Assembly: GCA_021324295.1 (NCBI GenBank)
Contig: JAJPJJ010000109.1
Span: 1-39,233 of the forward strand
Source: Bacillota bacterium
GTDB taxonomy: Bacteria > Sysuimicrobiota > Sysuimicrobiia > Sysuimicrobiales > Segetimicrobiaceae
DNA length: 39,233 nucleotides
Reading direction: 5' to 3'
The translations under genes were made by a program, and so were the position numbers. Below, in pieces: positions 1 through 39,233 of the stretch (the first letter of the stretch is position 1; every line of letters starts with the position of its first letter). Under the pieces are notes generated by a model. That model did no database searches. It saw nothing but the letters and a program-made list of their open reading frames with translations, and had not been told where the DNA came from.

Positions 1-1098
1 GAGCACCGGCGGGGGCGTGCGCACCGCGCCGGGCGTCGCGGACAGCTTCACCGGGACCCCGTTCACCGCGATCCGACCGGCCCGCGGATGCTCGAGCTCC
101 ACCACCATCTCCCGGTGCCGCACCTGCGGGTCCGCCATCACCTCGCTCATCTGGTAGATCGGGCCCGCCGGCACCCCGGACGCCAGCAGCCGCGCCACCC
201 ACTCGGCGGTGGTCCGCCCGCGAAAGATCGGGACCAGCAGCCCCACCAGCTCCCCACGGTGCGCCACGCGGGCGGCGTTCGTGGCGAAGCGCGGATCGTC
301 GGCGATCGGCACCCCGACCGCCTGGCAGAACCGCTGCCACAGCGACTCGCTCCCGACCGCCACGTTTACAAACCCGTCGCGCGTCGGAAACGGCTGGTAC
401 GGGACCAGGTTCAGGTGGGCCGACCCCGCCCGAGGCGGGTTCTGGCCCGTCGCGAAGTAGTTCGCGGCCATGTAGGTCATCCAGGCCACCTGCCCGTCGA
501 GCATCGCGGCGTCGATCCACTGCCCCCGCCCCGTGCGCTCCCGCGCGCGCAGCGCGGCCACGATCGCGTAAGCGGCGAACATCCCGGCGCAGATGTCGGC
601 CACGGCGATCCCCACGCGCATCGGCTCCCCATCCGGCTCGCCGGTGATCCCCATGATCCCGCCCATCCCCTGGACGATGAGGTCGTACGCCGCCCGCTCG
701 CGGTACGGCCCCGTCTGGCCGAAGCCCGAGATCGAGCAGTAGACCAGCCGCGGCACCCGCTCGTGCACTGCGGCGTACCCCAATCCGAGACGGTCCATCG
801 CCCCCGGACGGAAGTTCTCCACGAGGACGTCGGCCCGCTCGAGCAGCCGCCACAGGATGTCCCGGCCGCGGGGGTGCTTGAGGTTGAGGGTCACGCTCTG
901 CTTGTTCCGGTTGATGCTCAGGAAGTACGCGCTCTCCCCGCCGAGGAACGGCGGACCCCACCCGCGCGTGTCGTCCCCCCCGTCCGGGGCTTCGATCTTG
1001 AGGACGCGCGCGCCCAGATCCGCGAGCATCATCGTGCAGTACGGCCCCGCGAGCGCCCGGGTCAGATCGACGACGACGAGATCATCGAGTGGCTGCAT
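1..1098 (-). CDS. Class III CoA-transferase (CaiB/BaiF family), 3' end outside window
   Basis: Partial gene: 366 codons are visible and the C-terminus lies beyond base 1. It probably moves CoA between carboxylic acids in the cytoplasm. The N-terminus reads as a typical family start (VVDLTRALAGPYCTMMLADL, about residues 9-28), followed by the KIEAP stretch and the NFRPGAMDRLG motif near residue 95. Asp168 in ADICAG sits where the family's acylated aspartate lies (Asp169 of formyl-CoA transferase). GRGQWIDAAMLDG follows, as expected. The ATG is preceded by GGGAGGT overlapping the stop of the upstream cyclase gene only 9 bases away, so the two are translated together. It is the last visible gene of the FdrA operon. 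The substrate is not evident, but the neighbours suggest a small carboxylate or ureide-derived acid. Confidence 0.93.
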   Translation of the reverse strand, partial: MQPLDDLVVVDLTRALAGPYCTMMLADLGARVLKIEAPDGGDDTRGWGPPFLGGESAYFLSINRNKQSVTLNLKHPRGRDILWRLLERADVLVENFRPGAMDRLGLGYAAVHERVPRLVYCSISGFGQTGPYRERAAYDLIVQGMGGIMGITGEPDGEPMRVGIAVADICAGMFAAYAIVAALRARERTGRGQWIDAAMLDGQVAWMTYMAANYFATGQNPPRAGSAHLNLVPYQPFPTRDGFVNVAVGSESLWQRFCQAVGVPIADDPRFATNAARVAHRGELVGLLVPIFRGRTTAEWVARLLASGVPAGPIYQMSEVMADPQVRHREMVVELEHPRAGRIAVNGVPVKLSATPGAVRTPPPVL

Positions 1099-1107
1099 GA
1101 TACCTCC

Positions 1108-1932
1108 CTACTTTTGCACAAAGGCGAAGCACCGGCAGAACGCCGCCTCGCCGCCCTTGAACCGAAACGGGAATGCCCCAAACCACACGCGCATGTTGAG
1201 GACCTCGTCGATCATCCCCCCGACGTTCTCGACGTGGAACACCCCCTTGGGGAAGAGGTGCGTGTGCGTCGCCTGGTACGCCTGCGGCCAGGGGAACGCC
1301 TCATCGATCGGCATCCCGATCTTCCTCTCCACCTCGGGCACCAGATCGGGGCGCGCGCGCCGGACGTTGGTGTTGAACGGGTGATCGGTGGAGATCGCAT
1401 CGACCGCGAGCCAGCGGATCCCGCGGTCGAGCACCCACTCGCAGAACTCCAGCCGCGGGCCGGGGTGCCGGAGGAACGCCCGGGGGAGGTTCGGCCTCTC
1501 GCGGTTCCGGACCTTGTACCAATCCTCGTTGTAGTAGTGGTGGTACCCCGTGTGGATCACCAGGATATCGCCGCGCCGGATCCGCGTGCGGTACTTCCGC
1601 TCCCACATCTCGAAGTGCCGCGGCCCGTAGATATCGTAGTCCCCGATCCCGAACTGCGCCAGGTCCACCACGCACGCGGGGCCGAAGAGCTCCTCGAGCG
1701 GGATCCCCGCCACGTCCGGGCCGGGGTCGTTGAAGTGCAGCGGCGAGTCGAGGTGCGTCGCGACGTGGTTCGTGCTGCTGATGAGCTGCGCGTTGACGCC
1801 CTCGAACGCCATCTTCTTGACCCACTTGACGGTCGGCCCCTCGTAGAACGCGAACGGCGGCGAGTCGACGCTGAAGTTCTGCGACAGGTCGAGCACCCGG
1901 AACCGGCTCATGTCCGCCGGCTTGAACGCCAT
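1108..1932 (-). CDS. Cyclase family protein (kynurenine formamidase-like metal hydrolase)
   Basis: 274 residues, the usual size for the cyclase family (PF04199), which includes bacterial kynurenine formamidase and isatin hydrolase. The hallmark metal-binding motif is seen as NHVATHLDSPLHF near residues 57-69, with the family's His-x-x-x-His-x-Asp spacing. A later THTHLF segment near residue 236 carries further candidate histidines. The ATG is preceded by a strong GGAAGGGGG Shine-Dalgarno; a second Met at residue 8 is a possible but less supported start. The gene lies 44 bases after the DUF1116 gene and 9 bases before the CoA-transferase gene. Inference: it opens an amide or lactam bond in the pathway served by this operon. 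The exact substrate cannot be read. Confidence 0.9.
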   Translation of the reverse strand: MAFKPADMSRFRVLDLSQNFSVDSPPFAFYEGPTVKWVKKMAFEGVNAQLISSTNHVATHLDSPLHFNDPGPDVAGIPLEELFGPACVVDLAQFGIGDYDIYGPRHFEMWERKYRTRIRRGDILVIHTGYHHYYNEDWYKVRNRERPNLPRAFLRHPGPRLEFCEWVLDRGIRWLAVDAISTDHPFNTNVRRARPDLVPEVERKIGMPIDEAFPWPQAYQATHTHLFPKGVFHVENVGGMIDEVLNMRVWFGAFPFRFKGGEAAFCRCFAFVQK

Positions 1933-1976
1933 GCGACACCCCCTTCCGCCACCTCTTCCGGCAGCGCCCGCGCCCC

Positions 1977-3338
1977 CTACGGCGCGAGGGCCTTCGCGAG
2001 CGCCTGCACGGCCTGCTCGAAGCACGCGCGCGGCGGCCGCACGAGGCCGGCGCCGATCTGCCCGATCCCCGCCCGCCGGTGCGCGATGCCGGTGTTGACG
2101 CGGGGCAGGATCCCCGTGCGCACGACGCTCCGGACATCGATGCCGGTCGGCGCCCCGCGGAAGTCGAGCGCGGGGATGCCGAAGGCCGGGTTCTCGGCGA
2201 GCGTGATCTCGTACATCTCCAGCGTGGATGCGAGCGCGTCCCGCGCGGTCCCGCCCACGAACGCGACGATCGCCGGTGAGGCGGCCATCGCAAAGCCCCC
2301 GAGCCCCGCGGTCTCCGTGATGGTGGAGTCGCCGACATCCGGGTTGGCGTCCTCCGCCCCGAACCCCGGGAAGTACAGGCCCCGCGGCACCTCGGCGGGC
2401 CCCGTGAACCACCGGTCGCCGAGGCCGCTCACGCGGATCCCGAACTCGGTCCCGTTGCGGGCCATCGCCGTCACGAGCGTGCTCCGGGGGATGCCGTGCG
2501 CCGCGTCCATCGTCGCTTTGCACGCGGCCATCACGGGGTTGAGCGCGGCCAGGTCGTTCTCGGCCAGGTACCGGAACACCTGGCTCAGCGCCTCGGCCGG
2601 CGCGGCCGTCCGGACGAGGTGCGGCCCCAGCACCCGGCCCAGCAGCGCGGACCCGGCCTTGTTCCGGTTGTGCCCTTCGTCGCCCATCTGCAGCGCCTGC
2701 CCGATCAGCGTCTTCATGTCGACGCCGCCCGCCAGCTCGAGCGCCCGGGCGAGCACCGGCGCGACCGTGCGCTCGATCCACCGGAGCCGTTCCAGCACGT
2801 CCTCGCCGTAGGCCCCGTAGCGCAGGACCTTGCCGTAGCCTTCGTTCAGCGTAGCGTAGGCGCGCGTGCCGCCCGCCGCGTTCTCGACGATGTACACCGG
2901 CATCGACGGCGAGATGATCCCGGCCATCGGGCCGACGGCGGCGTGGTGGTGGCATGGAGCAAAGCGGATCCGGCCCGATACCACGAGCCCGACCGCCTCC
3001 TCCTCGGTTCGCGCGCGGCCCTCGTAGAGCAGGGCACCGATCACCGCCCCGCGTACCGGGCCGGACATCCTGTCCCAGTCGATCGGCGGTCCCGCGTGCA
3101 GCAGGAGGTCCGGCGCCATCCCGGGGATGACGTCGAGCGCGCGGCCGATGCCCACGAGCACGGGCGTCGCCGCGAGCACCCGCTGGATCGCCAGCGCGTT
3201 CGCATCGTCGATCGTGCCCGCCTCAGGCCGCGATCCTGGCCCGCCGCTCCCGGCGGCCGCGTGGGGCGGGGCGGCCCCGTCGTGCGGTCCGGGCGCCACG
3301 CCCTCCGGATGCTCACGACCGCCGGACCGCGCGCTCAT
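1977..3338 (-). CDS. DUF1116 family protein (YlbE/AllG-like)
   Basis: 453 residues. The sequence is recognised as DUF1116, the family of E. coli YlbE, which sits beside fdrA in the allantoin/oxamate locus. Conserved stretches seen include FAPCHHHAAVGPMAGIISPS, a GDEGHNRN segment and a VGDSTITETAGLGGFAMAASP segment. FdrA, YlbE and YlbF of E. coli have been reported together as the oxamate carbamoyltransferase (AllFGH), so a carbamoyl-transfer or carbamoyl-phosphate-forming role is possible here. The start ATG overlaps the fdrA stop by four bases (ATGA), implying translational coupling. The first 40 or so residues are low-complexity, rich in Gly, Pro and Ala, and probably disordered. No YlbF/DUF2877 partner is visible in the window. 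Confidence 0.88.
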   Translation of the reverse strand: MSARSGGREHPEGVAPGPHDGAAPPHAAAGSGGPGSRPEAGTIDDANALAIQRVLAATPVLVGIGRALDVIPGMAPDLLLHAGPPIDWDRMSGPVRGAVIGALLYEGRARTEEEAVGLVVSGRIRFAPCHHHAAVGPMAGIISPSMPVYIVENAAGGTRAYATLNEGYGKVLRYGAYGEDVLERLRWIERTVAPVLARALELAGGVDMKTLIGQALQMGDEGHNRNKAGSALLGRVLGPHLVRTAAPAEALSQVFRYLAENDLAALNPVMAACKATMDAAHGIPRSTLVTAMARNGTEFGIRVSGLGDRWFTGPAEVPRGLYFPGFGAEDANPDVGDSTITETAGLGGFAMAASPAIVAFVGGTARDALASTLEMYEITLAENPAFGIPALDFRGAPTGIDVRSVVRTGILPRVNTGIAHRRAGIGQIGAGLVRPPRACFEQAVQALAKALAP

Positions 3339-5155
3339 CGTAGCCGCTCCAGCAGCTCCATCATCTCGGGGTCTCCTCCGGCCGGGGGACGCCAGTCCAC
3401 ATCGATCACGGGCACGCCCTGCGCGCGCAGGCTCTCGCCGAAGACGGCGAGGCCGGCGTTGACGACGCGCGGTGGCCCGGCGAGAAGCGCGCGCTCGGCG
3501 TCGCCCGGTTCGTCCTCGCCGCATCCGGCGGGAGGACGGTCCGCTTCCGGCCCGGCGCCGGGCGAGACGGCGCCCGCGGGCGCGCGGAAGGCTGCGGGGT
3601 CGGCCACGCGCGCCGCGATCATCCCGGCGAGGACCGCCGCCCGGGCGTTGCTCTCCTCGACGAGCACGCCGGCGGCCTCGAGGCGGGCGACCTGTCGCGC
3701 CCGCTGCTGGGGATCGTCGTCCGTCCCGCACACGGACGCTACGACGGCGAGGGACCGCCCCTCGCGCGCCGCCGCCTCGCGGGCCGCCTCGATCGCCGGG
3801 GCCAGCGCGCCGGCGGGGTCCGGGTGCACGCCCTCGCCCAGCAGCACGTCCAGCAGCACGACGGCCACCTCGGGGTCGGCGGCCTCCTGGCCAAGGCGCT
3901 GGATCCGCAACGTCATGTCGAGCATCGGGTGCAGCCGGCCCACGGTAAAGGCATCGTCACCCAGATCGAGCACCGTGTGCGCGCGGCTCGGCCCCACCCC
4001 CTCGTGAGCCCGCGCCGCCCCGACGGGGACGTTGCTGTACAGCGGGCGGAGCGCCGCCTGGAGCAGCCCGACGGACTCGCCGCACAGCGTGCCTCCGCTG
4101 TAGAGGCCACGCAGGTAGCGCTGTGACGGCGCGAGGCGTGCGATGGCATCCCGCGCGCGGCGCACCGCCCCCTCCCGCCCCGCGTCGAGCTCTCCGCGAC
4201 CCCGCGCCGCCCCGCCGGCGAGACGCAGCGCGAGCATGCCGGCCTCTTCCAGCGTCGCGGCTCCGTATGCTCCCGCGCCTCCCGTGGAATCCGGCGGTCC
4301 GCCCACGAACGCCAGGACCACCGGCTTGCCGAGCGCGGCGGCTTGGGCGAGCAGCCGCCCGGCTACCTCGCGGTCCGGCGGCTTCGAGACGAGCACCACG
4401 ACGGCCGTCGCGGGGTCGCGGCCGAGCAGCGCCAGGCCCCGGCTCATCGCGATGCCCCCGACGCGCGCGCTCAGGTCTCGGCCGCCGGTCCCGATCGCGT
4501 GGGAGATCCCTCCCCCGCGGCGGTGGACGATCGTGGCGACCTCCTGGAGCCCCGTGCCGGAGGCGGCCACGAGACCGATGGGACCGCGGCGCACCCGGTT
4601 GGCGAAGCCGAGAGCGGCGCCACCGATCAGGGCCGTCCCGCAGTCCGGGCCCATCATGAGCCGGCCGCGGGCGCGCGCGAGCTGCTTCAGGCGCACCTCG
4701 TCCTCGATGGAAACGTTGTCGCTAAAGAGCATCACGTGCAGCCCGGCGTCGAGCGCCTCGCGCGCGGCGCCGGCGGCGAAGCGGCCCGGGACGGAGATGA
4801 GCGCGAGGCTGGCCCCGGGGAGCAGCCGCGCCGCGGCGCTCACGGTCCGCGGCCGGTAGCCCTCCCCGGCCCCGCCCGCCCCGGCCGGCTGCGCGAGCAG
4901 CGCGTCCAGGGCCCCGAGGGCCGCGCCGGCGTGCTCCTCCGTGTCCCCGCGGACGACGACGACGAGGTCGTTGGGGCGCGCGACGAGGCCGCCCGGATCG
5001 AGCCCGGCCTGGCGGAGCAGGTCCAGGTTGGCGGCGGTGCCCATCACGACGCCGGCCTCCTCGATGCCGGGCATCACACGCAGGGCCTGCTGCGCGCGCA
5101 TCAACGTGACGGAATCGTAGTACGCGCTCGCTCGAATGGCGCTCCGGATGACCAT
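3335..5155 (-). CDS. fdrA: FdrA family protein (AllF-like, succinyl-CoA-ligase fold)
   Basis: 606 residues, against about 555 in E. coli FdrA. The start at MVIRSAIRASAYYDSVTLM was chosen because it matches the E. coli N-terminus and has GGAGAGGG eight bases upstream; GTG at 5179 and ATG at 5173 are in-frame alternatives without a good ribosome site. Motifs seen: VMGTAANLDLL, LMMGPDCGTALIGG, an SGTGLQEV nucleotide-binding turn, ISHAIGTGGRDLS and LYSGGTLCGE. The fold resembles the succinyl-CoA synthetase alpha and beta subunits. It is the first gene of the operon that continues through DUF1116, cyclase and CoA-transferase. Known: E. coli FdrA is a subunit of oxamate carbamoyltransferase. Inferred: the same or an analogous carbamoyl/acyl transfer here. 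Confidence 0.9.
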   Translation of the reverse strand: MVIRSAIRASAYYDSVTLMRAQQALRVMPGIEEAGVVMGTAANLDLLRQAGLDPGGLVARPNDLVVVVRGDTEEHAGAALGALDALLAQPAGAGGAGEGYRPRTVSAAARLLPGASLALISVPGRFAAGAAREALDAGLHVMLFSDNVSIEDEVRLKQLARARGRLMMGPDCGTALIGGAALGFANRVRRGPIGLVAASGTGLQEVATIVHRRGGGISHAIGTGGRDLSARVGGIAMSRGLALLGRDPATAVVVLVSKPPDREVAGRLLAQAAALGKPVVLAFVGGPPDSTGGAGAYGAATLEEAGMLALRLAGGAARGRGELDAGREGAVRRARDAIARLAPSQRYLRGLYSGGTLCGESVGLLQAALRPLYSNVPVGAARAHEGVGPSRAHTVLDLGDDAFTVGRLHPMLDMTLRIQRLGQEAADPEVAVVLLDVLLGEGVHPDPAGALAPAIEAAREAAAREGRSLAVVASVCGTDDDPQQRARQVARLEAAGVLVEESNARAAVLAGMIAARVADPAAFRAPAGAVSPGAGPEADRPPAGCGEDEPGDAERALLAGPPRVVNAGLAVFGESLRAQGVPVIDVDWRPPAGGDPEMMELLERLR

Positions 5156-5504
5156 CGGATGGGCCCTCTCCATCGGCACACGAGAGGAGCCGTACCGGCT
5201 CCCCTCCCCGCCCGGCCGTGTCCCCGGCGGGATGCCGGACGACTATTCGGTCTGTACCGGCTCCTCGAGCTCGTGGGTGTACGGGCTGTCACTCGCGGGC
5301 TTCGTGATCGCGCCGAGCGCTCCGCTCGGTCGAGTCCCGCCTCGGGAAATACGCGGCGCCGCGCGCATTCCCCTCCGCCGGCGGCGGCGCCCGCGTTCGC
5401 GCCGAGGCAGGAGGACAGGCCCCCTCCGCGGGCGGATCTATCGTCGAGCAGGCGAGAGAGCGCACAGCGGAGGCGGACGGACGACCGGAAGGGGGTGCTC
5501 CAGC
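5156..5504. other. Divergent intergenic region between fdrA and the acyl-CoA ligase
   Basis: This 349-base stretch separates two divergent operons and presumably holds both promoters. I see no convincing -35/-10 pair with good spacing on either strand. The only firm signals are the Shine-Dalgarno sequences at its two ends: GGAGAGGG for fdrA and GGAAGGGGG for the ligase. No gene is supported inside it. Confidence 0.5.
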
Positions 5505-7064
5505 GTGCGGGCCGCGGGCAAAGTCTATCGCGAGGAACTGTCGCCGGTCAGGTTCCTGGAGCGATCGGGAGACGTCCATGCCGCGCGGATCGCGGTGGTG
5601 GATGGCGCGCGGACGTTCGACTACCGGCAGTGGCGGACTCGCTCGCGGCGCCTGGCCTCCGGCCTGCGGCGCGAGGGCCTGCGGAAGGGCGACCGCGTCG
5701 CGTTCCTGGCGCTCAACTCGGAACCGCTCCTCCTCGCGCACTTCGGCGTGCCGCAGGCCGGCGGGGTTCTGGTCGCGATCAACACGCGCCTCCATCCCGA
5801 CGAGATCGGCTACATCGTGGAGCACTCCGAGGCCAGGTGGATCTTCTACTCTCCGGAGCTCGGGGAGCGGCTCGGCCGTCTGCCGTCCCGTATCCCGCGC
5901 ATCAACACGTCGGACGAGCTCGAGGACCTGCTCGCTTCGGGCGACGACGGGGACGTCGAGCCGTGGCTCGACGACGAGGAAGAGCTGATCGCGATCGACT
6001 ACACGTCGGGGACGACCGGACGCCCCAAGGGTGTGATGTACACGCACCGCGGGGCATGCCTCAACGCCCTGGCCATGGCCTTCGAGCACGGCCTGTGCGC
6101 CGACTCGTCGTACCTCTGGACGCTCCCGATGTTCCACTGCAACGGCTGGACGTTCACGTGGGCGTGCGCGGCGGCGGGCGCACGGAACGTGTGCATCCCC
6201 CGCGTCGATCCCGCTCACGTGTGGCAGGTGCTGGACCAGGGCATCACGCACCTCTGCGCCGCGCCGACCGTGCTCACGATGCTCGCCAACCATCCGGCCG
6301 CCCACCGGCTCAGCCGGCCGGTCCGCGCCATGACGGGCGGCGCGCCGCCCTCGCCCACGCTCGTCGCGCAGATGACGGACCTCAACTTCGTGCTGGAGCA
6401 CCTCTACGGGCTCACGGAGTCCTACGGGCCCTGCACGCTGAACGTAAGCCCACCGGGTCTCGAGCGGCTGAGCCTCGAGGAGCGCGCCCGGTTCAAGGCG
6501 CGCCAGGGGGTCCCGCACATCCTGGCCGGCCGCCAGCGCGTCGTCGACGACAGCATGCGCGACGTCCCCCCTGACGGCCGGACGATGGGCGAGGTGCTCT
6601 GCCGCGGCAATACGATCATGAGGGGCTACTTCAAGCAGCCCGACGCGACCGCGGAGGCGTTCCGCGGCGGCTGGTTTCATACGGGGGACGTGGCCGTCGT
6701 GCACCCGGACGGCTCCATCGAGCTGCGCGACCGGATGAAGGACATCATCATCTCGGGCGGCGAGAACATCAGCACGATCGAGGTCGAGCAGGCGATCGCG
6801 GCCCACCCGGCCGTCCTGGAGTGCGCGGTCGTCGCCTCTCCGGACGAGACCTGGGGCGAGGTGCCGAAGGCGTTCGTGACGCTCCGGCCCGGCCGGACGG
6901 CGACGGCCGAGGAGATCATCGCCCACTGCCGCGAGCGGATCGCGCACTTCAAGTGCCCGAAGCGGGTAGAGTTCGGAGACCTTCCCAAGACCTCGACCGG
7001 CAAGATCCAGAAATACGTGCTGCGGGAGCGGGAGTGGGCCGGCCGCGAGAAGCGCGTCAACTGA
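5505..7064 (+). CDS. AMP-dependent acyl-CoA synthetase (fatty/short acyl-CoA ligase)
   Basis: 519 residues, typical for this ANL-superfamily branch (FadD/DmdB-like). It activates a carboxylic acid to acyl-AMP and then acyl-CoA in the cytoplasm. The phosphate-binding loop YTSGTTGRPKGVMYTH lies near residues 166-181, YGLTESYG follows, and GWFHTGDVAVVHPDG plus DRMKDIIISGGENIS mark the hinge region. The catalytic Lys is in PKTSTGKIQK near residue 499. The GTG at 5505 was chosen because GGAAGGGGG lies nine bases upstream and the reading frame before it is not protein-like. A VOC epimerase-like gene follows 82 bases later. The acid activated cannot be told; the opposite operon's CoA-transferase suggests related acyl-CoA chemistry. 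Confidence 0.93.
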   Translation: MRAAGKVYREELSPVRFLERSGDVHAARIAVVDGARTFDYRQWRTRSRRLASGLRREGLRKGDRVAFLALNSEPLLLAHFGVPQAGGVLVAINTRLHPDEIGYIVEHSEARWIFYSPELGERLGRLPSRIPRINTSDELEDLLASGDDGDVEPWLDDEEELIAIDYTSGTTGRPKGVMYTHRGACLNALAMAFEHGLCADSSYLWTLPMFHCNGWTFTWACAAAGARNVCIPRVDPAHVWQVLDQGITHLCAAPTVLTMLANHPAAHRLSRPVRAMTGGAPPSPTLVAQMTDLNFVLEHLYGLTESYGPCTLNVSPPGLERLSLEERARFKARQGVPHILAGRQRVVDDSMRDVPPDGRTMGEVLCRGNTIMRGYFKQPDATAEAFRGGWFHTGDVAVVHPDGSIELRDRMKDIIISGGENISTIEVEQAIAAHPAVLECAVVASPDETWGEVPKAFVTLRPGRTATAEEIIAHCRERIAHFKCPKRVEFGDLPKTSTGKIQKYVLREREWAGREKRVN

Positions 7065-7146
7065 GACGCGGTTCGGTGGACCGGGAGGGGAAAAGGAGTG
7101 AGGGGGACAGCCTTCCGCCCCCAGGACGTACGCCGGAGGCGCATCG

Positions 7147-7596
7147 ATGTCGGCCGGGCCGCCCTCTGACCGCGCCGTGCTCCCCGAGGTCATCCGGATC
7201 CATCACATCGGCGTCATCGTGCGCGATGCCGACGTGGCGGCGGAGGCGTACCGAGACGGGTTGGGGCTCGAGGCGCTGGCGGTCGAGGACTATCAGGGCG
7301 CAGCGCGCGTCGCGCTGCTGCGCGCCGGGGATACCCTCCTGCACCTGATCCAGCCGCTGCGGGACGACACCGTCTGGGCGGCCGCGCTGCGCGACCGGGG
7401 GGAAGGCCCGCACCACTTCGCGCTCGAGGTCGCGGACCTCGCGGCCGCGCTGGAGGCGCTCACGGCATCGGGCGTGCGGGTGATGGATCCCCGTCCCCGG
7501 CGGGACCCCGGGGGCGTCCTGGCCGCGTTCCTCGACCCCGCCGCGACGGCGGGCGCGCTCGTGGAGCTGGTGCAGCAGATCCGGTACGGTCCATGA
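7147..7596 (+). CDS. VOC family protein, methylmalonyl-CoA epimerase-like
   Basis: 149 residues in the glyoxalase/VOC fold, built of two paired beta-alpha-beta modules. The four residues that bind metal in methylmalonyl-CoA epimerase are all present in order: His20 in HHIGVIV, Gln69 in LHLIQP, His90 in GPHHFALEV and Glu140 in ALVELVQ. GGAGG lies eight bases before the ATG. It follows the acyl-CoA ligase in the same direction, consistent with epimerising an acyl-CoA made or used nearby. Mutase subunits are not in the window, so the epimerase label stays tentative; a glyoxalase or dioxygenase-type activity on another substrate is the main alternative. Confidence 0.87.
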   Translation: MSAGPPSDRAVLPEVIRIHHIGVIVRDADVAAEAYRDGLGLEALAVEDYQGAARVALLRAGDTLLHLIQPLRDDTVWAAALRDRGEGPHHFALEVADLAAALEALTASGVRVMDPRPRRDPGGVLAAFLDPAATAGALVELVQQIRYGP

Positions 7597-7860
7597 GCCG
7601 GGGGCAGGCACGGACCACCGCGTGCCGGACGATGCGCCAGCGCAGGCTCGACGCCGGTTGCGCGAGGCACGAGGTCTGGTCTGAGCACCCGGCGGTCTCG
7701 ACCTTGACCATCGGAATCGGTGGAAGGTCTCGACCCCTCCGGGCCTGCGGCCCCGCGGTCGGCGCGGTGACCTCTGCCGGCCCCGATCTCAACTTGGAGG
7801 AATGCCGCGAGGGCGAACCCCGCCCGGCGCCATGATCTCTCCGCACTCCGGGACGGCGCG
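7597..7860. other. Convergent intergenic region with short repeats
   Basis: 264 bases between the VOC gene and the stop of the DUF815 gene. The ten-base direct repeat GGTCTCGACC occurs at 7694-7703 and 7726-7735. Overlapping it is a six-base inverted repeat, GACCTT at 7700-7705 with AAGGTC at 7724-7729. No clear terminator with a T run is visible. An 80-codon open frame here has no recognisable domain and no good ribosome site, so I do not call it a gene. Confidence 0.4.
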
Positions 7861-9255
7861 CTAACGATCCCCGCGGGAGCGATGTCCGGACCGGGCCAGG
7901 ATCGCCTCGCCGCGCAGGGCCTCGATGAACTGGCGGGCCGTGCGGCACGATCGCCCGTTGTGCCACTGCGACCACAGAAGCGCGCGGCGCCGCAGCTCGC
8001 CCGCCGGCAGGCGCAGCCTGTACCGCGCGGCCAGCCCCTCGACGATCCGCACGTACCGATCCTGGTCCGGGATCAGAAACGGCGCGTGGATCCCGAACCG
8101 GTCGGCCAGCGACAGTTTCTCCTGCGCCGTATCCTCCGGGTGCACTTCGTCGTCGAGCGATGCCCGCTGGCGGTCGGCGAACCGCTCCGCGACAAGGTGG
8201 CGGCGATTGCTCGTCGCATACAGCACGATGTTGTCCGGGCGCGCCTCGAGGCTGCCCTCGAGCACGGCTTTGAGCGCCTTGTAGTGCGTCTCGTGCTCCT
8301 CGAACGAGAGGTCGTCCACGAAGAGGATGAACCGCTCCCGCCGCCCGCGCACGACCGAGAGGATCTCGGGATAGTCGTCGAGGTGCTCCTTCGCGACCTC
8401 GATGAGCCGCAGCCCCCGGCCGTGGAACTCGTTGAGCAGCGCCTTCACCGTGGAGGACTTGCCGGTCCCGCGGTCCCCGTAGAGCAGCACGTTATTGGCG
8501 GGGGCGCCGGCGACGAACTGGCGCGTGTTCTCGACCACCGGCTGGCGCTCGAGCTCGTAGCCGACCAGGTCCTGCAGGCGAACCGGGTCGGGATCGTGGA
8601 CGCCCTCGAGACGGCCGCGCCCATCCCGCCGGATCCACCGGAAGGCCCGGTGACGCCCGAAGAGGCCGACGCCCGTCTCCGCGAAGTAGCCGGCGAGGTC
8701 CCGCACGCAGTCCGCCCAGTCCCGCGCGGCAGCGAGGCGGAGCATCATGCGGGACCGCGCGGAGCGGCGGGCAGAGGACACCAGCGGCCGGAACTCGCTC
8801 CACGGAACCGCGGGCACGTCCGCGATCCGGGCTGCGGCGTGCACGATCGCGGCGCCGCCGACCCGGTAGCAGCACTGCAGCGCGGCCAGATCGGCGCGGG
8901 CCTGCGCGAGGAGGGCCGGACCGATGCGGGTCCACGGCGCGCGCTCGGCCTTGAGACTGAAGGCGTTCTCGTCGTCGAGCAGGCGCGAGAGCAGATGGTG
9001 CTGCCACGCGTCCCCGACGAGCGGCTCCGCTCCCAGCTCGACCTCCTGGGCGAGCAGCGCCAGCAGCCGGCCGTACGCGGCCGCGACGCGGGCGGGGTCC
9101 GGCGTCGGCGCCGAGATGCTCGCGAGCACCTCCAGCCACGCCCGGCCGGCTGCGTCGTCGAGCACACCCCTGAGGATCGACAGGCGAGCCGCGGCACGCC
9201 GGGCCGCTTCCCACGAGGCCGCCGGCCGAAAGCGCGACACACGCCCGCGCGTCAC
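7861..9255 (-). CDS. DUF815 family AAA+-type ATPase
   Basis: 464 residues, matching the two-part DUF815 layout: a helical N-terminal half of about 240 residues and a C-terminal ATPase. The Walker A motif is GDRGTGKSS near residue 260 and Walker B is FILFVDDLSF near residue 308. A sensor-1-like LYATSNRRHL and the family's DEVHPEDTAQEKLSLADRFG segment follow. The GTG at 9255 overlaps the stop of the threonine-synthase-like gene (GTGA), and the frame upstream of it has no family resemblance. The cellular role of DUF815 ATPases is not established. The coupling to a PLP enzyme is visible here but its meaning is unknown. Confidence 0.9.
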   Translation of the reverse strand: MTRGRVSRFRPAASWEAARRAAARLSILRGVLDDAAGRAWLEVLASISAPTPDPARVAAAYGRLLALLAQEVELGAEPLVGDAWQHHLLSRLLDDENAFSLKAERAPWTRIGPALLAQARADLAALQCCYRVGGAAIVHAAARIADVPAVPWSEFRPLVSSARRSARSRMMLRLAAARDWADCVRDLAGYFAETGVGLFGRHRAFRWIRRDGRGRLEGVHDPDPVRLQDLVGYELERQPVVENTRQFVAGAPANNVLLYGDRGTGKSSTVKALLNEFHGRGLRLIEVAKEHLDDYPEILSVVRGRRERFILFVDDLSFEEHETHYKALKAVLEGSLEARPDNIVLYATSNRRHLVAERFADRQRASLDDEVHPEDTAQEKLSLADRFGIHAPFLIPDQDRYVRIVEGLAARYRLRLPAGELRRRALLWSQWHNGRSCRTARQFIEALRGEAILARSGHRSRGDR

Positions 9256-10493
9256 GGCCGCGGTCCGAGGTCGGCGGGCGGGTGGCCCGGCTCGAACACG
9301 GGCAGGTCGGGTTGCAGCAGATCCACGTACTTCAGGCCGGCGCCGGTGTTGAAGAGGACGACGCGCTCGTCCGGGCCGATCTGGCCGTCCCGCACCATCG
9401 CCTGGAGCGCCGCGTACGTCGCGGCGCCTTCCGGGCACGCGAAGAGCCCGTCCCGACGCGCCAGCTCCTGCATCCCGGCGCGGATCTCATCGTCGGACAC
9501 GGCGTAGGCCGCACCACCGCTGTCGCGCACCGCACGCAGGATCAGGTAGTCGCCGATCGCCGCCGGCACCCGCAGGCCGGCCGCGATCGTCTGCGCGTCC
9601 CGCCAGGGCTCGGCCGTCTCCCGGCCCTCCCGGTAGGCCCGGACCATCGGCGCGCAGCCCGCCGCCTGGACGATCACCATCCGCGGGCGGTGCGCACCGA
9701 TCCAGCCGAGCTGCTCCATCTCCTCGAACGCCTTCCACATGCCGACGATCCCGGTCCCGCCCCCCGTCGGGTAGATGATGACGTCGGGGAGGCTCCACCC
9801 GAACTGCTCGGCGAGCTCGTACCCCAGCGTCTTCTTCCCTTCGACGCGGTAGGGCTCGCGGAGCGTGGACATGTCGAACCAGCCCTTGCCCTCGCCGCCC
9901 TCGCGGATGGCGCGCGCGGCGTCCGTGATCAGGCCGCGAATGAGGTACGTGTGCGCGCCATAGACGGCGCACTCGGCCTTGTTGGTGTGCGGGGCGTCTG
10001 CGGGCATCACCAGGTACAGCTCCATCCCGGCCCGGGCGCAGTACGCGGCGGCGGCCGAGGCCGCGTTGCCGGCCGAGGGCATCGCGGCCGCGCGGACGCC
10101 GAGCTCCCGCGCCTTGCTCACGGCCGCGGAGAGCCCGCGTGCCTTGAACGACCCGGTGGGGTTGAGCCCCTCCTCCTTCACGAAGACGTGCCGCAGCCCG
10201 AGGGACCGCCCGATCCCGGGCAGCGGGAGGAGCGGCGTCATGCCTTCGCCCAGCGTCACGATGTTCTCGGGATCCTGGACGGGCAGCAGCTCGCGGTAGC
10301 GCCACATCGTCGGCGGACGCCGGGCGAGATCCGCGAGGTCCACCGCCGCGCGCGCGCGCTCGAGGTCGTATCGAGGATACAGGACCTTACCGCAGCGGGT
10401 ACAGACCGTGTGGAGCTCGCGCGGCGAGAACCTGGCGCCGCAGGCGGTGCACTCGAGGTACTGGAGGAATCCTGCCGGATCCCGATCTTCCAT
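9252..10493 (-). CDS. Threonine synthase-like PLP-dependent enzyme
   Basis: 413 residues of fold-type II PLP enzyme. A zinc-ribbon-like N-terminus carries Cys15, Cys18, Cys31 and Cys34, as in many bacterial and archaeal threonine synthases. The PLP lysine is Lys117 in NPTGSFKARG, and the phosphate-binding loop is YPTGGGTGIVGMW. Threonine synthase makes threonine from O-phosphohomoserine. Related enzymes with this zinc ribbon also act as diaminopropionate or other beta-/gamma-replacing lyases, so the exact reaction is not certain. It overlaps the DUF815 gene by four bases. Upstream lie a consensus TATAAT and, unusually, a strong terminator hairpin between it and the gene. Confidence 0.9.
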   Translation of the reverse strand: MEDRDPAGFLQYLECTACGARFSPRELHTVCTRCGKVLYPRYDLERARAAVDLADLARRPPTMWRYRELLPVQDPENIVTLGEGMTPLLPLPGIGRSLGLRHVFVKEEGLNPTGSFKARGLSAAVSKARELGVRAAAMPSAGNAASAAAAYCARAGMELYLVMPADAPHTNKAECAVYGAHTYLIRGLITDAARAIREGGEGKGWFDMSTLREPYRVEGKKTLGYELAEQFGWSLPDVIIYPTGGGTGIVGMWKAFEEMEQLGWIGAHRPRMVIVQAAGCAPMVRAYREGRETAEPWRDAQTIAAGLRVPAAIGDYLILRAVRDSGGAAYAVSDDEIRAGMQELARRDGLFACPEGAATYAALQAMVRDGQIGPDERVVLFNTGAGLKYVDLLQPDLPVFEPGHPPADLGPRP

Positions 10494-10542
10494 CGTGCCG
10501 CCGCTCTCCTTTCCGGGAGGTCCTCTAGAATGAAACGGGCAG

Positions 10543-10572
10543 AAAAAAAGCCCGCGTCGATCCGGCGCGGGC
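10543..10572 (-). terminator. Rho-independent terminator hairpin in front of the threonine-synthase-like gene
   Basis: Reading on the minus strand, GCCCGCG (10572-10566) pairs with CGCGGGC (10556-10550). Three further inner pairs leave a three-base loop, and seven T follow (10549-10543). This is the clearest intrinsic terminator in the window. It lies about 150 bases after the methyltransferase stop and 50 bases before the threonine-synthase-like start. It could end the methyltransferase transcript, or act as an attenuator if the TATAAT just upstream is a true promoter. Confidence 0.85.
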
Positions 10573-10586
10573 TCCTGTCACCTTTT

Positions 10587-10615
10587 ATTATAGCACGGCT
10601 CGCCGGGAAACAACA
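10587..10615 (-). promoter_or_regulatory. Candidate sigma-A promoter upstream of the terminator
   Basis: On the minus strand a perfect TATAAT occupies 10592-10587. The hexamer at 17-base spacing is TGTTGT (10615-10610), a weak -35; TTGTTT at 15-base spacing is an alternative. Transcription would begin near 10580 and meet the terminator hairpin within about ten bases. Confidence 0.5.
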
Positions 10616-10723
10616 GTAGCAGAATGGATCTAGATTCACGATAGAATGATCCGCATCCCTCGGCGGCGGGGACCGCTCCCCGACGAGGCGTCGGCCCGCC
10701 TCCGGCAACGGCGCCGCGGCCCG

Positions 10724-11581
10724 TCAGGCGGGCGTCCGCGCGATGAACTGCAGCCAGTACCGGGGCACCACGTCTAACAGGTTTGCGTCGCGCATCGCGG
10801 GCCGGACGGTCTGCCGGAGCGCCTCCGCGCCGTCTTCGAGCGGGACGCCCGGCAGCGCGCCTTCGATGAACATCGAGAACTGCCCGATATCCTCCAGGCT
10901 GTCCGCGGACAGGCCGACCTCATGGAGATACCAAGAGCAGCCCAGGAAGCCCGATCCGGCCAGAAGCGCGGCGTATTCCTCGGGCGCGTACCACTGCATC
11001 GCCGGGGCCTTGCCCTGGCGGACGACGCCGACCCCGCGGGCGCGAAGATACTGCGCCGCCCGGAGCACCCAGTAGCGCCAGAACCGCTCCGTGCCGGGCT
11101 TGTAGCAGCCCTTGAAGTACGTGGTGTTGAACGCCAGCGCGCCGCCGGGCCCCAGAACCTTGCGGATCTCGTCCAGCACGCGGCGCTTGTCGCTGACGAG
11201 GTGAATCGCGTTGCAGAAGACGACGACGTCCACCTGGGGCACCAGGCGGCTGAGGTTCTCCGCGCTGCCGTGCACAAACCGGACGACCGACGAGGTGATG
11301 CGGCGCCGCGCGCGGTCCAGCTCGGAGAGGGAGGGATCGACCGCGTAGACGAGCCCGCGCCCCCGCTCCTTCATCGCGGCGAGGATCAGCTCGGTGATCG
11401 CGCCCGGGCCGCAGGCGAGGTCGACGATCCGGGGGCCCAGGGAGCCCAGGGACGCCACGCGCTCCACGAGCCACCGGTTGACGTCGGTGAAGAATGGATG
11501 ACGGGCGAAGCGCGAGAACCCGAAGCGGTCGCCGTCGGGCGCCAGCGCGGGCCCTCCGGATGGTGCGCTCGGCTCCTCCAA
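10724..11581 (-). CDS. Class I SAM-dependent methyltransferase
   Basis: About 285 residues with the SAM-binding motif IVDLACGPGAITE near the N-terminal third. A YAVDPSLSELDRAR acidic-loop segment and VDVVVFCNAIHLVSDKRR mark the Rossmann core. It is a cytoplasmic small-molecule or lipid-type methyltransferase of the UbiE/arsenite-methyltransferase-like group; the substrate is unknown. The upstream ATG at 11611 is part of the -10 hexamer of a near-consensus promoter, so a transcript from that promoter would not include it. I therefore prefer the in-frame TTG at 11581, with AAGGGGGAG just upstream. If transcription starts further away, 11611 could still be used. Confidence 0.85.
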   Translation of the reverse strand: MEEPSAPSGGPALAPDGDRFGFSRFARHPFFTDVNRWLVERVASLGSLGPRIVDLACGPGAITELILAAMKERGRGLVYAVDPSLSELDRARRRITSSVVRFVHGSAENLSRLVPQVDVVVFCNAIHLVSDKRRVLDEIRKVLGPGGALAFNTTYFKGCYKPGTERFWRYWVLRAAQYLRARGVGVVRQGKAPAMQWYAPEEYAALLAGSGFLGCSWYLHEVGLSADSLEDIGQFSMFIEGALPGVPLEDGAEALRQTVRPAMRDANLLDVVPRYWLQFIARTPA

Positions 11582-11609
11582 CGGCTCCCCCTTGACCGGC
11601 GTACCCCTC

Positions 11610-11638
11610 ATTATAGGACGCCGGCGCCCCCGGTGCAA
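11610..11638 (-). promoter_or_regulatory. Sigma-A promoter of the methyltransferase gene
   Basis: On the minus strand TTGCAC (11638-11633), a 17-base spacer, then TATAAT (11615-11610). The -10 is a perfect consensus and the spacing is ideal. The last bases of the -10 overlap the first in-frame ATG of the gene, which bears on the start-codon choice. Confidence 0.7.
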
Positions 11639-11673
11639 CGAGATGGGGCGAGGAAGGACGTCGATTCCTGCCG

Positions 11674-12384
11674 CTAGGAGACGGTCGGCCGCGCGCGGCG
11701 GCTCCCCTGATGGTAGCCGTTCTCCGACCCCACCGATGCGTCGTCCGCCCGCGCCGGCATCACCCAGATCGGGTTGCGCAGGTAGCGGCCGACCATCGCC
11801 CGGATCTCGTCCGGCAGCGTGGCCGAGAACAGCGCGGTCTGCCGCGTCGAGGGCGTGCGCACGAGGATCTGCTCGACCTCCGAGCGCAGCCCCAGCTTGA
11901 GCATCCGGTCGGTGTCGTCGAGCACCAGCATATGCACGCTGCGGAGCGTGAGCGTTCCGCGGCCGAGGTGCTCGAGAACCCGGCCGGGCGTCCCGACCAC
12001 GATGTGGGGCTTCTCGCGGAGCCGGGCCACCTGGCGCGCGATGGGTTCGCCCCCGGCGATCGCCGCGATCCTCAGCCGCGTGTGCACGCCGAGCCGCCCG
12101 AGGTCCGCGGCCACGTCCCGTGCCTGCTCGCGGGTCGGCGCCAGCACGAGCCCCTGCACCGCCTTGCTCCGGGGATCGAGGCGCTGCAGCATCGGGATCC
12201 CGAACGCCGCGGTCGTGCGGTCACCGGCTTCGGCCTGGGCGACGAGATCGCGTCCCACCGTGAGCGGCGGGATGACCTGCGCCTGGATGGGCGTGGGGGA
12301 GATCCACCCCATCTCCTGAATCGCACGCTGGATGCGCGAGTCAACGAGTCCAGAAAACCCTGCTGTGCGGGAGTCCACCGCCAT
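11674..12384 (-). CDS. Single-domain DEAD-box-like protein with degenerate ATPase motifs
   Basis: 236 residues covering only the first RecA-like domain of a DEAD-box RNA helicase; the second domain, needed for unwinding, is absent. The Q motif is recognisable (aromatic Phe10, PTPIQ to Gln34), as are GTPGR at 131-135 and SAT at 187-189. The P-loop, normally AxTGxGKT, reads AEAGDRTT at 51-58, so the catalytic Lys and a Gly are gone. The DEAD box reads DDTD at 156-159, losing the catalytic Glu. The frame is open and has a good GAGGAG ribosome site and its own promoter, so it looks expressed. It may be an RNA-binding remnant or a regulatory pseudo-helicase; decay after truncation is the alternative. 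Confidence 0.82.
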   Translation of the reverse strand: MAVDSRTAGFSGLVDSRIQRAIQEMGWISPTPIQAQVIPPLTVGRDLVAQAEAGDRTTAAFGIPMLQRLDPRSKAVQGLVLAPTREQARDVAADLGRLGVHTRLRIAAIAGGEPIARQVARLREKPHIVVGTPGRVLEHLGRGTLTLRSVHMLVLDDTDRMLKLGLRSEVEQILVRTPSTRQTALFSATLPDEIRAMVGRYLRNPIWVMPARADDASVGSENGYHQGSRRARPTVS

Positions 12385-12458
12385 GGCACACGCTCCTCAT
12401 CAGGCTCTGCGCCGTGCACCCGCAGGCACCTGAGGGAAGAACCCGGGTACACACACAA

Positions 12459-12480
12459 CGGGAGAGCAGCCGCTCTCCCG
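12459..12480 (-). other. Perfect hairpin in the leader of the DEAD-box-like gene
   Basis: A nine-base perfect stem (CGGGAGAGC with GCTCTCCCG) encloses a four-base loop. It lies inside the roughly 126-base leader between the predicted promoter and the ATG at 12384. On the minus strand it is followed by TTGTGTGTGT, too poor in T for a confident terminator. It could be a structured leader controlling translation. Confidence 0.6.
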
Positions 12481-12516
12481 CCGTCAAGGACGCGATTTGA
12501 GTTGCCTGCCGTCCCT

Positions 12517-12545
12517 ATTGTATCATAGCCGTGCACCACGTTCAA
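12517..12545 (-). promoter_or_regulatory. Sigma-A promoter of the DEAD-box-like gene
   Basis: On the minus strand TTGAAC (12545-12540), a 17-base spacer, then TACAAT (12522-12517). Both hexamers are close to consensus. It sits in the divergent gap just upstream of the queF start, so the two genes may share control. Confidence 0.7.
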
Positions 12546-12567
12546 ATTCCGTCGAGGGGCGATCCCC

Positions 12568-13038
12568 GTGCCACAGCAGCGCGACGCGCAGCGCCCGGCT
12601 CCGCACGACGTGCGCACCGTCCAGCCGGGGCCCGGGTCCGGCCCGCCAGCCGGGATCGAGTTGGAGGTGCGCGGCCCGGAGGCGGTGCGGCCGGAGGTGC
12701 TCGAGACGTTCCCGTACGAGTATCCCGGGGCCCCCGCCACCGTGGAGATCTCCACCGACGAGTTCACGACGGTGTGCCCCTGGTCCGGGCTCCCCGACTT
12801 CGGCAGCCTGACGATCCGCTACCTGCCCCGCGAACGTGTGCTCGAGCTGCGGTCGCTTAAATACTACCTGCTCACGTACCGGAACGTCGGGATCTACCAG
12901 GAACACGCGGCCAACCGGATCCTCCAGGACCTCGTGCGGGCGTGCGCGCCCGGCTGGATGGAGCTGGAGCTCAGCTACCGCGTCCGGGGAGGCATCCACA
13001 CCGTCGTCCGGGCCCGCTGGCCCGGCGGTGGGCGGTGA
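12568..13038 (+). CDS. queF: NADPH-dependent 7-cyano-7-deazaguanine reductase QueF (preQ1 synthase)
   Basis: 156 residues, the short unimodular QueF type. It reduces the nitrile of preQ0 to the amine preQ1 in queuosine synthesis. The catalytic Cys70 and Asp77 are in VCPWSGLPDFG, and the QueF signature ELRSLKYY follows. The start is GTG with GAGGGG upstream; the first 25 or so residues are Pro-rich and not part of the fold. It overlaps queT by four bases, tying reduction of the precursor to membrane transport. Divergent from the DEAD-box-like gene. Confidence 0.95.
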   Translation: MPQQRDAQRPAPHDVRTVQPGPGSGPPAGIELEVRGPEAVRPEVLETFPYEYPGAPATVEISTDEFTTVCPWSGLPDFGSLTIRYLPRERVLELRSLKYYLLTYRNVGIYQEHAANRILQDLVRACAPGWMELELSYRVRGGIHTVVRARWPGGGR

Positions 13039-13577
13039 GAGCCCCGTCGCCGCGCCTGCCCGACAATCCGGCACGGGGCTGGACCGGCCGCGGAGCCGGG
13101 ATCCCTCTCGCGCACCTGGCCGAGATCGCCACCGTCGCGGCCGCGTACGCGGCGCTCGCGATCTATCTCGCCCCCGCCTCGTACGGTCCCGTGCAGTTCC
13201 GGATCGCTGAGGTGTTGAAGCCGCTTGTGATCTGGGAGCCGCAGCTCATTCCCGCGTTTGCGATCGGCAACTTTCTCAGCAACCTGGGGAGCCCCTACGT
13301 GGGACCCTGGGAGCTCGGCTGGATGCCGGCGGCCAATCTGGTGGGCGCCTGGGTCTGCTGGCGCCTCGGCCGCCGGCACGCCTACCTCGGGGCGGCGGCC
13401 TACGCGGTGATCATCGCCCTGGCTGTGGCCACGATGCTCTCGAGCGTCCTCCATGGGCCGTTCCGGGTGCTGTTTCCGCCCCTCCTGGCCAGCGAACTGC
13501 TGCTGCTCGTGCTTGGGGTTCCAGTGATGCGGCCCGTTCACCTGGCGCTCCGCCGGGTGCTCGGCAGCCGGCCCTAG
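13035..13577 (+). CDS. queT: QueT family transporter, ECF S component for a queuosine precursor
   Basis: 180 residues with about five to six membrane segments. The family signature is clear: FRIAEVLKPLVIW, then IGNFLSNLGSP and a GPWELGWMPAANLVGAW segment. QueT proteins are predicted substrate-binding S components of energy-coupling-factor transporters for queuosine precursors. The GTG start overlaps the queF stop (GTGA), so the two are translationally coupled. No ATPase or T subunit adjoins it, so it presumably borrows one, possibly the EcfAA/EcfT encoded at 16-19 kb. The coupling with QueF suggests that preQ0, rather than finished preQ1, is imported. Confidence 0.88.
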   Translation: MRAPSPRLPDNPARGWTGRGAGIPLAHLAEIATVAAAYAALAIYLAPASYGPVQFRIAEVLKPLVIWEPQLIPAFAIGNFLSNLGSPYVGPWELGWMPAANLVGAWVCWRLGRRHAYLGAAAYAVIIALAVATMLSSVLHGPFRVLFPPLLASELLLLVLGVPVMRPVHLALRRVLGSRP

Positions 13578-13611
13578 CGCGGCCGTGCGGCGGTTCCGTG
13601 GCCGCTCCGGT

Positions 13612-13734
13612 GGGGTGTGGGGGCTCGCCTTCGCGCGCCGTCGAGGGCCGGATTCCCACCCCGACCCATCGCGGAAGGACGGCGATGCGTTGGAGACCCC
13701 GGGGGAGGGACGGTCAGGCCAGCCCCCACACCCC
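13612..13734. repeat. Structured repeat element, copy 1, with 14-base inverted ends
   Basis: A 123-base intergenic element. Its ends are perfect 14-base inverted repeats: GGGGTGTGGGGGCT at 13612-13625 and its complement at 13721-13734. Inside is a hairpin, CATCGC (13667-13672) and GCGATG (13682-13687), with a nine-base loop, preceded by CCCACCCCGAC. The same internal layout recurs at 33021-33124 and, in shorter form, at 22674-22720. It lies between the convergent queT and amidase genes. Confidence 0.75.
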
Positions 13735-13766
13735 CTCCCCTGCCTCCGAACCAACGCAACGACGCC

Positions 13767-15176
13767 CTAGGGCGCTTCCGGGTGGCGCGTGTGCCACCCC
13801 GTCTCTCGCTCGTACGCGTGCGCGATCGCCAGGATCGTCTGCTCGTCCATGGCGCGCCCGATGAGCTGGAGCCCGACCGGGAGCCCGCCCTCCCCGATCC
13901 CGCACGGCACGGTGATCGCGGGCAGCCCGAGCAGGTTGCCGAGGCGCGTCATCCGCGTGAGCGCGTCGCGCACGTCGTACCGGGCGCCGCCGACGAGCGC
14001 CGTCTCTTCGCCGATCGCCGGGGCGACGCACGGGGTGGTGGGCATCACGAGCGCCGCGCACGACGCGCCCAGGAGGCCGTCCACCTCCTCGCGGACCAGC
14101 GCGCGGGTCCGCTGGGCGCGCAAATAGTGGGTCGCCGTGACGAACTGCCCCCGCCGGAGCCGCGCGCGGGTGTCCTCGCCGTAGTCCTCCGGGCGCTCCC
14201 GCAGCCACCGCTCGTGCACGCTCGAGGCCTCGGACATGAGGATCGCGGTGTGCGCGATGCTGGCCTCGACCGGGCGGGGAAACCGAACCTCCCCGAGTTG
14301 GATGCCGAGGCCCCGGAGCACCCCCAGCGCCTCCTCGAACGCCGCGCGAACGTCCTCGGCCATCACCCGGTGATAGGCGTCGGCCGGTGCGCCGACGCGG
14401 AGGCCCCGCACCGGGCGGTGGACGGCGGCGCCGAAGTCGGGGACGTCCTGCCCGAGCGTCGTCGGGTCCCCCGGGTCGGCGCCGGCGATCGCCTGGAGGA
14501 CGAGGGCGGCATCCTCGACGGTGCGCGTGAGCGGGCCCACGTGGTCGAGCGTCCACGCCAGCGGGAATACCCCGTGCCGGCTGACCCGCCCGTAGCTCGG
14601 CTTCAGCCCGACGACGCCGCAGAGCGCGGCCGGGATGCGGATGCTCCCCCCGGTGTCCGTCCCGAGCGAGGCGGGGCCCAGCCCGGCCGCCACCGCGGCC
14701 CCGGAGCCGCCGCTCGAGCCTCCGGGGATGCGGCCCACGTGCCACGGGTTGCGCGTCGGCCCGAAATGCGGGTTGTCGGTCGTGACGCCGTACGCGAACT
14801 CGTGCAGCGCCGTCTTGCCGATCAGGATGGCTCCCGCCTCGCGCAGGCGGGCGGCCACCGCCGCATCGCGCGCGGGCACGTGCGTGGCCAGGATCCGTGA
14901 CCCGCACGTCGTCCGGATGCCGCGCGTCTCGATGAGGTCCTTGAGCGACACCGGGATCCCGTGCAGGGGCCCGCGGTAGCGCCCGGCGGCGATCTCCTCG
15001 GCCGCCTCTGCCGCCTGCGCCAGCGCCGCCTCCGCGGTGACCGTGATGAACGCGCCCAGCTCTGCCCGCCGCTCGATCCGGCTCAGCAGGTCCTCCACCA
15101 GCTCGACCGGCGACAGGGTGCGGGCCCGGAGGCGGGCGCCGAGCTCCGCGATCGAGGCGTAGGCGAGGTCGCTCAC
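13767..15176 (-). CDS. Amidase signature family hydrolase (AtzE/GatA-like)
   Basis: 469 residues, standard for the amidase signature family. The Ser-cisSer-Lys triad is visible: Lys79 in VSLKD, the cis-Ser154 in GGSSGGS, and the nucleophile Ser178 in GTDTGGSIR. It hydrolyses a carboxamide, releasing ammonia. The GTG start overlaps the stop of the small AtzG/GatC-like gene by four bases, the arrangement seen for 1-carboxybiuret hydrolase AtzE with AtzG. No GatB is present, so tRNA-dependent amidotransferase function is unlikely from this locus. It ends the seven-gene transport and catabolic module. The substrate is unknown. Confidence 0.93.
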   Translation of the reverse strand: MSDLAYASIAELGARLRARTLSPVELVEDLLSRIERRAELGAFITVTAEAALAQAAEAAEEIAAGRYRGPLHGIPVSLKDLIETRGIRTTCGSRILATHVPARDAAVAARLREAGAILIGKTALHEFAYGVTTDNPHFGPTRNPWHVGRIPGGSSGGSGAAVAAGLGPASLGTDTGGSIRIPAALCGVVGLKPSYGRVSRHGVFPLAWTLDHVGPLTRTVEDAALVLQAIAGADPGDPTTLGQDVPDFGAAVHRPVRGLRVGAPADAYHRVMAEDVRAAFEEALGVLRGLGIQLGEVRFPRPVEASIAHTAILMSEASSVHERWLRERPEDYGEDTRARLRRGQFVTATHYLRAQRTRALVREEVDGLLGASCAALVMPTTPCVAPAIGEETALVGGARYDVRDALTRMTRLGNLLGLPAITVPCGIGEGGLPVGLQLIGRAMDEQTILAIAHAYERETGWHTRHPEAP

Positions 15177-15373
15177 CGCGTCTCGCCGGACCGCGCTGCG
15201 AGGGGATGGGATGGCACGAACGCGGGCTCGCGATCGTCGATCGGAAGGTCCCGCAGCCGCTCCAGGTCCGCGAGGAGGGCGCTTACGAGCGGCGCCAACC
15301 GCTCCAGCTCTTCGCGAGGGATGCGGAGGTCCAGCAGCCCCGCCACGCGTGCGACATCATCCGCCGTTGCCAT
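15173..15373 (-). CDS. AtzG/GatC-like small subunit of the amidase
   Basis: 66 residues: a helical N-terminus (DDVARVAGLLDLRIPREELE) resembling GatC/AtzG, then an extended tail ending DREPAFVPSHP that would wrap round a partner. Such subunits stabilise GatA-type amidases. The ATG has GAGGAG about nine bases upstream, and its stop overlaps the amidase start (GTGA), so equal production is likely. The family link rests on size, pattern and position rather than on a strong motif. Confidence 0.78.
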   Translation of the reverse strand: MATADDVARVAGLLDLRIPREELERLAPLVSALLADLERLRDLPIDDREPAFVPSHPLAARSGETR

Positions 15374-15427
15374 GGCCCGCGGCTCCTCGCTCGTGCGGCT
15401 CGTGCCGGGTGTCAGGCATGGCGGTGG

Positions 15428-15448
15428 CGTGCAGTGGGGCGCTGCACG
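15428..15448 (-). other. Hairpin between the ECF S-component gene and the AtzG-like gene
   Basis: CGTGCAG (15428-15434) pairs perfectly with CTGCACG (15442-15448) across a seven-base loop, inside the 96-base gap within the operon. No T run follows on either strand. It may be an RNA-processing or stability element that sets different levels of the transporter and hydrolase genes. Confidence 0.5.
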
Positions 15449-15469
15449 AGCCCCCCCGCACCATCTGCG

Positions 15470-16039
15470 CTACACGCGCGCGCGGGCCTCGCGTTTCTGG
15501 ACCCGCTTCCAGGAGAGCAGCACCGCGAGCGAGATGATGACGGCGACGATGATCTCGGGGATCCCATGGGTCAAGCCGACGGCCCAGGCCACCCTGGAGG
15601 GCAGGTAGTGGCGCGCCACGCCGAGGCCCAGCACGAGCACCGTGTTGGTCGCGGTCCCGACGATCGCGGCCAGGGTGATCGCGGACCACTCGCGGCCCGC
15701 CCGCCGCGCGGCGACGTAGGTCCACGCCGCGAAGACGCCGATGAAGATCCGCGGGACGATGGCCACGATCGGGTCCTTGAACATCGGCGTCGTCGCGTAG
15801 AAGAAGCTGTACAGCCCGAAGATCGTGCCGATGATGCCGCCGACCACCGGCCCCTCCAGGATGCCCCCGACGATCGCCGGGACGTGCATGATCGTCGCGT
15901 TGATGCCGGTCGGCATCGGAATGAATCCGAGACGGCTCGCGCCCAGGAAGATCGCGATCGCCGCCAGGACGGCGGAGATCACGATGCCACGCGTGGACAG
16001 TCCTCCCTGCCCCTGCTCCAACACGGCGGCACCCCCCAT
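15470..16039 (-). CDS. ECF transporter S component, substrate unknown
   Basis: 189 residues with about six hydrophobic segments. The N-terminal half carries a typical S-component pattern: a short basic start, then TRGIVISAVLAAIAIFLGA, and MPTGINATIMHVPAIVGGIL, near the membrane site where S components bind substrate and the T subunit. It fits the PF12822-type ECF substrate-binding group. It follows ecfT by 109 bases and precedes the amidase pair, so it is likely the dedicated S subunit of this ECF transporter. No clear Shine-Dalgarno precedes the ATG chosen; a start a few codons later is possible. Confidence 0.83.
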   Translation of the reverse strand: MGGAAVLEQGQGGLSTRGIVISAVLAAIAIFLGASRLGFIPMPTGINATIMHVPAIVGGILEGPVVGGIIGTIFGLYSFFYATTPMFKDPIVAIVPRIFIGVFAAWTYVAARRAGREWSAITLAAIVGTATNTVLVLGLGVARHYLPSRVAWAVGLTHGIPEIIVAVIISLAVLLSWKRVQKREARARV

Positions 16040-16148
16040 CGGCTGGCCCGGCGACGACCGGCCGTCCGGGCCCCTCCCCGCAGATTCCTCGCGCCCGGGC
16101 GTCCCCCCTGCCGCGCACGATCCGCCGTGGCGGAACCGCGCCGGCGAA

Positions 16149-16988
16149 TCAGAACGGGAACGGCGCGCGGAGCATCCCCACGCAGAACGCAAGCGCGGCG
16201 GCGGGCGCAAGCCAGTCCCGCGGGGCGCCCTGCAGCGTCGCGTACGCCGTGCGCCCGGCCCCGCCGGTGTACGCGCGCGCCTCCATCGCGACGATCAACT
16301 CCTCGCCCCGCCGGAGTGCGTAGGTGAACAGCGGCACGACGATCGGCAGCAGCCGCCGCGCGCGGTCGACGACCCGCCACCGGCTCCCGTCGAACCGTCC
16401 GCCCCGCGACGCCTGCGCCTTCATCAGCCGCTCCGCCTCCAGCGCCAGCGTCGGGACGAAGCGGATCGCGATCGTCACGACGAGCGCCAGCTCGTGGCCC
16501 GGCACCCGGAGCCGCCGCAGCGGCCGGAGCAGGCTCTCGATCCCGTGCGTGAGCTCGGTCGTCCGGGTCGTGAGTGTGAACACGCTCGTCACGATCAGCA
16601 GCTCGACGAACCGTGCGGCGGAGACGAGCACCAGGCGCCCGACGGCCGCCGTCACGACGATCCACCCCCAGCGGAAGACCACGGGGCTCGCCGGATCGTA
16701 GTTCCGGCCCAGAAAGAGCAACTGCATCAGCGCCAGGAGCGCGAGGACCGGGATCGCGGGGATGAGGCCCCTGAACGCGTACCCCAGCGGGATCCGGCCG
16801 AGCCACACGATCAGCAGGCACGCGGCGAGCAGGCAAGCGTTGCCGAGGATCGTCGGCGCGAAGCTGACCGCCGCGACCATGAAGATCATCGCGACGATCT
16901 TCGCCCGCGGGTCCATCCGGTGCAGGTACGAGCCGGTGGGCAGGTACTGCCCGATCGTGATGTTGCGCAGAAGCTCGAACTCGTTCAC
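16149..16988 (-). CDS. ecfT: ECF transporter transmembrane component EcfT
   Basis: 279 residues with several membrane segments and a long cytoplasmic coupling region. The coupling motif AMEARAYTGG near the C-terminal third matches the conserved EcfT Ala-Arg-Ala/Gly signature that contacts the ATPases. The N-terminal LHRMDPRAKI is the usual EcfT opening. The GTG start overlaps the stop of the ATPase gene by four bases (GTGA). With the fused ATPase and the S component downstream it forms a complete ECF importer. Confidence 0.92.
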   Translation of the reverse strand: MNEFELLRNITIGQYLPTGSYLHRMDPRAKIVAMIFMVAAVSFAPTILGNACLLAACLLIVWLGRIPLGYAFRGLIPAIPVLALLALMQLLFLGRNYDPASPVVFRWGWIVVTAAVGRLVLVSAARFVELLIVTSVFTLTTRTTELTHGIESLLRPLRRLRVPGHELALVVTIAIRFVPTLALEAERLMKAQASRGGRFDGSRWRVVDRARRLLPIVVPLFTYALRRGEELIVAMEARAYTGGAGRTAYATLQGAPRDWLAPAAALAFCVGMLRAPFPF

Positions 16989-18826
16989 GGCCGCCCCCGG
17001 AGCAGCGCCGCCACCGCGTCGCCCGCCTCCTCGACGGTGAGCGCGTCCGCGGGCACCGGCACCCCGCGCGCCCGGAGCCGCTGGCACACCCGGGTCGCTT
17101 CGGGCGGGGCCAGACCGACCGCCGCGAGGTACGCCCCGTCCCCGAAGACGGCGCGCGGCGGACCGGCGGCGATCACCGCCCCGTCGTGAAGCACGTAGAG
17201 CCGGTCGCACAGGCGCGCGACCTCGTCCATGTCGTGCGAGACGAGCACGAGCGTCAGGCCCTGCCGCGCGCGGAGGGCGCGGATGCACGCGCGCAGGTCT
17301 TCCCGGGATCCCGGGTCCAGCCCGGAGGTCGGCTCGTCGAGGACGAGCACGCGCGGCCGGAGGGCCAGCACGCCCGCGAGCGCCGCCTTCCGAAGCTCGC
17401 CCCCGCTCAGCGTAAACGTGTACCGATCCTTGAAGCCTTCGAACGAAAGCCCAACCGCCTCCATCGCCCACCGCACGCGCGCCCGCACCTCCTCATGCGG
17501 CAGGCCGAGCTGACGCGGGCCGTATGCCACGTCGTCGCCGACGAGCGGCTCGAACATCTGGTCTTCGGGGTCCTGGAACACCACGCCGACCATCCGGCGG
17601 ACGGCCCGGACGTCGGCGCCCGGATGGCCCAGCTCGTGACCGAAGACCCGGACGCGTCCGCGCGCCGGCCGGAGCAGGCCGTTGAGGTACTGGATGAGCG
17701 TGGACTTCCCCGAGCCGGTCTGGCCGATGATGCCGACGACCTCCCCGGGATGCACCTCCAGGCTCACGCCGCGCAGCGCCGTGTGCTCGAACGGGGTCCC
17801 GGCCATGTACGTGTGCCAGAGGTCCTCCACCCGGATCGCCGGACCATCCCCGGCCGGGCCCGCCGCGCGCGCCGGGTCCGCGCGCGTCCCGCCGGCCTCC
17901 TCCGGCCGCCGGGACCGGACGGCGGGGGACCCCGCCGTGGACGGCACCGGGCCCGCCGCGCGCCCGGGCGCCGACGTCACCGCAGCGAGCGCCACGCGCG
18001 CCGCCACGGCCTCGACGAGTTCGTCCGCGGTCAGGAGATCTCGGGGGAAGTCTGGCGCCTGCGAGCGGATGCGCGATGCGAGCGCGGCGGCCGCGGGGAG
18101 ATCGAGGCCGACCTCCCGCAACGCATCGGCACGCGCGAACACCTCCCGCGGCGTGCCCTCGATCAGCACCGCGCCGCCCGAGAGCACCACCACGCGGTCC
18201 GCTTCCGCCGCCTCGCTCATGCGGTGCGTGATCGTCACAACGGCCGTGCCCCGCCGGCGGACCTCGGCGACCACCCCGGCGACCTCGTCACGGCCACGGG
18301 GATCCAGCATGGAGGTGGCCTCGTCCAGCACGATGCACGCGGGCCGCATCGCGAGGACGCCGGCGATCGCGACCCGCTGCCGCTGGCCGGCCGAGAGGAG
18401 GTGGGGCGGCCGGTCGCGGTCCTCCCACATCCCCACGATCTCGAGCGCCTCGCGCACCCGGCGGCGCAGCTCCGCGTGCGGGACGCCGAGGTTCTCGGGG
18501 CCAAACGCGACGTCCTCCTCCACGATCGTGGCCACCATCTGGCTCTCGGGGTGCTGGAACACCATGCCCACGGCCTGCCGGATGGCGCGCGTGTGCGCCG
18601 GGTCGCGGGTGTCCATGCCGAGCACGCGCACGACGCCGGCGCTCGGCCGCAGCAGCGCGTTCAGGTGGCGGGCCAGGGTCGACTTCCCGGAGCCGTTGGG
18701 CCCGATGATCGCGACGTGCTCGCCCGGACGCACGCCGAGGGAGACGCCGCGGAGGACGAGGCCGTCCGGGCCCCGGGGGGCGTAGCTGAACTCGACGCGG
18801 TCGCAGACGATGAGCGGCGCGCGCAT
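16985..18826 (-). CDS. ECF transporter ATPase, EcfA1 and EcfA2 fused in one chain
   Basis: 613 residues with two complete ABC ATPase domains. Domain 1: Walker A GPNGSGKST at 42-50, signature LSAGQRQRVAIAG, Walker B CIVLDEATSMLDP, switch His in ITHRM. Domain 2: Walker A GQTGSGKST near residue 370, signature LSGGELRKAALAG, Walker B VLVLDEPTSGLDP, switch His in VSHDM. Both look catalytically intact. A linker of about 100 residues rich in Ala, Pro, Gly and Arg joins them. In many ECF systems the two ATPases are separate genes. The ATG overlaps the M20 gene stop by one base (TGATG). The fusion fixes a heterodimer in a 1:1 ratio. Confidence 0.95.
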   Translation of the reverse strand: MRAPLIVCDRVEFSYAPRGPDGLVLRGVSLGVRPGEHVAIIGPNGSGKSTLARHLNALLRPSAGVVRVLGMDTRDPAHTRAIRQAVGMVFQHPESQMVATIVEEDVAFGPENLGVPHAELRRRVREALEIVGMWEDRDRPPHLLSAGQRQRVAIAGVLAMRPACIVLDEATSMLDPRGRDEVAGVVAEVRRRGTAVVTITHRMSEAAEADRVVVLSGGAVLIEGTPREVFARADALREVGLDLPAAAALASRIRSQAPDFPRDLLTADELVEAVAARVALAAVTSAPGRAAGPVPSTAGSPAVRSRRPEEAGGTRADPARAAGPAGDGPAIRVEDLWHTYMAGTPFEHTALRGVSLEVHPGEVVGIIGQTGSGKSTLIQYLNGLLRPARGRVRVFGHELGHPGADVRAVRRMVGVVFQDPEDQMFEPLVGDDVAYGPRQLGLPHEEVRARVRWAMEAVGLSFEGFKDRYTFTLSGGELRKAALAGVLALRPRVLVLDEPTSGLDPGSREDLRACIRALRARQGLTLVLVSHDMDEVARLCDRLYVLHDGAVIAAGPPRAVFGDGAYLAAVGLAPPEATRVCQRLRARGVPVPADALTVEEAGDAVAALLRGRP

Positions 18827-20052
18827 CAGGCGGGGCCGCTCAGGAAGTAGCACGCCGCGGCGGCAAAGATGCGGCATGCCTCCACGAGTTCCGCGATCCG
18901 GACGAACTCGTCGACCCGGTGGGGGATCGTCACGTCGCCCGGTCCGATCGTCACGATCGGGACGCCGGCCCAGGCGCGCAGGAACGTGCCGTCGGTGGCT
19001 CCGGGCACCCCCGCGCGGCCCGGGGTCCGCCGCTGGACCCGGCGGCACGCCCGCTCCACGGCGTCCACGATCGGCGCATCGGCCGGGGTCTCGGTCCACG
19101 GCCGCTCTTCGATCACCTCCAGCTCGCCCCGCGCGCCCGCACCCGCCGCCGCATCCGCGGATGCGGCGGCGAGATCCCGGCGGATCTCGGCGTGGTCCTG
19201 GCCGGGGATCGTACGCACATCGAGGCCGACCATCGCCTGGGCGGGAACGACGTTCAGCTGCGTTGGATCGCCCCCCAGGATCACCGTCGGCGTGACGCTC
19301 GGCTCGCCGAGCAGCGGGTGCGCGCCATGGCGCGCCAGGTACCGCGCCTCCAGCGCCCGCGCGCGCTCGACGAACGCCGCCGCCGCGGGGATCGGATTGA
19401 CCCCGCTCTTGGGCATGGCGCCGTGCGCCATCCGTCCCGCAAAGCGCGCCACCGCGCGGAGGGCACCTTTCTGCACCAGACACATCGTGTTCGCCTCCGG
19501 CTCGCAGACGATCGCGCCAGACGCGGCCCTCGCCCACCCGTTGCGGATGAACGCCTTGATGCCGAGCATCATCCCCTCCTCGTCGGCGACGATCGCGAGG
19601 CGGACGCGCCCCGGCAGCCGGACGCCGGCGTCCCGCAGCGCCCGGACGGCGCCGATCGCCGCGGCGACGCCGCCCTTCATGTCCGCGGCGCCGCGGCCGT
19701 AGAGGCATCCATCCGCGATCACGCCGCCGAACGGCGGCACGGACCACGCCGCGGGATCGCCCTCGGTCACGACATCGGTGTGGCCTTCCAGGATCAGCAG
19801 CGGGCCTCCCTCTGAGGCGCCCCAGTCCGCGATGACGTTGGGCCGGCCGGGCGCGGCCTCCTCGACGTGGACGGCCAGGCCGAGGCACCTTAGCTCCCGC
19901 GCGACGAGCTCCGCGGCCGCCGCCTCGGTGCCCGCCGGGTCGCCGGGACGGTAGACGCTCGGCGTCTGGACGAGGCGGCGCGCGAGGTGCACCGTGTACG
20001 CGTCGTCCACGGCCGCGAGCACGGCGTCGACGACCCGGTCGGGGTCGGTCAC
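18826..20052 (-). CDS. M20 family metallohydrolase (ArgE/DapE/YlmB-like)
   Basis: 408 residues with the M20 di-metal hydrolase pattern: LEGHTDVV (His and Asp), GRGAADMKGG (bridging Asp), DEEGM (catalytic Glu), CEPEAN, and a late metal-site segment near IPHRVDEFV. The family removes acyl or formyl groups from amines, for example acetylornithine, succinyl-diaminopimelate, or formylaminopyrimidine in thiamin salvage. The GTG start has GAGGAG seven bases upstream and lies 11 bases after the aldehyde dehydrogenase stop; its own stop overlaps the ECF ATPase start. Position with an importer suggests the imported compound or its product is the substrate. Confidence 0.92.
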   Translation of the reverse strand: MTDPDRVVDAVLAAVDDAYTVHLARRLVQTPSVYRPGDPAGTEAAAAELVARELRCLGLAVHVEEAAPGRPNVIADWGASEGGPLLILEGHTDVVTEGDPAAWSVPPFGGVIADGCLYGRGAADMKGGVAAAIGAVRALRDAGVRLPGRVRLAIVADEEGMMLGIKAFIRNGWARAASGAIVCEPEANTMCLVQKGALRAVARFAGRMAHGAMPKSGVNPIPAAAAFVERARALEARYLARHGAHPLLGEPSVTPTVILGGDPTQLNVVPAQAMVGLDVRTIPGQDHAEIRRDLAAASADAAAGAGARGELEVIEERPWTETPADAPIVDAVERACRRVQRRTPGRAGVPGATDGTFLRAWAGVPIVTIGPGDVTIPHRVDEFVRIAELVEACRIFAAAACYFLSGPA

Positions 20053-20063
20053 GCGAGCGCTCC

Positions 20064-21518
20064 TCAGTAGATGTTGGTCGTCCGCGGCCGGCCGGTGTAG
20101 TCGAAGAACACGCTCTTGAGCTCCGTGAAGAACTCGAGCCCCTCTTCCGCCATCTCCCGGCCCCCCACGCCGCTCCACTTGATCCCGCCGAACGGGATCT
20201 GCGCCTCGCCGCCCACCGTGGGCGAGTTCACGTGCACCATGCCGACCTCCACCGCGTCCACGAACCGCATGATCGTGTTGGCATCGCCGGCGTAGATGGA
20301 GGCGCTCAGCCCGTAGCGGACGCCGTTCGTGACCCGGAGCGCCTCCTCCAGAGAGCCGACCTCGATCACGGAGAGCACCGGGCCAAAGATCTCCTCCTGT
20401 GCGATGCGGTGCGCGGGACCGACGTCCACGAACACCGTGGGCTCGACGAAGAACCCGTGGTCGTAGCCGTCCCCCTCCAGACGCCGGCCGCCGGTCACGA
20501 GGCGCGCCCCCTCCTGCCGGCCTAGCTCGATGTAGCGCAGGATGGTCTCGAGCTGCCGGGCGTCCACAACCGGGCCCATCCCGGTGCCCTCCTCGAGGCC
20601 GCTGCCGACCCGGATTGCGCGCGCCCGGTCGACGACGCGGTCCACGAGCGGCCGCGCCGCCTCGCGGTGGACCACGCACAGGCTTGTGGCGGTGCACCGC
20701 TGGCCGGTGCTGCCAAACGCGCCCTGCGCGATGCCGGCCGCCGCGAGATCGAGATCGGCATCGGGCATCACCACGACGGCGTTCTTGCCCCCCATCTCGC
20801 AGGTCACCTTGGCGAGCCGGCGCGCGGCGCGCGCATAGACCTCGCCGCCGATCTCGCAGGACCCGGTGAAGGAGACGGCGCGGATGCGCGGGTCCGTGAC
20901 CAGGGCATCGCCCACCTCCGCCCCGGAGCCGACGACGAGGATGAGCACCCCCTCCGGCAGCCCGGCCTCGGCCAGCACCTCCGCGAACCGCTGCGCGACG
21001 AGCGGGGTGAGCGAGGCGGGCTTGAGGATCACCGCATTGCCCGCGACGAGCGCGGGGGCGACCTTCCAGACGGGCTCGGCCCACGGGAAGTTCCACGGGG
21101 TGATGATCGCGACGACGCCGAGCGGCTGGCGAAGGCTGAGGAGCAGCGTCGTCGGCATCTCCGACGGCCGCGTCTTGCCTCCCATCCGGAACCCTTCGCC
21201 CGCGTACCATTCCAGGAGGTTGACGCCCCTCAGGATCTCCCCGCGGGCCTCGCTCAGGGTCTTGCCTTCTTCGCGGGTCAGCAGCCGCGCGAGTTCGTCC
21301 ACCCGCCGGCGCGTGATCTCCGCGGCCCGGGCCAGGATCCGGCCCCGCTGCGGGGCCGGCGTATCCCGCCACGCCGGGTACGCTCGCTCTGCCCGTTCGA
21401 TGGCACGCGCGACGTCGGCGGCGGTCCCGAGGTTCACCTCGGCCAGGACATCGCGGGTGTCGGCCGGGTTGGTATCCAGCACGACGCGGGTGCGTGAGGC
21501 GTCGGGGATGGTGCTCAT
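20064..21518 (-). CDS. NAD(P)-dependent aldehyde dehydrogenase (semialdehyde dehydrogenase type)
   Basis: 484 residues, typical for the ALDH superfamily. It oxidises an aldehyde to the acid. Seen: TPWNFPWAEPVWK with the conserved Asn, the cofactor-binding FTGSCEIGG, general base Glu241 in CEMGGKN, nucleophile Cys275 in GSTGQRCTATS, and the terminal EIFGPVLSV. The QRCTATS context is common in 2-oxoglutarate-semialdehyde dehydrogenases, suggesting but not proving that substrate. The ATG at 21518 was chosen over an upstream frame extension because GGGAGG lies eight bases before it. It is the first gene of the ECF/amidase operon. Confidence 0.93.
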   Translation of the reverse strand: MSTIPDASRTRVVLDTNPADTRDVLAEVNLGTAADVARAIERAERAYPAWRDTPAPQRGRILARAAEITRRRVDELARLLTREEGKTLSEARGEILRGVNLLEWYAGEGFRMGGKTRPSEMPTTLLLSLRQPLGVVAIITPWNFPWAEPVWKVAPALVAGNAVILKPASLTPLVAQRFAEVLAEAGLPEGVLILVVGSGAEVGDALVTDPRIRAVSFTGSCEIGGEVYARAARRLAKVTCEMGGKNAVVVMPDADLDLAAAGIAQGAFGSTGQRCTATSLCVVHREAARPLVDRVVDRARAIRVGSGLEEGTGMGPVVDARQLETILRYIELGRQEGARLVTGGRRLEGDGYDHGFFVEPTVFVDVGPAHRIAQEEIFGPVLSVIEVGSLEEALRVTNGVRYGLSASIYAGDANTIMRFVDAVEVGMVHVNSPTVGGEAQIPFGGIKWSGVGGREMAEEGLEFFTELKSVFFDYTGRPRTTNIY

Positions 21519-21675
21519 CGGCCTGCCCTCCCGTGCTCGTGTCCGCTGTGGCGCAGCCGCCGTCCGGGACACGGCCCCTGCCCGGGAAGCTTTCTACGCC
21601 CTCGCGGCGTTACCCCTGTCGGCGGCCGCGGCCCCGCAGGGCGTGCGGGCCGGTGCGCCGCGAGGAGGAGCCGCG

Positions 21676-22758
21676 ATGCACGGGCAGTCGCTGGAGGAAG
21701 CGCGGGCCGCGCAGTTCACCACGCCGCCGCCCCGCAAGGTACGATGTCCGATCGTCGATATGCACACCCACATGACGGAGCCGGGGACCAACCACGAGCT
21801 CGTGGACGCGGCGCGCCTGTACGGCATCACGCGCATCCTGGCGATCGCCCCGCTCGACGACGGCCTGGAGCTGGCGCGGCGGTATCCGGGCGAGATCGCC
21901 GTGGCGGCGCGGGCGCTCCTCCCGCAGGCGGACTCCGCGGAGCCGATCGAGGATCGCGCCGTCCACATCGTCCGTCGAGCGCACGCGCACGGCGTGCGGA
22001 TCATCAAATTCTGGTTCGCTCCCCGGATCCGGGACCGGCTGGACTTCCTGCTCGACTCGTCGCGCCTCGACCCCGTCTTCGACGCCATCGCCGAGTGCGG
22101 TCTTGGCGTGCTCGTGCACGTGAGCGATCCCGACCGCTGGTTCGAACGCCGGTACGATCCGGCCCGGTACGGCACCAAGGCCGATCAGTATCCGATGCTG
22201 GAGGCGCGGCTCCGCCGCCACCCCACCGTGCCGTTCCTCGCCGCGCACATGGGCGGGGATCCCGAGCACCTCGACCACCTGGCGGCGCTGCTGACACGGT
22301 ACCCGAACCTCTACCTGGACACCAGCGCGACGAAGTGGATCGTGCGCGAGCTGGGGCGGCAGCGGGAGGCGGCGCGCGAGTTCTTCCGCCGGTGGGCGGA
22401 GCGCCTCTGCTTCGGCACCGACCAGGTCGTGCTCAAGGAGTCCGACCCGGCCCGCTACACGGTGCGGTACTGGGTCCACCAGATGTTCTGGGAAACAGAC
22501 CTCGTGTGTCCCTCACCGATCGACGACCCGGACAGCGACGGGGAGCCGGTGCTGCGCGGACTGGACCTGCCGGAGGACGTCCTGGAGCAGGTGTACTACA
22601 AGAATGCGGAGCGGGTATTCCGCATCGCCGCCCGCTCCGCCGCTCAGATCACGAGCCGTCCCGCAGGGGCCAGCCCACCCCACGAATTCGCCGAGGCGAT
22701 GCGAATTCGCGAGGACCCCGGGCCGTCCTCTGGAGGGGCTTCCGGGATACGCTCCTAG
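21676..22758 (+). CDS. Amidohydrolase-2 family metal-dependent hydrolase
   Basis: 360 residues of the TIM-barrel amidohydrolase family 2. Metal-site motifs are in order: DMHTHM (His30, His32), VLVHVSD, AAHMGGD, and a late FGTDQV with the catalytic Asp. GAGGAGGAG lies just upstream of the ATG. It is divergent from the aldehyde dehydrogenase operon with a 157-base gap, so shared regulation and pathway are plausible. The last 28 or so codons, after AARSAAQITSRP, are not domain-like: they lie over copy 3 of the hairpin repeat, which appears to have replaced or extended the original C-terminus. The product also overlaps, tail to tail, the stop of the microprotein gene on the other strand. Confidence 0.9.
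   Translation: MHGQSLEEARAAQFTTPPPRKVRCPIVDMHTHMTEPGTNHELVDAARLYGITRILAIAPLDDGLELARRYPGEIAVAARALLPQADSAEPIEDRAVHIVRRAHAHGVRIIKFWFAPRIRDRLDFLLDSSRLDPVFDAIAECGLGVLVHVSDPDRWFERRYDPARYGTKADQYPMLEARLRRHPTVPFLAAHMGGDPEHLDHLAALLTRYPNLYLDTSATKWIVRELGRQREAAREFFRRWAERLCFGTDQVVLKESDPARYTVRYWVHQMFWETDLVCPSPIDDPDSDGEPVLRGLDLPEDVLEQVYYKNAERVFRIAARSAAQITSRPAGASPPHEFAEAMRIREDPGPSSGGASGIRS
22674..22720. repeat. Structured repeat element, copy 3 (hairpin core), inside a coding sequence
   Basis: A nine-base perfect stem, CGAATTCGC (22683-22691) with GCGAATTCG (22701-22709), encloses a nine-base loop. It is preceded by CCCACCCC and followed by GAGGACCCCGG, matching the flanks of copies 1 and 2. It lies in the last 85 bases of the amidohydrolase gene. 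The outer inverted ends seen in copies 1 and 2 are not evident here. Confidence 0.65.
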
Positions 22759-22826
22759 CGAATGATCAGGTGCCCGGTGGCCCACAACGCCAGGCCGATC
22801 AGTGCAAGCAGCGCGGCCAGCACCAT
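22755..22826 (-). CDS. 23-residue single-pass membrane microprotein
   Basis: An open frame of 24 codons including the stop. The product is almost wholly hydrophobic: MVLAALLALIGLALWATG, then His-Leu-Ile-Ile-Arg, enough for one membrane helix with a basic end. A full AGGAGGT Shine-Dalgarno lies eight bases before the ATG, the best ribosome site nearby. The stop overlaps the end of the opposite amidohydrolase gene by four bases. It lies 87 bases downstream of the 99-residue hypothetical gene on the same strand. A nine-base inverted repeat (22848-22856 with 22875-22883) sits between them. Function unknown; small single-helix proteins often modulate membrane partners. Confidence 0.6.
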   Translation of the reverse strand: MVLAALLALIGLALWATGHLIIR

Positions 22827-22913
22827 CCCGCTCCACCTCCTGTCCTTCCCCGCGCCCCAGGCTCGCTCATGCCCGGCGCGGGGGCCGTCAAACCTCGCGT
22901 CGCCACGGTCGGA

Positions 22914-23213
22914 TCACATCGCGATCGCTCGTTCCACGTCCTCGCGGCTCAGATCCTCCCCCAGCTCGCCCGCCCACCGCAGCAGCGCCTCGACGACGTC
23001 CTCATGCGACATCCCGAGGGTGGAGGTCATCTCCTGCACGCACATCTCGACGACGTATTCCAGCCGCCCGCTCCATCCTGCATCCTTTGCCTCGGCGATC
23101 AGCGACACCACGACGCCGGCCAGGAGGGGCTCGGCCCAGGCTCGCCGATCCTGCGCGGGCTCGGAAGCGGCCGCGGTTCTCGCCCCCTCGCCCGAGCGCG
23201 CATCGTTTTCCAC
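22914..23213 (-). CDS. Small hypothetical protein, 99 residues
   Basis: Not recognised. A probably disordered N-terminus of about 25 residues is followed by an amphipathic helical region (VEMCVQEMTSTLGMSHEDVV) and an acidic, helical end (LSREDVERAIAM). No membrane segment. The GTG at 23213 was chosen because GGAGGT lies five bases upstream; GTG at 23228 has no such site. A good promoter precedes it. The microprotein gene follows on the same strand. Confidence 0.7.
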   Translation of the reverse strand: MENDARSGEGARTAAASEPAQDRRAWAEPLLAGVVVSLIAEAKDAGWSGRLEYVVEMCVQEMTSTLGMSHEDVVEALLRWAGELGEDLSREDVERAIAM

Positions 23214-23263
23214 GCGACACCTCCGCACGACGATCCGTGGCGCCCCGTCGGGGGCCGTGTGTC

Positions 23264-23292
23264 ATTGTACCGCAAATCCCGCGGGTGGTCAG
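23264..23292 (-). promoter_or_regulatory. Sigma-A promoter of the 99-residue hypothetical gene
   Basis: On the minus strand CTGACC (23292-23287), a 17-base spacer, then TACAAT (23269-23264). The -35 overlaps the stop codon of the preceding DUF4337 gene, so the small gene can be transcribed on its own. Confidence 0.6.
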
Positions 23293-23888
23293 CCGGCGTG
23301 GGCTCCCGCAACGGGCACGAGGGCGGTCTGCAGGAGGTACGCGGTCCCAACGGCGCCACCGAGCAGCCCGAGGTACCAGAGCGGTGCGCGGCGCACGATC
23401 GCCGCCACCGAGCAGACGACGATGCCAATCTGGTAGAAGGCCACCGCCAGGGCCAGCCGTTGATAGCGGGCGTCGTACTGCTGCGCGAGAGCCTTGGCTT
23501 CGTCGCGGCGACGCTCGAGCGCCCTCGCGTCGCGCATGATCTGCTCCTGCTCGCGCGCGTACCGCTTCACTTCGGCGTCGTACCGCGCCGCGAGCCGGCG
23601 GGCCGCCGCCGTCGGCTGCAGGTGGAGCGCATCGCGCTGCACCTCAAAGACGTGCCGCTTGATGCCCTTGGCCTGGTAGAAGTTCCACTGGTCGGAGGCC
23701 TGCGTATTCAAGATCTCGGCCTCGTTGAGCTCGGCGAGCGAATGGTGGGCGGACCGGCCGGCGAGGAGGCTGCTCGTCGCCGCGAGCACGGCGAGGACCG
23801 CCGTCGTGACCGCGATCGCGGCGACGAGCCAGTGCCGCGGCTCCTCCGGGGCCTCCAGGCGGGCCTCAACCTCGAAGGCGTCTTCCAT
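23289..23888 (-). CDS. DUF4337 membrane protein
   Basis: 199 residues. One membrane helix near residues 20-43 is followed by a long polar, coiled-coil-like stretch rich in Arg, Glu and Ala (about 90-140), and then two C-terminal hydrophobic segments. The DUF4337 marker ASDQWNFYQAKGIKRH lies near residues 64-79. Function is not established for the family. No clear Shine-Dalgarno precedes the ATG. It lies 60 bases downstream of dacF on the same strand and may be co-transcribed with it. Confidence 0.82.
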   Translation of the reverse strand: MEDAFEVEARLEAPEEPRHWLVAAIAVTTAVLAVLAATSSLLAGRSAHHSLAELNEAEILNTQASDQWNFYQAKGIKRHVFEVQRDALHLQPTAAARRLAARYDAEVKRYAREQEQIMRDARALERRRDEAKALAQQYDARYQRLALAVAFYQIGIVVCSVAAIVRRAPLWYLGLLGGAVGTAYLLQTALVPVAGAHAG

Positions 23889-23948
23889 AGGCAGTACGAC
23901 CGGGGTTCGGGGCGGCCGGGGTCCACTCCTGCGGCCCGCCGGCCGCGA

Positions 23949-25190
23949 TCACCCCTGCGGCGTGTACGTCCCGGTCCAGGATGACCGGTGGCGGTGCAGG
24001 AGACGGCCGATCGTGTAGCGGAGGTAGCCCCACATGCGGCCCGCGAGCCCGGCGCGCTCCACCGTCTCCGCCGCCAGCAGCGGGACGGTGGCGACGACCT
24101 GTCCGTCGCGACGGACCGTCAGCAGGCCGACCCGCTGGCCCCGATGGAACGGCGCCACCGGCCGCACGGTGATCTCCTCGGCGAGCTCCAGCACCGGATG
24201 ACTGTCCCGGGCGGTGAGCAACTGCACGGGATGCGCCGCAGCGAGCGGGAGGCGGCCCGCGGTCCCGCCGTAGATGCGCAGCTCGGCCGGGACGACCTGT
24301 TGCCAGCGGACCGGCACGAGCGCATAGTGCGAGAAGCCCGTCTGGAGCATCCCCTCCGCGAGCTCGGTGCGGTGCCGAAGGGTCGGGGCGCCCATCACCA
24401 CCGCGATCAGGCGCAGATCGCCTTCGCGCGCCGTGGCGGCGATGCTGTACCCCGCCTCGGCGGTGTGGCCCGTCTTCAGCCCGTCGACGCGCGGGTCGCG
24501 GAAGACCAGGTTGTTCCAGTTCGCCTGCCGGATCCCCGCGTAGGTCTCGTACCGCGGGCTGCTGAATCGCACGGCGTCCGGGTACCGCAGCAGGATCTCG
24601 CGGGCGAGCAGGGCGACGTCCCACGCGCTCGTGTACTCGTCCGGGGCGGGCAGGCCATGCGGCGTCGCGTAGTGGGTGTCGTGCATCCCGAGGCGGGCCG
24701 CCGTCGCGTTCATCTCCTGCACGAACCGCGCCGACGATCCGCTCACCGCCTCGGCGAGCGCCTCCGCGGCGTCGTTGCCTGAGGCAACCATCAAGCCGTC
24801 GAGCAACTGGGCGACCGTGACGACGTCCCCGACGTTCAGGAACATGCGGCTGCTCCCGGCCGTGCGGCCGATCCGCCACGCCTGCGCGCTGACCGTCACC
24901 GGCGTCTGCGGGGTGAGCCGGCCGGCGCGGAGCGCCTCCAGCGTGAGGTAGAACGTCATCAACTTGTCGAGGCTCGCGGGGGGCAGGCGGCGGTGCGGGG
25001 CCGCGGATTCGAGCACCCGGCCCGTCGAGACCTCCATGAGCAGGGTGGACGGCGGCCCGAGCGGTCCCGGCGCCGCGGCGCGTGGGGCCGCCGCCCGGGA
25101 CCGACCGGGAACGCGTGGCGCGGCGCCGGAGGGCACCGGCAGCAGGGCGAGACAGACAGCAAGGGAGATCCAGCGAAGCGGCGTCTGCAT
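23949..25190 (-). CDS. D-alanyl-D-alanine carboxypeptidase (DacF/PBP5-like)
   Basis: 413 residues, exported and active on peptidoglycan, trimming the terminal D-Ala of pentapeptides. An N-terminal signal peptide is present (LRWISLAVCLALLPVPSGAA). The serine active-site motifs are complete: Ser73-Leu-Asp-Lys76, Ser137-Gly-Asn139 and Lys239-Thr-Gly241. The C-terminal beta-rich PBP5 domain follows from about residue 300, and a hydrophobic and basic tail (MWGYLRYTIGRLLHRH) suits membrane attachment. GAGGTAGGAG lies right before the ATG. S11-family genes of this type are common next to envelope genes. Confidence 0.94.
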   Translation of the reverse strand: MQTPLRWISLAVCLALLPVPSGAAPRVPGRSRAAAPRAAAPGPLGPPSTLLMEVSTGRVLESAAPHRRLPPASLDKLMTFYLTLEALRAGRLTPQTPVTVSAQAWRIGRTAGSSRMFLNVGDVVTVAQLLDGLMVASGNDAAEALAEAVSGSSARFVQEMNATAARLGMHDTHYATPHGLPAPDEYTSAWDVALLAREILLRYPDAVRFSSPRYETYAGIRQANWNNLVFRDPRVDGLKTGHTAEAGYSIAATAREGDLRLIAVVMGAPTLRHRTELAEGMLQTGFSHYALVPVRWQQVVPAELRIYGGTAGRLPLAAAHPVQLLTARDSHPVLELAEEITVRPVAPFHRGQRVGLLTVRRDGQVVATVPLLAAETVERAGLAGRMWGYLRYTIGRLLHRHRSSWTGTYTPQG

Positions 25191-25259
25191 GCTCCTACCT
25201 CGCAGCGTTGGTCCGTATCCTGGTGCGTCCTCGTTACTGCCGCTGATCGGTGCAGCGTC

Positions 25260-26357
25260 CTATGCCGTGTGCATCTCCAGGATGGTCCGCAGGCCGTCCC
25301 CCCGGTCGAGCGCGGCGACCGCCTCGTTGACGCGCTCCAGGGGCAGCGCCGCGGTGACGAGCTCGTCGAGCATGAGGCGCCCGGCGTGGTAGAGCGCGAG
25401 GAGCCGGGGGATGTCGTGGCGCAGGCGCGCCGACCCGTAGAAGCAGGCCCGCAGCGTCTTCTCGTTCAGGATGAACGCCGGCCCCGGGAGGGCGAGCTCC
25501 TCCCGGGCGGGCGGCAGGCCCACGGCCACCGCGGTCCCGCCGCGCGCCAGGCAATCGACGGCCTGCCGGACGGTGGCCGCCCGTCCGATCACCTCGAAGG
25601 CGTAGTCGGCCCCTCCCTGGGTGAGGTCCTGGATCGCCTTGACGGGATCGTCGCGCCGGGCGTTGACGGTGTGGGTGGCGCCGAACCGCCGGGCGGCGTC
25701 GAGCCGGTGCTCCAGCATGTCCACGCCCACGATCGTCACCGCGCCTGCGATTCGGGCACCCTGGACGACGTTCAGGCCCACGCCGCCCAGCCCGAACACG
25801 GCGACGGTGCTGCCGGGGGTCACCTGCGCGGTGTTCAGGACCGCTCCCACCCCGGTCGTGACCGCGCATCCCAGGAGCGCACAGACGGCGAACGGCAGAT
25901 CCCGCTCGACCCGCAGCACGCCGGACTCGGGGACGACCGCCCGCTCGGCCCAGGAGGAGACGCACGTGAAGTGGTGGAGGTCCTCTCCCCGCGCGTGGAG
26001 CCGCGACGTGCCGTCCGGCATCCGGCCCCGCACGCGCAGCCGCATCTCGCAGAGGTGCGGCCGCCCGGCGGCACAGTACCGGCAGCGACCGCACGCCGGC
26101 GCGAACAACAGGACGACGTGATCCCCCGGCTGCACCGACTGCACGCCCGCGCCGACCGCCTCGACGATGCCCGCGGCCTCGTGCCCCAGGACGACGGGCA
26201 GCGGCATGACGAGGTCGCCCTTGATATAGTGGAGATCGCTGTGGCAGACGCCGGTCGCGGCGATCCGCACCAGCACCTCGCCCTGCCGTGGGGGATCGAG
26301 CTCGACCTCCTCGACCGCGAGCGGCTGACCGACCTCGTACAGCACGGCGGCGCGCAT
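25260..26357 (-). CDS. Zinc-dependent alcohol dehydrogenase (medium-chain MDR)
   Basis: 365 residues. Catalytic zinc ligands are Cys38 in GVCHSD, His59-Glu60 in LGHEAAG and Cys164. The structural zinc site is Cys89, Cys92, Cys95 and Cys103 in the CGRCRYC lobe. The NAD(P)-binding turn is GLGGVG at 189-194. The closest recognised group is the class III-like/NDMA-dependent type of alcohol dehydrogenase, which oxidises alcohols or formaldehyde adducts; the substrate is not determined. It lies 45 bases after the Ada gene on the same strand. Confidence 0.92.
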   Translation of the reverse strand: MRAAVLYEVGQPLAVEEVELDPPRQGEVLVRIAATGVCHSDLHYIKGDLVMPLPVVLGHEAAGIVEAVGAGVQSVQPGDHVVLLFAPACGRCRYCAAGRPHLCEMRLRVRGRMPDGTSRLHARGEDLHHFTCVSSWAERAVVPESGVLRVERDLPFAVCALLGCAVTTGVGAVLNTAQVTPGSTVAVFGLGGVGLNVVQGARIAGAVTIVGVDMLEHRLDAARRFGATHTVNARRDDPVKAIQDLTQGGADYAFEVIGRAATVRQAVDCLARGGTAVAVGLPPAREELALPGPAFILNEKTLRACFYGSARLRHDIPRLLALYHAGRLMLDELVTAALPLERVNEAVAALDRGDGLRTILEMHTA

Positions 26358-26402
26358 CGGCGAAGGCTTTCCCCCCGGCGCGCGGAGAATCCTCTCGACC
26401 CC

Positions 26403-27512
26403 CTACGGGGGAGCCCCTTCCCGCGCGAGGAGGGCGCGCTTGCGGTCCAGGCCCCAGCGGTAGCCGCCCAGGCCGCCATCGCCCCGGACGACGCGGTGGC
26501 AGGGGATCACGAGCGCGACGGGGTTGGCGGCGCACGCCCTCGCCACGGCCCGCGCGGCCGCCGGCCGGCCCAGGGCGCGCGCAACCTCCCCGTACGATCG
26601 CGTGGCGCCGTAGGGAATCGCGCGCAGCGCCTCCCACACCTGCCGCTGGAACGCGGTCGCCTGGATGTCCAGCGGCAGCGCCAGACGGGGAGCCTGCCCG
26701 TGCAGGTAACGCATCAGCGCCGCGACCCAGCGCCCGAGCCCCTCGTCGTCCCTGCGCACCTCGGCCGACGGGTACTCCGCCCGCAGCGCGGCTTCGAGGG
26801 GCGGGTCCGCGTCGCCGAGGCTGACGGCGCACAGACCCCGCTCGGTCGCCGCGACGAGCAGCCGCCCGAGGGGGGAGGCGGTGATCGTGTAGGCGATCCG
26901 CATCCCTCGCCCGCCTCGCCGGTAGGCGCCCGGCGTCATCCCCAGATGCCTGGGCGCGCGCTCGTACAAGCGGCTGCTCGAGCCGAAGCCGGCGTCGTAG
27001 AGGGCACGCGTCACCGCCTCCTGGGCGCGCAGCCGCGCCCGGAGCAGGTTCAGCCGGCAGGCATCGGCGTACCCGCGCGGGGTGATCCCCAGCAGGCGCA
27101 CGAAGAGGCGGCGCAGCGCGCGGGGGGTACGGCCCGCGTGGTCCGCGACCGCCGCCAAGCTCAGCGGCCCGTCCAGGTGCGCCTCGATATACCGGCAGGC
27201 CCGCTCGACCACCGCGGCCCGCGGATCCCCCACCTCGCGCGGCCGGCATCGCCGGCACGGCCGGAATCCGGCCCGCTCCGCGTCCGCGGGTCGCCGGAAG
27301 AACACGACCTGTGCCCGGCGCGGCCGCCGGGCCGGGCACGACGGCCGGCAGTACACGCCCGTCGAGCGAACGCCGAAGACAAAGGCTCCGTCGGCGCGGG
27401 CGTCGCGGGTCAGCACCGCGCGCCACCGCAGGTCCTCCCTCCCGTCCCGCACCTTGAGCGCCGGCTGGGGAGCCGCCCGCGCCTCGCTCGTGAGCATCTG
27501 CGCCGTCTCCAT
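26403..27512 (-). CDS. ada: Bifunctional Ada: methyl-phosphotriester sensor and O6-methylguanine-DNA methyltransferase
   Basis: 369 residues with the full Ada order. An N-terminal zinc site, Cys55, Cys59, Cys86 and Cys89, takes methyl groups from DNA phosphotriesters. An AraC-type helix-turn-helix spans roughly residues 100-200. A C-terminal Ogt domain carries acceptor Cys338 in IPCHRVV. Methylation of the N-terminal Cys turns such proteins into activators of their own operon. The ATG at 27512 has GAGGGGTGA eight bases upstream; a GTG nine bases earlier is possible. The alcohol dehydrogenase downstream may belong to the same adaptive response, for instance in aldehyde detoxification. Confidence 0.95.
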   Translation of the reverse strand: METAQMLTSEARAAPQPALKVRDGREDLRWRAVLTRDARADGAFVFGVRSTGVYCRPSCPARRPRRAQVVFFRRPADAERAGFRPCRRCRPREVGDPRAAVVERACRYIEAHLDGPLSLAAVADHAGRTPRALRRLFVRLLGITPRGYADACRLNLLRARLRAQEAVTRALYDAGFGSSSRLYERAPRHLGMTPGAYRRGGRGMRIAYTITASPLGRLLVAATERGLCAVSLGDADPPLEAALRAEYPSAEVRRDDEGLGRWVAALMRYLHGQAPRLALPLDIQATAFQRQVWEALRAIPYGATRSYGEVARALGRPAAARAVARACAANPVALVIPCHRVVRGDGGLGGYRWGLDRKRALLAREGAPP

Positions 27513-28032
27513 GGCCGTCACCCCTCGCTCATCCTAGAGGGGCGGCGGCCCTGGGTCTATCCGGTTTGGGCCCTCAAACCCGTACCGCAGCTTGGCCCCG
27601 CGCCCCGCGCACCGCACGATCGCCGCGGAGCCGGATCAGGTCACCGCGACGAACGGAACCTCGGCGCTGGCGCTCACGGTAAACCGGTCCGCATGCCCTG
27701 GATGCCACGCGCCGGCACCCCACCACAAGGTCCCGCGCCTGCGCGTTCGCGATCGCCGGGCCGATGCCCTGCGGCGGGCTCTTCGAGGCGGAGCCGCGCG
27801 GATCGCCATCCCGCCGGCGCCACCGGTGCGCCACGTCCGCCCCCATCCAGGACGGCAGGCGCATGGCGGCCGCGGCCCACCCGGCGCGCGGACGACAGCC
27901 GACGGTCGGATCGGCCTGGGACCCGCTCTCGGAGCACGCGCGGCCCGCCGGGCACGGGAGGACCCCGCCCCCGACGGGTGAAATGAACCACGAGATCGGC
28001 AAGGCGCGCTGGTCCGCGAGGGGATGAGGCGT
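27513..28032. other. Gene-free region of 520 bases
   Basis: Several long frames are open on both strands because of GC richness, but none shows a recognisable domain, a consistent ribosome site or protein-like composition. A six-base hairpin (GGTTTG with CAAACC) lies near 27570-27590. A 14-codon frame starting at 27973 and ending next to the downstream start is too short and poorly preceded to call. This looks like decayed or regulatory DNA between the divergent ada and secreted-protein genes. Confidence 0.45.
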
Positions 28033-28644
28033 ATGCACCGCGATGGCACGGGCACCGTTGCACGGCTGCTGGCCGGGGTTGCGGTCGCCGTGGCGCTCGC
28101 GACCGCCTGGCCGGCGACGCCCACCGCGGGCCAGGTCGTGAGCCTCCGGACGGTGCGCGACCCGGCGAATCGCTTCACGATCGACGTGCCGGTGACTTGG
28201 CGTATCCAGACCTCGATGACCAAGGACCCGACCCTGTCGGCCAGGTCGCCGACGCCTGGGGGCCAGCTTCCGGACAGCATCGACGTGATCCTCCGGGATA
28301 CGATCGTGCCGCTCTCCCCGGCGGCCTGCGTCCACGAGGCCGAGCAGGTGATGCGGTTTGCGATCCACTCGTGGACCGACCTCGCGCAGGGGCCGCAGAC
28401 GATCGGCACCCTGCCGGGCTACAGCCGCGTCTACACCTGGCGGTCCAGCACGGGCGATCCGCGCCGCAGCGTCCAGGTCTGCGTCACCCAGGGTCGGCGC
28501 GCGTTCATGCTGATCGGCACGACCGAGGACACGCCACCGCGGGTCAGCGCAGGCATGCCGGTGCTGATGCGGATCATCGCGACGTTCCATCCCAACCCCG
28601 CGGCCGCCCCGTCCGCGACCGTGCGCAGCTCGGAGGAGCGGTAG
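28033..28644 (+). CDS. Exported protein of unknown function
   Basis: 203 residues. The N-terminal signal sequence (LLAGVAVAVALATAWPA) likely ends near residue 34. The rest is soluble, with a DPANRFTIDVPVTW segment that resembles the opening of PsbP/DcrB-like secreted domains, and two cysteines that could pair. The ATG at 28033 has GAGGGG nine bases upstream; the ATG at 28024 touches that site and is less likely. The gene is convergent with the TVP38 gene. No function is assigned. Confidence 0.75.
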   Translation: MHRDGTGTVARLLAGVAVAVALATAWPATPTAGQVVSLRTVRDPANRFTIDVPVTWRIQTSMTKDPTLSARSPTPGGQLPDSIDVILRDTIVPLSPAACVHEAEQVMRFAIHSWTDLAQGPQTIGTLPGYSRVYTWRSSTGDPRRSVQVCVTQGRRAFMLIGTTEDTPPRVSAGMPVLMRIIATFHPNPAAAPSATVRSSEER

Positions 28645-28650
28645 GCCGCG

Positions 28651-28672
28651 GCGGCACCGCTAGCGGTGCCGC
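28651..28672. terminator. Perfect 22-base palindrome between convergent genes
   Basis: GGCACCGCTAGCGGTGCC, extended by two paired bases on each side, is a complete palindrome lying over the stop codon of the TVP38 gene and just after the exported-protein gene. There is no T run, so it is a candidate bidirectional transcript end or stability hairpin rather than a standard intrinsic terminator. Confidence 0.5.
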
Positions 28673-29418
28673 GGCGGCCGGCGGCGGGCCAGCAGCCAGT
28701 GGATCAGAAGGCCCGCGACGGCCAGGAGGGCCAGGCCGCCCACCGACCACGGCAGAACCCCCCGCGCCTGCACCGCGCCAACCCCGATCGCGACCGATGC
28801 GACGGTCCACGGCACGAGCGCAACCCCGGTGGTCCACAGGTACGTCCTCCAGGACAGCGGCGTGACCCCGAGCGCGAAGTTGACGATGCTGAACGGGAAC
28901 ACCGGGACGAAGCGCACGAGGACGGCGACCTGCCACCCGGACCGGCGGACCAGTGCGTCGACCCAGGCGACGTGCCCTGGGAGGTGGCGCTCGACGACAG
29001 GGCGGCCGAGCGCGCGCGCGATGCCGAACCCGATCATCGCGCTCGCCATGCTCCCGATCCACTGCACGAGCGAGCCTCCCCAGAGCCCGAACGCGGCTCC
29101 GTTGGCCGCGGCGAGGAGCTCGGCCGGAAACGGCACGAGGGTATGGGCGATCATCAGGAGGATCGAGGCCAGCGGCGCCCACGGGCCCCACCGGTCGATC
29201 AGCATATCGAGCTGATCCCGGAGCTCGCCGGAATTCATGCGCCAGATGGTGAGGCGGACGAGGCGGCGGACATCGGGGATCAACCACGCCGCGGCCAGCG
29301 CTGCCGCGACGGCTCCCCAGATCACGATGTGCACGATCGGCCGCTCGAGCGGCGCGGTGGGAGATGGCGCGCGGCGGCGGGCGCCCCTCTCCCGGGGGCC
29401 CGGCGCGTCGCCGGCCAT
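28660..29418 (-). CDS. TVP38/TMEM64 (DedA-like) family membrane protein
   Basis: 252 residues with about six hydrophobic segments. The family core is clear: FPAELLAAANGAAFG near residues 98-112, a glycine-rich helix, a VLVRFVPVFPFSIVNFALG segment and a later PWTVASVAIGVG segment. These proteins of the VTT/DedA group act in the membrane and are linked to lipid or undecaprenyl-phosphate transport. The start ATG has only a weak ribosome site. The rhodanese-like gene ends 34 bases upstream on the same strand; such pairs are frequent in bacteria. Confidence 0.9.
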   Translation of the reverse strand: MAGDAPGPRERGARRRAPSPTAPLERPIVHIVIWGAVAAALAAAWLIPDVRRLVRLTIWRMNSGELRDQLDMLIDRWGPWAPLASILLMIAHTLVPFPAELLAAANGAAFGLWGGSLVQWIGSMASAMIGFGIARALGRPVVERHLPGHVAWVDALVRRSGWQVAVLVRFVPVFPFSIVNFALGVTPLSWRTYLWTTGVALVPWTVASVAIGVGAVQARGVLPWSVGGLALLAVAGLLIHWLLARRRPPRHR

Positions 29419-29452
29419 AGACGCCCCCGCGGAGGGGCCAGCGCGAGCGCCG

Positions 29453-29890
29453 CTAGCCGTGGCCGGAGTAGTGCCGCGCGGTGGTGGCGCGCACCCGCGG
29501 CGCCTCCCTCGGCTGCTTCTTGGGCTCCGTCGGATAGCCGAGCCCCTGCCACCGGCGCCACCCGCCGAGCAGTGCCTTCGCCTGGTAGCCCTTCTCACGC
29601 AGCGCGAGCGCCGCGCGCGCGCTCGTCGCCTCATCGGGCGAACTGCAGTAGGTGACGACCAACCGATCGCGATGCAGTTCCTCGTGGCGCGCCGCGAGCT
29701 CGTCGGCCGGGATGCGCGCCGCGCCGGCGATCTGCCGCCGGCTCCGGGCCCACGATGGCTGGAGGCGGACGTCCACCAGCAGGGGAGGACGGGACTCCCT
29801 CAGGAGCTCGAGCACCTCACCGGGGCCGATCCGCGTGCTCCCCTTGTCCTCGCTTCTCGGGGGGCGCTCCTCGCGCAGAGGCGTGCGCAT
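29453..29890 (-). CDS. Rhodanese-like sulfurtransferase domain protein
   Basis: 145 residues, one rhodanese domain. The N-terminal part contains PPLLVDVRLQPSW, the active-site Cys82 sits in VVTYCSSPDEATS, and KALLGGWRRWQGLGYP closes the domain. It lacks a signal peptide, so it should be cytoplasmic, passing sulfur from persulfide donors or sensing. The last 20 residues are a basic tail. No strong Shine-Dalgarno is seen before the ATG. Same strand as the TVP38 gene. Confidence 0.88.
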   Translation of the reverse strand: MRTPLREERPPRSEDKGSTRIGPGEVLELLRESRPPLLVDVRLQPSWARSRRQIAGAARIPADELAARHEELHRDRLVVTYCSSPDEATSARAALALREKGYQAKALLGGWRRWQGLGYPTEPKKQPREAPRVRATTARHYSGHG

Positions 29891-29959
29891 CTGTCCAGAC
29901 CCGTGGCGGATCGCTGTCGTCTACATTAATTTACCCCGCCCCGCCTTGCCGCCCCGTGG

Positions 29960-29987
29960 TTAGCAGGCGTGGTGAGCCGGTGATAAT
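29960..29987 (+). promoter_or_regulatory. Candidate promoter of the DUF3048 gene
   Basis: TTAGCA (29960-29965), a 16-base spacer, then GATAAT (29982-29987), giving a leader of about 40 bases. The -10 is good, the -35 moderate. Confidence 0.4.
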
Positions 29988-30032
29988 AGGTTACGGCGCC
30001 CACCGCGCCGGTCGTCCGCGAGCCCGCACACG

Positions 30033-31211
30033 ATGAGAACAAGCATCCAGGCAGGCGTCCGCGCCTGCGTCGCCCTTGCGATCGTCTTCGGGATCGGCCT
30101 GCTCTTCTGGAGGGCCCCCATCCTCGGGCCGGAGACGCATGTGCCCGGCGCCCCCTCCCCGGGGCAGCCGCCGGCCAGGCGGCTCCCGGCCCCGCAGCCG
30201 CCCCGGGTCGCGTCGCCGCGGCTCGATGATCCGATCGACGGAGAGCCTGTCCCACCGGAGCTACGCGGCCGGCGCCCGGTCGCGGTCGTCGTCGACAACC
30301 ATCCCCAGGCGCGGCCCCAGTGGGGGCTGTCGCGCGCCTCCCGCGTGTACGAGGCGCTGACGGAAGGCGGCATCACGCGCTACCTGGCGGTGTTCAGCCG
30401 GGCAGACGCCGACCGCGTGGGGCCGGTCCGGTCGATCCGCACCCAGTTCCTCGATTACGCGTTGGAGCTCGATGCCGCCCTGGCGCACGTCGGCGGCAAC
30501 GAGGACGCCCTCGCCCTCATCCCGCGGCTCCACGTCAAGGACCTCAACGAGTTTCGCTACGCAAGCCCCTATCGCCGGATCCCGGCGCGCGGCGTCGCGT
30601 TCGAGCACACCATGTTCGCGTCCACGGCAGCGCTGCGGGGAGTCGTTGAGCAGATGGGCTGGGGCGAGGACCCGCCCGCCGGCAGCCCGCCCTGGAAGGC
30701 GGACGCCCCGCCGGACGGGCGGCCGGCGGGCCAGCAGGTCACCATCGACTTCTCCGAACCGCAGTATCGGGTCTCCTGGATCTACCGGAGGGGACCCAAC
30801 CTGTACGAGCGCCGCCTGGCCGGGGCTCCGGACAGGGACGCCGCGACGGGGAATGCGATCGTCGCGAAATCCATCGCGATCGTCGTGGTCCCGCGGGTGC
30901 ACGGCCGGACCCCCATCGGGGAGGACACGTGGACGTTCTTCGATGTCGGGGCTGGAGCGGCCTGGGTCGTGCAGGACGGAACCGTAACCCCCGGGACCTG
31001 GCGAAAGGCCTCCCGGGCGGCGCGCCTGCGCTTCTTCGACCGGGCCGGCACCGAGATCGCCCTCGACCGGGGGCCCCAGTGGGTGGAGGTCATCCCCCCC
31101 GAGGTCGTGCCGGTGTTCCGGCAGCGCGGCAGCGCGCCGCCGGTGGACAGCGGGAGGCGAAGCTACTACAATGGGAGCGACATGGAGGTGGGACTCCTCA
31201 GGACTGGCTGA
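30033..31211 (+). CDS. DUF3048 domain-containing envelope protein (YerB-like)
   Basis: 392 residues. An N-terminal membrane anchor or signal (ACVALAIVFGIGLLFW) is followed by a Pro-rich linker to about residue 65. The DUF3048 core begins at RRPVAVVVDNHPQARPQWGL, with VYEALTEGGITRYLAVF, GPVRSIRTQF and AHVGGNEDAL, all typical of the family, and a C-terminal DUF3048 half with GQQVTIDFS. B. subtilis YerB is a lipoprotein of this kind with no settled function; no lipobox Cys is obvious here. No clear Shine-Dalgarno precedes the ATG. Confidence 0.9.
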   Translation: MRTSIQAGVRACVALAIVFGIGLLFWRAPILGPETHVPGAPSPGQPPARRLPAPQPPRVASPRLDDPIDGEPVPPELRGRRPVAVVVDNHPQARPQWGLSRASRVYEALTEGGITRYLAVFSRADADRVGPVRSIRTQFLDYALELDAALAHVGGNEDALALIPRLHVKDLNEFRYASPYRRIPARGVAFEHTMFASTAALRGVVEQMGWGEDPPAGSPPWKADAPPDGRPAGQQVTIDFSEPQYRVSWIYRRGPNLYERRLAGAPDRDAATGNAIVAKSIAIVVVPRVHGRTPIGEDTWTFFDVGAGAAWVVQDGTVTPGTWRKASRAARLRFFDRAGTEIALDRGPQWVEVIPPEVVPVFRQRGSAPPVDSGRRSYYNGSDMEVGLLRTG

Positions 31212-31456
31212 AGGGCGCGGTGAAGCTCCGCGAGGTACCCCCCTCGAGCGCCACGCGCATCGATCGCAAGCCCCTGACAGGCGCCCCTACGTGTCCGACT
31301 CCGAGGCCATCAAGGGCATAGAGACCTATCGACAGGCCATTCCACGATCACAGCACGCCGGCGCCGCGGGCCTGGCGCGAAGCGCCACGCGCGCTTCGGG
31401 CATGCCGGACGGGGCCGGCGGACGGCGGATACGGCGCCGCTCACGGGGGGAGCGCG
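31212..31456. other. Intergenic region before the glycosidase gene
   Basis: 245 bases with a small hairpin, TGGCGCGAAGCGCCA, near 31373. No convincing promoter, terminator or gene is seen. Confidence 0.4.
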
Positions 31457-32992
31457 GTGCGGTCGGCGACGAGAGCGTTGTACCACCGATGGAAGAGGGC
31501 CCTGGCGCGCGCCGGGGTCCGCCTTGTCTGCGCGGCGCTGCTCTGCGTGCTCGTCGCAGCAGACCTGCCATCGATTCTGTCGGCGCAGGGCGCGCCGCCG
31601 TCCGGCGGCGCGCCGGGGTATTTCCGCGTGGAGGAACGCGACGGCATCTGGTGGGTGATCGACCCCTCGGGTTCGCCCACGCTTTCGATCGGAGTCGACA
31701 ACATCGCCTACGAAGGCGACCGCATCCGGGGAACCGGGCCGTCCCCGTACCTAGCCGCGGCGGAGACGCGTTACGCGAGCCGGAACGCGTGGGTCAGGAC
31801 AGCCGTACAGCGCCTCCGCGAGTGGGGCTTCAACACGCTCGGCGCATGGTCCGACCAGGAGTTGTGGAGCGAGGGCATGCCGTACACGATCATCCTCGAT
31901 TTCGCTGCCCGGGCGGGCGCCGACTGGTTGCGCGGGCAGCCGCCCGACGTGTACGATCCCCGCTTCGCGCAGACGGCGCGCGAGATCGCGGAGGCGGAGG
32001 CCGCACCGCGTGCCGACGACCGCCTGCTGATCGGCTACTTCAGCGACAACGAGCTGTGGTGGGGGCCTGACTGGCGCAGGACCGGTACGATGCTGGCGAC
32101 GTACCTCGCGCTGCCGGCCGGCGCGCCGGGGCGGCAGCGTGCGATCGAGTTCCTCCGCCAGCGGTACGGCGGCGACATCCGCGCGCTGAACCGGGCCTGG
32201 CGCACCGCGGCCAAGGACTTTGCTCATGTGCCGCTGTGGAGCGACGCGCCCGCCTATCAGATCGACGCCGATCGGTTCCTCGAGATGGTCGCGACGCGGT
32301 ACTTCACCGTCTCGGCCGGGGCCATCCGCGCCGCCGACCCGCACCACCTCTATCTCGGCGCTCGCTTCGGCGGGATCCCGCCCGACCCGGTCCTCCGGGC
32401 TGCCCGCGTCGCCGATATCGTGTCGATCAACCTCTACAGCCGCGACCCGCGGGCGGCCGTCCGCCACGTGTACGCGCGGACGCACCGGCCGGTCCTGGTC
32501 ACCGAGTTCTCGTTCCGGGCGCTGGACTCGGGGCTGCCCAACACGCACGGCGCTGGCCCGTGGGTCTTCAATCAGCGCACCCGGGCGTGGGCCTACGCCG
32601 CGTACGTGGCGCGGCTGGAGAGCCTTCCCGAGGCGGTCGGCTATCACTGGTTCAGGTGGGCGGACGAGCCGAAAGAGGGCCGGTCCGATGGCGAGAACTC
32701 AAACTATGGCCTCGTGAGGCTGGACGACACGCCCTACGCCGCGTTCGTTGCGACGGTGCGGGCGGTCAACCAGTCGGCCATCGAGGTCCACCGCGGCGTC
32801 CGTAGCCAGCTCGCCGTGAGAGCCGCGTCCTGGTGGCACTGGTGGAGCTTCCGGGACATCATCGGGGCGCTGCTCGGCGCGCCTCGATGGGTCACGACGG
32901 CGGTGCGGACCGTGAGGGCCTTGTTGAAGCAGTCGCCGCGGGTGGCCTCCTTCTGGGGGCCGCTCTCCTCGTGCATGACCTCCGCAGTCTGA
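31457..32992 (+). CDS. Secreted glycoside hydrolase-like protein (clan GH-A type, agarase/beta-galactosidase-like)
   Basis: 511 residues. A basic start and hydrophobic run (VRLVCAALLCVLVAADLPSI) form a signal peptide. The TIM-barrel body carries the clan-A pair: acid/base Glu199 in IGYFSDNELWWGP and nucleophile Glu350 in VLVTEFSFRA. The RLREWGFNTLGAWSDQEL segment also matches beta-agarase-like (GH42/50/86-type) proteins. A late hydrophobic helix and amphipathic tail (residues 455-500) may anchor it. GGGGGGAG lies five bases before the GTG start. The likely role is outside the cell on a polysaccharide; the sugar is not determined. Confidence 0.85.
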   Translation: MRSATRALYHRWKRALARAGVRLVCAALLCVLVAADLPSILSAQGAPPSGGAPGYFRVEERDGIWWVIDPSGSPTLSIGVDNIAYEGDRIRGTGPSPYLAAAETRYASRNAWVRTAVQRLREWGFNTLGAWSDQELWSEGMPYTIILDFAARAGADWLRGQPPDVYDPRFAQTAREIAEAEAAPRADDRLLIGYFSDNELWWGPDWRRTGTMLATYLALPAGAPGRQRAIEFLRQRYGGDIRALNRAWRTAAKDFAHVPLWSDAPAYQIDADRFLEMVATRYFTVSAGAIRAADPHHLYLGARFGGIPPDPVLRAARVADIVSINLYSRDPRAAVRHVYARTHRPVLVTEFSFRALDSGLPNTHGAGPWVFNQRTRAWAYAAYVARLESLPEAVGYHWFRWADEPKEGRSDGENSNYGLVRLDDTPYAAFVATVRAVNQSAIEVHRGVRSQLAVRAASWWHWWSFRDIIGALLGAPRWVTTAVRTVRALLKQSPRVASFWGPLSSCMTSAV

Positions 32993-33255
32993 GGGGGTGG
33001 CAGCGAGACGGGTCGGCCGTGGGGGCGCCCCGCGCTTCCGGTAGGAACGGCGTCCCACCCCGACGAATCGCGGGAGCACGGCGATTCGCTGGCGGTCCCG
33101 AAAGAGCGCGCCGGGCGGGCCCCCGCGGCCCCTCCTGGAAGGGGCGCGACGCCGCAGCGCGGTCGCGTCTCCCGGCGCCCTTCGTCCCCTCCCGCCGAAC
33201 CTCTGCGAGGTGCCACCGGCACGGCACGGGACGACCCCCCGCCGCCCGTGAGCCG
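32993..33255. other. Convergent intergenic region carrying repeat copy 2
   Basis: 263 bases between the glycosidase and the Gp157 gene stop. It is dominated by the structured repeat at 33021-33124. No gene is supported, and no T-rich terminator is seen. Confidence 0.5.
33021..33124. repeat. Structured repeat element, copy 2
   Basis: Outer inverted ends GGGGGC (33021-33026) and GCCCCC (33119-33124) match the ends of copy 1. The inner hairpin is GAATCGC (33065-33071) with GCGATTC (33081-33087) and a nine-base loop, preceded by CCCACCCCGAC. Compared with copy 1, the innermost differing pair changes from C-G to A-T on both sides, keeping the stem. Confidence 0.75.
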
Positions 33256-33804
33256 CTACCGGATGATGACGTACGGCTTGCGCTCCAGCCTGACGCCCGC
33301 CACCTGCTGGCCGTCCCTGAGGGCCTTCCTGAGACCCTCCCTGTCGGGCTCCGGTTCTCGCGGCCGCAGGAAGGCCGCCGGGAGGCCGCCCGGGTCGCAA
33401 TCGATCACGACCGCCTCGGCCTCCGCGAGATACACCGTGTAGTCATCGCCGTCGAGCTTCCGGACGCCCCGGGCCAGGAGGTGCTCGGCCATCCGGTCCC
33501 TGAGGCGCGTCGCCATCGCGAGCCGCGATCGCACCTTGAGCGTGAGCGCGCGCGCGCGCTCCGCGAACAGCTCGGCCTCCTTCTCCAGACGGCTCACGAC
33601 CCAGCCGTACGCGTCGATCTTCTCCAGGACGGCGTCGTCGAGCGTCGCGAGGCGCGCCTGCTGCGCGGGCGTGAGCTCGCCGCCTGAGGCTTCGATCTCG
33701 TCCAGGAGGGCCTTGCGCTCGGCCTCGAGGTCGTACAGCGACCGCCGCTCGTCACCCGAGGCCGGCGCCACGTCGACCGGTGCGCCATCCCGCATCGTCA
33801 CCAT
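33256..33804 (-). CDS. Siphovirus Gp157 family protein
   Basis: 182 residues, largely helical. The family pattern is visible: LYDLEAERKALLDEIEASGG near the N-terminus, a VLEKIDAYGWVVSRLEKEAE coiled region, then ALTLKVRSRLAMATRLRDRM, and a small beta-rich C-terminal part (LERKPYVIIR). Gp157-type genes occur in phage replication/recombination clusters, usually next to a single-strand annealing protein, as here. The ATG overlaps the upstream stop by one base (TAATG) and has AGGAGG upstream. It is co-transcribed from the LexA-box promoter at 35.1 kb. Confidence 0.85.
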   Translation of the reverse strand: MVTMRDGAPVDVAPASGDERRSLYDLEAERKALLDEIEASGGELTPAQQARLATLDDAVLEKIDAYGWVVSRLEKEAELFAERARALTLKVRSRLAMATRLRDRMAEHLLARGVRKLDGDDYTVYLAEAEAVVIDCDPGGLPAAFLRPREPEPDREGLRKALRDGQQVAGVRLERKPYVIIR

Positions 33805-34793
33805 TACCGCTCCTCCTTGGCGTCCCTGCTGGCGCGCACGATGCCTGCGAGCTCGCGCGCAAGCTCGGCACTCTCGGCGGCCGTCAGACGCCCTAGGTCG
33901 TCCGTGCCAAACATCCGCCGGCATGCCCGCGCGAGCGCGGCGTCATCCCACTGCAGCGCGGCGACGGCCCGCTGGATCCGGTCCGCCGCTCCGGCCTCAC
34001 CCTGCGGTGCGTCGATCGCCGCCAGCCCGCTCGCGAGCTCGTCGGTGGGCGTCTTCTGCAACAGCGTGATGATCTCGGACGCCCGTGCCTCCGTGAGCTC
34101 TCCGGTGGACGAGACCTGGTAGCGGTGCGCGATCCACCGGCGGAGCGCCTCTTCGGGGAGCTGGTGCTTCCCCTTCCACAGCGAGTGGATCAGCCTCCGC
34201 TGCGGGAGCGATGCCATGCGCGGCGCCGCCGGGGGCGTCGGGCCGGCCGAGGGGCCGGCCTCCGGTGCCGCGCTCGCCTCGTCGGGACGCGGCCCGCTCT
34301 CGTCCTCGTCGTGGACCGTCTCCGCCTCGGTCTCGTCCAGCCACCCGAGGCCGCAGATGCTGAGCGTCACGCGCCGCTTCGCCTTCGTTTCGCACTTCAT
34401 GATCGCGTTGGCCAGCGCATCGCCCTTGAGGTTGGCGATCGAGACCGCCCCGATCGCATCGTCGGTCCGGCCGTCACCATCGCATGCCCGGGCCGTGACG
34501 AGATAGAGGTCGCTGAACTGCTCGCGGCTCGTGATCGTCACGCTGATCCTGCGAAGCCGCCGGAGTTGGTCGGTCGCGTCCCGCTTCGCGTAGAGGACGA
34601 GCTTGCCGTTGAGCGTGATGTAGTCAAAGGGGCGGGTGAGCGGGTTGAGCCCCAGCGATTCGCAGACCTGCCGATAGTAGAGCACGCGCTCCGCGGGGGA
34701 GAGCCTGGAGAGATCCCCGCTGAGCAGAACCCGCTCGAGGATCTCGGCCCGGTCGTGATCCCGAGGCGATAGTGCCGCTGCTGGCTCACTCAC
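33804..34793 (-). CDS. Phage-type recombination protein, candidate single-strand annealing protein (RecT/Bet-like)
   Basis: 329 residues. The N-terminal domain shows the pattern of phage annealing proteins: CESLGLNPLTRPFDYITLNG, LVLYAKRDATDQLRRL, then GDALANAIMKCETKAKRR and SICGLGWLDETEAE. A C-terminal segment (SLPQRRLIHSLWKGK to SEIITLLQK) is also found in phage recombination proteins. Such proteins anneal complementary single strands during repair or recombination. The GTG start has GAGGAGG eight bases upstream. The exact family is not certain from sight. No other phage genes lie nearby, so this is either a domesticated pair or a prophage remnant. Confidence 0.78.
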   Translation of the reverse strand: MSEPAAALSPRDHDRAEILERVLLSGDLSRLSPAERVLYYRQVCESLGLNPLTRPFDYITLNGKLVLYAKRDATDQLRRLRRISVTITSREQFSDLYLVTARACDGDGRTDDAIGAVSIANLKGDALANAIMKCETKAKRRVTLSICGLGWLDETEAETVHDEDESGPRPDEASAAPEAGPSAGPTPPAAPRMASLPQRRLIHSLWKGKHQLPEEALRRWIAHRYQVSSTGELTEARASEIITLLQKTPTDELASGLAAIDAPQGEAGAADRIQRAVAALQWDDAALARACRRMFGTDDLGRLTAAESAELARELAGIVRASRDAKEER

Positions 34794-35089
34794 GTTGCTT
34801 GCCTCCTCGCGTCCGGCTGCGCCGCGACGTCTCCGGCGCGCCGCGTCGTCTCTTGCCCGCATCGGCGGGAGCGCCCGGGGGTCGTGCCGGTGCCCCGGGA
34901 GGGTGGCGGGCCGGTCCCGCCCGAGCCCGCGGCGCGTCGGACGCCGGTGAGGGTCGTAGGGCGAGGCGGAAGGGCCCTCGGCGTGGGGATCGTCCTCGCG
35001 GCGCCGGCGCTCCCGCGGCGATCCCGGGGCCGCGCGGGAGCCCCTCCGGTTGCACGGGCGCCCTCGACGCTCTGTGCGCCTACGTGGGC

Positions 35090-35118
35090 ATCATATACCG
35101 AACGCTTGTTCGTGTCAA
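35090..35118 (-). promoter_or_regulatory. Strong sigma-A promoter of the recombination operon
   Basis: On the minus strand a perfect TTGACA (35118-35113), a 17-base spacer, then TATGAT (35095-35090). Transcription should start near 35083. The spacer is occupied by a LexA-type palindrome. Confidence 0.85.
35099..35112. promoter_or_regulatory. LexA (SOS) operator
   Basis: CGAACGCTTGTTCG is a fit to the Gram-positive/actinobacterial LexA box CGAAC-N4-GTTCG. It lies wholly inside the -35/-10 spacer, where bound LexA would block RNA polymerase. It predicts that the annealing-protein and Gp157 genes are induced by DNA damage. Confidence 0.8.
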
Positions 35119-35243
35119 TACCCCGCCGGCCGCTCCAGGCTATGCGGGTCCGCGCGGAAAAACCATCATGGTGCCGACCGCCGGGGAAGGAGCGCGCCGC
35201 GACCCCGTCATGAGACGCGAGCCGCACGATCGCGCGGCAGATC

Positions 35244-36317
35244 ATGCCGCCCCGTAGGCGCCTCCCCCGGCCGCGCCTGCATTGGCTCCTGATCGCGGGT
35301 CCCGCCTCGTGGCTGCTTGCCCTGCTGCCGCATCGGGAGCTGGCGGTCTTCTTGACGTCCGCGATCGCGCTGATCCCGCTCGCCGACCTCATCGGCGCGT
35401 CCACGGAGCAGATCGGCCTCCACGCCGGGCCCCGGGTCGGCGGCCTCCTCAACGCCACGTTCGGGAACCTGACCGAGCTGATCCTCTCGGTGCTGCTGCT
35501 CCTCAACAATCAAGTGAAGGTGGTCAAGACCTCGCTCACCGGGTCGATCCTCGGGAACCTCCTCCTGGTCATGGGGCTGTCGCTGCTTGCGGGCGGCATG
35601 TACCACAGGACGCAACGGTACAACGCCGCCGCCGCCGGGGTCCACGCGACCTCCCTCACGCTCGCCGTGATCGGGTTGCTGATGCCGGCGCTGTTCCTGC
35701 TGACCACCGGCGCGCACAGCGTCATCCAGCGCGAGGTCGTGAGTGCCATCGTCGCCGGGGTGCTCATCGCGGTGTACCTCGCTGCGCTGGTGTTCACGCG
35801 GGTCACCCACGAGCACCTGTTTCGGACGCCGAAGTCCGGGGAGCAGGCCACGTGGCCCCTGCGGACGGCCCTGCTGGTCCTCGCCGGTGCGGCGGTGTTC
35901 GTCGCGGTGGAGTCGGAGCTGCTCGCCCACGCGCTCGCGCCGGCGCTGCGCGCCCTCGGGCTGTCTCAGTTCTTTGTGGGGCTGATCCTCGTACCGATCA
36001 TCGGCAACGCGGCCGAGCACAGCTCGGCCGTGCGGTTTGCGCTCCAGGACAGGCTCGACGTCACGCTGGAGGTGGCGATCGGCTCGTCCACGCAGATCGC
36101 CCTCTTCGTCGCGCCGGCCCTCGTCTTCATCGGCCTCGCCGTCGGGCACCCGATGGACTTCGTCTTCACCAACTTCGAGGTCGCCGCGGTGGGGCTGTCC
36201 ACGCTGATCGTGACCTTTATCTCACACGACGGCCGCAGCAACTGGCTCGAGGGGGCCCAGCTCCTCGCCGCCTACCTCATCATGGCGGCCTCGTCGTTCT
36301 TCATCGGATCGCTCTGA
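35244..36317 (+). CDS. Calcium/proton exchanger (CaxA/ChaA-like)
   Basis: 357 residues with about eleven membrane segments, the normal size for bacterial Ca2+:H+ antiporters. Two inverted repeat motifs carry the transport-site acidic residues: GLLNATFGNLTELI at 67-80 and GNAAEHSSAV near 254-263. It exports Ca2+ (or another cation) in exchange for protons across the cytoplasmic membrane. A basic N-terminus precedes the first helix. No strong Shine-Dalgarno is seen before the ATG. Confidence 0.93.
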   Translation: MPPRRRLPRPRLHWLLIAGPASWLLALLPHRELAVFLTSAIALIPLADLIGASTEQIGLHAGPRVGGLLNATFGNLTELILSVLLLLNNQVKVVKTSLTGSILGNLLLVMGLSLLAGGMYHRTQRYNAAAAGVHATSLTLAVIGLLMPALFLLTTGAHSVIQREVVSAIVAGVLIAVYLAALVFTRVTHEHLFRTPKSGEQATWPLRTALLVLAGAAVFVAVESELLAHALAPALRALGLSQFFVGLILVPIIGNAAEHSSAVRFALQDRLDVTLEVAIGSSTQIALFVAPALVFIGLAVGHPMDFVFTNFEVAAVGLSTLIVTFISHDGRSNWLEGAQLLAAYLIMAASSFFIGSL

Positions 36318-36360
36318 TCGCCCCCCCAACCGGAGGCGCGGCGTAGGGCCCCTCCGCGGG

Positions 36361-37440
36361 TCACGCGCCCCACGTCTCGCGCAGGACCCGCACCCAGTTG
36401 CCGTGCAGGAGCTTGCGCAGGTCCTCGCCGGCGTAGCCCCGGTCGCACAGGGCCTGGACCAGCCCCGGCAGCCCGGCGGCGTCGCAGAGCTAGGCGGGCA
36501 TCTGGGCGCCATCGAAGTCCGAGCCCAGCGCGACGCAGTCGATGCCCATCCGCTCGACCATGTATTCGATGTGGTCCACCATGCGCCCGATCGGGGTATC
36601 GGCGTTCCGCGCGCCGTCCTCTCGCAGGAAGCCGACGTGGAAGTTGAGGCCGACGACCCCACGGGTGTCCCGGATCGCATCGAGCTGCCGGTCCGTCAGG
36701 TTCCTCGGCGACGGCGAGAGGGCGTGCGCGTTCGAGTGCGTGGCGACGAGCGGCGCGGCGCTCAGCGCGGCCACGTCCCAGAAGCCCCGCTCGGTGATGT
36801 GGGAGAGATCGATCATGACCCGCCGCCGGTTGAGCTGCCGGACGAGCTCCTTCCCCGCGTCGGTGAGCCCCGCGCCCGTATCCGGCGAGCTGGGGAACTT
36901 GAGCGGAACGCCGCAGGCGAAGCGGTTGCGCCGGCTGTGGGTCAGCCCGACCGATCGCAGCCCAGCCGCGTAGAACACCTCGAGCGCGTGCCCCTCGAGG
37001 TCGAGAGGCTCGGCCCCCTCGAAGTGCAGCAGCATCGCGAAGACGCCCGCGTCGAGACACTGCTGCAGCTCCGCGGCAGTGTGCACGACCGCAACCTCGC
37101 CCTGCGACGCCTGCGGGATCCGGAGAAGCCGGCCGAGGAGGCGGAGCGCGGCCGACTGCGCGTACTCGAGCGACATCGGCTCCGGCCACGTGCTCTCGTC
37201 GCGGTAGAGGCGCATCGTGGCCTCGAGCGAGCCCGCGGCATCGGCACGGTCGGCGTTGATCGGATCGTGGATGTAGACGGCGAAGAAGCCGCCGCCCAGG
37301 CCACCCGCGCGCGCCCGCGGCAGGTCGATGTGCCCCTGTTGCGTGCGCTCGAAGAACGACCGCCCGGTCTTCTCGAGACTCAGCACCGTATCGTTGTGCC
37401 CATCGAAGATCGGAGGATGCGTAGGCCGGTTCTGCGTCAT
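36361..37440 (-). pseudogene. Membrane dipeptidase (peptidase M19) interrupted by an in-frame amber codon
   Basis: The frame from ATG 37440 encodes an M19 renal-dipeptidase-type zinc hydrolase: FDGHNDTVLSL (His-x-Asp), LLHFEGAEPL, LTHSRRN, IDLSHITE, VATHSNAHALS and GSDFDGA. At 36492-36490 a TAG interrupts the frame. Reading on past it gives a continuous, typical M19 C-terminus (LCDAAGLPGLVQAL, then GYAGEDLRKLLHGNWVRVL) to a TGA at 36361. Family members usually have Glu or a similar residue there, so one base change, GAG to TAG, explains it. The truncated product would be 316 residues and lack the last helices. It may be a true recent nonsense mutation or a sequence error. Confidence 0.85.
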
Positions 37441-37525
37441 GGGCCACCACTTCCACTCCGCCGCGTCCCATCCCTGCGCGGCCGGGCCGGCGGCGTCACG
37501 CCGCCGCTCGTTCGAAGCGCCGTCC

Positions 37526-37539
37526 GTCGTCCGGACGAC
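37526..37539. promoter_or_regulatory. Palindrome in the divergent gap between dipeptidase and VWA genes
   Basis: GTCGTCCGGACGAC is a perfect 14-base palindrome, extended by CCGTCC and GGACGG with a three-base offset. It lies in the 232-base gap between two divergent genes and could be an operator or a hairpin. No known regulator site is recognised. Confidence 0.35.
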
Positions 37540-37583
37540 GTCGGACGGAGGTACACCTGCGCGTCCGTCGCGGCGACCCGCTC

Positions 37584-37613
37584 TTGTGGGAGCGGCAAGG
37601 CTGGGTATGTAAT
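37584..37613 (+). promoter_or_regulatory. Candidate promoter of the VWA gene
   Basis: TTGTGG (37584-37589), an 18-base spacer, then TGTAAT (37608-37613); TATGTA at 16-base spacing is an alternative. The AT-rich patch stands out in GC-rich DNA, about 60 bases before the gene. Confidence 0.4.
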
Positions 37614-37672
37614 TACTGGGAGTCAGCGCCCCCGTTCGACCCCAGGCTACAGCCGGAGCGGAGGATCGCCCC

Positions 37673-38662
37673 ATGAGCTTTTTGTCGCCGGAGCGCCTCG
37701 TGCTGCTCGTCCTCGTGCTGGCGTGCGCCGGTGCCTACGCGTGGGCGGTGCGGCGGCGGGTCGGGGGGCAGGTGCGGTACCCGACGCTGGACCTGGCAGC
37801 CCGCGCGGCCGCGGCGGCCGCGCCGTGGCGCCGGCACGTCCCGGCGGCGCTCTACCTGCTGGCGCTCTCGCTGGCCGCCGTCGGAGTGGCCCGTCCCACG
37901 GCGCGGGTGCCGATGCCGGACAACCGCACCGCGGTGATGCTCAGCGTGGACGTGAGCGGCAGCATGGAGGCGCACGACATCGTGCCCAGCAGGATCGGCG
38001 CGGCGAAGAGGGCCGCGACGGAATTCGTGCGCGCGCTGCCACGCGGCGCAAAGGTCGGGCTCGTGGCGTTCAGCTCGTACGCGACCGTGGTCACGCCGCT
38101 CACGGAGGATCACGACCGCGTCGTCCAGGCGATACGCGCGCTCCGACCCAGGTTTGCGACGGCGATCGGCGACGGGCTGCTGGAGGCCGTCTATGCCCTC
38201 CCCGGCCGCCACCGGCCGGGCGCGACGGGGCGAGCGGGCGCCGTGCAGCTCGCCGCCGCCGAGACGACCGTCCTCCCTCCGGCCGCCGTCGTCCTGTTGA
38301 GCGACGGAGGGAACAACCGGGGGACCCCACCGGAGCAGGCGGCCCGCATCGCCCGCGACCAGCACGTCACCGTGTATACGGTGGGGCTCGGCGCGCCCGA
38401 GACGAGCCGGGGCAACGCCCGAAGCCGGCCATCCAGCGAGCCGCTCGACGAGCAGACGCTGAAGACGATCGCCGAGATCACCGGCGGCACCTACCACCGC
38501 GCCTCGTCGGCCGCGGAGCTGACGCAGGCCTACACCCGCCTCGGCCGCTCGATCGGTTGGACGCAGCGGCCCACGGAGCTGAGCGGGGTGGCATCGGCCC
38601 TGGCGGCGATGCTGCTCGCCGGGACGCTCGTCGTCTCGCTGTGCTGGCACCGCCTCGATTGA
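37673..38662 (+). CDS. VWA domain membrane protein (BatA-like)
   Basis: 329 residues. Two N-terminal membrane helices (about 8-26 and 56-73) precede a von Willebrand A domain starting at AVMLSVDVSGSM, with the MIDAS residues Asp93, Ser95 and Ser97. A later VVLLSDGGNN and TVYTVGLG complete the fold. A C-terminal helix (LAAMLLAGTLVVSLCW) anchors the end. This is the BatA/aerotolerance layout, but no MoxR ATPase or other Bat genes lie beside it in the window. GGAGGA lies about eight bases before the ATG. Confidence 0.9.
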   Translation: MSFLSPERLVLLVLVLACAGAYAWAVRRRVGGQVRYPTLDLAARAAAAAAPWRRHVPAALYLLALSLAAVGVARPTARVPMPDNRTAVMLSVDVSGSMEAHDIVPSRIGAAKRAATEFVRALPRGAKVGLVAFSSYATVVTPLTEDHDRVVQAIRALRPRFATAIGDGLLEAVYALPGRHRPGATGRAGAVQLAAAETTVLPPAAVVLLSDGGNNRGTPPEQAARIARDQHVTVYTVGLGAPETSRGNARSRPSSEPLDEQTLKTIAEITGGTYHRASSAAELTQAYTRLGRSIGWTQRPTELSGVASALAAMLLAGTLVVSLCWHRLD

Positions 38663-38681
38663 GGGTGCCGGCGCGGCGGGG

Positions 38682-39233
38682 CTACGGCGACCGCGGGTAG
38701 GAGCCGAGGACGCGCAGGAACGTCGCGTGACGGCGCAGCTCCCCGAGCGCGTCCCGCAGCGCCGGATCCTCGGCGTGGCCGTCGACGTCGACGTAGAAGA
38801 CGTAGTCCCACGGCCGCCGGCGGGCCGGGCGTGACTCGATCTTGAGCAAGTTGATCCCGCGCGTGGCGAGGGACCCCAGGGCAGCGTAGAGCGTGCCCGG
38901 CTGGTTGTCGATCCCGAACAGGATCGAGGTCTTGCTGCGCGGGGACGCGGCGGCCGGCGACCGGCCGAGCACCAGGAACCGGGTGTAGTTGTGGGGGTTC
39001 GTCTCGATGCCGTCCGCGAGGACCTCGAGGCGGTAGATCTGCGCGGCCCGCCGGCTCGCCACCGCCGCGCAGCCCGCGAGCTGCTGCTCGCGGATCTGCC
39101 GGGCGCTGCCCGCCGTGTTGTGGGAGGGGACCAGCTCGACGCCGAGGCGGCGGAGGTAGGCGTCGCACTGGGCGAGGGCCTGCGGGTGCGAGCAGACGCG
39201 GCGGATGTCGCGGAGGGCCTGCCCCGGCAGCGC
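38682..39233 (-). CDS. pheA: Prephenate dehydratase, 3' part (catalytic end and ACT domain)
   Basis: 183 residues are visible; the N-terminus lies beyond the window. The enzyme converts prephenate to phenylpyruvate in phenylalanine synthesis. The catalytic-domain end shows SHPQALAQCDAYL, NTAGSAR and the key Thr in NYTRFLVLG. The ACT regulatory domain follows (FGIDNQPGTLYAALGS, then INLLKIESRP), the phenylalanine-binding ESRP motif being intact. It therefore should be feedback-inhibited by phenylalanine. Convergent with the VWA gene, with only 19 bases between their stops. Confidence 0.95.
   Translation of the reverse strand, partial: ALPGQALRDIRRVCSHPQALAQCDAYLRRLGVELVPSHNTAGSARQIREQQLAGCAAVASRRAAQIYRLEVLADGIETNPHNYTRFLVLGRSPAAASPRSKTSILFGIDNQPGTLYAALGSLATRGINLLKIESRPARRRPWDYVFYVDVDGHAEDPALRDALGELRRHATFLRVLGSYPRSP

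Follow-up and report, generated by a model that had tools for sequence, protein, structure and literature searches.

Two open reading frames on the minus strand of the window, by which we mean the whole 39-kb contig analysed here, form an operon that encodes a putative single-strand annealing protein and a Gp157-family protein (Table 1). The first frame starts with GTG and is preceded, across an 8-base gap, by the ribosome site AGGAGG. The ATG of the second coincides with the last base of the first (33804), and its product matched PF05565 with an E value of 3.5e-22 and 79.6 bits (Pfam cut-off 28.6) over positions 2-161 of the 162-position profile, so that the Gp157 gene with a one-base overlap described in an earlier note was recovered exactly. 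Both frames are intact and have good ribosome sites, and their GC3 values (0.88 and 0.93) lie near the host mean of 0.92. Neither an exonuclease nor an SSB is encoded in the operon.

Table 1. Features of the annealing/Gp157 operon and perfect CGAAC-N4-GTTCG sites at other places in the source genome.
Feature	Position	Strand	Basis or remark
-35 hexamer TTGACA	35118-35113	minus	Consensus scan and sequence
Predicted SOS/LexA box CGAACAAGCGTTCG, inside promoter spacer	35099-35112	minus	Matches the LexA regulon motif of the same genome
-10 hexamer TATGAT	35095-35090	minus	Consensus scan
Predicted 5' leader, about 290 nt	34794-35083	minus	Distance from -10 to GTG start
Putative single-strand annealing protein, 329 aa	34793-33804	minus	Fold prediction, GemA match, phage relatives
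RAD52-type domain (predicted), linker, GemA domain	Residues ~10-160 (RAD52-type) and 212-316 (GemA) of the 329-aa protein		
Gp157-family protein, 182 aa	33804-33256	minus	PF05565
Perfect box upstream of dinB	Contig C128		
Perfect box upstream of ruvC-ruvA-ruvB	Contig C24		
Perfect box upstream of dnaB	Contig C7		About 50 bases upstream
Perfect box upstream of radA	Contig C53		
Perfect box upstream of MrfA-like helicase gene	Contig C91		
Perfect box upstream of radical SAM gene	Contig C106		
Perfect box at a less clear place	Contig C73		
Perfect box at a less clear place	Contig C42 (L022:6001-6014)		Right behind a TATAAT hexamer; small ORFs of unknown family follow
Perfect boxes within reading frames	Contigs C47, C62 and C71		Probably chance sites

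The promoter of the operon matches the sigma-70 consensus at 11 of 12 positions, with 17 bases separating TTGACA from TATGAT. It was the sole sigma-70-like site detected by the consensus scan within positions 32900-35500 (0.1 +/- 0.3 in shuffled sequences). The 14-base inverted repeat of CGAAC and GTTCG falls wholly within the spacer, and scan and sequence bore out every coordinate that the earlier note had given for this arrangement. In the whole window GAAC-N4-GTTC was found once, at 35099-35112 (chance expectation 0.17). Both box and promoter are rare by chance, as Markov estimates per window amount to 0.046 for CGAAC-N4-GTTCG and 0.0025 for a promoter of such quality. The predicted leader is GC-rich, and it showed neither an unusual fold (z 0.45) nor an Rfam match.

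The N-terminal domain of the 329-aa protein was not matched by any SSAP model of Pfam, NCBIfam or PHROG, while its C-terminal part matched GemA (PF06252, E 5.7e-10), a domain overlooked in the earlier note. An AF2 model computed with 52 viral relatives in the input reached pLDDT values of mostly 93-98 over residues 30-150. The best Foldseek match was human RAD52 (E 3.8e-4, probability 1.00), and yeast Mgm101 was also among the first; TM-scores to RAD52-type structures were low, at about 0.2-0.26 over the query, a result to which the presence of the separate C-terminal domain in the model contributes. When viral models were searched with Foldseek, unnamed relatives of the protein itself came first, followed by phage ERF, Rad52 and RecT models. 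Among 53 relatives, single members matched RecT-like PHROGs (E 1.9e-6 and 3.4e-4), and one matched bet_lambda marginally (E 0.005). Alignment of 53 sequences revealed a strongly conserved N-terminal domain in which the motif KxxTKAKRRxT is invariant (K133, T136, K137, A138, K139, R140 and R141).

A RAD52-type annealase fold is therefore predicted for the N-terminal domain. Based on the fold match, the invariant motif and the recombination and replication genes that neighbour its relatives (see below), we accept the 329-aa protein as a putative RAD52-superfamily annealing protein belonging to a family without a current model, and it would be expected to anneal single-stranded DNA. The designation as a candidate single-strand annealing gene thus agrees with fold and gene neighbourhood, though not with the SSAP models of Pfam and NCBIfam. 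No experimentally studied member of this protein family was found in the literature.

The Gp157 protein further matched PHROG 253, labelled 'Mu Gam-like end protection' (E 3.6e-20). Its structure model (pLDDT 90) had no match among solved structures (PDB) in the fold search, so that the Gam analogy rests on the PHROG label and on gene context: in phages, erf modules are accompanied by sipho_gp157 or gam genes in an equivalent position (PMC8093625). By this analogy, the protein may act at DNA ends.

The neighbours of the operon in the 39-kb contig are all host-type (DUF3048, Na/Ca exchanger, M19 dipeptidase, VWA, prephenate dehydratase and an Ada-type gene). No integrase, terminase, repressor or any further phage gene was present in the contig, in line with the earlier statement that no other phage genes adjoin. 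Nor were tRNA genes found in the window or an obvious attachment repeat flanking the pair, and a prophage in the window was ruled out on account of these absences and the host-type neighbours. No PADLOC defence model was matched by the pair, and no defence genes adjoin it. A search of the source genome for the terminase-like protein of a related prophage (that of G008, described below), run without a positive control, gave no match. The Ada-type gene, an adaptive response gene at 26403-27521 about 6 kb from the operon, encodes a methyltransferase with an AraC HTH and is not accompanied by an SOS box.

The motif was then related to the SOS regulon of the source genome (129 contigs, 4.02 Mb). 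Perfect CGAAC-N4-GTTCG sites occurred 12 times genome-wide, compared to one site for the reversed control pattern, and an excess was seen in 12 of 12 genomes of the family (5-14 sites versus 0-5 for the control). Besides the perfect sites listed in Table 1, boxes with one mismatch precede lexA (CGAACATCTGTTTG) and recA (CGAACATACGTTTG, in the reading direction of recA). The location between -35 and -10 recurs at recA and at two other sites of this genome. The host LexA, encoded on contig C106 at position 65342, is a full S24-type repressor composed of a DNA-binding domain and an S24 peptidase domain, and the region of its recognition helix presumably resembles that of Bacillus subtilis LexA closely. 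The site of the latter is the same motif as the host box (PMC4551915). The box in the operon promoter is thus, as judged from its sequence, of the same type as those of lexA, recA and repair genes in the same genome. LexA control of the operon is well supported by this comparison, and LexA would be expected to bind the box and to release the operon upon DNA damage. That the host LexA might read another sequence, which would have spoken against the proposal of the earlier note, was ruled out by the domain make-up of LexA and by the boxes at the genome's own repair genes (dinB, ruvCAB, recA, lexA and others).

Several further observations were made in this genome. The dnaB gene of contig C7 (L020:6062-8914) contains an intein that includes a LAGLIDADG domain. 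The same contig encodes a second complete LexA paralogue (L032:5989-6615), whose own promoter lacks a recognisable SOS box. Downstream of the box on contig C42 a new small SOS gene is possible. A phage- or plasmid-like stretch on contig C8 (17966-35965; L033) contains many short co-directional genes, a ribonucleotide reductase gene and a gene for a second RecA, the N-terminus of which resembles a fragment of the DNA polymerase sliding clamp.

Relatives of the annealing protein (34-71% identity) are encoded at 70 loci in IMG/VR. Gene neighbourhoods and upstream boxes were surveyed at 143 other phage and bacterial loci, where the neighbours included SSB (11), DnaB-type (11), YqaJ (8), PD-(D/E)XK (7 and 5) and Gp157 (6) genes, as well as DnaC-type loaders. 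The Gp157 relatives were found by an iterated profile search over these loci; a viral scan with the single Gp157 sequence yielded no confirmed relative. Within the phylum, represented by 43 genomes of one order with the source genus as one genome, the annealing gene was present in two. The second carrier, Bacillota bacterium Centralia_MAG_233 (G008), belongs to the same family and to another genus. It harbours the same annealing-Gp157 pair, its annealing protein being 62-64% identical in the N-terminal part and 37% in the C-terminal tail. The pair is located there among prophage genes (Phage_lysozyme, DnaB and short co-directional genes), with no LexA box upstream. Synteny around the pair is lost in the other genera of the phylum.

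Phage ancestry of the pair is thus evident from sequence comparison. GAAC-N4-GTTC was found upstream at only one of the 143 other loci, a gene of a Chloroflexi MAG (L141), and none of the phage relatives among them had a LexA-type box there. As the box is therefore no general inheritance from phages, it was probably gained at the site in the source genome. A pair residing in a prophage of close relatives had been named as an observation that would count against a captured gene pair. This applies in part: the prophage of G008 is one of the same family, yet of another genus, and its pair lies elsewhere and without the box, which indicates phage origin and does not refute capture. No further isolated pair exists in the 43 genomes of the phylum, so that looking in relatives for such a pair with the box above it gave a negative result; the one comparable case is the isolated gene of the Chloroflexi MAG with its GAAC-N4-GTTC palindrome.

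The reading that we consider probable is that a phage recombination module was captured by the host SOS regulon and serves a host function. A module consisting of the RAD52-type protein with its GemA tail and Gp157 would have come to lie alone behind a promoter of host type. In the undamaged cell, LexA bound between -35 and -10 would block RNA polymerase; DNA damage would lead to RecA filaments and LexA self-cleavage, and the operon would then be expressed alongside recA, ruvCAB and dinB. The annealing protein might pair complementary resected single strands and thereby provide an extra, RecA-independent repair route. Resection would have to be supplied by host nucleases, for example a fusion of UvrD helicase and PD-(D/E)XK nuclease, the gene for which adjoins recA in the source genome. 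Gp157 would probably shield or manage DNA ends and, more speculatively, the GemA tail may serve as a tether to a partner in replication or topology. The pair may in this way benefit its host. Of the 'domesticated, damage-inducible annealing system' of the earlier note, LexA control is well supported by the regulon boxes, while domestication in the sense of being kept for a host function is something we infer, as the gene occurs in two of 43 genomes of the phylum and in a genus of one genome, with synteny lost.

The pair and its promoter might instead be the last relic of a young prophage whose early promoter was repressed by LexA, of no use to the host. This is unlikely in our judgement but deserves weight, since the pair recurs as a module in phages, lies among prophage genes in a genome of the same family and is unique to the source genome within its genus (one genome), and since a promoter of the temperate phage GIL01 is directly LexA-controlled via the same box (PMC4551915). 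A relic is, however, hard to reconcile with two intact frames, with a 39-kb contig devoid of integrase, terminase, repressor, attachment repeat and tRNA, and with the lack of such a box in phage relatives and in the prophage copy of the same family.

As both proteins are phage-type, the pair could also be switched on by damage or infection and act on incoming phage DNA, either interfering or recombining with it, as in superinfection resistance or phage parasitism; according to their Pfam entry, bacterial Gp157 genes reportedly have a link to the phage resistance of Streptococcus thermophilus. The absence of a PADLOC match and of adjoining defence genes, together with a regulatory site that belongs to a DNA-repair regulon, makes such a phage-facing role highly improbable. 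Still less credit is given to a chance palindrome in front of a constitutive or silent operon. Chance sites do occur, as three of the 12 perfect sites of the genome lie inside reading frames, but the one good promoter of the region holds the box in question precisely within its spacer. The low expectations per window for promoter and box are given above, and the layout recurs at recA. Regulon context and statistics thus ruled out a chance box.

A possible parallel to capture by a host regulator was seen outside the phylum. In the uncultured Chloroflexi MAG, the isolated annealase frame (L141, 719-1600) is adjoined by NUDIX and MFS genes, and positions 741-754 lie in a 24-base palindrome (AGGATAGAACTCATGTTCTATCCT) at the 5' end of the annealase gene, with arms AGGATAGAAC-TCAT-GTTCTATCCT (TAGAAC-N4-GTTCTA type). 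AGAAC-N4-GTTCT is plausibly the SOS box of Chloroflexota, given such sites just upstream of a DnaE-type polymerase gene and two Y-family polymerase genes in Tepidiforma flava (G062; L222, L228 and L232). In the MAG itself GAAC-N4-GTTC was not enriched (51 versus 46 in the control) and the narrower AGAAC-N4-GTTCT mildly so (5 versus 1), for which reason a second capture by an SOS-type regulator is suggestive only. Three further loci (L144, L147 and L154) combine the annealase with replication genes and a DnaC-like loader, with hsdM genes adjoining in the first two and an integrase nearby in the third; this context suggests an integrative element that occurs in Chloroflexota and other groups.

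Chromosomal relatives with 44-48% identity were further found in Myxococcales (L186, L195, L197 and L198, in addition to L187, L190-L194 and L196). These loci share neighbours (enoyl-CoA hydratase, an EttA-like ABC-F protein and an AlgH/YqgE protein) and contain no prophage genes, and no SOS box is shared by their upstream regions; they apparently represent an old, fixed domestication. Tentatively, and with less confidence than we place in the capture of the pair described here, the annealase family may have been recruited into chromosomes repeatedly: here with a LexA box and Gp157, in the Chloroflexi MAG with a TAGAAC-N4-GTTCTA palindrome, and, long ago, in Myxococcales, which would provide RecA-independent and partly SOS-switched annealing.

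Annealing proteins are usually regarded as phage tools that bypass RecA. SOS-induced annealing genes outside lambda-like phages are known from the bet-exo genes of SXT/R391 integrative conjugative elements, which differ in that control is exerted via the SetR repressor and the SetCD activator and in being part of a mobile element. For a damage-induced chromosomal RAD52-type protein, DdrA of Deinococcus, induced by a regulator other than a LexA box, is a conceptual precedent by analogy. DdrA (DR0423) is a chromosomal RAD52-like, damage-induced end-protection protein, and loss of ddrA together with recA causes greater sensitivity than loss of one of the two (PMC515370). The protein described here shares with it the RAD52-type assignment, the location on a bacterial chromosome and, as predicted from the box, induction by DNA damage, whereas recent phage derivation is not established for DdrA, which moreover has no Gp157 partner. 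Lambda Red (Exo, Beta, Gam) and phage erf/rad52-ssb modules likewise combine an annealing protein with a Gam- or Gp157-type gene (PMC8093625). In these, gam or sipho_gp157 lies upstream, while Gp157 is downstream in the source operon, which is located outside a phage, lacks exonuclease and SSB genes and has a host LexA box. Promoter P1 of GIL01 resembles the operon promoter in placing phage-type genes under Bacillus LexA via a CGAAC-N4-GTTCG-type site, a control that is predicted here; GIL01, however, is a complete temperate phage needing gp7 (PMC4551915), and no phage is present at the source locus. A LexA-controlled chromosomal pair of RAD52-type and Gp157 genes was not reported in the literature searched, in which subscription journals are thinly covered.

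If the proposed capture is true, the host would gain strand annealing that is timed by the SOS response and independent of RecA. As annealing tolerates short and divergent matches, rearrangements and the uptake of foreign DNA could then rise under stress. The annealase family, which lies outside current family models, could serve genome engineering in GC-rich bacteria, and the operon offers a concrete test case for phage recombination genes turning into host repair genes.
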